Assembly: GCA_022592435.1 (NCBI GenBank)
Contig: JABYQS010000004.1
Location: 372,001 to 436,000, forward strand
Length of the DNA stretch: 64,000 bases
Reading direction: 5' to 3'
From: Cerioporus squamosus
Taxonomy: Eukaryota; Basidiomycota; Agaricomycetes; Polyporales; Polyporaceae
Position 1 is the first letter of the stretch, and each line of letters starts with the position of its first letter. Below the pieces are notes generated by a model. The model searched no databases, was not told the DNA's origin, and saw only the letters and a list, made by a program, of their open reading frames with translations. The position numbers and the translations under genes were made by a program. Positions 1 through 64,000 of the stretch are shown here, piece by piece.

Positions 1-1302
1 CATTACACCCCAGTCTCCCGAACCACCGCTGGTGTCGTACGCTGCTCAGCATCCCCGCGACCGGATCCTCACAGACTGCAATCCGACAGCCCGCTTCCTG
101 ATGTCTTGAAATCGCCACAACCACCAATTCCCGACGGAGTCGCCTCTTGCCACCTTCTCGTGTCTGCCATCTGCGCCTCGACAACTCCGAATCCTCTAGG
201 AAAGCGACTCCATCGCGGACAACCTGAACAATAATTTTCAAGTGGACACTGTCGAGACGGGACGACATGTCTCCTCGATGTCGATAGATTCGCTGTTATC
301 TCCGGAATCGGTCAGGGTGCTCTAGGCTCTATGGTGCTCCAGGTACGTCCCATGCTCCCGACAACTCCTTAGTTCATGCCTGCTTGTCGGTGGTTTCAGT
401 GATATGGGATATTGTGCGGAACTTGATCCCTAACTCCCACCATGTCCTTCCTTGAGGGCACGTACCTCATTGCAAGTTCCTACAACAGTTCCTTCAAGAG
501 ACAGGATGTCAACATGGCTATCGCATGCGTCTTCCTCGAGAGTACGAGACCCAACCGACCACATAGCTTCTCAGTTGCAGATAGCGAGACCACAAGCTCA
601 GGCATGCGCCAGTGGTCATCAGTACTATGCCCCGTCCTAGAAGACAGATATCCTCCTGTGAAGCATGTTTCAGACTCTTGCGAGTCGTCTTCGGGGCGAT
701 GGGACTGCCGCGTCATTCTGTGCGTACCAGGTTCAGGTTTCCTGGCCCCTAAGGTAAGCACTAAGTCCCGCAATCATTTTCCGTGCCACGCTAGAACTAA
801 CCTATAGTCAAGCCGCGACCTTGAACGCACTACTCAATGTATCATCTGCGATACTGTTTACGCTCCAGCAAGCAAGGAAAGCGGTAGATCAATGGCACAC
901 CTCCGAGTCGGCACCCAGTGGGCCAGTATAAGGCTACAAGCACAAGAACCGCTTGGCGGTGATGTAGTAGGATTTCTGCAGCTAGATACCCATGTATGTC
1001 GTGACATGATGCAGACTGTGTCAGCCAATACTGGAGCTCATAAGCTCCCTTAAAGTGCTGTTACACTGTAACCGTAGCCGTAAGTACCGGGTGGATGAGA
1101 TCGAGTGTTTGGCAAGAGCCTTGGAAATAAACAAAGCCACGTGGGACCGGCCCGAGTATCGACGCGGCTCAGTGGTGGCAACAGCCACTTTCCCTCAGAC
1201 CCTCCAGCTGCAGCTCGCGTGTGCATCCTCCTGCTTCCTCAGCCAAGGCCTATACCTATATATCGACTACCTTGCACGCCACCCAGCCATCCCATTTTCG
1301 CA
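1..1302. other. No convincing gene (upstream of DUF1748 gene)
   Basis: I see only short overlapping open frames without recognisable protein character, and no chain of exons with good splice sites. A TATA-like stretch lies around 1251-1262, about 45 nt before the DUF1748 start codon, so the last part is probably its promoter. A neighbouring gene could enter from beyond the left edge, but nothing supports it. Confidence 0.4.
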
Positions 1303-1756
1303 ATGTTTGGAACTTTGATCCATCTGGGAATCGACGCGGCGCTGCTGAGCGCGTTTCTGGCGGGCATCCGGAGGACAACTGGCCTAACGTGCGTACACTC
1401 CGTATGCTGTTCGTGTGTTCCGAAGCTCATCAAGTTTCAATGTTGCAGGCCGAAGCTGTCTGACGTACCCAACAAGGACATCCGACGTGAGTGTGATGTG
1501 GTCTTGCGTCTTTGTTGCGGAAGCTGAGCGGCTTGATGAACATGCAGAGATTCTGCGCTCGTACTTGGAGTTCGGTGCGTGTGGATAGACAGATAAGTGG
1601 TGAGCAAGTATTGACAGGGTTCTATGATGCAGGAGAATATCTGTTCGACTTCGCCGTAGTTATATGCGGGGTGCGTACACTCAGTGGCTTCTTTTATGCA
1701 CCTCCCGTCCTGACGCCTTACATGTCCAGCGATCCTCCTCCTTTGAGCGCAAGTGA
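1303..1756 (+). CDS. DUF1748 family small fungal protein
   Basis: Five-exon model: 1303..1388, 1449..1486, 1548..1574, 1633..1670, 1730..1756, giving 71 residues. All introns are GT...AG and the phases join cleanly. The product begins MFGTLIHLGIDAALLSAF, continues with an AGIRRTTGL segment and a PNKDIR motif, then a GEYLFDFAVVICG stretch, and ends FERK. This layout (short hydrophobic helix, conserved IKRSTGL-like and PNKD-like motifs, C-terminal FERK) is what I know of the fungal DUF1748 family, which is usually about 70-80 residues. Function is unknown. The model was missed by long-ORF logic because its exons are 27-86 nt. An alternative splice at 1753 would replace the last residue and stop a few bases later at 1855-1858. 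It is convergent with OST2. Confidence 0.85.
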
Positions 1757-2028
1757 GCTTCCGCACCATCCACTCCCACTGGGGGCATCCCCAGCTCGTC
1801 GTACGTTGGCCACGGTTGTTACCGTCACCCTCTTGCCGTCGCTTACTCTTACAGCTAGCCATGCGTCCACCCCTCGTATCACGCACGATTCCTGCACCTT
1901 TCGCCTGCCCGCTATTTGGATGATGATGGATAATTTATGGTTTTGGGTACACACCACCCATGTACATGTACGTCCGCACCGTCCACGACCAAGCACGACT
2001 CTCCTCCCGCTACGCTGTGGCGCGCCCC

Positions 2029-2522
2029 TCATCCGAGGAAGTTGTACACGAAGAAGTGTAGCACGATCGAACCGAGTGCGAACTCTGCGAACGCTCTGGA
2101 GAACGTACGACCAATCTCTCAGACATACTGTACTCGACATGTTATAGAATTGGGAACGCACCGTTCTGGAGACACCTCTTTGAACTCGTTCCGGTTTGCG
2201 GGGTTCACCTGCGCGCGGAGGGACGCTGCGAGCACGAACTGTCCGACACAGCTCGCGAAGCTAGCATTGACATTTCAGTTCCGGCTCCTCATGGACGAAT
2301 ATAGGAAATATACCCAGCTAAGAAAGCATTGAAGGGAAAGTTGGAGACGAGGATGCAGTAGAGGAACTGGATGATGCCGGAAAGCATGAGGAAGACCAGG
2401 AACGCGTCGATCGTCTTGAGCCGCGTCGAGGTCGTGTCATAGTACGCCTTCCACAGAGACAGGATGGGGCTCTGCGACGAGCCAGCCGTCTTTGCCGGCG
2501 GAGCGGTCTTGGTAGCAGCCAT
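2029..2522 (-). CDS. OST2: Oligosaccharyltransferase subunit OST2/DAD1
   Basis: Exons on the minus strand: 2314..2522, 2162..2260, 2029..2095; 124 residues. It is the DAD1/Ost2 subunit of the ER oligosaccharyltransferase that transfers the N-glycan to nascent proteins. Visible hallmarks are the first membrane segment (LVFLMLSGIIQFLYCILV), the FPFNAFLAGF motif, then FASCVGQFVLAASLRAQVNP and the C-terminal HFFVYNFLG that ends DAD1 proteins. Length matches the family (about 110-125). The ATG at 2522 gives a typical short cytosolic N-terminus rich in Ala/Lys/Pro. It is divergent from the mitochondrial ribosomal protein gene, with 229 bp between the start codons as a shared promoter. Confidence 0.96.
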
Positions 2523-2751
2523 GAAGGAAAGTAATGAGTGAGTGCAGACGTGAAGCGGGGTATGTCGACGTGGAGAAGCGGGCGGGCGCAGTAACCGCTG
2601 CCCGAAGCGGCAAGCTACGTCTGCCCCGGGAAGCGCCCGTCGCGCGTCCAAAAAGTTGAAGGAAGCGCCCACAGCGACGCTCGTTCCCTCCCCTCTCGTC
2701 CGCCTGCCTCTCCCGTGTGCCCGCCTCCGGTACCACTCTCGCTGTCCGAGA

Positions 2752-3977
2752 ATGTCTGGTCTTGGTCTGCGACTTGCTGCGAGCACGTCGCGCGCTGCGC
2801 GTGTCGCGTCTCGGTCATGTCGCATCCAGTCAAGAGCGCTGCACAAGCGCAAAGAGCTCTCGTATCCAATTGAGGAGGGGCTCGGGACGTTCCTCCCGCC
2901 TCAGGCCCTGCAGATGGTTGCGGTGGACTACCAGCAGGGGCTCTTGGACAGGCTAAATGACCAGGTTCGGGGTGAGTCGTGCGTTCGTGGCTAGGAGGTG
3001 CGCTTGCTGAGCATCTAGCTGGCACTTGACAGGCACTGCTCTCGAGAACAAGAGCATAGTCCAGACCGTCATTGACGCGGCACGGGATCCCAACAAGGTC
3101 CTGGAGTTCAACTATGCGTCGGAAGCTTTGAACAACTCGTTCTTTTTGGAGAGCCTAGTGCGTAACTTTCCGCTTGTGCTATACTCCTACCCTTCACGTT
3201 TGCGTCTCCTTGAGGCGACACCCAGTACCTCCCTTATATGTAACTTCCTGTAACCTGCCTTTACAATCTCTGACCTTGACGTATCAGAAACCCCCTCCTG
3301 CGAACGCGACATCACATGAAGCCGCCTTGCAAGGACAGGACTTCTACCGGCGCATAAAGTTCAACTACGGCTCCTTCGCACACTTCCAGTCCAGCTTCAG
3401 CGCCGCAGCGATGGGCATGTTCTCCACCGGCTACGTCTGGTTCGTCATCGACCAGGACGGCCAGCTCGGCATCGTCCCCACCTTCGGCACCGGCACGCTC
3501 CTCGTCCGCTCGAGCCAGCCCACGCGCACCTTCCAGGAGTGGCAGCGCATCGTCGGCGAGCCCATCGTCCCCTACTCGGAGCACGACGTCCGCGTCGCTC
3601 CCAAGCGGCCCCACTCGTCCTCCCCGCTGTCGGACTCGCTCCCCGCGGCGAGCTCGCCGCTGTCCGGGATGGAGACTAAGACTCCCCCGCTCGACCCGCA
3701 CACGCCCGCACGGAGCGTGTCGTCCTACGCCAAGCCGCCGGGCATGTACGAGGCCTCGGACGAGCCGCTCAACCAGACCTCGAGAGATGCGAAGAAGATC
3801 GGGGACACGCTCTACCCCCTGCTCTGCGTGTCCGTGCACGAGCACGCGTGGGTCAGCGCAGGGTACGGCGTGTGGGGCAAGGAGGAGTACATGAAGCGGT
3901 TCTGGACGGTCGTCGACTGGGAGAAGGTGAACAGGCTGTATGAGAGGGTCCGGCCTGTGCGGAGCACCCAGTACTAG
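2752..3977 (+). CDS. Mitochondrial small ribosomal subunit protein, Fe/Mn-SOD fold (mS42/mS43, Rsm26/Mrp1 type)
   Basis: Exons 2752..2971, 3033..3157, 3288..3977; 344 residues. The N-terminus (MSGLGLRLAASTSRAARVASRS) is Arg/Ser/Ala-rich like a mitochondrial presequence. The body has the SOD-like N-terminal helices (FLPPQALQMVAVDYQQGLLDRLND) and the C-terminal fold (GYVWFVIDQ... VSVHEHAWVSAGYG...KRFWTVVDW). The metal-binding His/Asp pattern of genuine superoxide dismutases is only partly kept, and residues about 200-245 hold a Ser/Pro-rich insertion. Both features are typical of the fungal mitoribosomal proteins rather than of an enzyme. Which of the two paralogous subunits (mS42 or mS43) it is cannot be settled by eye. 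Confidence 0.85.
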
Positions 3978-4189
3978 TAATAGTGAGGTCACGGTCGTCG
4001 ATTAATGGCGGACGGGCTTGGTCCTTCCGCCCATCGGTGTCGCAGTGTCGTTTGCTGCACCTTGCATCATCTTTATCCACATATAGTCATTAGAGCACAA
4101 AAGTAACACCATCTAATCCGGTTGGTTTCCCCCCTGTGTCTCTGAGGTCGAGTTGGGTGTTGGGGCATACATGTACATGCACGGTAATA

Positions 4190-5925
4190 TCACCATCTCC
4201 ACTCTACATTACCGAAGGAGGTGCCTCGCATGCCCTTGTAAGGCTTGTATACCTCGCCCGTCAGCTTGAGCTGCTCAATCTTCATCGCGGAGAAGTTATG
4301 TTGTGGGATCTCGAAGCGGATGCGGAGTGCGCGCGATGGTCGGGGGTTCTCCGCGCTGCACAGAAAGGCTCGCTCAGCTGTGACACGTAGAGAGGCTGCG
4401 AGCGGCACTCACGTCGACGTGAACGAGCCACGGAAGGTGTAGTTCGCCGTTGGTACGACCGTCTTCAGCTCCCACACCAGAGTCTTCGCGGGTGAAAGTC
4501 AGTGACATACGCAGATTGAACAGCATCGAGTGTGGCACCGTACCTGCGTCCTAGGATTGAACGTCCAAGAAGCATTATGTGACGCGAGGCAGTTCGCCCC
4601 GGTCGCCCCCTCGCCCAGGTACAGCTCTACATAGACGTTCTCCATCGTGCGCGTTGTCAGACGCGAACTGAGCGTGAGGTCGATGGAGCCCCCGTGCTCG
4701 TCGACCGAGACGCCTGTGCGCAGTATGAACGGCACGGATGTCTGCGATACAGCGCTTGCTGTCGCAGGGGCAAACCGATAGTCCATGAGCTTGAACTTCC
4801 CGTCAGGGGGCACGAAGGAGAGCACTTTGTCGCGTGCCCACCGCTGCAAGCTGGATGGTGAGTCAGTTGATGCAAACTAACTGGAGCGAGACTTTGCACC
4901 TACCGGACGCACGGGTGGAAAGAGGTGTCCACGAGTGATTGCGCATTCGAGAACGTGAGGAGTAAGTCAGGAGTGCCTGAGCATCGGTTGACTGATGAGC
5001 ACACTTCCTTCCGACGCAAAAGGCGCAGTGGTTACCTGATAGCTTGCAGTTAGAGTCCACTCTGCCCCATACGGTGCTGACAGCAGGTTGCCCGTTCCTG
5101 CAAGACGACCGTTCAGCTTGCGCTCTAAAGAGTTCGGTGGATCCAGGCGTACTTGTTAACGATAGCCTCTAATGTCTCGATGACGTCAAAGAATATCTCG
5201 TTATTGTTGTAGCGCACGCCAGCCTTTCGCCAAGGTATCGGGGATGCGAACGGGTGAGAGTGCGCAGAGGTGCTGGCGAGGCCGGAGACTCCAGCCACAG
5301 AGAGCACTTTATGCAGTAGAGTGGGCGGTAGAACGATGTCTCGCAGGGCATTCGGAGATGTCGTGAGAGGGTGGCCGCCGGAGTCGAGGGTTTCTTCAAG
5401 CAACTATCGCCCAGCCACAGGTTGAACGGAGGGGCATAGAACCACTGTGAAGTACGCACCTGGTATACGATGTCGAAGTTGTCCTTCAAAGTCTCCGCAG
5501 ACAGAGGACCAAAGTACTCGTGTAGGATATCCACAAACGTTTGGAGGAACGCAAAGGCATACAACGGGTCCACTACTCATCTTGAGCTCCCCGCATACAC
5601 AGAACACAATCTAGGACTCACCGTCTCCGCTCACGGGGCACAGATACCTCAGCTCTCCTCGCCTGACATGACAACACGCGCTCGGACTGTCCAGGTTCAA
5701 CGCCTGGACATAAATTACAGGGTCAACGTCTATTTGACGCGACGAGCTCGCGAGAGCGCTGTTGAGCGCGTCGATGTGGAGGAGGGGGTAGGCGGGCGGG
5801 AAGGAGTGGAAGCCGGACTGGGCGATAGCGCGCCTTGGAAGCTACGCGTCAGCAGACCGGGGGTTGCTCTTGACGAGGAGGACAGACCCTGTGTTGTCGA
5901 GGATGATGAGACCGTCAATCGCCAT
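4190..5925 (-). CDS. APM3: AP-3 adaptor complex medium (mu) subunit
   Basis: Nine exons: 5888..5925, 5622..5833, 5460..5572, 5153..5403, 5036..5097, 4904..4976, 4850..4544, 4413..4483, 4190..4355; 430 residues. It is the cargo-binding subunit of AP-3, which sorts proteins from Golgi/endosome to the vacuole. The N-terminal longin-like domain starts MAIDGLIILDNTGRAIAQSGF and keeps the YPLLHIDALN and DNFDIVYQLLEETLDSG motifs of mu chains. The C-terminal mu homology domain follows (GVRYNNNEIFFDVIE; RFEIPQHNFSAMKIEQLKL; ending VEWRW). The YPLLHIDA motif and the shorter length point to AP-3 rather than AP-1/AP-2. All introns are 49-60 nt and phases agree throughout. The start was chosen because it gives the conserved AIDGLIILD opening and a clean 38-nt first exon. 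Confidence 0.93.
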
Positions 5926-8900
5926 TGCCGCGAAGATATGAACAGTGCGAGGAGGAGGAGTGGGCGGATGCTGGAAGACCCGTCGCGCGCGCGGCACAGT
6001 AATGGTTGCACTGCCACAAGTTCGACAAGGACTACCGGAGGAATCAGTGGAGGCCGCCTTAACCACAGCCAAGTATCTCCCCAACCATACTTCCCCTTCC
6101 TTAACATGGCATACCTGTCGCCATAGCAACGTACGAGACGGTGAGCTTGCCCTTGCCAACGATATAGTGGTAGGTTCAATAGTTGATTACATTGCCGCAG
6201 TCAAGATGTTATTCGACCTTCAGAACTTTACACTAAGACTATGTTGACACCCAGTGGAGAGGAGTACGCATCGACTGCGCCATCCTACATGATCCGAGAT
6301 CCTCCAATCATTCTGTGGACCCGACATACGTGGGCCATCGTCTAGGAGAAGACGCAACTTCATTCCTTAAGGAAAGGGCGACGGCTTCATCTGTCATGCA
6401 GCGTAGCGAACCGTATGCGTCTGATATCCTGCGTCTTTCTATCCACAGAAACAGTGCCCCGTGTGGAGGCACCGCTGGCTTTCTTCTCGGGACGACCTCC
6501 ACCATACGGAAGATCAAAAAAGACAAACGGATGTCTTCAATCACTGCAGAGTGCCGAGGTGAGGTCTGCTGGGCCTCACTCTCCTGGTTAGATCTGTCAA
6601 AGAGTGGGAGAAGATGAAGTGGGCATACAATGCACCAAGACGCCTGAGAACTCGATCGCTTCTGTGAGACCGGGAGGGACGGCGCGAGCTAAGTACGACC
6701 CGCGTCTCATGATGTCGAAGGTACACGAGTGCTAAACGAAGGTGAACCTGACTGGGTACGAATACGCCTTGAGTTCAAGTTGTCCGGAAGTAGGGAGAGC
6801 AATCGCTCATGCTGCTGAACGGAGACCCATGTATATGCGTCGCGCGAAGGGCGAGACCTTAAATATGACGACAGTCCATGAAGTTGATACGACGGAGGAT
6901 TGGACCGGAGGCGACGGCGATTAAAACTGTATCGGTGGACGAGAATAGCGCCCATGCCTTGTTTCCCGTACATCCTGCCGGTCGAGCAACGCTCCGCGTA
7001 AAAAGCGTCTGCATGTTTGATTTAGAGGCGAACCGGGCAGCGGAGCCCGGTTTGTAACACCACTGGAGATGGGACGCCGCAATGTATCGATAGAGTCTTC
7101 GCGGGAGTGCATAGAGTGCGAGGAAGACCGAGCCGTCACTGACAACGGCTCGTGACTGTAATGAAAGGCGATATGATATGTTTCGCTGTACGTTGTGGGC
7201 GGTGAAAAGCTGTATGACCTATTGGCAGACTCACCTTAGCTCCATACTGTCATGGTGTTATAGAAGGAGGAAGACACCGGTACTGAAGGTTCCAGCTGAT
7301 CTATTTATCTTCACTGGCAGTTGCGGTACAACGCGTACATTCTGTTGTTTCATGTCATTACGCAGCGACATGAACGTAGTTGCGTCACCACGCACCTCAA
7401 CCCGATGTTCGATGATATGTAGCAACCCGTTGTGTTGAAAGGGCGGATAACCAGGAATCTGAACACTCACAATTGGAGAAGGGAGGAACGCGACAAGTAC
7501 CCCGGCGGCGGGGGCTCTTCTACGATTCCTGCGGCTCAATTGCGATAGGAGATCATGGATGGATAGCGCGAAGGTTCAGTGGTTTCATTCGCAACCACGC
7601 CGTACGTGGGCAATACAGGCAAGTGAGACTGGAATACGTTCGATGACGGTCGGTTCACAACCACCTCCAGCATCTGGAGACGTCCTCCACAAATTGCGAC
7701 CGCCACGGGCATGATAAGGAAGCAGAAGGGTTGAGAATATGGGGAACCGCACACGTTGATCTCCGGTCTCGGCGGGATAGAGATAGTGGCGGCGGGTCCG
7801 GGGTGAAGGTAGGAGGCAAGGGAAGAGGAAGAGCCACAGACGCGACCCAAGGGCATTGAATCCCTGTCGTTGGCAGAGGCTGGCAATACCTGCGGAATCA
7901 CCAGCATGGCCGTAGTCCCGACCTTTTCCCTCGTCGACGCCTCCTCAGGGTCCTGCTTCTAGCATTTCTCCCCGCGTGGTAGGAGAGGATCCGCTCCGGC
8001 TTGTACGTTGGGAACTCAGATTATTTCAGCCGTCGAAGTTGTCCACGGTCGTAGTACTCGGGGGACGAGGGAGGAAGGGGTGGCAACCACGCGGTGTCGG
8101 GAATTCATGAGGGAGTTGGGCTATGGATTGTGAAGTGAATAGGAGGAGGCGTCGAAGTGGTTGTCGGCAGCAAGTATGCAATGAACCCGGGCAGTCCCAG
8201 AAACGAGGCAAATGGCAAGCAATAGATGGGTGAAGAGTCGGAGGAGGTTGGAGGGCGGACGCGAGGACGAGAGTACTGGAGCCTGAGGAGGGCTGGTTGA
8301 CGTTGGTGGCGCTGGGCCGAAGCCAGGTGAGGCAGGACCCCGAAATGGCGATCCTCCTGCTCTCGTCCTCCTCCTCGCTTGCACTCTCACTCCCGGATCG
8401 CCATTCGCCTTGTTTATTCTCTCGCCATGTGTTGTGTCGTGCTGTACCTTGTTGTCCAGTACCGCTCCAGTCTCCTGGCCGAATGGCGAATCTTCAGCAT
8501 TTTATCCCGAATTTGCGGTTCAAAAGTCACGGGGTCGTCCACAAAAGTCTCTCGCACAAGTCGGAGTTCACTCGCCACACTCCCGAAGTTAGCCTGTACG
8601 GTCAATATTCTGGTTCGATGCAAGAAGATATCAAGAACAGCACGACAAGTCAGCCATGACAGCCGGCCAATCGCGCTGCACTCAACTCCTTCAAAGCTAC
8701 AGCCTCAAAACCATGTGAAGACATGTGCTCACGCTTGCTGGCCTGCGATGTATACCACGGGGAAGCGGCGTCGTGGCTTAGACCACTTTGCGCCTCGTCG
8801 CTCATCGCGACTCCCTTTGGTGCGTCCGTTGTAACCACTCTGCTGTTATCGCATGTCGCAAGCTACACCCTGCCAAAGGGTCTGCTGTCGGGATGGTTGC

Positions 8901-10044
8901 TGGCTGTATGGCGAAAATTTGCCCCATGTTGCGGTCGTGGTACTCTGCCGTCTTCGACATCCGGTGCTTGGAGTTGTCAGCTCCGAGTTGGACACACATC
9001 TTGAGGCAGTCGTGTTGCTCTGGGCGAGGATATCAGACATGCACGCAGTATGTCCATGCAGAATGGATTCGAGGCGTCGCGGTTGGCGAACAAAAGGACT
9101 CACCCTCAGCGTTGTCATCTTCGCGGATTAGCGCTCCTGTGACGCGTGACGGCGTGACGTTGCGCGTCCTAGGGTCGAACCGTTTCTCCAGTGTTGTCAA
9201 GTGGTTTGGGGTTTAATGTCGTGGCCTTGTAACGCAACGGGTCGACGAGAAGGACATGGTGATACTGGACGGGTACGGATGAGTGCAGATATGGGGAGTA
9301 TGTGTAGTGAAAGCCTACCCCGAGTTCCATATACTTAGCCCGTGAGGTGTAGACACTGACCGGTCCGCCGGACTGAGATTCGGAGGAAACAAGAAGTCCT
9401 GAGCCGGCCAGTCCAGCTGTTCTCTCTGTCTCAGAAGTGAGACTTTCCTATAGGCCCCTCGATGTCCCACTCGATGCCAGATCACCACTTTCCCTGTGTT
9501 TACCTCTCGACTGCCAGAGCTCGTTGGACCGCTGACGCACTGTCGTACATCGGCCTGTCAGTTCAGTGCTGTACAGCATGGTTTTCCGCAGACGACGCAA
9601 TCTAAAGCCCCGTTGAATGCAAGCAGATGGTAGGTGGTAAACGGGCAGCCTCGAGGCGTCTGGGTGCGGTGCGCAGGACGCAATTCTGTGGCGGAGATTG
9701 CGGCGCCCCCAGGCGCGTCGTGTTTTCTCGCGGGTGATTGGCACCCGCGAGCGAGCAACATAAGGTTCTGCGCGGATCCGTTTCCCTTTTTGATTTTGTC
9801 GCCTATCCTCTATCCTCCTCTTCCTGGCGCTATATAATGGCGTCGCTTGCATCCTCATCCCCCGTCCCCTCTTTTTCCCTTCTTCCACCTTCTCCTCCCG
9901 TCTTTTTGCACTCCCCACTCTCCCTCCCTCCCTTTCCGCTATTTCATCCGCTACTCCTTTCCTAGTGCAAGTCTTGTATCATCGTAGTCCTTCATAACAA
10001 AATACATACTCCCTGAACCTCCATTACCCTCGTTCGCTGCCCCG
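5926..10044. other. 4.1 kb without a defensible gene
   Basis: Both strands contain only scattered open frames of 60-150 codons. I could not link them into exons with matching phases, and none resembles a family I know. The stretch just right of 5925 should hold the AP-3 mu promoter. A minus-strand run between about 7250 and 7910 reads as vaguely protein-like and could be a decayed or fast-evolving gene. The last 200 bp before 10045 are CT-rich with a TATA box and belong to the next gene. Confidence 0.35.
9831..9837 (+). promoter_or_regulatory. TATA box of the orphan gene at 10045
   Basis: The string TATATAA lies 208 bp before the start codon at 10045. It is followed by about 110 bp of strongly pyrimidine-rich sequence (9850-9960), a common feature of fungal core promoters around the transcription start. 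Confidence 0.55.
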
Positions 10045-10744
10045 ATGGCCACGACCGGTGCCTCGCCCTCCAGCATCGCTCGCCTCCCGTCGTACCGCTC
10101 CACCCATCATCGGTTTCATCCGTACCCGATGGTGTCTCGAGGCCGTGGTGAAGACTATCTCATGGTACGTCGCGTCATCTCTCCCTCTGCTCAGCTCTTT
10201 CTGAGCTGGGCTCTGCGTACGCATCCCCATGCGCAGGCTACCATCGATCGCAGGAGCGCGCTCGGGGAGCTGGACCCAATCATCGAAGAGCCCGAAGCGG
10301 TCACTCTGGTGGGTCCTCGATATTCAGTCCCGTCACCCACTCCATCCACGACGCGTATGTGTTCAACATGCTGACGCGTCCATTCGCTTGCTCCTCGCTG
10401 CTCACTCGCAGGCCCGACCGCTTGTCCCATTCGGAGAGCTTCCCGACCGCGACTTCTCCCCCTGCGACGCGGACCACCCCGCGCTCGACGATGACCTCGC
10501 CTGCCACTCCGAGCACGCGCACGACGAACCCACGCAGGCGACGATCGGACACTGGAAGCTGGCCGCTGCTTTCGTGGTGAGTGTCCGGGCCCGACGCGTC
10601 GTTTATTTTCGATCCACGGATAGCCTGATTCTGACGCGTCACTGCCGCCCGTCGCAGAATATGATGTTCGCGTTGCGCCGCAAGTACCTCGAGCTGCTCG
10701 CCGGGGCCGACCTCCTTAAGGACGAGGAGGAGGAGACGAAGTGA
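10045..10744 (+). CDS. Hypothetical protein, 147 residues
   Basis: Exons 10045..10164, 10237..10308, 10412..10576, 10658..10744. Every intron is GT...AG, and every exon is a multiple of three (all junctions phase 0). The product has a Ser/Arg/His-rich N-terminus, an acidic middle (PIIEEPEAV, then DRDFSPCDADHPALDDDLA), a short GHWKLAAAFV stretch and a charged C-terminal helix (RRKYLELLAG...DEEEETK). There is no signal peptide and no clear membrane segment. I do not recognise the family. The consistent splice signals, a TATA box and a CT-rich leader argue that it is a real gene, probably restricted to basidiomycetes. Confidence 0.65.
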
Positions 10745-11336
10745 GTGCTGTGTCGCTGTCGCTGCCGGCGTCGTTATGAGTGCGCTAGAGAGTGGTCGTC
10801 GAGTCGGCCCCACGACGATGCCGCCTTTTCGCCCATGGGCCGGACCCCCAAAGTGGGCAGGGCCCTGCCTCTGCTCATATCCTTCCGCTGTTCATTGAAG
10901 TGTTCCGCATCTTGGATCTTGACCGTCGCTCGTTCGACCGTTGCATATCCCCCTCCCCACTCTCGTTATCATCGCATACCCGCTCGGTGGGTAGAACAAA
11001 CGTAATTGTGTCCGTGACGTTAAGCTGCCATATATACGTGTATGATCTCCTAGTAAACGTGTTCTTGGGTTCCGGTACAGCGCATGTGTAGTCTCTTGGT
11101 GTACATAGATACCCTCATTGCTTGTAGTATAGGTCCTCGTCCTCCTTGCCCGGTACTTAACCATAGGAAAACAGAAGCCGTCGAATGGAATTGTTGATCA
11201 TCGCTGTACATGTCACCGCGAAATCAAAATCGCTCAATCGAAGGCGTCGAGGCAACTGCTCTCAGTTACCTCCACTATAGAATCCATACAGTGCACCCTA
11301 AAGATACAACAAGATCGACGATACATGGTAGACATA
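10745..11336. other. Convergent 3' region, no gene seen
   Basis: AT-richer sequence between the ends of the orphan gene and bystin, which converge here. It should hold both 3' UTRs. Short open frames are present, but none has coding character. Confidence 0.5.
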
Positions 11337-13100
11337 TCACGCCATGGAGACGTCTCCATCCGCATCTGGCCGCGGCGCGCCCCGTTCGACCGAGTTGACC
11401 AGCTCCCGGCGCACCTCCTGGCTGATCTGCGGGTGCGGGTTCACGCGGATGACATCCAGGAGCGCGTCTTTCTGGTCTGGGGTAAGGTCAGACGCGTACC
11501 TGTCGTGCCAAAGCATGAGCAATCAGACAAGAACAAAGGCACGGGAACGCACCTCTGGCAGAAGACGAGGAGAGACTGGTGCCATAGGACGGGCAGCTTC
11601 TCCGCGTCGCCGGCTCGGCGCGCCTTGTACGTGTTGGAGAGGCGGATGAAGTGGAAGACGAGCGCGTCGACGACCTTGTACGGCAGCGCGTGCTTCTTGT
11701 CGAGGAGCACGCGGATGAAGAGGGAGTTTGCGCCTAGGAGTGGGGGTTAGTCTCTGCGGAGTGCCAGGCGTGCGTGCGAGGCATACCAGAGTAGTCCATG
11801 TTCGCTAAGCGCATGAGGGCAGCGGCGGAGTGGCCGAGCGGGATCTTGACCTTCGCCAGGACCGATGCCACAATAGCAGCCTCCTGGAGGGTACAGCCCG
11901 TCTATGTGCGAGTGTCAGACTTGAGGCTCCTGGATCGGAGGCTGAACTCACATTCAGCAGTGGGAACACGATCCCTTGAACACCGCGCCAGGCTTGTACA
12001 TCGCCCGTTTCAAGCTCTCATAGTAGTGCACGTTCAGCTTGCGGTGATTCTTACTGTTGCGCGCACCCTCGCGCGTCAACCGAATGTCTTCCCGGATAGC
12101 GTCCAGAAGAACAACCTCCAGGAACAGCCGCGCCTGTGGCGGCTTCATCTGAGATATGAATATCCGCGTGGCGGCGTGACATGCTTGCGGCGACCAGTTC
12201 TCGGGGTGCGTGAGCGCGAGTATACGGGACCATTGCGGCAGTGAGGGAATGATCTTGAAGGGCTTGGGGAGCGGACCCGACTTGTACCTGGTGAGCATCT
12301 GCCCGACTCTGTGTGGGATGAATATGTGCGCATCATACGCAGCACAGGACCACGACGCACTTTGAGTAGACTTCCACGACTTTCGGGTCCAGGCCGGCAG
12401 CCGGGTCTGGCGCACCACGGTCATGGTCTGCAGCGTCATAAGCGTCATTCAATGGCATGCAACAAGCGACGGGCAAGACTGACCATGCTGCTTTTCCTGC
12501 GCGACATCGGGCTTCCCAGACTCGAGGTTGTCTAGTTTGGAGAAGATAATGTCTGCGAGCGTTCTCCGCTCGCCCGCATTCGCGGGGAGCATCGCGTCGA
12601 GCGCTTTCATGTCATCTTCATCAACTTCCTGGGCATGCGCGTGTCATGCGGTGTGCGTAATGCGCTGGGAGGTCTTACTCACAATTTCTTCAATCTCCTC
12701 CGCGTCCTCGTTTTCGTACCGGTCGAGGTCGAGGTCGTCGTCATCTTCGGGAGCCGCGCCGCGTGGGACGGACAGGGCTTGCGCGTCCTCGGCATCGTCC
12801 TCGTCGTCCAGCTCCTTCTCCTCCAGCTCCTCTTGCTGGTCCCGGGCGAGCTCGAAGATGCGGCGCGAGGTCTTGGGGTCTAGGATCACCTATGCGAGAC
12901 GCGTTCAGCGGGAAGCAAGGCCGAGTGGAACCGTGCGGGCTCACTTCTCCGGACTCGTCGTCGTCGTCGTTTGCGCGGGACTTTCTGCGCTTGCCCGGCT
13001 GGGATACGCGGCCGTACTTTGCATAGACCTCGTCCTCGCCGAGCTGCACGTGCAGCGGGTCGTGCTTGGTTTTCGCGCTCGCTTTTGGAGCCTTGGGCAT
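11337..13100 (-). CDS. ENP1: Bystin/Enp1, 40S ribosome biogenesis factor (frame broken by one base as given)
   Basis: Eight exons: 12945..13100, 12683..12889, 12484..12628, 12361..12427, 11952..12308, 11787..11901, 11553..11733, 11337..11499. The total is 1391 nt, one short of a whole frame (463 residues if complete). Bystin is a nucleolar factor of the pre-40S particle needed for 20S pre-rRNA processing and export. An acidic/basic N-terminus ([15 protein letters not shown]) precedes the bystin domain: [78 protein letters not shown] and ADLTPDQ-like C-terminal helices. Inside exon 5, after ...AVFKG (about 11970-11975, a GGG run on the coding strand), the frame slips by one base and runs into a stop, whereas the other frame continues with the expected IVFPLLN. 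Splicing cannot repair this without losing conserved residues. It is divergent from UXS1, 284 bp apart. Confidence 0.9.
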
Positions 13101-13384
13101 TGCGGGTATCAGAAGAGTGAATGGGGAGGGAAGGAGGAGGAGTAAGCAGAGGCAGCAGCGGTCAGCAGAATTGGCGGAGGACGAGAGGCGATGTGAGTGC
13201 AGAAAAGTTGCAGATCTCGATCCGATTGGGCCGGGGCGCTGCCGAAAGCAGCAAGCAGCGCGAGTTTATAAGTAATTGACGGCGTTTGGGCTCTCTCGGA
13301 GTCTCTGTCTGCTCCTCGACGCGCCCTATCCCCGTCTGCATACATATAGCCCCCGCAGCCAGCCCGCTCCTCCATCCTGCCACC

Positions 13385-15097
13385 ATGTCGTCGCAGGCTG
13401 TCGCCCCGGTACGTGCCCCGCCACACGCCTCTCCGAGGCCCGTCATCTGACGCGCGACGCTTGTCCGTGTTCCTCCTTCATCCTGCGTCCCTGGACCCCC
13501 ATTCGCCCATTCAACCACACAAACCTTTGTCTGCGCCCGGATGCTTACAGGACCATTCTCAGATCCGCACCCTCGACAAGAACGGCGAGGTCATCCACAG
13601 TGTCGGCTTCCAGCGCTTCGGATTCGACTGCGAGGTCCCCCTCGATGTCCTCCGTTCCCTCTACCTCCGCCCCCACTACGTGATCACCGCGTCCCAGGGA
13701 GACGAGAGCAAGCAGGCTGAGGAGACTGAGCATGCAAAGTTCACAGGTGCCTACGGCGCGTACCAGTCCAAGTCCATCTTCCACCCGGACACCCAGTCCA
13801 TCTCCTACACCACCCTCTCCCGCTTCCCGCCCGTCAAGCTCCTCCCCCCTTCCCAACGCAAGCGCATCCTTGTCACTGGTGGCGCCGGCTTCGTTGGCTC
13901 TCACCTCGTCGACCGTCTCATGATCCTCGGTCATGAAGTCACCGTCCTCGACAACTTCTTCACCGGCTCCAAGACGACTGTCAGTCACTGGGTCGGCCAC
14001 CCGAATTTCGAGATGGTCCGCCATGATGTCGTTGAGCCCTTCATGATTGAGTGTGACCGTACGTCATATCCTCCTTTGGTTGTGACCACCACGTTTGACT
14101 CCTACTCGCAGAAATCTACCATCTTGCTTGCCCGGCCTCTCCGCCACACTACCAGTTCAACGCCGTAAAGACGATCAAGACGTCCTTTATGGGTACCCTG
14201 AACATGCTCGGTCTTGCGAAGCGTACAAAGGCGCGCTTCTTGATCACCTCAACATCAGGTATGATGCCCACTTGAGTTTCTCTAGCCACCCGGACGATTG
14301 CTCACGTCATGGCAGAGGTATATGGTGACCCCGAGGTCCACCCACAGCACGAAGACTAGTTAGTCTAGCTCGATCTCCTCATCTGCGCGTCATCTGACAC
14401 TTTGACAGCTGGGGACACGTTAACCCCATCGGCCCTCGTGCGTGCTACGACGAAGGTAAGCGTGTCGCGGAGACCTTGACGTATGGCTTCCACCGTCAAG
14501 ACGGTGTGGACATCCGTGTCGCCCGTATCTTCAACACCTACGGTGCGTCCCCTTCTGCCTTACAGTCTCCTTGCGTCGCTGATGATATCTTCTCAGGTCC
14601 TCGCAGTACGTATGCCTTTATGGAACACCATTCCTGCGTTGCTCACCATACTTGCAGTGAACCCCTTCGACGGTCGCGTCGTCTCCAACTTCATCGTCCA
14701 GGCCCTCCGCGGCGAGGACATGACCGTCTACGGCGACGGCAAGCAGACGCGCTCCTTCCAGTACATTCACGACCTCATTGACGGGCTCATCGCGCTCATG
14801 AACTCGGACGAGACACGCCCGGTGAACCTCGGGAACGGCGACGAGTTCACGATCGGGGACTTTGCGGAGCTCGTGCGCGAGATCGTCGAGAAGGTCCAGC
14901 GCGAGGACGGCGTCGAGCCGCAGCGCCGCGTCAACATCATCTACAAGCCGATGCCCATGGACGACCCCCAGAAGCGCCGTCCGGACACGACCCGCGCAAA
15001 GACGGTGCTCGACTGGCAGCCCCGCTGGACCGTGCGCATGGGCCTTGAGGAGATGGTGCGCTACTACAAGGCGAAGATGATCGAGGGCAGCTTGTGA
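13385..15097 (+). CDS. UXS1: UDP-glucuronate decarboxylase (UDP-xylose synthase)
   Basis: Seven exons: 13385..13408, 13551..14058, 14112..14258, 14316..14358, 14409..14542, 14597..14605, 14658..15097; 434 residues. It converts UDP-glucuronate to UDP-xylose with bound NAD, the xylose donor for basidiomycete glycans. It is an extended-SDR enzyme: [14 protein letters not shown] is the Gly-rich NAD loop, and ACYDEGKR carries the catalytic Tyr-x3-Lys. Further family motifs are [57 protein letters not shown] and [12 protein letters not shown]. Exon 6 has only nine nucleotides and encodes the PR of GPRMNPFDG, so skipping it would delete strictly conserved residues. There is no N-terminal membrane anchor, unlike animal UXS1, so the enzyme is probably cytosolic. 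Confidence 0.96.
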
Positions 15098-15672
15098 GCG
15101 CGATATACATAGATGCGGCGGGTGGGCAACCTGGACATGGACCTCCTCCTCTACTTTCTCTCTTCCCCTCCATTCCTCTCATCCACCTAGACGTCGTATC
15201 GTTGTGTCGAAGTCGAACCTGTCGTGTAGCAATGCTGTGTTGCGGACCTTGTTCTGGTTTCTCTGGTAGCTCTCTGAATCTGATCCTCTTGGTAGTAGAC
15301 CGCTTGGTGCGGTATAGACGAAGTAGTTACGCTTGACACATGACACACAACACACAACTCGCCAGTGGGGCATCTAGTAGTCTCTGCGTTAGGCAGGCAA
15401 AACGAAGCAATTAATGATCTATATCGACCCTATTCCCGTCGACAGGCGGGCGGGACCGCCTCTGTGTTCGTGATGTTTGTTTGCATGCGACTGCTCATGT
15501 TCGAGTCTAGATCAAGGCACGAAGGGCTTTCCCTTGCAACGCGCGCCCCATGCCGGCTGAGTTCCGTACTCGTGCTCAGTTTACTACACTGAAGCAAGGC
15601 TGGAGGCAGGACATGTACTGTAAGCTACTTTTGACACAATCTCGGTCGCCCTCAAGTGACAACCGACCCCAG
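15098..15672. other. Convergent 3' region between UXS1 and NOP9
   Basis: Nothing gene-like. It holds the 3' UTRs of two convergent genes and a mildly pyrimidine-rich segment after UXS1. Confidence 0.5.
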
Positions 15673-18664
15673 CTAATGCGCCTTCTTGCGCTTTTTGGGA
15701 CCCTTGTCCTCCTTGGGTGCCGACCGTATCGCGCCCAAGACGTCCGTCAGTTCCCTGTCCGCACCGCCGCCCTCCTCCCTGTCTTTCCTCTTTTTGCTCT
15801 TCTTCTCGCCCTTCTCGTCTTTTGGCTTGGTCGGCGCATGACCGGTCTCTTCTTTAGCTTTAGGCTTGTCCGCGGAGCCTAGCTCGGCCTTCTTGACCCT
15901 CTTGCCGAGCGTCGCATCGAAGAGCGCATCGATCTCGTCCTGCGGCTGCGCTTTGCCCTTGCCCTTGCCCTTGGGCTTGTCGGCGTTGACGGTGTCGGAG
16001 TGTTTTCTGGGCGAGTCCTCTGCAGCGGGAGCCCTGCCCGTGCCGTTCTTCGGCGCAGAGGCTGCAGGTGTGGGAGCAGGGGCAGGGGCCTTGGCCGCTG
16101 CCTGCATGCTCTTCCAGCGTTCCGGATCCCGCTGGAGGACGTGCAGATTGAGGTTGCGCGCAAAGAACTTGCCGTAGAACGACCCAGCGAGTGCGTGTTC
16201 GTGCGGTATCAGAGAGCGCGCGATCTTCTCCTGTGTGGAGGCGTGAGCTGAATGGTCGGTGCGAGCGCTCGGGACCGGGGACTACGAACGAACCTTGAGA
16301 TACGGGTCGGCGAATGCCCAGCACCGGTCGCCCACCCTACTGCCGATCCGGTCGTCGACGAGGACGTGATAGTGGCCGATGAAGGACATGACAAACTTCC
16401 GCTTCGCCTTGTATGGTACGGCAGGCGACTCGAGGACCGCGTCCAGCACACGCGAGCTTGTCGGGTGATGCGCCATCTCGGTCAGTTCGTCCAGATTGAG
16501 TGCCTGTAGACTGAACCGCCTCTCAGGATAAGATGCACTGCGCATGCGACATATATCCTACCTGTCCAGAACGGCCTCGTTGTGTGGGGAGGGCAGGCGG
16601 AGCATGGACTGAAGGAGGATCGCGCCTTGTGTCTTGGGCTCCAGGGGGTCGTCGGTTTTCCGCCGTTTGTGGCGCGGCTCCTCAGTCTCCTTCTCTTCGT
16701 CTTGCCCGGCCGAGGTAAGTGCACGCTGATAGTCCTGCAGAGCATGCGTGTGAGAGATGATGCCATGCATGCATTTGCTACCTACACTAACCTGAGAGGA
16801 CTTGAGCCGAAGAATGCAAGGTACAAGGAGAGGTTTGTTCTCTTCGGAGTCAAGCTCGAACGCATCGAGGATGAGCTGAGGCATTTCATTAGTGACTTCC
16901 CTAACTGAAGCTGCGGATGCTTACCTGAACGACGCCTTGTCCCTCGCTCTGCAGCACGATCGACCGGTCCACCAACGCACGCAAGACCCCAGTCCGTGCA
17001 TTCTCTGAAGTTCTGTCAGTTAAAACCTACCAGAATGGGTTCTATACCGATACTTACTGACGAACTTGCTCGCTACGCCGCGCAGTTCCTCCACTGTCGC
17101 CGCAAGCTGCTCAGCGCTCAACCGTTCGATGCCCTTAGCGACCACGAAGTTCGCGACCGGGTGAACGGCAAGCTTGGACAGTTTGCCAGAGAAGTATGTT
17201 CTCCAGAGAGTGTCGAAAGCAGGACCGGGTGATCGGCTAACGAGAGTTTCTAGCAAGTGCGAAGCTGTAGGGTCCCGGAGGAGTGTCATCAAGTAGTCAG
17301 ATTCGGGTACTTCTGCGCTCGGGTCTTCGTCTGTGAACAGAGACAGGTCTGTTAAACTGCTTTGGGGCATCAGGGATGGCGACTTACGAAGGGCCGTGAT
17401 CATTCCGACCAACACGCGGTCCATGAGGGAGCCTGGCTGGCCGGCCTGACCGTAGGCGGCTTCGAGTTCGAGCAGCATCTACCGTGAAGCGTTAACGTAC
17501 TCCGTCGGAACGGGCGAAACCAACTCTTACCTGTAGCACGGGACTCGCCACTTGGTTCGCCGCCAGAGCACGTACTTCATTCTCGTTAAGCTGCTCTCGA
17601 AGCGCACTGATGAAGTTCATTGCCGCTTTCCGGAACTCCTTCGGAGTTCTTCTAGAGGCGTTGTTGTGCGCATCTGCCTCGCCTTCGACGAATACAGATT
17701 TCATCGAGCCTTGGCGAGCTTTGTAAGCTGCACTCTTCTTGGAGCGGACCCCGGACGCAGACTTCCCACTATTGTCGTGCAGGGAGCCGAGAACGTCAGG
17801 CGCGAGGAGGAGCAGAAGGGCGCGGACTACGTGTGAGGCGAACGGGTCCATAATGAGAGAGCAGATGGAAGGTGACAGCTCCTGTCGAGTAATCAATGCC
17901 CGAATCAAGAGAGTGGGTTATGTGATATACCTCGCAAGTATCGAGGGTCAGCTGCGTCAATGTCCGCAACTCGCCCTCGTCCTCTCCGGACTCTGGTGTT
18001 GGAGGGAAGACTCCTCGCGACTCTCGGGATACCGTCTCGGTAGCGACGGTGAGCAACGTTTGGATAACGTGGGAGGCGAAGCGATGCTTGCTCAGTTGCT
18101 CAAGTCTACGGTACTGCAATCAGTTGAGACGCGCAACGACAGGGTGTGGGCAGCGGAGACTCACGAGCCGGTCAACCTGTCCAGGAACACGCGTCGGACG
18201 AAGTCATCCATAGAGTGTATCATCCGTTCGAGGATGGTAGAGCAGTCCGGATCCGTCGCAAGCTGCTTCTCCTTCCCAGACATCTCCTGCAGCGCGGCCA
18301 CAAAGAACAGACGGCGGTCTATGCGGCGTGTTTCAGGACACGGTTCTGCAGCAGCAGGGAGCAACGGCTTACCTTCGTTTGGATCGACATCCTCGTCTGC
18401 CTCCACCTCTGGCCTCGTCTCCTGCCATTCGCGTATCTGCACGTCGACAGTGCGGAAGTATGCCTTGACCTCGGCATCCACGTAACCAAACGGTGCGTTC
18501 TGGTCAACGCCTGAATCTTCCCGAGCAGGAACTATCCAGGACGGGCCGGCAGCATCTGCCTGGTCTTCTTCATGTTGAGGGACATATTCCTCTTGCTGCA
18601 CAGGGGGTTCATCCTCAGCCTTCTTCTTATGCTTCTTGCCTCGTTTCCTGTTCTCTCTGGGCAT
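15673..18664 (-). CDS. NOP9: Nucleolar Pumilio-family protein NOP9
   Basis: Eleven exons: 18373..18664, 18165..18318, 17931..18105, 17531..17881, 17388..17478, 17058..17330, 16925..17004, 16792..16875, 16562..16734, 16294..16510, 15673..16230; 815 residues. NOP9 is a PUF-repeat RNA-binding protein of the nucleolus that protects the 20S pre-rRNA site D region during 40S maturation. It starts [15 protein letters not shown] (nucleolar-type basic tract). It then shows PUF-like repeats: [122 protein letters not shown]. It ends in a Lys-rich disordered tail ([19 protein letters not shown]). Several introns have lengths divisible by three, so an unspliced reading stays open. They were removed because donors and acceptors are good and the joined protein is the conserved one. 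Start codons of NOP9 and CTU1 are 142 bp apart. Confidence 0.93.
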
Positions 18665-18806
18665 TGCGGAGTCAGGCTACCAAACAAGCAAGCAGAGAGT
18701 GTGGAGGTCCCAGATAGAAAAGCTCAGTGTATATGGGCGCTTGAAAGCCACAAATTCCTCGACGCAAACCCGATCAGGACGGAGAACTTGCACCCGAACG
18801 TCGATC
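18665..18806. promoter_or_regulatory. Compact bidirectional promoter NOP9 / CTU1
   Basis: Only 142 bp separate the two divergent start codons, so the two genes must share most regulatory sequence. I did not find a clear TATA box or a named factor site. The inference rests on spacing alone. Confidence 0.55.
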
Positions 18807-20205
18807 ATGCCTCCCCGCACTTGCGCTCTCTGCAACGACGCCCGGGCCATCCTCAAACGACCGAAGACTGGGCAACAAATATGCAAGGAATGTTTCTTCT
18901 ACGTGTTCGAGACCGAGGTACACAACACAATCACCGAGGCGCGTTTGTTCAAGCCAGGCGATCGGGTCGCTATTGGTGCTTCGGGGGGCAAAGGTATGTA
19001 TGCAGCTCGAGTTATCGCAGACGAATGCTGAACGAAATCCATCACAGACTCTACAGTTCTTGCGCATGTGATGAAGACTTTGAATGAACGATACAAGTAC
19101 GGATTGGAGTTGTTCCTGCTATCCATAGACGAAGGAATCACGGGCTACCGGGATGACTCCCTCGAGGTAAGCAGTAACCTTCACTCGACTCCAAAACCTG
19201 CAACTCATGCCTTCACCAGACAGTGAAGCGGAACCAACAGCAATATGATATGCCACTCAAGATCCTGTCTTATGACGAGCTGTACGGCTGGACCATGGAC
19301 GCAATAGTGGCGCAGATCGGGAAGAAAAACAACTGCACGTTCTGCGGCGTCTTCAGGAGACAAGCTCTGGACAGAGGTGCTGCACTTCTGAACGTCGACC
19401 ACATAGTAACGGGACACAACGCGGACGATATCGCGGAGACTGTCCTGATGAACAGTACGCCCTCTCAGTAGACCCACCGACTTTCCTTCTATGACACCGT
19501 CTGTCTCCAGTCATGCGCGGGGACATCGCGCGCCTTGGTCGATGTACCTCAATATGTACACAGGGCGAGGATACGATCAAGCGGTCTAAACCATTCAAGT
19601 ACGCCTACGAGAAGGAGATCGTCATGTATGTGTTTGATCCTCGGTGTCGTGAAGTGCGTCGCTGACTATCCTTTCGATAGGTATGCATACTTCAAGAAAC
19701 TCGACTACTTCTCAACAGAGTGCATATACTCTCCCGACGCATACAGAGGTCACGCAAGAGCGTTCCTGAAGGACCTCGAAGCTGCCCGCCCAAGTGCCAT
19801 CATCGATATCATCCACTCCGGAGAGGCCTTCGAGATCAAAGAGGACGTGAAGGCGACACAGAAGCTCCAGCGTACGTCTTCGTCTGTCTGCTCCTCCGGC
19901 GACTGCTCATCCCCGTTCTAGAGACATGTCGACGATGTGGTTACATGTCCAGCAACGAACTCTGCAAAGCCTGCACTCTACTCGAAGGGCTGGAGCGCGG
20001 GATGGCAACAGCCGCAGTGGTATGTACCCTCGATGCTCGTCCGAGTCCCCAAGTTCATAGCTTGACATTCTCCTAGACCGACCGAGCGCGAAGGAGGCTA
20101 GATGCCGATGGTCCAGTTCCAGAGAATCTCCGGACGATACCCTTGTTCCAGCTACCAACTACCCTCCGGCAGAACGCTGCGACAGCTGTAGAAGCAACGT
20201 CTTGA
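18807..20205 (+). CDS. NCS6: Cytoplasmic tRNA 2-thiolation protein 1
   Basis: Seven exons: 18807..18993, 19048..19166, 19220..19454, 19511..19625, 19681..19871, 19922..20019, 20077..20205; 357 residues. Ncs6/Ctu1 activates U34 of tRNA-Lys, tRNA-Glu and tRNA-Gln by adenylation and inserts sulphur delivered by Urm1, working with Ncs2/Ctu2. The PP-loop ATPase signature SGGKDS is created exactly across the first splice junction (about residues 59-64). N-terminal zinc cysteines ([14 protein letters not shown]) and a C-terminal pair ([17 protein letters not shown]) flank the domain. Other family motifs: [58 protein letters not shown]. Length is normal for fungal CTU1. Confidence 0.96.
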
Positions 20206-21336
20206 CTCTTCATACAGCGGTCATGGATTGTACGATTGCGATGTAGCCATCTTCGCCGATGCATGTAGCCATAGCCTCCCTCCTGCACTAAATGCACGCT
20301 CCTCCTGGATCAATCTTTGTCACGCTTTGAGTCGATCCGACGACTACCGGACTCACACTCGAACAGAAAGATTACCTCGCGAGCAGTCCCGCCAGCTGAG
20401 GGGTGCGCGAAGCCCAAACGATCATCAATGACATTAACGAGAGACATCCACGCATCTAGCAAGTAGTTTTCTCTATGTACGGGAATATACGTGAATACGG
20501 GAAATAACTGAAGCACAGCTGCTAGCGGCGGTGGGAATAATGTGACGATATGGGGATATGAGGGGATATTATGTACCGACTATAGCTGCGGTGCCACCTC
20601 CAGAGTCGCGAGCGCGAGTCGGGGAGGAAGGTGGCATCCGCGCAATCCTACAGGTATCATTCATCAAGGTGGGGGGCATAACGGTGGGAGGGTAACTGAG
20701 ATGCGGAATATGAGATGGTTGAGTATGCGTAGGTATGTGTGAGTGGGTTGGGCGGGCGAGAATGTAACGAGACGGATCATGACCTGGAACGGTAAGCGAG
20801 AGACGCATGATGGGGGAGGGTAACACCGACACGGAGTGATGCTGATAGGAGATGTAAGTATACGTACGTAGTGGTACACTGGGCGAGCTTGCAACATGCA
20901 ACATGCAACAGACACACTGACACACGCCGCCCGGGCCTCGGGGTTCGCGCGCGCACGTCCTGCAACATGGATGATGGCGGCCGGGCACGGACGCGGACAC
21001 GGACAGGGTACGAGAAGCGTGAGCCCGGATGAGGTAAGATGAGGAGTATACGTAGAGATGGGGGAAAGACAGACGATGAACGAGCCCGGAAGGACAGAGC
21101 GACGGTGACAGTGCAAGCAAGCGGCCGATGAAATGGATCCAGATGGAGATGGAGGGATGTGGGATAGGCGAATAAATGAGGATAGATACGCCGGGGCGCG
21201 AGCCGAGGTGAGGGATGGGTGGCGTCAGCGGCGGCGGGGAAGAGGCACCAGGCAGCAGACGTCGAGGAGCGAGAGAGCGAGCGAGTCCGAGTCGGAGACC
21301 GGGGAGAAAGGGCAACCAGGCGCGCGCATTGACAAG
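20206..21336. other. 1.1 kb convergent intergenic region with low-complexity DNA
   Basis: Gene-free on both strands as far as I can tell. It contains a short tandem array of a gcaacat heptamer (three copies near 20890-20910) and purine-rich, GGAC/GAGATGG-like degenerate repeats between about 20960 and 21320. CTU1 and the hydrolase-fold gene converge here. Confidence 0.5.
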
Positions 21337-23436
21337 CTACCGTGGCAGGAGCCTCCGCTGCAGGCTGGTCCCGGCTCCAGAGGCGATGACCTTCGCCATC
21401 GAGCCCTTGATGACATGTTTGTCGGCTGGGCTCTGGGGAAGGACGGTTGCGCGGCGAATGCGCGCGACCTGCTGCAGTTCCTGCGTCACGGGCTCCGAGG
21501 GCACGAACAGCGGCGACTCGTGCTCTATCGGCATCGCGGCGCGCCTTATCGTCCGCCGCCTGTCCTTGCTCGGGTCAAGGAGGCGGTCTGTCAGCTGCTT
21601 GGCGTCTAAGAGAACGTATGGTGAGCGATGAGCCTGCTTGGACACGAAGAGGAGGCACCAGGTAAACGGGCGGGTGGATGCATGTGCGGTGACGGGAGAC
21701 ACTCGGGGAACAGAGGATACGTACTCGCGTAGGAGAACCCGTCGGTACTGGAGTCGAGCCAGTGTTCGTCCTTGCGCTCGGAGTACCTGGAATGTCAGCA
21801 GTCAAAACGTTGTTTGCTAACCGACGATGGTCGTGACGACCGGAATCAGGAGGCGAGATCACGTACTTGCGCAGCGGCCGACCGTCGGGGGCAAGTGGTG
21901 AGAGCGCGGTCTGCAGACCCTCCGAGTAGATATGGTAGAGCTCTTCTTGACTCTTGCGCACTTCCTCTGTTACACAGCAGAATGAAAGCGGGGAGGCGGG
22001 GTCCCGTTCAGATATGCTGGGATCATCCCGGAACTCGGCGAGCTGGTCAAGCGCAATCCTCATCCGGTCCGCTAGCGACATTGTGGGTTCATTGAGGTCG
22101 CTACGTGCCGGTGGTTGGCGGACGAGGAACTTGTTAAGAACTTGGTTGACAATCGACGCGGAGAGAACGGTGAGGTATCCGTGCATCGCTGCAGGCACAA
22201 GTAATCGCGATGAGCATGCTATGGAGGCTTCTGGGAGGAAGATGCATACCTTTCACCGGGAACAGCTGTGCACCGTTGGGCACGTTCACAAGCAGATTGC
22301 GAAGCTGCTGTGCATGTTCCATGGGATGCGTTGCACTCCGCTCCGCCTGGTAGGAACTCTGAGAATGATGCAGGTACAGTGTACAGCATATACGCACCTG
22401 AATAATGAGGACTGGACATCGCACATTCGCGAGTTCGTCTGCGGACATGGGTGTCCTCTGGGAGACAGCCGAGTTATAGTCAAAGACCTTCGTAGACGGG
22501 AGATTACTCACATTGAGGACGAGGTTCAAGTTGGTGATTACATGTGTTCGCCGGAACGGCGGATAGTGTACCTCCCAGAACGCGACAAGCTGGCGCGTCT
22601 CATTCAGCCCGAGTCTTGGAGGAATGGTTTCTCAGACGTACCTCATCTATTACATCTGGATGTGCATCCTGCGACGCGTTCGGCTTGAGCACTGGGGAAT
22701 ACTTGCACCGCCCGAGGAGATGGTTCACGTACCGCGGCATAGCTATTCACAAGTTCCTTGCAGGCGGTTTCGAAGGACTCCAGGTCCTCGGCATAGCACC
22801 AGAGATGCGCGAGCTCTTCTAGTGCATCGAAGACGGACTTCAACCTGGATCGACGTGAGCACTGATGGGAACGAAGCCGCTCGAACGAGGCACGTACTCG
22901 GTCTGCGGGGTCACATTGCAGAGCGTCAAACTCAAACAGAGTTCTGGAAAGCTGTCCGAACCGCGACGATCAGAGCGGGATTTGCGGGTGGAAAGTCCCC
23001 GCACTCACAGTGTGGCGAAGCGCAGTGCGGTCCAGGTGTACAGTTCTGGCGCGAAGATATGTGCGGGGGGAAGACGGAGGTGCTGATTGCGTTCGCGCGC
23101 GTTCAACGGAGGGAAGCTGGACGCAAGGGGAGCATGGGAACTCACGTAGAAGCAGTGGGCCAAGTCCGCGGCCGCCACCCACAGATCATGACGTCCTGTG
23201 GGCCTGAAGAGCGACTTGCCGGTCGTGCGGGTGTCAAAGACGATGATATTGAAGTTCGCATTCAGGCGGGGGTCGTCGAGCTGCGGGTGTGTCCAGGTCG
23301 AGTCCAGGAAGAGCGGGTGCAGCATGACCAGCGTGGGCTTCTCTGGATCGAAGCCGCTGACGGTGCCGGCAGGGGCATTGGTGTTGTACCAGATAGCGGA
23401 GTAGTCGTCCGAGGAGACGAGGTCGACGTACGGCAT
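21337..23436 (-). CDS. Alpha/beta-hydrolase-fold protein, probable loss of the usual Ser nucleophile
   Basis: Eleven exons: 23146..23436, 23009..23082, 22898..22951, 22733..22844, 22642..22668, 22512..22589, 22398..22457, 22250..22346, 21867..22188, 21725..21786, 21337..21605; 481 residues. The first 260 residues follow the alpha/beta-hydrolase plan. PTLVMLHPLFLDSTW carries the HPxFLD oxyanion-type turn, FNIIVFDTRTTGKS the next strand and turn, then ALRFATLFPELCLSLTLCNV, VRCPVLIIQAERSATHP (acid strand) and an AMHGYLTVLSA segment with the His. The position where GxSxG is expected reads APELY, with no serine. The C-terminal 200 residues are charged and not part of the fold. Substrate is unknown, and it is likely a basidiomycete-specific subfamily. 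The last intron (119 nt) was set by frame and a good branch/acceptor. Confidence 0.8.
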
Positions 23437-24411
23437 GGCTGGACGCGCGCGGAGGGTCTAGCGGTCGAGGGCGGGAGGGAGCTCGAGGGTCAGCACCTAG
23501 CGTGCATGAGATGAGCAGGACAAGGGGCGAGTCTGTGGCCGCGGAGAGGATGTGTGTGTCGTGCCAGGGTCCGCTGGGGCTGCCGCGACTCGAGCGGTTC
23601 TGTCAGAGAGAGACGCGAGTTCGATCACCTGTTGCCTAAATGATCTCGGTTAATATCTGCTTCCTGACACTTATCGGGCACCACGCGGGATCCCCAGGCC
23701 CGCCCTGCCTCTGCAATTGCCTCCTACCGCTTGCTCGGGCGGGTGCGGGGTTGGCAAGCCTCTACAGCAGCGGCTGCACTGCGCCCACCGAAGACACAGC
23801 AGGGAAGACCAACGGCGCCCCGGATGACTGCGGGCGACTCCATTAACCTTGTGTTAGCCTCCGAAAGTGCATAGATCCGCCCTGGCCGCCAAAGAAGGAT
23901 AAGCACCAGATCCAGATGATATGATGCTACCCGCGAGCAATCATTTGGCTCGTACTCCCCGCACGCAAGTGAACTCGACGTGCAACAGTGCGTCACCCCG
24001 GAACCTTGAACTCGCAGGCGTGGACACTCGTACAGTGTATGTAAATCATGTCCGGTATGGGAACCACCGGGATTCGCGATATTTGACTCTCGTCGTCCGA
24101 CAATAAGTCGCAGGAGCGCCTTACGGGATCCAGAGGACACGCGTGCAGCCATAAGGAGCATCCACAGGCGCATGAATGATGATGTGAAATCTGAGCATTC
24201 TGACGCTCCAAGCATTTGAACGCCGCTCTTGCACGGAAAAACTGGACCCGTATGCGCAAAAGGCTCGAACAAGGCATCGCAGCATATAGCACTTTGCTTG
24301 GGGAGGACCTGTCATGCCGTGATGAAGATCATTTCATTGTGCGCGGGAGCAAGCCGCACCACGTTCGCTCATAGGCACACCGGCGCAGCGTTGCGCGCTG
24401 ATGAGCTTCCA
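23437..24411. other. Intergenic, nothing recognised
   Basis: Holds the promoter of the hydrolase-fold gene and the 3' side of the coiled-coil gene. Several 60-180 codon frames exist on both strands but have no coherent protein character. Confidence 0.45.
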
Positions 24412-25719
24412 TCACGACTCACGGCCCGCAAATGGATGGATGGGAGTGCTACGCTCAACGCTCATCCCGGCGATACCGCCAAGTACCTGCATGATCTGCT
24501 GTTGCCGCTGGAAGAAGGGTCTTCATCAGCACAATCAACGGAAAATGACAGGCATGCCTCGTACCTCCAGATCCGGTGGCTGCGAGGAGGGGAACATCGC
24601 GGGTACCCCAAGCGCCTCCAGCGCAGCCTGCTGTTTGGTCACCAGGCCATCCCACGCAGGGAGCACCCGCTCCCGGTCGAACTTGAGCAGCTCTGCGCGG
24701 AACGAGTCCGTTAACGCCTGAGGAACACGAGCCACAATAATCAGACCACTGCATCAGAAGGAGAGAGCGAGGGGAGGTGCTTAGGCGAACATCGGCTTCA
24801 TACTGCGTCAGCCCAGCTCCAATGATGCTCGCTCTGCATTTTCGGCGACGCCGGACCCGTCAGTGTCCAGTCAAAATCTCGAACTTCGCGGAGGACGCAT
24901 GCGGCGTACTAACTTGGTGCGTGCGGTCTTGACCCTGTCTTCGTGCTTCTGCTGGATTGCTCGCCGCTCGTTCCATAACTGGCGCTCCAGCTCGGCTTGT
25001 TCGGACCTCATCTGACCGATAACTCGGGTGCATGAGTACATACAGTGCCATTGCGCCCCGGTTCGCAAACGACGTACCGTGGTCAGTGCTTTCACGAAGT
25101 CTGGGTCCTCGGACAACCGCGCGAGGTGGGGCAGTGCTTGCTGGAACGTACACGACCGAAGATCTTGTCGGGGCGTGTGGGGTGCACTCGGGGGCGTGTT
25201 GCTCGTGGTTGCGGGGGCATCCTCACTGGTGTTCGGACCGGGAGCTCTCGAGCCCCCGGAGGCAGAGGGCACGTATTGCGGGCGTGACGAGGCGGATGTA
25301 GGTGCAGGTGTGCGGCTGGGCCCTACCGCTGCGTTGAAGCTGCTTGAAGCTTGCAGCTGCGAGAGAAGCAAGGCGACTGAGGGTGCATTCGAGGATCCCT
25401 CGGAGCCAGGGAGTTCGCGGGAGCCAGCATGAGGCTGGGACACGTCGCGGGAGGTTCCACTATGGCTCGCTTGTAAGCCAGCGCTGTCATAGTTGCGATT
25501 GAATGCAGCAACAGCTTCCGGACTTCTCTGAGCGGTTATGGGTGCTTGCGAACCGCTGCCAGTGGTCGTTGGCGTCGCGTCGGAATTGGCTACTTTCTGC
25601 CAAGCATCGGACGCCTTCAGCTGGTCAAGCAACGCCTGTATCGCAGCAGGATCCTGTGTGCCCGTTAACCACTATGCTTTGTGACGGTGTTCGGTGGCAC
25701 TCACATTGATGTTGGTCAT
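24412..25719 (-). CDS. Conserved fungal coiled-coil protein of unknown function
   Basis: Six exons: 25705..25719, 25078..25653, 24914..25011, 24791..24833, 24565..24717, 24412..24507; 326 residues. The first exon codes only MTNIN, then a helix-like DPAAIQALLDQLKASDAWQ. Residues about 30-165 are Ser/Pro/Thr-rich and disordered. The conserved half starts with CTFQQALPHLARLSEDPDFVKALTT, continues with a long charged helix (MRSEQAELERQLWNERRAI...), then GAGLTQYEAD, LKFDRERVLPAWDGLVTKQQAALEALGVPAMFP and RQQQIMQVLGGIAGM. This pattern recalls fungal DUF5572-type proteins, but I am not certain of the family name. The stop at 24412 lies just beyond a GTGAGT that could be another donor, so the C-terminus may be longer. 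Confidence 0.75.
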
Positions 25720-28484
25720 GGTTCGTGTCGCGTCCAGGCGTCAATGAGTTGCATGGATGTGACGTATGTCACGCTCGGCAAGATGGACGAAAAAGTCCTC
25801 TTTCGGTACCAGATTATGTACCGTGACTTGTGTCACATAGAATCTCGAATGGAAGATTCGCGGGAAAGTGGACGTCAACGAAACCATCATATTGCATCGT
25901 ACGCGTGCTACGTACATATTACATCGTAAGGAACAGGAGGTTAGGACTAGTTCGTTGCACAGTCCTCTAGCCTATGAACATGGCTTCGCCTGTGCGACAA
26001 AGATGCGCTATATGCACACGCCGCGGACGTGCGTGCAGAAAAATATCCCGCGAATAACCCGACGATGCGAACTGGCACTGAGATCTTCGGGACACTGTTC
26101 AAATTCATCTCGCGAAGTTGTGGAGGCCCTACCCTGGACCTGTTAATGCCTCGGACGCAGTAGTGCTCGGCACTCACCGATTTCATATGGAGCTCCCCCG
26201 TCCCACGTATTGTGTCGGCTCAGCGAAGCTGTGCAAGAAGTAGAAGAGGGCGACATAAGCGAACAAGCACCTGGGTTCGTCGCAGCCGCTTCATGGCGAG
26301 CTGCGAGCTTCCCGTGAAGCGGCATGCACCACCAGAGAGTTGGCGCGGAGGGTTCCAGCGACCTCGAGCGGACGGGAGTCGGTTTAGAGCTCTTCAGAAC
26401 ATGCGTATGGTGGCGAGTAGAGATAAGAAGCAGCTCGCAGGACGGTCATGCGAACAACGCTGACGGCAGGGTTGCGCTTCTGCGGGTACCTAGGGCACGC
26501 CCCGACCGTAGTCGGCCGACGAGCATCTCCAATCCAGACATATGCGTGTCGTCAGCCGGGGCCCGAACAGAAGGAGGTCAGTACGAGGGCACGGACGATG
26601 AACGCCACAACGGTGCTGTGCCGCGAACTGGGAAAGAGGATCTCCGCGAGGATTCGATCGGGAAATGGGATACGCACCTCGGACGCGGGCGCATTGACAG
26701 GTGCGGCTGCTGCACATGACCCAAGATCGTGCACGCAGTCCAGGCAACGAGGAGCGTGCCTCCGGTGCTGCAGTAAAACTTGAATCAATCGTTACGTTAC
26801 GCTTCTTGCCACGGAGCCAGCGGGGCGCGTGCGGGCTGAAAGAAGCACTCGCAGTCGCGGCCTGCATGCGGAGGCGAGGGCATGTCTCGGGCAGTGACGG
26901 CTAAAACATACGAGGTCGATCAGCCAGGACGCGGGGCAACGAAGACGTACAACTCGAGATGCATTCCAAGTTCCGTAAGGGCAAAGTCTGCATTATTGTC
27001 AAGTGCGATCGAGGTCGCTGGCAGTAGAGAGGAAGAGGCCGAGTAAGTGACGTCGGACGTTTTGACGAGGCCCATGGCCAGGCGGCGACTTTGTTGGGGA
27101 GGCAAGCCGCTAGTGGCCTGGGACAAACCTGGGGGTCGTGTCGTAATCCTACCGCGTGCTCGGATAATCTAGGTCATCATGTCAGCAGTACTAGAGGCGG
27201 CGGAGAACGGAGGACATCAATGAAGCAGGTAACATGCCACTGCCAGGTGGAGGAGACGAGCACGCGCACCGGCATGAGAGCGGGCGAAACGGAGTGACTT
27301 GACGCAGCAGGCCGTATAAAGCCTCGGTCGCGACCAGCCCCCGACTTGGGCAGGGTGTCCACCGCGACCGTTGCGTTTGACATCTGAAACGCGGAGACCG
27401 AGGGCGCCCCGCCTCCGCCTTTCACGAAAATGGACCAAACGGGGTGCTGTATACGAAACGAGTCAGAGAACGCCCGCCACCAGGCTGTCTCAGAGCTGTC
27501 CTCCGGATCGGGGTCGCATGGAGCGCGTCAACGACAGGCGGCCGTAATTAGCGAGCGACGGAGAGGTTGATTGACCGTCGGTTTCTTGGGGCGCACTGTG
27601 GTTTACTTTGCGCCGTACGAAGATCTGGAGATAAAAGTATAAAGACCGCCACAAGGAGGACAAGCGTACTTGGAAGAGGAGCGGGAGCGTTGACGCCGGC
27701 GTAGTCCTGGTTCGGGAAGCGGACGTACCGGTACGGGGATCGAGAGGCGCCATGATCGGTTGCCTGGAAAGGCACAGTTGATGGCCATTGATTGGCTGAG
27801 GCTGCGTGATTCGGGACACGGAAGCGGGGCGCCTGGTCGAGAACAATGGAGAGTGCAGGCCGCCATGAGGCGCGGACGTCGAGTCGAGCACGAAGCTGCA
27901 GCTCGAGCGTGTCGAGTGATGGCGGTGATTGCAGCGGGCCCGGTGCGCTACGCGGGGAGCCCTGGTTACGAGGCCCGCAACGCTGCCGCCGTTGTGCGCA
28001 CGAAACGTAACGGCGGGCGGGCGACGGGGGCGGCGGGTGCAGCCTGGCCGACGACTGCCGCCTGCGGAGGGGCGTGGCCTGTCGTGGCGAGCGTCGCGAC
28101 GAGGCGGCGGGAAATTGGCTGATTTGCCTCGAGTTTCGGCGCAGGGCAGCGCGGACAGCAGCCCCAGCCGGAGGCGTGCCGCCCTGGTGCCGCCGGGCGT
28201 GGATTAAGCGGCTCGTCCAAAAAGACTAAATGAAGGCATTTTCGGGCGACGGGCCTGTTTCGCGTGTCTCGCCCGGCACTGGACACGTGGGAAATTAGGT
28301 CGAAAATCTGGGTTGCCAACGGGTTTCGCCCAGGCGCCCGTTGCTCCTTGTCATCGTTTGTCCTCATCTTCTCCCCCGACTCCTCCTCCCGCCGCCATCC
28401 ACTTCTTGTCCCTCCCCCGCCCTTCTCCTCAGCTCGTCCTCCCCCTTTCTCTATCTTTCTTTTTCGTTCTCCCTTTCGCCCGTC
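25720..28484. other. 2.8 kb, mostly unresolved
   Basis: No complete gene model. The minus strand between about 26900 and 27790 has coding-like pieces listed separately. From about 27900 the DNA is very GC-rich, and from about 28340 to 28480 it is a CT-rich tract that must be the promoter and leader of the RGS gene. Confidence 0.4.
26900..27763 (-). other. Possible unresolved multi-exon gene (membrane-protein-like)
   Basis: Three stretches look protein-like in one direction. Near 27763-27600 there is an ATG, then a frame reading RFPNQDYAGVNAPAP followed by a membrane-type helix LVLLVAVFILL. Near 27440-27300 there is HPVWSIFVKGGGG followed by FQMSNATVAVDTLPKSG. Near 27060-26920 there is a frame ending ALTELGMHLELYVFVAPRPG. 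I could not find donors and acceptors that join them in phase, so this may be a fast-evolving gene with a signal anchor, or a decayed one. Confidence 0.25.
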
Positions 28485-30637
28485 ATGCCTGCAGCGGAGC
28501 CTCCCCAGTCGACTTCGTCCCACATGATGAAGACGACAAAACGCGGCAGGCCCTTCCTCAAGGTGTGTTTCACTTGCCTCTGCTGTTGGGTGTCGCTGAC
28601 GATAGGTATCCTCTTCCTAGGATACGCTGGACCTGTTTGCGACCCTCGTCGTCTCCCTCGAGCTCACGACGAACAGGCAATACTTCCGCACATTCCCCAA
28701 CTCCTTCACCACGTACGTGTTTAATCAGACCTCTCAGACCCTTTCCCGCCTCATGGCAGCCACGCAGAGATGATGCTGCGAGGAATCTGGCGTCCCTCAA
28801 GTTTTCCCAATCGAATCGCGGTCCAGATCCACGAGAACCCTCCCGTATCGTTACGACCACGACCACGACGACCTTCTCCATGACCCGTGATATGGCCAAG
28901 GCAATGTGCCAACAGTTTATGGACGCACGACTGATCGAGAACGCGGCGGATCCTGGTTCCAACCTCTTCAAGGAGCGTGGTGTCTACGTCCTTACTCCCA
29001 AAGGCCTACACGTCCTCGAGAGGTTCATGAGCAAGAACGGCATCAACGGCGACCACCTTGCCCATGTCTTTTCGTCACAGCCCATCTGCATGAAACTGCT
29101 CCATCTCGAGCGACGGTCAGTAGACGACGAGATCATCGTCTCCCACTCCGCCATCACAGCCCTCTTCCGCCGCTTCGTCGGGCGCTCACCTAACTACCCT
29201 CCCGAGTACATGGAGACCATGGACGCCTTCCAGAAGTACCACGAGCGTTCGAAGGGCGTCGCCCTGATGGATGTGTCGGAGAAGGCTACTGGCAAGGGTT
29301 CGGTGGTTCATAAGCATTGCTTCGCCGCGGTTACAGCGTTGGAGTGGCTATGCGATTTCACGTCAGTCATCGGTAGGGAAGAGGCAGCAGAAATGGCGGC
29401 GCAGTTCGTCCGGTTCGGTCTCATTACCCTCGTCTCCGACAAGCGGAAGAACAACGATTCCGCCATCATCTTCACTGTCCGTGGTGCCGCTGGCGGCGCG
29501 AACTCGTCGATCTCGGTATGTGCGCTCCTCTATCATATCCTTTCCGTAGCTGACCCGTTATGCGCAGCAACACGGAGAGTTCCGTTGCACGGCGAAGGCG
29601 ATCTACAGAGTCACCGACGAAGGTCGTCGTCTTGCTCGCTGGGACATGCCCGATGGCGCCCGTCCGTCCCCGAACAGCTCGGCTGCTAACGTTTCGAATG
29701 CGGCTCGGACGTCGGAGGACCACAGCCTCGACACCGCGACCGCGGAGGGTCCCGCCGCCAACGACGCCAAGATCCACAGGCGCATTTCGATGACCGAGAA
29801 GATGAATGCGAACTACGAGCCGGACAAGAAGGGTGCCAAGGAGTCGAACACTGACCGACTCAAGTTCATCATGGAGGAGCCCCAGCTCCGCGCACTCTTC
29901 CGCGAGTTCCTGCGGAGCAACTTCTGCGAGGAGAACTTGTCCTTCTACCTCGACGTGCAAGACTTCAAGAAGTCCTTCAGCACGACCTCCAGTGCGATCG
30001 CCGCCAACCCTCCTGGGTCTCGAGGCGGCAAGAACACTCCTGGCCAGCTTGCGATGGAGAAGCACCACGAGGCCCTCATTCAGAAGGCGTTCGTCATCTA
30101 CAACACCTACCTCGCTCCGTCGAGTCAGAGCGAGCTGAACATCGATCACGGCCTCCGGAATGAGCTCTCGGGTTACCTGAGCGACGTCATCCAGAGCCTC
30201 ACTGGCAAGACGTTCCAGGGTCGTGTGGAGCTTGAGCAGGCCAACGCGTTCAACGCAACGCAGCTCCAGACGATGATCCGGTTGTACGAACGTATCCAGA
30301 CGCACGTCTTCCGCTTGATGGCGACGGACTCCGTACCAAAGGTCAGTATATATACAGTTCTCTATGCATTGAGGCTAACTCGCGCTCGCAGTTCATCAAG
30401 ACGCCTAGGTTCCTTGCGCTGAAGGTCAAGCTTGTCGAGGAGGACGATGGTCCTCTCGCAGACTTCCCCCTCATGAACTCGAGCGCGTCGACACCATCCG
30501 TACCACCAGGGCTGAGCGCTGGCGAAGAGGAGGTTGGTGGGGCATACGTGACGGTATCACAAAGAGCAGCGATCCAGGAGCGCGCCGCGACGGCAGCGAC
30601 GGCGACGACCACGACCACAACCACTCCTGATCGGTGA
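28485..30637 (+). CDS. Regulator of G-protein signalling with DEP region (FlbA/Sst2/Thn1 type)
   Basis: Five exons: 28485..28562, 28621..28712, 28768..29515, 29568..30341, 30392..30637; 645 residues. It accelerates GTP hydrolysis by a heterotrimeric G-alpha; fungal homologues (FlbA, Sst2, Thn1 of Schizophyllum) control growth versus sporulation or mating signals. After a basic N-terminus comes a fungal DEP-type region (TRDMAKAMCQQFMDARLIENA, GVYVLTPKGLHVLERF; a second half with ALEWLCDFTSVIGREEAAEMAAQFVRFGLI). The RGS box is at about residues 395-565: RLKFIMEEPQLRALFREFLRS, CEENLSFYLDVQDFKK, ALIQKAFVIYNTYLAPSS, ELNIDHGLRNEL, FNATQLQTMIRLYERIQTHVFRLM. The RGS box is stretched by a Ser/Gly insertion. 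Thr runs occur at about residues 85-92 and at the C-terminus. Confidence 0.94.
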
Positions 30638-31978
30638 CGTGGTTGACGACTTGTCTTGTCTCTCTCGTCTCGGACGGCTCACTCCTATGCATCTCATCGT
30701 CAGCTCTTGATATCTTATGCCCCATGTCAGTCTCTGCAACAGTACATGCCCCTCATGCATCTATCGCTCACCTCATATGCCCTCGTACTACAGTCATAGC
30801 GTGGTTCGGTCGCCGGTGTCGTCCTGTCTCTCGTCGCTACGTTCCTTTTGTCGTCTTTCTCTTGCATTGGGCGGGGTCCATCGTTCACTAATTGTCGCTC
30901 ATCATCGTCATCTACCTTCAGCACTTCCTATTCGGGCCTGGTCCTCACTACTCTTGCATCTTATCCCCCCATCCTCCCCACATCTCTGTCCACATCCACA
31001 TCGTCTGTTCCGCACTTCACTTCTATACTCGCACACAATGTAAACTATCATACCTTAGTACTGGTGATACTAATACGACGTCCCATTGTGCTTTCAGTAG
31101 CATCTTAATACATGGTTCGTTCTTGTACTCGGCCTTTAGTGGTGCCGACCCGGGTTCCGACGTCGACGTTCACCTCCACCATCTTCGCTGGGTTGGATCC
31201 TGGTGGAACAACGTATCGATCAAATTGGGATGTCGTGCTCAGAGGTCTCCGGATCATGCACTCCATTGAGTGGAGGAGGATAAGTAGTCCTGGGTGAACT
31301 TATCACCGAAACTTGGCGCGGTGTGAGTGGCGGTCGCATATGCACCCAGATGGGGCGAGCGGAATGGGATGGTTTTGGACTCGAGGCCATCATGAGGACC
31401 TTGGTGGAGACTTGCGCGGACGTTCGGTTGGAATATGTCTTTCCATATCGCCATCATCCTGAGCTGTGCTTCACGGAGGCAGACCAGAAAGACGAGAGCT
31501 GACGAGAGTCGTGGCGCCCCAGTACACGAGCGAGAACGTTTGCCCGGAGGTGCGTAGCCCGAGCTGCCCGACGCGGGGTTTGCTCCCGCCGCCACGACCT
31601 CGATCCTGATTTCTTACCTCACGCACCGGCCTCCGACTCTCAAAATTCATTTATCTGAGTTCCTTGCTTTTGCACCGATACTCGAGCCCCTTTACCGCGA
31701 ACGAGATCGTCGAGACGCACCGGGTGTGGATGTGTGCACGGCACCCGGATATGGCAAGTACGCATACGTGGTCAGTGGGAGCTTGTTGGGCCTGGTGTGA
31801 ACCACACACACAGCCAGCGACACTGGAGGCTTATCGACTCTGCCACACGCGCCCACATCCACGTCGACACCGCCGGGCTGGCTAGTTTGCCTTCTTACTG
31901 CCACTGCTTGACTGCTTCCTGTTTGCTTGCTGGTCTGCGCAGCACTTTGGTTCGTTCTGACACAACATCTGGCAACAC
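30638..31978. other. 1.3 kb intergenic, no gene seen
   Basis: Pyrimidine-rich first half (RGS 3' side), then mixed sequence. A minus-strand frame at 31254-31595 (113 codons) lacks features of a real protein and splice context. The last 200 bp should be the promoter of the MAPR gene. Confidence 0.45.
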
Positions 31979-33382
31979 ATGTCTTGGCTTCTGAACCCTG
32001 AGGGCGATCGCCCCAAGCGTCGGCGCCCCGAGAACCTGAAGGACTTCCCGAAGGATACGGAGGGCAAGCCCTCTGCAGCACAAACACCCGACTCTGCTCC
32101 TGCTTCCCCGTACGCGGGCTTTCCGCTGAAGGACGAGTATCCGACCGTCGAGGACCCTTCGGATCCCACCAGGCAGGTGTCCACCAAGCAGGCCAACCGT
32201 CCGTTCCTAGCGTGAGTGCTCTCGCCGAGCAGCCCCCATGACTGTGTCAAGGCTGACCCACTGCCCTCTGTGGGCGTATGTAGCTACGCGCAGTACCGTG
32301 CCGAGCGAGAAAAGGCGCACGAGGAATGGCTGAAGCGCAAGAGGGAACGGGAGGAGAAGCTCGCGCGAGGCGAAAAGGTGGGGCCGGAGGAGCCTGACCC
32401 GACAGCGGAGGTCGAGGTGGGCTGCCTGGGCCTGCTCAAGTTCATTCTCTACGCGACCCTGTTCCTCCTCCTCGCGGGCAAGTTCTTCACCGGCAGTTTC
32501 CTATGGGAGATGGAGGTCCCCGACCTCAGGCAGTTCATTCCGGTGCGTTCTCGGGTCAACCCGTTCCTCTCTTCCCTCGTCCGCCCGCGCGCACGCGTTC
32601 GCATAGGACGCGCAGCGTCGTGTGTATGTCTTCGTGTCTATCGCTGTGCTGACGATAGCCGACCGCGCGCCCGCTCATTCATGCCTGGCCACGCAGACGG
32701 ACCAGCGGCTCTTCTCCGAGGGTCTGTTGGCGAAATACGACGGCTCGGACCCCGAGAAACCGGTGTACATCGCTGTGGGTAATCTTCTCGTTGCTGTGTG
32801 TCGCATTCGGCGTGTACACCCGCGAAGCTCACCATGGATGTGTGTGTTTGTCGATCTAGATTGACGGCGACGTGTACGACGTCAGCAGCAACCGCAGGAC
32901 CTACGGCCCTGGCGGTTCGTATCATATGATGTGCGTACCCATGCGTAGAGCACAATGTCGATCCATGGAGGCGCACGGGCTCACGGGAATCCTTTCATCA
33001 CTCCAGGGCTGGCAAGGATGCCGCAAGAGCGTACGGCACCGGGTGCTTCCAGACGCACCTAACGCACGACCTCCGTGGGCTAACCGAGAGCGAGATGAGG
33101 GTGCGTAGGCCTGCTTTTTTCTCACTCCCGCCTCGCGCATTGCGATGCGCGCGCGCACGGGTTCGCTGGGCTCACGTTCGGTGCTGGACACAGGGCGTAG
33201 AGCACTGGAAGAAGTTTTATACCGACTCGAAGAAGTACCGCAAGGTGGGGCGTGTCTCACATCCCCCGATCGACCCTGCGAGCCCCTGGCCGGAGCACTG
33301 CGATCCGAAGAAGGCAGAGGCGGCGAAGGAACGCGAGCAGCAGGCCGCACGAGAGGGCATGGCGAAGCACCAAGAGCTCTGA
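31979..33382 (+). CDS. Membrane-associated progesterone receptor-like cytochrome b5-fold protein
   Basis: Six exons: 31979..32211, 32284..32542, 32697..32774, 32860..32930, 33007..33100, 33194..33382; 307 residues. A Pro/Lys-rich cytosolic N-terminus and a charged helix (YRAEREKAHEEWLKRKREREEK) precede one membrane segment (LLKFILYATLFLLLAGKFF, about residues 126-146). The cytochrome-b5-like heme/steroid-binding domain follows: [80 protein letters not shown]. This is the MAPR/Dap1 family, which binds heme and supports sterol-synthesis P450 enzymes. The Tyr of the YGPGG motif that ligates heme in the family is present. The donor after exon 3 is GTGGGT, chosen because it yields the conserved [10 protein letters not shown]. 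Confidence 0.92.
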
Positions 33383-33684
33383 TGCGGGCATGGCACAGTG
33401 ACACAAGCGAGTCTCAGCTCTCCTTCAGCGCGTTATCTGATCGTAAGGAATATATACAAGTGATGATATTAGGACGGACGCGTGTATGTTACACCGGCGG
33501 GTGCGGGTCAAAGAGCGCGTTTACACAATGTGTGTTCGAAGCATGCAGACCAAAAAATTGCTGTCCGCTCATGAGGCCAAGACCGCAGGGCGACCAGCAC
33601 CACGGTCCCCCACGACAATCAAGCTCTGGGAAAACACGAGTTGAGATGAGATGAAGATCGGAAGGACGCGTGGGCAAGGCGTAC
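33383..33684. other. Convergent 3' region
   Basis: About 300 bp between the ends of the MAPR gene and the orphan gene. Nothing else seen. Confidence 0.5.
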
Positions 33685-34238
33685 TCACCAATATGACGGT
33701 GCGGGGTGAGTGGATAAATAGTTCTTGATAATGGGGAAGTCAGCCATCGAGGCGTCGATCATTGCTGAATAGTCCGCGTCGCGATACTTGGCCACGACGA
33801 GGTTGCCGCGCCAGGCCCGCGCCTCGTCGAACATCTGGCCTTGGATCTCGCGGATGCACTTGTTCACGGGGAACGGCATGCCATCCCGAGAGAGGACCGG
33901 GTAGAAGACGATGTACGGCGTAGGGAACTTCTTGATCATGCCGTCAAGTGCTTCTACGAGCTGTGAGTATGGGTTCGGCGAATTAGCAGGGAGTCCGGCA
34001 ATTAATATGGGGATATGAAGACGGGACACACATGATAGCGCCACGATCCTAGTTGGTCGGCGATGTAGTCCATGTAGATTTCTGGGTGCGGGACGCGGCC
34101 ACAGCGGTAGGGTTCCGCTGAGCGCGGCTGGCCCGGGGCGGGCGGGGGGACAGCGCTGGCCATGAGTGGGACTACGTGTGGCGGGCGGTCGTCTGCGGGG
34201 AAGAGGATGGCGTCGAAGGTCGGCATGTCGTTGTCCAT
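33685..34238 (-). CDS. Conserved basidiomycete protein of unknown function
   Basis: Two exons: 34032..34238 and 33685..33960; 160 residues. It opens MDNDMPTFDAILFPADDRPPHVVPL. It then has EIYMDYIADQLGSWRYH, spliced to LVEALDGMIKKFPTPYIVFYPVLSRDGMPFPVN, KCIREIQGQMFDEARAWRGNLVVAKYRD and a C-terminal DFPIIKNYLSTH. No membrane segment or signal peptide; compact, globular composition. I believe homologues exist across mushrooms, but I know no function or domain name. A GTGAGT overlaps the stop codon, but splicing there would stop one residue earlier, so the end is stable. The intron is 71 nt. Confidence 0.8.
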
Positions 34239-34989
34239 GGCGCGGTCGGGGCGGGCGAGGGTCAGCGGGGTGCGAAGCGAAAAGGATGTAATGTACAGGA
34301 AAGAACGAAAAGAAACTGTCTACGCAGGGGAGGACTGCTGAGTGTTGTAAGCTTACTGTCTGGAGAGGCGGAAAGACCGCGAACTTATATACGCGACGAA
34401 CGGTCGATCGCGCGGCCGGGGAAAGGAGTTCGTCATTTTCCCGACCGACCTGAAGTTGACCTGACGGAGGGGCTAGAGGGAGGTGTGCCCAGGACCAGGG
34501 TGACAGGATGGCCCATGCCCGGGGCGCGTGGCCGGATGTGCGATCAAGAATTCCAGCGGCAGAATGAGTTAACTGAAGGGAAGGATTCCGACGGGGTTCA
34601 TGACGAACGATGAGCCAGCCGGGTGCACGATGGCCCAAGCAGTCGCTGCGTCGAGTGAATGCCGTCGAGCAATTCCTGCATCCGCGTTCCTGGTGCCACG
34701 GTGGCAGGAGGAGAGCTGGCAGGCAGACGCTGAGAGGCCAGTAGGGCGTGACGGGCAGTCACACGGGACGCGGTGTGACGGAAATATTGTGCGGTAGAGG
34801 CGCCCGGAGACGCGTTGCAGCAGCGAGTGGTTGTCCGCGGTCGGTGGTGCGGTCACTTGTCCTTGTTTCTTCTCTCTTGCACTCTGCTTGCGCTGCACAC
34901 TCTCCGTTCGCCTGGGACGCCGCCAGCTCTGGCCCGCCTCCTGCCCGCGTACCTCGCCGCACCGCTCCTGCCCCCGCGTTCCCTGCGCC
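34239..34989. other. Shared upstream region of the orphan gene and NUP160
   Basis: 751 bp between divergent start codons. Open frames here belong to none of the genes. No clear regulatory motif recognised apart from CT-rich sequence shortly before 34990. Confidence 0.5.
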
Positions 34990-37900
34990 ATGGAGCCCAG
35001 CGTCCTCGTCGCGTCCCATCTCTCCGCCCTCTTCCCGGCGACCCAGCCAATCCCGGTCTACTCGACGCAGAAGGATCTCTCGCAACTTCCTCCGCGAAAT
35101 GAATCCGGCCACCCCCTCGAACACGCGTCCTATTCCACCCTCTTCCACACCCGCTCACAGGCACGATCCTCCTACGCGTCTCCCATGCAGGGCTTATGCT
35201 CGAGCTCATTTCTCTCTCGTCTGACATCCCTCCCCTACGCTTCGACTTCCCCGCAGCGATCTTACCCTCTCCCTCGATCATGCTGTGGGAGTCCGAGGAA
35301 CTCCACGTTCTCCTTGCCACCTCCTCTGGCTCGTTGTGGCGGATTGTAATCCCCGTGCGCGAAGGCGCGCCACTCTGGCATCCCAATGCGAACCGCAGGT
35401 GGTATCGTGAGTATGTCATGCAGTCGACCAGTGCCCAAGGTCTCGTCCAGGTGCAGGGCACACATTGTGTCGTCATCTCGCAGCCCGGCGGCTCCCTCCT
35501 CAGGTTAGAGGCCGAAGCTCTCGGTGGTGACACAACGGATGGTAAGCAAATTCGCATTCGTCATCTAAGCTTTATGCCTTACGCTCGTATTGTTCCGATC
35601 AGACGTATGGCGCGAGTCGAGGGCCGATGCGCGGTCCTTCCTGCACTCAATCACCTCCCTCCTTCACGCTGGCCCTCCCGGCGGCTCAGATATTATCTCC
35701 ATGGCCAGTCACCCACAGCCGACTGATATCGGGAATATATGGACTCTGTCCCGAGACCGTCATCTCCGCATGTGGACTGCGAGAGGCGGATGTGTCGCGG
35801 AACACGCGCTCCCGTCCACGGCTCCGGGGCGTAGTCTCGCCGCTTCGCGCTCTTCACCTTCGCCGGTCAAGCCCTCCGTTCTCCTACCACCGGAACCCCA
35901 GAATTTGCTATGCGTCTTCACGCCATCGCATACAGACGAGCCGCACGTCCTTGTGTTCATTCCCACGGAAGGTTCATTGACGTCAGGCGGCTTCTTCACT
36001 CTCTTCGTAGTCGACGGCGATGTACTACGGCCAGTAGCCGTCTTCGACGCGTCGAAAACAAGTGTGCACTGCCACCTGCAGGACTTCACCGTTCTGGACG
36101 ACACGTTGTACACGCTCTGGGACAAGCAAGGTCAGTCCATGGTCGAAGTCAAGCTCGTGCCCTGGAACACCGCGGACGAAGGCACACTGGGCAGCTGGAG
36201 CTCCGCGACCTATGCTCAGGAAGCAGAATTAACTCCGGCATACCTGGACGAACTGCTGCTCTCTCCTGGCTCCACTGCCGACAAGTTCTTCGAAGCTATC
36301 ATGCGTCCTGGCACCTTCTCCCCTCTCACCCTGCAGTCTGCCATCAACCAATACACGGACGCGTGCCGATCACTACCTCCCCCTTACCCGCCGCAGCTGC
36401 TAGTCTCCTACTCCACAGTTGGAGAGCAGATAGCCTCCGTCGTCGGCTGCACCGTGCAGCGGACGAAGGACCCCAAGACCGGGGCTCCACTTGATGAGAA
36501 CTACTGGAACGCGCTAAAGCGCGACTGGGAGGGCTTCATCGCTCGCTGCCGCGAGATCGAGCGTAACGGCCGGTGGCCTTTGGCCATAGGACGCGGCGAT
36601 CCGGACCGTGGCGTCCTTGTCGTGGAACGCGAAAGGCTATCGTCTCTCGCGGGCGAAGACATATCCCTGCGATTGCAGAGGCAACTATCGGCTTCGGAAC
36701 CTGTCGATGACCAGTTTGCCTTCGTTGACATGCTGTGGTCGATGCGGAGCAAGATAGGTCCGCGCCTCATGCAGTCCTTGGAAAACAGGATAACGGAGCT
36801 TGCTCGTCAAGAGATTGCCTTCACGTACGCCGACATCGTCCAAGATCAAGCTGGAGCGTTGTTGCTGAATGAAGAGGTCGACGAAGCTTTGGGGTTGTGG
36901 CTCTCAGCTCGTCTGGACAAGCTCGGGAAGGTCCAGGAAAGGGCGCGGTACGTTCTCGATATCATCGGAGGGTTCGACAAGGAGGTGAAGAGAGAAGAAG
37001 ACGACGGAGAGCTCCTTTCGCGACCCATCAGCCCTGAGTGGTCGAAGGCCCTCACTGCTTCGTACGTCACCACCACCGTCCACGCGCGTTACGACATCGC
37101 ACTTGCCCTTGTCACTCTCCTCTTCTTCGTCGCCAACAACCTCCCACAGTGGGACCCTGGATTGTTGGCTGAGATCTTTGTCGTCTTTCGCGGGGTCGCA
37201 ATGCTACGCTTTGTGGCGCGGCAGCCCGCTGGAGACAACGCGACTCCGACCATTCAAACAGCGCCGGGCGCCCCGGGCGCGGAAGACGATGTAGTCGCAA
37301 AGCTGCGCAACATGCACGTTTCCGCTAGTCGTGGCGCCAGGTTCCAGCCGACATATTCGCTGGTGCACCGACTAGCGAACCTGTACGGCCATTCCACGGG
37401 CCTGCCCGTCGCCGCCCACCGCTTCCTCGATGCTACGGGCTTGCTGCAGTCGTTGTCCCCTGCGCACGCGACCCGCCAAGAGATACTCTTCTGCGAAAGG
37501 CTGCGTGCCCTGGGTTATCGCGAAGTCGCACGGGAGGTTCTCTCATGGTTCCCGCGTACACCGGGCGTGACGTACGTATTAGGCCGTTTGTGGTTAGACG
37601 AAGGCCGATACGACGATGCCTCCTCCGCGATGGAGATCTTAGCAGGCAGCTTCGGTGAGTCCAGACTTCTTGGTCCATATGAGATCCGGCTGACCCCCAT
37701 TAATGGTTCCTCCGTGTCACTCAGGCCCGCACTCTGCACTGTCAACCGACGATCAGGAAGCGTTCGCTGTCGTGCTCCCAGGAGAAGGTCTCTTTGCCAC
37801 GCAGTTCGATTTCTATCTGCACGTCGCCGATCTGTTCAGAGCCGCTCTGAGTACCTACCATGACGTGTTCTTCACGCAGCTCGCGCTCTCCTCCGCGGAG

Positions 37901-39792
37901 CCTGGACTCGACACGACGACCTTGTGGCACAATGTGATAAAGGGGCTGACCGATCTTGGACAGTACGAGGATGCATACACAGCCCTCATATCCGCGCCCC
38001 ATGAGAGATTGTATGTCAGGTCATCTTCGTTCTCTTCGCTTCAGCTGCTGATGCGGGTTCTCCAGAAAGAGGGACTGCATAAGTCAGCTGCTCTACCGGA
38101 TGTGCGAGGAGAATGCCGTGGACAGGCTGATGGCGCTCAACTTCGCCGGACTTGCCGACGAGGTCGAGGATGCGCTCGCGTTTAAGGCCCGGAACGCGGA
38201 CCCACGGATCCGACCTTTCTACTCAAGGATCCTCTACACGTGGTATGTCTCCAGGGGCGACTATCGGAATGGTGAGTCCGCCTCGCTCCACCTAGCGGTG
38301 TGTTCGGCGGTGTTAACGGTTGGGTAGCTGCGTTGACGATGTACCAGCGGGCGAGGAAACTCGCGGCGGTCATGAGCGATGCGTCCGCCTTCGCCGAGCT
38401 TGCTGAGCTGCAGGTTGAAGCTTATGTCGTCGCGATGAACTCCCTTGCGCTTGTCGACCCGAAGAGCCAATGGATCACGCTTCCCATCACTGCCGAGACG
38501 GGGCACGAGGTGAGCAAAGGAGTGTTTGTGAAAGGAAGTGCTATTCATCCAGCGGCCGTGTTGCAGCCTCGCAAGCGCCGAAGACTGACCAAACATATCC
38601 CGGAGGACAAATACGCACCGGGCAAGCGCGACTCTGAGGTCGTGGAACTGAAAGACATGCAGTATGAGTACGCGTTGCTGTCTGCGCGGGTCGAGCTCGT
38701 CCGGAGGGACCCCACGTTGTTGTCGGCTGGTGGTGCGTTCTCTCCGCTTTCGGCCTCCGACCGTTGATTTCGCGTTTCTCATTCACATTCCATTCATTCA
38801 CCACCCCATTACCTGACCGATGGGCCTCCAGAGTTCGCGTTGCCCCCGCCCTCGATCGTATTGCGGCTGGCCCAGGCAAATCGATTCAACACCGCAATGG
38901 CGACTGCGCGCAGCCTCGATGTAGACATGTCCGATCTCTTTGGGCATCTCACCGGCCGGTGTCTCAGGCTGTCGAGGCATCCAGACTCCGTCATGTAAGC
39001 CCAGTTCATTCTTCCTGCCAACCCGTTATCTGCGTGCCGAGGCCGTGGGGTCATGGGGACGTGCTACTGGTGCTCATGTTCTGTTTCTGCAGGAGCGAGG
39101 ACACGTCTGATTGGCTGCTGACGGACAAAATCTCGTCGTGGCCCGGGACACCGGCCGAGAAGGGCTGGCGGTACTTGCGGCAGTCCCTCGAGCGGCACGA
39201 TGGGCCCCAGACGGACTACAGGTATACCAAGGTCGCGCTGGAGACGATCATGAGCTTCGATAGGACATCGCCCCCACCACCATGGCTGCTCCACACACTT
39301 GAGGTGAGTTGATGCTTCCAGGTGCACTGTGACATCGAGCACTAATGCGTACGTTGGAACGCCGACTCAGGAGCACCACCCCGAGTTCCTCATCCGTACG
39401 TGTCCTGCGTTACGAGGTGCTGGAAGCTGCAGTGGACCATACACTGTCCATGATGCGCAGGGTGAGTGCAACGTCCGTCAGTGCTCGTCTTCGTGCTTCT
39501 GAACTCTGTCTGCTCGGTCCCCTCATCTTCCGCTTCTCCCGCCCGCTTCTCCTCTCCTCTCCTGCCTTGTCGATGATTCGACCACACGCAGAGCGATGCG
39601 CGCCTCACGGACGAGCTCTCAAAGACGGCCGCAGCGACGTGGCTGCCGTACACGCTCATCGATCAGGTGCTCGTTGCAGCGGACTCGCAGACGAATCTAT
39701 CTCCGCGCGGGCGGGTCCTCTTGGGCGAGCTACGGACGGAGATTGCGAGCCGGATGAAGCGGGTGCAAAAATACAGCCAGGCCTCTGCGTAG
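34990..39792 (+). CDS. NUP160: Nucleoporin NUP160/NUP120 (two single-base frame breaks as given)
   Basis: Nine exons: 34990..35541, 35603..37654, 37725..38010, 38066..38271, 38328..38729, 38832..38994, 39093..39303, 39371..39461, 39592..39792; about 1387 residues if both slips are bridged. It is a scaffold subunit of the Y (Nup84/Nup107) complex of the nuclear pore. The N-terminal beta-propeller includes PLEHASYSTLFHT, AGLMLELISLSSDIPPLRF, ELHVLLATSSGSLWRIVIP and NIWTLSRDRHLRMWT. The C-terminal half is alpha-helical (DDASSAMEILAGSFG, YEDAYTALISAPHERL, FALPPPSIVLRLAQANRFN, RYEVLEAAVDHTLSMM). Near 35150-35158 one base is missing between FHTRS and TGTILLRVSHAG. Near 39403-39406 there is one C too many between FLIRTC and LRYEVLE. 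All other junctions agree in phase, which makes indel errors the likeliest cause. Very long for this window, but normal for the family. Confidence 0.9.
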
Positions 39793-40164
39793 TGGGCCTG
39801 GTACGTGTGCCGATTCGGACCGTTGGACGTTCTAACTCTTGCTGTACTTCCCCACCTGTGCATTTGCTGTCGCTGTGCCGCCGTTGCTTGTTGTCGCAAT
39901 ACCATTTCTCCCTCTTTCTCTCCTTTGATTGACCTTGCAGCGCCTGTAATCGTTGCGGTGCGAGGGAGACCGTCCATTCAGTTCGCAGCTCGAAGGGTGA
40001 CGGTTCCTCGAGGGCCAGGAGGCAAGTTGACAGACCGGATGGCAGACGCGTTCAGGGTGAGCAGGGCCATCAGGGAACACAAATACTCACTTGGCACCTG
40101 TGCTCCCCAGGTCCAGGTTCAAATTGGCCCGGGACCGTCTGCGGTGAGTCGATACATCTGGTAG

Positions 40165-40845
40165 GCGATGCGCCGGCTGCATGGAACCTTCACGGTACCG
40201 GGACGAGCTGCAGTCGATCTCGCTTGGCCCTGCATCTGCATGTCTGAGGAAGAGGTATGGGGCTTTCTCCGTACGGGTCGGAAGCCTGTGTGGGATGTGT
40301 GTGTGCTCATGCTACTGGATGCGGGATGCTCCCGAGTCGTGGCCGTCTGCCAAGCCACGAGAAGGTGCGAGAGGTCCGTTTGGCTTCAGACCCTGCCTGC
40401 CGTTGAACTCTCCGCGTTCTAGGTGAGTGGCTTTATGAAATACATCTGGAAGACGTGAGGGGTCTGATGTTCCTTGGCCTCGAACTTCAGTGGCAGCGAT
40501 GAGCGGTCGGAAACTGCGCATGTGCGGGAGAACACTTCCTCAGCCTGGGCTGCTGGCCCCCCTATCGTACCACTCAGCCTCGAGCTGGGGGGCGAACTTT
40601 GTAGGGACAGCGGTGTCCCGACTCCGCTGTAAGTTGGGTGAATGATCGTCGGTGAGACCTTCTTCTGTGTGCTAGCTGCAGCGAGGTTGACTTCACTGTG
40701 CGCACGACAGCGTCCGCAGAATGCTTGACAGGCCCGTGCTACCGTGCCCCAAGAGTCAATCTACGTTTCCGTCACAATGGCTCGATACCTCGCGAAAACT
40801 ACGTAAACCTCGGCCGGACGACGTCGGTAAGTACTAGCACTCTAT
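40165..40845. repeat. Tandem repeat copy A (diverged)
   Basis: Direct repeat partner of 40920-41628, offset about 755 bp. Shared landmarks in order: gcgatgcgcc, cacgccggtaccg-like, gttgatctcgctt-like, aaggtatgggxcttt, tccgtaxgggtcggaag, gcgaactttgt, gcggtgtcccg, and gaaaactacgt near the end. I estimate roughly two-thirds to three-quarters identity with several indels. Confidence 0.75.
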
Positions 40846-40919
40846 ACTGCGATGTCTACGCAGTAGCTTTTGAACAGGACGGCACGATGCCCTTGCTTCA
40901 CTTGCAGGATCTGGGATGG

Positions 40920-41628
40920 GCGATGCGCCGACTGCGTGGAGACTTCACGCCGGTACCGGTGCGACTTGCAGTTGATCTCGCTTGCATCCGCATGTCGAGG
41001 AAAAGGTATGGGACTTTCTCCGTATGGGTCGGAAGTCTGGATGGCGTGCATGCCGAGGCTGTGGCAGGATGCTGAACGCTCTTGTGAATCGTGCTGGGAA
41101 GGTGCGAGTCCTTGGGGCACCAGGCCAACCGGGTGAGTTGAAGCTGCGTTTCCAGATAGGTGGCTCGATGCGAGACACCCGGGTAGACCTCACGCCATGA
41201 GTACTCCAGCGGTGCAATCGTCGTGCATGTACGGAGTTCCTCGTCGGTCTTCGGTGGCAATACTCCACTGAAGACGGAAGTCGAAAGAGCGGGAGAACCT
41301 CCTCCAGCCTGCGCCGGAGGCTATCCTCGATCTGGGGAGCGAACTTTGTGAGGGCCAGCGGTGTCCCGGACTCCTCTTCAAGCTGCGAGGCGATCATCTG
41401 TGAGACGTTTTGTGTGCTGCAACGAGGGTGACTTCGTGAACCACGCCAGCATGTCCAGATTGAAGACGGGACCGTGCCCTAGCCCATTCGAGAGCCAATA
41501 TACGTTTCCTTCACGATAGCTCGGTGCTGTAACGTCGGACGATACCTCGAGACAACACCTCGAAAACTACGTGCGTCTGCACCTCAAAGTGGGCTCGACG
41601 ACGTCGGCAAGGACTAGTGTCAGTAGTA
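40920..41628. repeat. Tandem repeat copy B (diverged)
   Basis: Same orientation as copy A, with the same ordered landmarks. Copy B keeps longer open frames on the minus strand, for example one reading SQLEEESGTPLALTKFAPQ (about 41390-41330). Copy A has only fragments of it, so the original unit may have been a minus-strand coding sequence. Confidence 0.75.
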
Positions 41629-42017
41629 TGTGGAGCAGATGCGAAGGGCATTCGGACCATAGCCTATAGTTATTAACGTCCTTCTGCAGTGGGTCCGTTA
41701 TAGCGCTAGCTCTGACAGAACTCACACCACAAACCGCCCAAGTTCTCAGAAGCGAACGCAGTAGAGTATAATCTGAACGGGACAACGTGATGTTATTGCT
41801 TGGTTTGCGGGAACTGGAGGCGGGGGGAGAGGGACGGGCATTAATGGGAGGACGATGACTGGACTGGGCGAGACGACGGCCAGGCGCATCGCGCAGGCCC
41901 GTGGGAATATTGACGCCGTCGGGAGAAGTCGAAAAGCCAGGCGAGGACGCCGAGCATCGTGACCGCAACGTTCAACATCTTCCGCTTTCCTCCCCTCCGC
42001 CGTCGCCGTCGCACAAG

Positions 42018-42523
42018 ATGTCGAACTTCCGCAGGAGCACGTTCATGAAGAACTGGTTCGCCGTCGAGGTGCGTGTGGTATCGTTGCGCTGTGCGCGTTA
42101 GTGTTGACCCGACCATCCGCGTCCAGGCAATCCCTATGTAAGTCGTGCATTCGTCTGTTGCGTGCTGGGCGATTGAGTATCTCGTTGCTGTTCAGCTATG
42201 CTATCATTGGCGTTGTCGTGGCCGGTGGAGGGTGGTACTTGACGCGCCTCGCGCGCGGTCCTCAGGGTGGGTCTTCTCTCCAGCGCCACGCTAAAGCAAC
42301 TGGCTTAACGATGCGGCGTGCGTATGTGCAGTTGTCTGGACGAAGGACAACCCGACGCCTTGGAACGACATCAAGCCCGATGAGGGCACGAAGCTCCTGA
42401 CCGTCAACCAGCACTTTGAGAAGAGGTACGTCCCTTCCGCCTTGACCTGCTGGCGAGCATGTGGTGACCGAATATGTCTGTCGCGTTGGATGGTGGTGCA
42501 GCTGGGAGCGGAAGAAGTTGTGA
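42018..42523 (+). CDS. NDUFA4/B12D (MLRQ)-like small mitochondrial membrane protein
   Basis: Five exons: 42018..42068, 42127..42137, 42196..42266, 42332..42425, 42502..42523; 82 residues. The product is MSNFRRSTFMKNWFAVEAI..., then a single membrane helix IIGVVVAGGGWYLTRLARGP, then VVWTKDNPTPWNDIKPDEGTKLL and a charged end (SWERKKL). The wording and size match the fungal NADH-ubiquinone reductase MLRQ / B12D family, inner-membrane proteins associated with respiratory complexes. Exon 2 has only 11 nt (AIP plus two bases), so the gene cannot be found by long frames. Splice sites are canonical and all phases agree. Confidence 0.9.
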
Positions 42524-42878
42524 AGTGTATGCTTTTGTCCGTGCGGGAGAGTCTGTGTCGGAGCAGCATCTGGAGCATGTCGCATAACACGCCTCTTGTA
42601 CTAACTTCGTGCGCCCAATCCCACGCCTTCCTTCCTTCCTACCGTACGCGCGCGCCCTCTGTCCGCCACGCCGCCCCTGGTCCTGCGCGTCCGGGGCGAG
42701 AAGTCGTAACGCGTGACTGCTGCGTTGGGTGAGAATCGGGGATGATGACATCTAGTTCGGGACCGGCGGAGTATAAAGCCAGGAGGAAAGAGAAGCCCAT
42801 CCTACTTACGCGACCCCCGGCGTTCTACACCTGCATCGATACCACCACCACCACCACCACCAGCGAGAGAAATACAGG
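42524..42878. other. Promoter region of the aldo/keto reductase
   Basis: 355 bp with a TATA box at 42772 and an (ACC)7 microsatellite at 42841-42863 in the presumed leader. No gene. Confidence 0.5.
42772..42777 (+). promoter_or_regulatory. TATA box (TATAAA) of the aldo/keto reductase gene
   Basis: The motif lies 107 bp upstream of the start codon at 42879, a normal spacing for a fungal TATA promoter with a short leader. Confidence 0.6.
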
Positions 42879-44309
42879 ATGGTCGTCAAGCTTGACTCCG
42901 TGCAGCCCGTGTTTTCACTGCCACTGCTCGACGACATCCCAGATCGCGATGAAGATGTGCCTGTCGAGGGTGCCTCCTTGGTGCGTCGCGCCTCTCCGGC
43001 GTATCGTCCGGACTGCTGATGGCCAGATAGTCCACCGTCGGGCCCTTGGCACTGCCCGAGATCGTCTTTGGAGCAGCGACGTTCTCAAACTACTACACCT
43101 CCGAAGATCTGCTTGCAAGTGATGTACCAGTTCGCACTGTGCGGCTGGCCCTCCGGTGCGCCTTATCCATCTATAGCTCAACCGATGCTCATCGTGCTCA
43201 TCATAAATGCTAGGTATGGCATCCGTGCGTTCGATACATCGGCGTACTACGGACCTTCGGAGATCGTGCTTGGCACCGCTCTGAAGGTGCTAGAGCCGCT
43301 CTTCCCTCGATCGTCATATCAACTCGTACGTCATCCTCCTCCAATCGTCCTGTATCCTTGATAACCCAAGATCGTCGCTCGTGTTGAAGATGACGAAGGT
43401 TGGCCGGTACGGCCTCTTGCAGTCCGAGTTCGACTACTCGCCGGCGACGATCCGTAAGAGCATCGAACGCAGCCTCGAGCGCCTCCATACCACCTACCTC
43501 GACACTGTGTACGTCCATGATGTGGAGTTCGTGTGTACGCCTGTGGGTCCCATCGCCCCGGCGAAGCCCGAGCAGATCCTGGCCGACAAGGAGCAGGCCG
43601 CCGAATATGGACTCGCACCTGGCCAAGAGGGGAAGATCTGGGGCGAGGGCGACGAGAAGGTCCTCGCGGCCGTCGCGGAGCTCCGCAAGCTGCAAGAGGA
43701 AGGGAAGATCAAGCACGTCGGGATCTCCGGTATGTGAATTGCTCCTCTATATGTTCGGCTTTCCTCACGTGTAATCTTGCAGCGTATCCGCTCCCCACGC
43801 TCCTCCGGATCGCCACCCTCGTGCAGCACACTACATCCAAGCCGCTCGATGTCCTCCTTTCGTACTGCCACATCTCCCTGCAGAACAGCGCGTTCGCCAC
43901 ATACGCGCCAGCGTTCCGCGAGCGCGCCAAGGTCGGGCAGCTCCTCACTGCATCCCCGCTCAACATGGGCCTCCTCACGCCCAAGCCGCCGTCATGGCAC
44001 CCCGCCTCCCCTGAGCTCAAGGAGGCGGCGAAGAAGGCAGCCAAGCTGTGTGAAGACGAGCAGTGGCCGGGAGGACTCCCGAACCTCGCTGTGGGGTATG
44101 GGTACCGGAAGGGCGCCGAACTCAACATGCCTGTCGTCGTTGGGCTGAGCAACCCGGAGGAGGTGCACGAGAGCGTCAGAGCGTGGCGCGCGATCAAGGA
44201 AGGCAAGGATAAAGAGAGACGGGTGGCGCTGGAAGAGAAGGTTTCTGCCTTGTTTGGCGATGGGTTGGGTTGGTCGTGGGCCTCACCTCCACCGGAGCTC
44301 CAGAAGTGA
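42879..44309 (+). CDS. Aldo/keto reductase, D-arabinose 1-dehydrogenase type
   Basis: Five exons: 42879..42980, 43031..43155, 43214..43325, 43390..43729, 43783..44309; 401 residues. It is a (beta/alpha)8 oxidoreductase related to yeast Ara2, which oxidises D-arabinose towards erythroascorbate. The AKR catalytic tetrad is visible: Asp and Tyr in IRAFDTSAYYGPSE, Lys in LMTKVGRYG, His in TVYVHDVEF. Other family parts: LPEIVFGAATFSNYY, YSPATIRKSIERSLERL, GKIKHVGISAYPLPTL, PLNMGLLT, VVVGLSNPEEV. A 40-residue insertion (TPVGPIAPAKPEQ... GEGDEKVL) after the His strand is usual in the Ara2 subgroup. Substrate is inferred from the subgroup only. Confidence 0.92.
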
Positions 44310-44932
44310 GTAGGGTGAAGTAGACGAAGGGAAAGCCGATAGAAACACACGTGTACAATATGTAGAGAGATCCGTACGAATCCATGTATGACAAAACCCG
44401 GCCCACTCCCCTCAAGCAGTCGGAATCGGCTTGTGGCGTCGAGCGCGATGGTCAGTGGTGAGTCTTCTTAGTATGCTCTTTGGTTGGTTACTAACCGGTA
44501 TGCTCGCTAGATGACTCTGTGCATAGCAAGAAGTATCTCGCTGGTAGGACGTCCGCACTTGCCACGAAGTCCTTTGATCTCCGTCGACTTCCCATGTCCC
44601 GAAGATAGCCCTTCCCTCCGGGGACGTCGGACACCCAACTCCGCTTCTCCATTACACCCTCGGGAACGTCCTCTACAGTATGCACCGGCCGCAGCATAGT
44701 CGTTCCCAACAGGTGCAAGGCACAAACAACAGGCACAGTCGTCAGTGTTAGCGACTGAGACATTGCTGACATCGGCGTTCCGAACGCAGGATACCCACCG
44801 TATCTCCTATTCCCGGACCCTGCAAAAGCTGGCCGGCACACTCATCATGGTGAACGCCAGCTCTTGGTTGACCCGCCTTCGCCCTCCGCTCGTCACCCCG
44901 AGACTCTCGAGTCTCGTACCAGCCCCGGCACA
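44310..44932. other. Intergenic, nothing recognised
   Basis: Contains the 3' UTR of the aldo/keto reductase and the promoter of the secreted deaminase. A minus-strand frame of 116 codons at 44491-44841 lacks a recognisable protein pattern. Confidence 0.45.
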
Positions 44933-45791
44933 ATGCTGCGTCCTGGCATGTACCCGACCGCAGTCCTGCTCTTGCTCATCCTTCCGCCGTTCTTCTCGGT
45001 CTCCGCGCAGGACACCCTCCAGGACGTGATCGCAGACCCGATCCACTCTATCAACAGCATCCCGTCCAGCACCCGCGCGTTCTGGATACGCCGCGCGAAC
45101 GCTGCTGTCGCCGAGCTCGTGTCCCCGTGCACCTTCAGCGCGTTCGCGAGCGTCATTGTCAACCACACCGCACCCGGCTTGGGGGAGCTCGTGTGCATTG
45201 GGGTGAACTCCGGGCGGCAGAAGGGTAACCCCACACTGCACGGTACGTAGCCTCCTTGCGCGAAAAGGAGCCCGTGAACGCTCCAGCTGAAGGCGTCTCC
45301 TGTCCACTTCTCAGGAGAGATGACGGCGATACAGAACTGCACGGAGATCATGACCGACCCTACAGGTCCGTTCAAGTTCACCCCGAGCCGGGCGCAAGCT
45401 GCGTTCGCGCAGCTCAGCCTCTACACAAACGCAGAGAGCTGTCCCATGGTTCAGTATCAGTTCTGTCCGCCTGTCTTCCGAGTAGTGCTCACCCCGCTGC
45501 GCTCAATCCTTCTAGTGCGCCTCTGCAATACGATGGACAGGATTCCGCGAGTACATCTACGGGACGAGCATCGAGTCCCTCGTCCAGCAGGGCTGGAGCC
45601 AAATCCGCGTCCCATCCATCGAGATATTTCGGCAGTCGTTCGACCTGCCGAACCCAGCGAGGCTGCTGGGAGGGGTGCTGACGAACGAGACGGACCCGCT
45701 GTTCTTCTGGCAGTTCAACCCGGACGCTCCGTGCCCAGCAGAGTGTGCGAGGGTGAATGGGACGTGTCAGCCTCATCATCCCCTGGACTGA
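44933..45791 (+). CDS. Secreted CMP/dCMP-deaminase-fold protein
   Basis: Three exons: 44933..45242, 45315..45448, 45516..45791; 239 residues. It starts with a clear signal peptide (MLRPGMYPTAVLLLLILPP, cleavage probably near SVSAQ). The zinc site of the cytidine-deaminase superfamily is complete. HGE is formed across the first splice junction (NPTLHGEMTAI; His ligand, Glu proton shuttle), and CPMC is formed across the second (AESCPMCASAI). SALRWTGFREYIYG-like wording and ETDPLFFWQFNPDAPCPAEC follow; extra cysteines and N-glycosylation sequons (NHT, NCT, NET, NGT) suit an extracellular enzyme. The fold resembles guanine/tRNA-adenosine deaminase relatives; the physiological substrate is unknown. 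Confidence 0.9.
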
Positions 45792-46044
45792 TTTCTCTCC
45801 ATGTTTGGGCGGGACATCAATGCCGGAGCCAAATTCATGATTGTACAAGTACACGAGCAGATAGCGAAGCACGGAAAGCGTGAACGTTGAACACATGTGC
45901 ATGAAACAGCATAAATGTACTTTGACTGTGATTTCCAGTCCGGGCCCCGGCATAAGACACCTCGGCGGACGGTTGGGTCATTCAAGAGATGATGCGGCGT
46001 CTTGTCCTGCGCCTCCCGCGATATCGAGTGGTGCTTGAACGCGA

Positions 46045-46245
46045 ACGCTCCCATGTCTCCTCGGGTCCTCGTTTACGAACGTCAGCAATGGCATCGGATA
46101 AGGAGGAGACAATGGGTTCGAGGGCTACAGCCGTCCCAACTGGAGTCTCCTCGATGCCCATCGAGTGCCAGGCGCATGATGACACCAGTTCCTCGTGAGT
46201 GTCGGACATGCCAGATAATAGGCCATGGTGCGGCGGGAGGTATCT
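46045..46245 (-). pseudogene. Decayed fragment of the Zn2Cys6 regulator gene
   Basis: The segment matches the transcription-factor gene at about 55225-55425, in the same orientation. Shared stretches include catgtctcctcggg, a ggagtctc/cgatgcc block, atcgagtgc, gttcctcg and gtgtcggacatgcc. Read on the minus strand the resemblance is MSDTxEEL at one end and DPEETW at the other, matching MSDTCEEL and DPEETWSV of the intact protein. Indels and stops remove any function. No other part of the gene was found beside it. Confidence 0.8.
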
Positions 46246-46913
46246 GAGCTATCCAGCCATGTATGCGAAAGCAAGGGAAAGTAGGATAATCATGGGGTGA
46301 TGAATGGCGTAGTCATGCAACTCACAGCTGATGTAGGACGACAAGCTAGATCGCCCGCACGAAATGGAACGCAGGGGGCTATGATAACGCAAATGAGCAA
46401 ATTACTTTGAGATGTATATATAGGACATACGAGCTTCGCGTCGTCTTCACCACGACTCTTGCACTCCTCAAGCCAGGCTTGCTGTGCTTTCTGGTGCGAT
46501 TCACGATATTCCTTGTTGGGCATTCGTATCGCATGGAGGACAATGCCAGTCGCTAAGAGAAGGATCAGCTGATGGACTTGGATGTGATGACTCGGAAGAA
46601 GTTGGGTACTTACGGCGCTCACCACGAGGCCAGTACCCCTTTACGAAGGGAACGTCTTTGAAAGCATCCGTTTGCAAGATGTCGATCGGCACCCAAGTAC
46701 TCAAATAATCTCTAGTTTCGTCATCGTACGAAAGAGGGGGAAGAGTGGTGCCAGGAGGGAAGAAGACGACCTTGCCGTGAAGGACCCAGCGATCGACAAG
46801 CTTGCCTCCCTGAGCCTTGTCCTTCAAGGTTACGCGGATGAGAGTGGGAGCGTTAAAGACCTTGCGAAGATTGAAGTAATAGGATGCGGTGTCGAGCGGG
46901 CCCATGTCCTGAC

Positions 46914-46916
46914 AAT
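46914..46916. repeat. Target site duplication AAT (left)
   Basis: AAT directly before CACTG; the matching AAT is at 49354-49356 directly after CAGTG. The duplicated site lies in the coding sequence of family copy 1. Confidence 0.8.
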
Positions 46917-47817
46917 CACTGCGTTCAGACGGGGGCTACTCGAATTCCGAGTAGGAGGGACTAGGTGGCCCGCTCGTGCTCCGATCAGTGTACCTAGTTG
47001 GGCCGTCCGAGCAGGACCTAGCAGGATTAAGTGACCGGTCTGTGAAGGTCTAGTCGGCCGTCGTGTATGCGAACTACTCCGGGTACCGTAGTAGACGGGG
47101 AGTAGATCGGAACTCAGCTTGGGGGGTTGCCAGGTACTATTTTCGTCGCTATTCTTCGGTTATTCCTTCCTTTTACTTATCATGAGAACTGGGATATAAT
47201 TGAAAATCGAAATATATGGGTATTGATTGTCGTACTACGCAAAATAACAAGTCACAACTTTTATATATAAATGTCTAACCGTCTAGCTCGACGCAGCTGG
47301 GATCTGAGAGTCAACCTATACCAGATCGCCCGCCCGTGCTATCGCGAGGAGCTGAGAGCATCTGTCAAGTACAGGAAGGTCAGGGCATGCGATGACTGAA
47401 AGGCTCAGAGACAACGAGAAGTACTTACCTGTATGCGCGGGGCCCGAGATTGCTGTAAGACCATGGAGCACGTACTGAAGTATCAGCAGCACATCGGAGA
47501 CTCGGATGACGGAGACGCACCAGCAGTCCATAAGCGCACCGAAGGCTCGGAGATGTCCTAGAAGTTGCATCAGCAACCGTGAACACACGAAAGGAGGCCG
47601 CATACACTCACCTCGCCACCTCGTATCCGGGATCTACAGCCATGTGTCTGGGTCAACGATCTCGCGATATGACGAGAGCGGACGAACTCACCTGCAGCCC
47701 AACTACTGCTTTGCCCTCACTCCTGGACCGAATATTTCGGCATCGCACTCCAACGCGGCTGACGGAGAGAGAGAGAGATCTGTTGATGGAGGTGGGAGGT
47801 GGGAGAAAGGCGACATG
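46917..47817 (+). repeat. Transposon segment L (forward)
   Basis: 901 bp, beginning with the left terminal repeat. Its exact reverse complement is 48134-49034. Towards the inner end it carries a (GA) tract and ends in GCGACATG. Confidence 0.85.
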
Positions 47818-48133
47818 TCGCATCTGTGCTGTTACGACGCTTTAAGTGCGTCGAATACTTACCCTTCGCCCAAGGCCTTCCCTCAGCCAGGACTGGGGCT
47901 GAGTACATAGTCTAGTCGGGACTGTTCAGGCCTGTGCGCTCGTACTCGGGAGCGGGAGCCAGGGCGCGTAGTCGGCGCTCCCGACTAGGTGCGGACAGAG
48001 GAATTGCTCGCAATTAGTATCCCGCCCCGGATAGCTTACCTGTTCGCTTAGCCGGACTAGGCCTAACTACCTCCGAGTGGATTCTCTAGCCAGGCCTAAT
48101 CGGATTTCGACTAGGACCCTCCTGAACGCAGTG
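47815..48133 (+). repeat. Transposon segment R, first copy
   Basis: 319 bp from ATGTCGCATC to the right terminal repeat CTGAACGCAGTG. It is repeated directly at 49035-49353 without visible difference. Confidence 0.85.
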
Positions 48134-49034
48134 CATGTCGCCTTTCTCCCACCTCCCACCTCCATCAACAGATCTCTCTCTCTCTCCGTCAGCCGCGTTG
48201 GAGTGCGATGCCGAAATATTCGGTCCAGGAGTGAGGGCAAAGCAGTAGTTGGGCTGCAGGTGAGTTCGTCCGCTCTCGTCATATCGCGAGATCGTTGACC
48301 CAGACACATGGCTGTAGATCCCGGATACGAGGTGGCGAGGTGAGTGTATGCGGCCTCCTTTCGTGTGTTCACGGTTGCTGATGCAACTTCTAGGACATCT
48401 CCGAGCCTTCGGTGCGCTTATGGACTGCTGGTGCGTCTCCGTCATCCGAGTCTCCGATGTGCTGCTGATACTTCAGTACGTGCTCCATGGTCTTACAGCA
48501 ATCTCGGGCCCCGCGCATACAGGTAAGTACTTCTCGTTGTCTCTGAGCCTTTCAGTCATCGCATGCCCTGACCTTCCTGTACTTGACAGATGCTCTCAGC
48601 TCCTCGCGATAGCACGGGCGGGCGATCTGGTATAGGTTGACTCTCAGATCCCAGCTGCGTCGAGCTAGACGGTTAGACGTTTATATATAAAAGTTGTGAC
48701 TTGTTATTTTGCGTAGTACGACAATCAATACCCATATATTTCGATTTTCAATTATATCCCAGTTCTCATGATAAGTAAAAGGAAGGAATAACCGAAGAAT
48801 AGCGACGAAAATAGTACCTGGCAACCCCCCAAGCTGAGTTCCGATCTACTCCCCGTCTACTACGGTACCCGGAGTAGTTCGCATACACGACGGCCGACTA
48901 GACCTTCACAGACCGGTCACTTAATCCTGCTAGGTCCTGCTCGGACGGCCCAACTAGGTACACTGATCGGAGCACGAGCGGGCCACCTAGTCCCTCCTAC
49001 TCGGAATTCGAGTAGCCCCCGTCTGAACGCAGTG
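48134..49034 (-). repeat. Transposon segment L, inverted copy
   Basis: Reverse complement of 46917-47817, same length. It begins CATGTCGCC directly after a CAGTG end and finishes with CTGAACGCAGTG at 49023-49034, i.e. the left transposon end pointing right. The plus strand here has intron-like GTGAGT and TTCTAG signals (48340-48395), suggesting captured host gene sequence. Confidence 0.85.
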
Positions 49035-49353
49035 ATGTCGCATCTGTGCTGTTACGACGCTTTAAGTGCGTCGAATACTTACCCTTCGCCCAAGGCCTTC
49101 CCTCAGCCAGGACTGGGGCTGAGTACATAGTCTAGTCGGGACTGTTCAGGCCTGTGCGCTCGTACTCGGGAGCGGGAGCCAGGGCGCGTAGTCGGCGCTC
49201 CCGACTAGGTGCGGACAGAGGAATTGCTCGCAATTAGTATCCCGCCCCGGATAGCTTACCTGTTCGCTTAGCCGGACTAGGCCTAACTACCTCCGAGTGG
49301 ATTCTCTAGCCAGGCCTAATCGGATTTCGACTAGGACCCTCCTGAACGCAGTG
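49035..49353 (+). repeat. Transposon segment R, second copy
   Basis: 319 bp identical to 47815-48133. It starts with ATG directly after the inner left end at 49034, the partner of the CAT at 48134-48136. Confidence 0.85.
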
Positions 49354-49467
49354 AATGGCTTTGGGGGCGCCGTATTCATACAGACAGACGCGGGTGATCT
49401 GGTCAAGGGTGAGGAGATAGCCCGACATGTAAATGTCGAACGCCTTAGGTTCCGAGGAGTCGAACAT

Positions 49468-50110
49468 GGTAGCAGGAGTCGAGCTGGATATGAGTCTCAA
49501 CATGGCTGTGAATGTAGGCGTGCGCTGTGTGGATGTGAGAGCGCGGACATGGTTTACAGACTGAGCATAAAGGGCTGATGAACCGATGAATGAGAGCCTG
49601 GTTGACCGCTTACGTATACCCGGACCATATTCAATAGGCGCTTTACCAGTCTTCCGCCCTTCCTGAAAGACTTCACAATCACGAAGAAACGCCTTTGTTG
49701 TCGATTGCGACAGTAGACTCCGCTCTCGTATACATGCTGTGAATCTGAGTTCAGTCGTAAAGTCTAAGTAATAAAGAGCCGCCATTCCTTGCTTCCTCCC
49801 CCCTGGACACTCAGTATCAACTCTCGCACCTTGATGCGGGTGAATAAGGACGTCTTGAATTGTATAGTACAGGCTCGCAGAATAACTAGAATTGATGTAA
49901 TAATACGCTGCGAATCGCGAGATTGTGAGTCCATAATGCGGAAGTCCGTCCAGCAGTACAAAACAGCGACAATCGTACAAACGTGCAGATAGAAGTGCGC
50001 CGTGACATGGGGTGCTGAGTGGCGTACACAACCTGAAGTGATGGGAGAAGCATGAGCTGACGATGAACAAGCAGACTACTCATAGCTCATCATACTGGTA
50101 GGCCATATGC
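49468..50110. other. Spacer between the two paralogous pseudogenes
   Basis: Upstream DNA of copy 1 and 3' side of copy 2. A long minus-strand open frame runs through it into copy 1, but comparison of the two copies places the start at 49467. The upstream frame is therefore probably chance. Confidence 0.45.
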
Positions 50111-50794
50111 TTAGATCGTCCATCGAACAGGAAATGAAGGGGGCTGTGGTGACCCAAATCAGGAGGTTAGCACAATGCAGTCAGAGATAAAACATACCAC
50201 ATCTGTCTTAGAGGCCTCAGCCCAGGCTGCTCGTGATTATAGGTGCTCTTCCCTATACCGAGCGTTGCGCATTCGTATCGCATGGAGGACGACACCGGTC
50301 GCTGAAACAAATCAGTGAGTTAGAGGACGTGGAGAGGAAGAGAAGTTGTGCACGGACGGCGTTCACCACGAGGCCACAGTATCTGCCCGTAGAAGAGATC
50401 ATTGGAAACTTCGTCCTTCAGGACACGCGGGGGTACCCAGGTATTCAGGTAGGCCTTGATTTCAGGGTCGTCGTATCGAAGATCGGGAGGCATGGTGCCG
50501 GGAGGGAAGAAAACGACCGCGGCAGTAAGGAGCCAACGTTCATCCATCTTGCCTTCCTGGTCTTTGTAGCGTACGAGGACGAGAGAAGGGGCTTCGACGG
50601 CGAAGCGACGCTGGAGGTAATAACACGCGGTGTCGACCGGACCCATATCGTCGATGATGGATTGGCTGGCCCCGTACGCCCGCAGACAGAGGGCGGGCAA
50701 TCATCTCGCGGGTGAGGAAGTAGCCTGCGACGCAGATGTCGAACTTCTCCTTCGCTTTCGGTGGCTGCACGGGCTCAGACACGATGTTTTGCAT
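50111..50794 (-). pseudogene. Family copy 2, inactivated by a nonsense codon and a frameshift
   Basis: Paralogue of the split gene. The first exon runs from the ATG at 50794 (MQNIVSEPVQPPKAKEKFDIC, VAGYFLTREMIAR), through a one-base slip in a C run near 50684-50690, into CLRAYGASQSIIDDMGPVDTACYYLQ, VVFFPPGTMPPDLRYDDPE and WPRGER. The intron ends at 50302. Exon 2 (from 50301) reads ATGVVLHAIRMRNARYREEHL and then hits TAA at 50237-50239, where copy 1 continues for about 25 residues. A third exon ending PPSFPVRWTI with its own stop at 50111-50113 is still recognisable. Function of the family is unknown; it looks basidiomycete-specific. Confidence 0.8.
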
Positions 50795-51063
50795 GATGGT
50801 GGGAGTCAAGTCTCGTTGCGAACGCCAACATCGTCGGCCGGAACCTCCTCCAGCATTGACTCTCGCAAAGCGCTTTGCAATTGATCGCACATCCTTGGCA
50901 TGTAGGTCTATCAACGTATTCATACCGAGAGGTGAACTGAAAGCGAGGCAAACTTCAATTACATGTGCACAAAACGACGTAGAGATACATTGCAGATGAC
51001 ACAGCAGCAGTCCGAGCCCGAAAACGAGATAACTAACTTCGTACACCTCCAAGTTCACGCACG

Positions 51064-53046
51064 CTACCGCCCAGTCTTGATGATGCCGGCGTTGATGAGC
51101 TTCATGATATTTTGGCGGACGGCTGGGTTCTTCATGTGGTCCTGCAGCGCCGCCGGGTTAGCCTGCGCCTGCTGCAGAATCGACTGCATGATCGGGTCGC
51201 CCATAATCCTCTGCGAAGAGCATTGTCAGTACAAAGCCCCAGTGCTGACGCGAGACAAGCAGTACGTACCGCGACCTCGGGGTCCCGCATCGCCCGCTGG
51301 AGCGTCTCCTCCTCACTCTCGCCCTCACGCTGCGACAGTATCGCTTGCTGACACTTGTACATCTGCTCCTGGATCTCCTTTGTATGCTTCTTGTCCTCAT
51401 CGATATCCGCCGCCTGCTGCAGCGCCTCGATCGCCTTCGTGTAGTCGCGCATCGCGAACAGGACGTGGCTCTTGCGGATGTACGCCTTCACGAACTTGGG
51501 GTCGACCTTGATCGCCTCCTCCGCGTCTTTGAGCGCCTCGGGCAGCGCCGCGAGCTTCGTGTACGCGTTCGCGCGGTTGTTGTACCCGCGCGGGTCCTGC
51601 GGGTCGCGCTTGATCGCCTCCGTGTACGCCTTCACCGCGCCCGCAAAGTCGCCCTTCTTGAAGAGCGCGTTGCCCTCCTCGCGAGCCGCGGTCGCCTTCT
51701 CCGGGTCGATGTACTCGAGGCGCGCCTTCTCGGCCGCTTCACGCTCGGCGGCACGCAGCTTGTTGAGGATGTCGGGTGTGCGGTGTTCGGTGAGCGACTT
51801 CTGGAAGAACTTGATCGCGGTGGTAAGGTCGCCTTTGCGCTGGTGCGCACTGCCGATGCGGCCGTAGGCCTTTGCGATGAGCTTGAAGTCGGCGCGGATC
51901 TATGACAAGTGTTGTCAGATAGGTTCCGGCATCCGGCATCCACAGCGGGAAGCGTACCTCACGACCCTCTTCGACAGCCTTCTCGCAGGTCTTGATACAC
52001 TCGTCGTAGTCTCCCTTCTCGAAGTACGCGGCTGCAGCGGGATATTAGGCCACTGCATCCCTTTCCCGAGCAGGGTATAACTCACCAGCAAGGTTGGTCA
52101 GGAAGGTGATATCCTTCGGGTATGTATCCCATGCCTTCTGGAAGTGGGCGATGGCGTTGTCGAAGTCGCGTGTCTTGTACGCCTCCGCACCGAGCTTCTT
52201 CTCCTCTTCGGCCTCCTTCTTCTTCGCCGCCTCCTCCTCGTCCAGCATCTCCACATCTTCATCCTTGGCAGGCGCAGGTTCTGGCTGGGACGACTTGGAT
52301 GACGAGGCGGCGGGTTGAGGGGGAGGTGATGTAGGCGGGCTCGACGCATCGGCCCTGCTCACGCCAGGCGGGAGCTCGTCCGAGCCCTCCTCGCGCGTGA
52401 AGCCCTGCATATCGAGGCCCATGAGCGCGCCGAGGACGTCGATCATGCGCGGGTCGGACTGGAGCGCGCTCTCCGCCGCCTTGGGGTTCTGCTGGAAGAA
52501 CTGCAGCTTCTGCACGAAGGACGGGTCCGCGAGATGCTTGGACGTGCGCGGGTTCTGAGCGAGCTTCGCAAACAGGTCTGGGCTGCTGAACAGCTTTGCG
52601 AGGCCGAACGCCTCTGCGCCCTCGCCCCGCTCGTCGGCCTGCTTCGCGTCTACGACCTCCTTGAGGCCTTTCCGGAGCACCGGGCTGTCTTCGATCTTGA
52701 GACCCGTCTCGTACGCCTCGATGGCTTCGTCGTATCTCCGCTGCCCGTGCAGAGCCGCACCCTTCCGTGCGTAGCCCTTCGACCACGTCGGGTTGATTTT
52801 GATGCACTACAAAGCTGATGTGAGTGGCTGCACTTCCCGCGCGAGGTTGTCTGAAGTACGCACCTGCTCAGCATCCTCGAGCGCACTAGCCCACTGCCGC
52901 TTTCCTGCCTTCGCTGCACTGCGGTTCGACCAGAGGACGAAGTTCTCGGGGTCGAGCTCAAGGGCTTGGGAGAAGAACTCGATGGCCTTGTCGTAGTCCT
53001 TGGCCTGGAATGCCTTGTTTCCCTGGTCCTTCAGGGCGTCGGCCAT
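51064..53046 (-). CDS. STI1: Hsp70/Hsp90 co-chaperone STI1 (Hop)
   Basis: Five exons: 52864..53046, 52086..52806, 51958..52031, 51270..51899, 51064..51210; 584 residues. STI1 links Hsp70 and Hsp90 and hands over client proteins. The order is canonical. TPR1 comes first (MADALKDQGNKAFQAKDYDKAIEFFSQALELDP...NRSAAKAGKRQ), then a DP1 domain (FGLAKLFSSPDLFAKLAQNPRTSKHLADPSF) and an acidic Ser/Pro linker. Two further TPR blocks follow (EKKLGAEAYKTRDFDNAIAHFQKAW; AREEGNALFKKGDFAGAVKAYTEAIKRDP, NNRANAYTKL), and the C-terminal DP2 ends IMKLINAGIIKTGR. Length matches yeast STI1 (589). A four-unit heat-shock element lies 141 bp upstream of the ATG, consistent with heat-induced expression. Confidence 0.97.
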
Positions 53047-53186
53047 AGTCGTCGTGAGGGAAAAGGTGGATTACGGGAAAGTATACGGGAGTAGTGACTA
53101 GGTGTTGAATGGAATCGCTGCTGCACTGGGCAGCCCATGTAGACTTTTATCATCTTCGAGGCGTCCGACACAGTTGCAAGAGACAA

Positions 53187-53204
53187 GAAGGTTCCAGAAG
53201 TTTC
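53187..53204 (-). promoter_or_regulatory. Heat-shock element (four alternating GAA/TTC units) of STI1
   Basis: Reads GAA-gg-TTC-ca-GAA-gt-TTC, four perfectly spaced nGAAn/nTTCn units, the binding sequence of trimeric Hsf1. It sits 141 bp before the STI1 start codon and in no other gene's likely promoter, since the neighbouring gene ends at 53679. Confidence 0.85.
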
Positions 53205-53678
53205 ACCATTCGTCCCCCCGCTTTTGGACATCTCAGCACTTATCGGCACTTATCAATATCGTTATGATGCTTACGGTGACAGAAATCACTACTTATGTTC
53301 TCGCACGCAAGGCGTTCGACAGCTTGAAGCCGTAAGCCTTGACGAGTGGCAGGAAGGAATCCGGATATGAACGCAGTGTATACACAGAACGAGAGAACCA
53401 GTGAGACCGAGACCTTGCGATAGAAGTACATGTACATGACCAGAAAACGAGCACAGAGCAATATGCGAGCACGAAAACCAGGAGGCTGTTCTTCCAAGAT
53501 GCGACTAAATACCGTACCGATGCATAGAATATAAAAGATGGTGACGCAGAACCAGATCCGTAAGTAAGCAGGAACACTGTCCCCTCCCTGAGCTGAGGTC
53601 CGCTACTCGAGTTTCCTCTCCCCAGCACCCCGAGGCGTGATGTTTTCAAGAGAACGGGCCACTCGCCCCTACGCCTCA
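53205..53678. other. Rest of STI1 upstream region and 3' side of the regulator gene
   Basis: No gene-like feature seen on either strand. Confidence 0.45.
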
Positions 53679-56600
53679 TCAGTGCGGCGGACCAGGTACC
53701 ATCCCTGCAAAGCTATCAGGACGCTGCATGACGTCCACGAACTGGTTCCACTCCGACAGCCCAAAGCCAATCGACGCACCCCACATCGAGCTCTCGTCCG
53801 CCGGGTGGACGTACGCGAGCTCGTGCCCGTCGCGGTACATAGGCTGGTGGTGCGGCGGCGGTGGGTGCATGGCCTCCGCCTGCTGCGCCTGATAGCGAGC
53901 CATCGGGTACGACTGGCCCGAGACGGCAGTCGGTGAATAGTGTGCTGGCTGTGGTGGGTGAGCCGCGTTGGTGTGCGGCTGCGCGTGTGCCTGGGACATA
54001 GAGCCTGTGCGATGAGGAGTGTATGCAGTAGCGTGGCCTTGATGTGCGGAATGAGTAGGATAATGTTGGCTGTTGAGTTCAGCCTGGGACTGCGAAGTCC
54101 AACGCGTCGCCGATATCGGCGCCTGCGTAGGTTGAGGTGGGGGAGCAGACTGAGCATGCTGGTGCTGAGGAGCAGCTGTGGCAGCCTGACGGTGCACAAC
54201 CTCCGAGTGGCCTTGGTACGTGCCGTGGTTCGCCTGCGCCATGGCCTGCAGAGCGCCGTCGTATCTGTTGTATCCAGGAGAGTCCGCCGATCTCGAGTAG
54301 GGCGCGTCCTGGTATGGGAATGCGAGCGTCCGAACGAGGCTGAGTACCTGGGCCTTCTTGCGCTCGCGCTCGTCCCGCGAATCTTCCAGGAGCTCGTCCG
54401 AGTAGAGCGGGGCAAGCGCCTGAAGGATCGTCAGCGCCTTGTCCGCCACCGGCATCCAACGACTCTGCTCCAAAGAAGCAGTCGCCTTGCGGATGTTCTC
54501 TCGGAAGAGACTTGCGGCGGGCTGATCCGGCTTCGTGATCAACTGGAAGGAGAAGAACATCGCCGCGGAGAAGACGTGGAAGGGGCCCCAGTTCATGTGT
54601 CCCGGGACCGCGAGCGCAGTGTTGGAGAGGAAGTCAGGTCGCGTCTGGCCGACAAGCGCGATGAGTTGCGATGCAGCGCTGACAGCGATCTCCAAACTAT
54701 CGGGGACCTTGGCGTATGGTCTGTGAAGGGTGAAGCGGATGTGGTGGTATGCGGTGCGGATGATCACGCTCTGCACACCGAGTCGGCGCACGGATGTAAT
54801 GGGACTAGCGAGACTGCGCGCTATGCGGTATTCGTCGAGATCGAGCTCTTCTGGGAGCGCTGCATACCACTCGGATAGAAGCCTGTCCCTCTCCTGCACG
54901 GACGCGTAAGGCACCGCGCGAAAGGAGACCGCGTCGTCCATTATATCGCCGAGGATGTACGCCAGCTTGAACAGCGCGAGGTTAGGCAGGTACAGCCGTG
55001 CCGACTTGTCGATGCCAATCCCACTGCAGCTAGGCAGCTGTGTGTTGAAGTGATGGGACGCGATTGCCAGTGGACGCCCGAACATGAATCCCTGCCATCG
55101 CTCGAGGAGGATGATGTGCCACCATGCCCAGCGTCTCCGCTCTGCAACGCTCTTCTCGAACCGGGTTGAGCCTGGATCGCGATGGAGACCCATCGCGGTC
55201 CCGATCGTGACCAACTCCCCACGAACACTCCATGTCTCCTCGGGGTCCTCTTTTGCAAAGGTGAGGTAGTGGCAGCGGACGAGGAGCAGCTCGACAAGTT
55301 CAAGGGAATATGACCTGCCCGGGCTGATGGAGTCTCTTCGGTGCCGATCGAGTGCGATACGCATGATGCCATAACACTTGGCACCGAGTTCCTCGCAAGT
55401 GTCGGACATGCCAGAGAGCAGGGCGTGGCGCGGGGGAAGGTAGCGCGCCGCAAGGGCGATCAGAACGCAGACGGTAGCGAGGATGAGGCGATCACCATGC
55501 TTGCCGTTCTTGTAGCGCTCCCAGCCCGCGAGGAGTGTCGGCTCGTTGACGTGACGGTATACCCAGTTGCAGTACTCGAAGTAGTACTGAATCAGGCCGT
55601 CGATGGTAGGAACCTGTGGCAACTGGAGATGAGGTCGTGATCCCATTCGCCCGTGGATCCGTGATCGACGCCTTCCGTCAAGGCGTGCGATGGGGATGCG
55701 GGGGTAGTGGGGGTGACATTGCGTCCATTTTGGTCGTCATCACGCTCAGACGTCTAAATCGATAGACTCAGGATGCCAACGAAGCGGAAGAGACAAAATC
55801 AAACTTACATTAATCAGGTGCGACGCAGCACTGGTGGGTCCGGCATATAAACCGCCTGATGCCTGCTGGCCGAGCATCCCTGGGGCGCTGCCCATGTCCA
55901 CATCCACATCCTCGACCTCGACTGCCCTCTTCTCATCTTGTGGGGTGCCCTCTGTGTCTGGACTGAGAGGGCGAGATGACGACGTGTGGTCATAAGGGGC
56001 CGGTTGGGATGAATATGAGCTGCGGCGGAGGGCTTCGGCAGACTGGGAGTAGGGATGGGGAGGGTGACGGGGGACGGTTTGCGGATATACATGAGCTTCG
56101 AGAAGAGCAAGTGACTGCCGTATCTTTGCGAACTCTGCGCCGGGATCGGTGAGGGGACGGCTGATCGAGGTTTGACGAAGACGGAGATGAGTCCGATTTG
56201 CAGAAGACTGACGGCGAAGGGACAGACGATGAACACGCACCTCTGATCGGGGGCCCCTCGGAACTGCAGGATCGCCCTCTTGACCTTGGTAGCACAGCGC
56301 GGTGGTGCCTGCGCATGCCAGAAGAGGTAAGCGTCGGTGGACGTGGTCGACGACGAGCGGGAGACACGGACCTCTGAGCACACAGGACGAGCACGGCCGG
56401 TTCCTGCAAATCCGAGGACAGCGAGGAGATTGAAGTTAGCCAAGCGGATTTCCGAGGAGAGGGCCCCGGGCTGCTCCCTGGGCGAACAGACACGGCCACC
56501 GCCTGGAGCAACGCGAGGATTTGGCTACGGCCGCGAAGACGCACCTGTCGCACTTGAGTTTGCTGTTCCTGCACGGCTCGCAGTTGATGGCCTTCCGCGC

Positions 56601-56777
56601 CCGCTTTGGGGGCGGGCGCGCATCGGGACCTCCGTTGTCCGCAGAATCGGCGGTGCCATTCGCGCCTGGCGAACGCACCCGCACCTGCTTCGTCCTGGGT
56701 GCCGATCCAGAGCTAGAGCCGGACGCCGCGACCGTGGACAGATGGCCGTTCGAGCTCCCGGCCTGTGTTGCGGGCAT
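53679..56777 (-). CDS. Zn2Cys6 fungal transcription factor with fungal_trans domain
   Basis: Five exons: 56545..56777, 56372..56403, 56241..56308, 55809..56123, 53679..55753; about 907 residues if one missing base is assumed, or 889 with a further intron. The binuclear zinc cluster is assembled from three exons: INCEPCRNSKLKCDR, NRPCSSCVLRG and TTALCYQG, six cysteines. A short leucine/isoleucine helix (IRQSLALLEAHVYP) follows as dimerisation element. The fungal_trans middle domain starts IDGLIQYYFEYCNWVYRHVNEPTLL and includes VELLLVRCHYL, WSVRGELVTIGTAMGLHRDPGS, RRRWAWWHIILLERW and FGRPLAI. The C-terminus is rich in His/Gln/Pro/Ser (activation-type). Before PTIDGLIQYY the frame jumps: either one base is missing near 55625-55628 (giving HDLISQLPQVPT), or a weak GTCGAT...CACAG intron 55614-55669 is used. 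The 117-nt intron 56124-56240 is a multiple of three and less certain. The start at 56777 is the first in-frame ATG. Confidence 0.87.
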
Positions 56778-57900
56778 CCTCGCAGGCGAAGAGGGGATAG
56801 CTTCTTGGCGATCACGTCGAAGAGGCCGTCGAGAACGGCTTCGCCTCGGAGAGGAGGTCGTCGTAGCGGGGTGAGCGGGAGGGTGCGACGTAGACGTAGA
56901 CGTCGGGGACGACAACGGCAATCGACGGGGACCGACCGCAATGGGAGCCTTAACACCCAGGCGCCTCCAGTCCAGACGGCAATCCCTCTTCCTTATCCTG
57001 CCACCTGCAAGCCTCTGTCATTCAGCCGCATGGCCATCCTCCGTCACCCAGGATTCGACTCCGCACTTCCCCCTACCGCCGCCGACCCTGCCCCCGCTCG
57101 CACACCGCTCGGTGGATCGCCCAGCTTCGTCCCCATATATGGCATAGTTCCAGACCGTCAGCCACCCGACGTTCTGATCTCGCCATGTCGTCCTTCGTCC
57201 CGGCGCAGGCAGAGAGGAGAGCGATGATGAGCAGGATGATACATAGTGGCAGGAGTTCAGGAGCATCGTGTCGCGATCACCACAAAGGACACTACGCTCG
57301 AGATCCCGAGGGTAAACTGTTTTGTGTTTAACCTGGAGATCTGATCGCGTCCCGATCGCTATGTCATCTCTAAACAAGTTGCCGGTGAAGCAACCCCATG
57401 GCGAGCGCGACGTGCACAGGCTTGCGGCTTGATTACGGAGGAAGTGATCCTGGTGATTAGGTTGTCCATCGAGACGCATGCACGTACCACGGCCTCCTCG
57501 GACCAATATTCGAGCAATGTGTCTCTACTCTGCGGTCACGTCTGGGGTTCAGACCAAGGTACGTCACGCAGAGTACGGAATCGAACGCCACGAGCCTTTG
57601 GAGTCATCACTGCCAACAAACGATGGTGCTACATAAGCCTGTGGAGATCGTGTTCCGAGGATACCCATACACACACTCATCTACGTATACCTATCGAGGG
57701 AAGTCTACAGCAGCTATGGAAACTAAGCGGCAGGTCTCGTCGCCACACGAAAGGAAAGTGAGTTCGGGAATAATTACGATAAGAATCGGGGACAGCGCAG
57801 ACAAAGAGAGTCAGTACAAGTACGATACAGCTAGGATACATGCCGGATGGTGTCATCTTCTGATACCTATACACTTCTTTTGCTTCCGTCCGTTGAGCAT
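56778..57900. other. 1.1 kb intergenic, no gene seen
   Basis: Upstream of the regulator gene and downstream of hexokinase. Open frames here are short and unconvincing. A cacacac-type tract lies near 57668-57680. Confidence 0.45.
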
Positions 57901-60526
<2,626 letters not shown>

Positions 60527-61379
60527 GGCGGGCGGAGATGGTAGAGACGATATGGCGAGCAAGAATGGGTAGAAGGAGGAGGGCGAGAGAGTTGGACGCG
60601 CTCTCCTGCCTTGGCCTTATGACATACTATGCCGGTCACGTGGAGCCATCTGGGATCTGCTTCCCTGCCATTCTTGGCGGAGAGCCCCTGCAAACGTACT
60701 GTCCACCATGCGCCAGACGAGCATCTAGTCGTGGTTAGTCCTTGTCGCCGGAGCTGGAGGGGCCCACCACGCATACCGGTGCTAAAGATCCTGGCGCCGT
60801 CCTGAGCTCACGCTTGGCCGCGAACGGTCTAGCCACCATGAAAGAGCCATGTGTTATCAGCTGGCCGTGGAGGACGCAACGGTCGATGAATCGAACGTCG
60901 TTCGGGCGATCCTGTCTACGGTTTGCCAAGCTTCTCAGACCGGAGTGCGATTGGACGGCGACCGTGGTACTCACGGCAGAAACACGGTGACTTCTCAAGG
61001 GTCTTCGTACCGATGTTACAATAGGCGCTTATGGTAGGTGGAGGGGTGGCACATGTATGGTCCGAGTAGTCCTCCAGCGAAACGTCCATGCAGGGAGTCC
61101 ATCGTTTGCGCAGGGCATACTCTAGAGTGTTAAGACGTATAGGCCAAGGGAGCTGTATATCTTATACATGTACATAAACCAGTAGCTCGGAAGCTGGAGA
61201 GAACAGCGCGCGACCGTTATGTAGCGCCGAAGCCCATCGGCCGTTCCCGGCGACGCTTCGGGCACCGCGACCCAACTGCTCTGCGACGACCTCCACGACA
61301 TACACTCTTTTCTGTGCGTTTCCCTGTCTTCAGCCCCGTCTTCTTGTGCGTTGACCCCAAAGCATCTCGCAGCTTTGAC
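60527..61379. promoter_or_regulatory. Shared upstream region of hexokinase and ATP synthase subunit d
   Basis: 853 bp between divergent start codons. No coding sequence recognised. I did not identify specific factor sites. Confidence 0.4.
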
Positions 61380-62243
61380 ATGGCCTCAAAAGCAGTCGCC
61401 GCGACGGTGGTAAGTGACCGCTATACAGCAGAGGGTTTGGAGGAGGATTTTGTGACGTTTACGCGGGATGGTTGTATCGTGTAGGACTTCGCCCGTCTCT
61501 ACACTTCGCTCGGTCTTGGCAAGGGTAAGTCTCAGCTTTGTGCTTGGTCTCGTTGGCCAGTAGAGGGGGCAGCTGCTCACGGTGCTGTGGTATAACAGAG
61601 ACCATCGCGGCTCTCCAGGCGTTCCGCAAGCGGCACGGCGATGCCCAGCGCATCCACGCACAGCTCGCGTCCCAGCCCACGACTGTTGATCTCGAGCACT
61701 ACCGCTCCATCCTCCGCAACAAGGGTGTCGTCGATGAGGCCGAGAAGATCCTCCGTGACTTCAAGCCTGTGACGTACGACGTGAGCGCGCACATCAAGGC
61801 TATTGAGGCGTTCGAGACGAAGGCGGTGAGTCCGACGTGCCGCTCTATCATGAGTGTATAGTTGCGGAATGGGTTCGTTGAACGGAAATGGCAACGACAG
61901 GTTGCGAAGGCAAAGGAGACCACGGAGAAAATCGACGCGGAGCTCAAGGATCTCCAGGCGACCCTTGCCAACATCGAGCAGGCACGTCCCTTCGAGGACC
62001 TCACTGTGAGTTGACCGTTCTGCCTCTTGCCCGGACGCTTCTCTGACCGCGCAAACTTGTTGTCTTCAGGCGGAGGAGGTCGGCAAGGCGCACCCACGCA
62101 TTGTCGAGGCTGTCGAGACGATGCTCAAGAAGGGCAAGTGGACCGTCCCTGGTACGTATCATCCATGGCACAGCTCCTGCTGCTTGATGCTGAGTCTCCC
62201 CACAGGCTACAAGGAGAAGTTCGGCGACCTTTCTCTCATGTAA
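61380..62243 (+). CDS. ATP7: Mitochondrial ATP synthase subunit d
   Basis: Six exons: 61380..61409, 61485..61524, 61599..61825, 61901..62005, 62070..62151, 62206..62243; 173 residues. It belongs to the peripheral stalk of F1Fo ATP synthase, on the matrix side of the inner membrane. Sequence: MASKAVAATVDFARLYTSLGLGKE, ETIAALQAFRKRHGDAQ, VDLEHYRSILRNKGVVDEAEKILRDFKPVTYDV, IKAIEAFETKAVAKAKET, an IDAELKDLQATLANIEQARPFEDLT coiled segment and TMLKKGKWTVPGYKEKFGDLSLM. Length and motifs are those of fungal Atp7 (174 in yeast). All splice phases agree. Confidence 0.97.
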
Positions 62244-62734
62244 ACATCGTCATGTTCCGCCCTACTACAATAGACCCAGGAGGCGCTTGACGTTCCTTCC
62301 TATGAGAGGATAATCAGTTCTCCGACGATCCACAACTTGCGCGATTTATAGCGGTATGAACGCTGGCCGCGACGAGCTCGGCGGGACATCGGGCGTAGCC
62401 AAGCCTCCGGCACCCTGTGCGCTGAGAGCTGCTAACTGCAGGCCTTTAGCTTCAAAGAGTTGCCAAAGGGTAACAACCTCAATCTTTAGTATACGACAGG
62501 ATACAGCGACAGATATTACATTCGGTGGTATGCAGCAAGATCGCAGAGACGGGAATATGTGCGTGGCAGGTCCGGCAGGTCATTACGGGCGTGAAGGATC
62601 CAGATGCGAGACAGCAGCCGATAGTGCGCCGGTGTTGTCTCGGACAGAGCGCAGTGCGTGTGCGCGAGCAGCGGGGTACAGGATACTCGGAGGCTCGGGG
62701 TGGAATACGGAGATGCGGAAGAACAAATGCATAA
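62244..62734. other. Convergent 3' region of ATP7 and CNB1
   Basis: About 490 bp, nothing gene-like. Confidence 0.5.
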
Positions 62735-63630
62735 TCAGAAGAGATCTTCGAGTGTCATTTGTTTTACGATGTCCTGGAAGTGGGGGCGAGGGGAGATCAG
62801 CGGTGGCAATTGAGATGGTAGCGGCGAGGAGCACGGACCGTATTGGAGACCATCTGGACGAACTCGTCGAAACTGAGCTTCCCGTCGCCGTCCTTGTCCG
62901 CCTCCATGATCGTCTTGTCTACGATCTGCTGCAGCTGACCGTCCTTCAGGTTGTTCCCCACCATCATCTTCAGCACGAGGAAGAGCTCGCCGTTTGAGAT
63001 GAAGCCGTCCCGATCCATGTCGTACACCTTGAACGCGACTGTCGAACGACGATGAGGCGGTTAAGACCTCAGCCAGAAAGATAGCGGGACGCACATCGTA
63101 GCTTCTCTTCTCGACCGCCTCGACTGCTGAACGCACTCAGACCACCGACGAACTCCTGGAAGTCGACCGTTCCTCCGCCACTAGAGGGGGAATATGCAGA
63201 TGAGTAGTCGTTGGGACAGAGACCAGATGAGTACTCACTCCTCGTCGAAAATGGCAATTAACCGCGACGCAAGAGGATTGTTCGCGATCTGGGGTATTTG
63301 CAGGAACTCCTCACGATCAATTGACCCCGAGCCATCACTTCGCAGTCACGAGAAGCGTCAGTATGTCCTGACTTACGGGATGAGAGCCTCAGACGCACCT
63401 GTCGAGCTTCATGAACCGCTTCTTCAGCCGCTCCAACTCGCTTGCGTTGACTGTGCGGACGAGCACTCCGTGAGGATCTTTCGCTAGGTTCCAATACTTG
63501 GATACGCACAGTTGGACCGCTTCTGCATGTCCTCCATAAACTGAGACGCTGCATGGCGGGTGGGGAAGCACCTCCGTCAAATGATGTCCGTAGGGTGATT
63601 GCGAGGGAGCGACGAACGTGACTGCCCCAT
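62735..63630 (-). CDS. CNB1: Calcineurin regulatory subunit B
   Basis: Seven exons: 63618..63630, 63510..63548, 63399..63450, 63239..63337, 63095..63180, 62839..63038, 62735..62773; 175 residues, exactly the usual length. It is the calcium-binding regulatory subunit of the phosphatase calcineurin. The first two tiny exons give [18 protein letters not shown], with Gly2 as N-myristoylation site. Four complete EF-hand loops follow, each with Asp at position 1 and Glu at 12: [36 protein letters not shown] and [12 protein letters not shown]. The protein ends [12 protein letters not shown]. Exon 1 has 13 nt, so the true start is easily missed; it was placed by the conserved MGQ...SQFMED opening and a GTTCGT donor. 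Confidence 0.96.
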
Positions 63631-63756
63631 CTTTGTTCAGATTGCGGATGTCCAGATGAATATAGGTCTTCGCAGAGTCTCGAGCAGCAAGCCGACGTCT
63701 AGAGAGCGAGAAAGCGTGGAAAGTGGAGAAGAGGAAGAAGATAACGCGTGTGGTTT

Positions 63757-64000
63757 TCAGCACGGTCCAAAGGCTCGTGCAGCACTGTATACACCGTGGG
63801 AACTCCGCCGAACGCCCATTTCGTGCAACGGTATCGCCTGGCAGTGGTACCGCTCTTGCGCGAAGACCACACAGGCGTCGGCGCTGTACGCGACGGTGAG
63901 GACAGCCATGGCAGCGTGCGGGAGCATGTCTGGCAGAATCGTCTTGGGGTCGCGCACTGCCTGCTCTACATACACACGCTCTGCGGCGGCATCACACCTG
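63757..64000 (-). other. Possible 3'-terminal exon of a gene running off the right edge
   Basis: On the minus strand an open frame continues from the window end to a stop at 63757 (VEQAVRDPKTILPDML, AMAVLTVAYSADACVVFAQERYH). It has plausible codon composition but no family I recognise, and it lies only about 130 bp upstream of CNB1. It could equally be chance within the CNB1 promoter. Confidence 0.25.

Follow-up and report, generated by a model that had tools for sequence, protein, structure and literature searches.

Organization of the locus

Positions 46917–49353 of the window, i.e. of the 64,000-nucleotide stretch of Cerioporus squamosus DNA analysed here, are occupied by a composite in which the parts of one short element appear twice. 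A letter-by-letter check identified 46917–48133 as a complete element of 1217 bp with the termini CACTGCGTTCAG...CTGAACGCAGTG, i.e. CACTG...CAGTG, which upholds both the coordinates and the ends that an earlier note on this DNA had given for a simple element. This first copy consists of a left part (S1, element positions 1–901; 46917–47817, plus strand) and a right part (S2, element positions 902–1217; 47818–48133, plus strand), the latter including the right end CAGTG. It is followed on the minus strand by an inverted copy of element positions 1–901 (S3, 48134–49034), which starts with CAT and ends at the element's left end, and then, on the plus strand again, by a direct copy of element positions 899–1217 (S4, 49035–49353), which starts with ATG and ends at the right end CAGTG. 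S4 matches its counterpart in the first copy without a mismatch (0 of 319), as had been claimed. S3 is likewise the inverted copy that the note had described, but not an exact one, as it differs from the reverse complement of the first 901 bp at one position in 901. This sole mismatch between the S1 and S3 arms lies at element position 356, where the window has T at 47272 and, at 48679, C on the element strand (G on the plus strand). The base at 48679 is private to S3; all other copies carry T.

The composite is flanked on both sides by AAT (46914–46916 and 49354–49356), the left and right copies of an outer target-site duplication. A further 3-bp duplication is found at the inner junctions: the CAT at 48134–48136, which follows the first copy's right end, and the ATG at 49035–49037, which follows the inverted left end, represent two copies of element positions 899–901 (47815–47817). 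Both duplications, of equal size, had been noted before and are indeed present. Past the breakpoints, the matches of S3 and S4 extend by 0 and 0 bases. We take the inner-junction pattern not to be a product of chance, since each junction coincides with the final base of a transposon end and the overlap between the two sides of the internal site, at 3 bp, is that of the simple copies of the element. Judging from the letters of these junctions, we regard it as certain that a single ATG within a copy of the element received a left end of this family on one side and a right end on the other, and that the usual 3-bp duplication accompanied the joining. What occupies the locus is a young CACTA-like element in doubled, rearranged form, inserted into itself.

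In the first copy, the internal target ATG (47815–47817) lies within an intact 12-bp perfect palindrome, GCGACATGTCGC (47810–47821). It is one of two such palindromes in the 1217 bp, where 0.29 would be expected, and the location of the target within it may be due to chance. The only arm base that differs (element position 356) is found directly behind the second 12-bp palindrome, TTTATATATAAA (window 47260–47272, element 344–356). The hairpin in the right end of the element is unremarkable (z 0.15).

The interrupted site could be compared with an allelic contig of 11.6 kb (C881), which is 98.5% and 98.9% identical to the window on the two sides of the composite. This contig continues uninterrupted through the site, where AAT is present once and no spacer is missing. 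Relative to this allele, the composite reads as a clean insertion at one outer target. Because the outer AAT copies match and C881 is empty without a missing spacer, both ends would have belonged to one chromosomal site. Another small contig, C558, stands in a similar relation to the locus of a simple copy, L001 (about 98–99% identity). Since C881 and C558 both look like second haplotypes, the assembly apparently represents both nuclei or chromosome sets, though only in part.

The composite apparently splits a gene-like frame, which belongs to a locally repeated family and runs on the minus strand through window positions 46501–46916 and from 49354 onward. Searched against Pfam with an E cutoff of 0.01, four ORFs of the uninterrupted allele remained without a match. 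Stretches similar to the flanks of the composite occur on contig C523 (77–78%) and at C334:422215-422649 (67%).

Copies of the element and assignment to CACTA/EnSpm

The search for further copies covered the window's own assembly (53.97 Mb in 988 contigs), and the copy counts it yielded are lower bounds. At least three further full copies are present, all of them simple: L001 on contig C490, L003 on C108 and L004 on C634. Their ends are the same as those of the window element, and 3-bp duplications are found at each of them (ACT, GAT and ACT respectively). Over 1217 bp, L001 shows no difference from the window element, L003 a single one (a substitution) and L004 13. The assembly contains 10 exact occurrences of the end pattern, five of them left and five right ends. 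All belong to the composite and the three simple copies, and only one of these four loci is a composite.

An empty counterpart of the L001 site is located on C558. L004 lies within a repeat array, whose other units do not carry the element at the places compared (in four of the five units). For the L003 site no empty-allele contig was found in the assembly, with matches of only about 64–81%. The empty counterparts of the composite and L001 sites, together with the absence of the L004 element from the compared array units, show that the family has moved recently.

The array on C634 extends over about 52,160–93,621 (L004 and L079–L084) and consists of at least six units that recur about every 7.93 kb and are 98–99% alike in a 600-bp probe; one unit holds the CACTA-like element. 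It is apparently not ribosomal DNA, as 8.0 kb of it gave no Rfam match at the gathering threshold. The left flank of L003 (L003 901–1500, C108) falls into a dispersed family with 39 further scored matches of about 64–81% identity.

The termini of the element are inverted repeats of the CACT(A/G) type, in which the first 12 bases are identical between the two ends and 43 of the first 60 agree. A 3-bp target-site duplication accompanies three of three simple copies as well as the outer and inner sites of the composite. Ends of this form combined with 3-bp duplications of varying sequence fit the EnSpm/CACTA superfamily. CACTA/EnSpm elements also carry clusters of short subterminal repeats. In the element studied here, CTAGTC occurs six times in the terminal 567 bp and is absent from the middle 650 bp; among 1000 Markov resamples of the end sequences, however, a top count of six or more arose 55 times. 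For fungal EnSpm/CACTA transposons, PMC12730594 gives CAC..GTG termini and 3-bp duplications, whereas the ends of Plavaka differ.

The genome contains matches to CACTA-type transposase models (54 for PF02992 and 108 for PF18759). None of these matches was tied to the end type of the composite, and the genome-wide check for an autonomous CACTA transposase, proposed in the earlier note, failed to find a partner with these ends in the assembly. When up to two mismatches were allowed, the end pattern gave 44 matches, i.e. the 10 known ends and 34 inexact ones, as compared with 29 for a reversed control pattern. The nearest of the 44 to a PF02992 or PF18759 match is about 15 kb away (on C95; compared by eye). 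The single match with one mismatch (C102) was considered as a partner end and rejected, as by eye it looks to lie within a coding gene. None of 50 loci (L017–L066) yielded CACT[AG] ends flanked by a 3-bp duplication; at about 2.5–4 kb in size, these loci would miss longer elements.

Routes to the composite

Candidate routes were simulated on the element's own sequence. According to the earlier note, the right end of one copy and the left end of another, located either on the sister chromatid or in tandem, had been used together and inserted into the internal ATG. In the sister-chromatid version, the transposase would be supplied from elsewhere; since the longest stop-to-stop frame inside the element comprises 143 codons, we infer that the enzyme is encoded outside it. 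The two sister chromatids would carry one copy each, and the enzyme would bring together the right end of copy 1 and the left end of copy 2 and insert the pair into the ATG inside copy 2. This single reaction would also split copy 2; its left fragment would be attached by the cut side to the right end of copy 1 and its right fragment to the left end of copy 2, so that the left fragment would be turned round. In simulation, this reaction yields the observed 2437-bp structure with a single base differing, and both inner junctions consist of the terminal base of an end plus the 3-bp duplication, as expected of such a product. The other three sister-chromatid outcomes were simulated as well, and none yields the observed order. 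With one difference in 901 positions between the arms and none in 319 between the right segments, the segments show the likeness expected of sister copies; the two ends would have come from different sister copies. This near identity has little power to tell origins, because L001, at another locus, is also identical over all 1217 bp; the private base of S3 does not tell its origin either.

The same structure is reproduced equally exactly by two ordinary steps, namely an inverted nested self-insertion at the ATG and a subsequent recombination between the 901-bp inverted left arms, which flips the 316-bp right segment. Simulation of this sequence of events gave the observed structure at all three crossover points examined. 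Each step belongs to a common class of event, and inverted repeats of such kind recombine readily in yeast. Same-site hybrid insertion and ectopic recombination are described in PMC2775673 as having strikingly similar outcomes. However, insertion followed by flipping needs a second event, the order now seen would be just one of two interchangeable forms, and the nested form has left no trace in the assembly, where all 10 exact ends are accounted for. We consider this origin a real possibility, though one that falls clearly short of an even chance. The formation of the doubled 1.2-kb CACTA-like element in one step, by sister-chromatid (hybrid-end) transposition into the internal ATG, we place slightly ahead, as a matter of judgement rather than computation, because no second event is needed; its chance appears to us to be very nearly even. 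The order of the segments would favour the one-step route if the arms flip rarely, and would be uninformative if they flip often.

A plain nested order could also underlie the present sequence if the assembler had turned the 316-bp middle segment, with reads unable to cross the 901-bp arms. There is one difference between these arms, and a read would have to extend over about 546 bp to connect it with the middle segment. Yet the assembly resolves much longer repeats: there is no N in 84 loci taken from it, the closest of 14 compared contig pairs is kept apart at 99.97% over 3390 bp, and the six C634 repeats of one flank are resolved with spacings of 7.9, 7.9, 9.1, 8.0 and 8.0 kb, the widest of which holds the 1.2-kb element. 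Given this resolution of repeats much longer than the arms, the assembly looks like one built from long reads, which would span 2437 bp, and we regard a wrongly turned segment as improbable. Least probable of all is that the doubling as a whole is an assembly or library artefact and that a single simple 1.2-kb copy resides at the locus. The four segments are almost identical to one another and to simple copies elsewhere, as such an artefact would have it, but a chimera has no reason to make a 3-bp target duplication at both inner junctions, and the private base of S3 is absent from every other copy.

The tandem version of the earlier proposal, a reversed-ends transposition between two separate copies on one chromatid, employs the same end usage, by which the second copy would have its left part inverted. 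Two separate insertions would be expected to leave differing outer duplications and a lost spacer, whereas the observed AAT copies match and C881 is continuous, which makes this version very unlikely. Several further routes were rejected. Direct-orientation nesting, unflipped inverted nesting and a flip of the right arms were simulated, none of them giving the observed order; a fold-back at the palindrome would place the inverted arm right behind the first arm, and the observed inverted arm follows the right end.

The proposal that ends of two copies entered the internal ATG is borne out in part, namely in its junctions and duplication and in the simulated sister-chromatid product, but nesting and flipping fits equally. 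Because the two-step route reproduces the structure just as exactly, the structure alone is not a footprint of alternative transposition, and the mechanism named in the earlier note is possible and slightly preferred, not established. A caution for genome reading follows: from the arrangement by itself, alternative transposition and a nested insertion with a subsequent flip are indistinguishable. The Galileo study met the same ambiguity at a larger scale and turned to the identity of the two copies (PMC2775673).

In its full form, the preferred one-step reading states that a fungal CACTA-type transposase carried out a sister-chromatid, hybrid-end transposition into its own element at a palindromic target, and that it left a footprint for which we found no precedent in this superfamily and kingdom; this we put forward tentatively, at somewhat less than an even chance. 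If the one-step route is true, fungal CACTA elements can use the ends of two copies at once, like Ac/Ds and P, and they invert and duplicate DNA actively, beyond acting as passive recombination sites. With two left and two right ends at one locus, further rearrangements would be expected.

Comparison with known systems

The element shares CAC..GTG-type termini and 3-bp duplications with the fungal EnSpm/CACTA transposons of PMC12730594 and differs from them in being non-autonomous; a doubled, rearranged form is not described in the accessible passages of that source. Alternative transposition has been described or named for Ac/Ds, the P element, impala in Fusarium and Sleeping Beauty (PMC8225341, PMC3744419), impala placing non-standard transposition in a fungus on record (PMC8225341), and it has been proposed for VANDAL21 in Arabidopsis. 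A fungal CACTA case was not found among the matches listed in the open-licence PMC literature, as far as their text was accessible, in agreement with the earlier note, which knew of none.

In Ac/Ds of maize and the P element of Drosophila, the ends of two copies are used together, as we infer here, and the events create a target duplication at the new junctions and an inverted duplication as their product (PMC3744419, PMC8225341 and PMC2775673); SCT in maize gives flanking inverted duplications (PMC3744419). Both systems differ from the present case in that they belong to other superfamilies and in that the target of the composite lies inside the element itself. In the double Ds of maize, one Ds copy is nested within another in inverted orientation. 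Like the composite, it unites two copies of one non-autonomous element, and thereby several ends, at one locus. Its nested order, however, is left, inverted right, inverted left, right, whereas that of the composite is left, right, inverted left, right; in our simulation, one exchange between the arms would interconvert the two. The autointegration of Sleeping Beauty and piggyBac resembles the present case in that the transposon attacks itself and that target duplications and inversion products arise; autointegration of one excised copy yields circles, whereas the composite keeps more than one copy's worth of sequence in the chromosome (PMC3952818).
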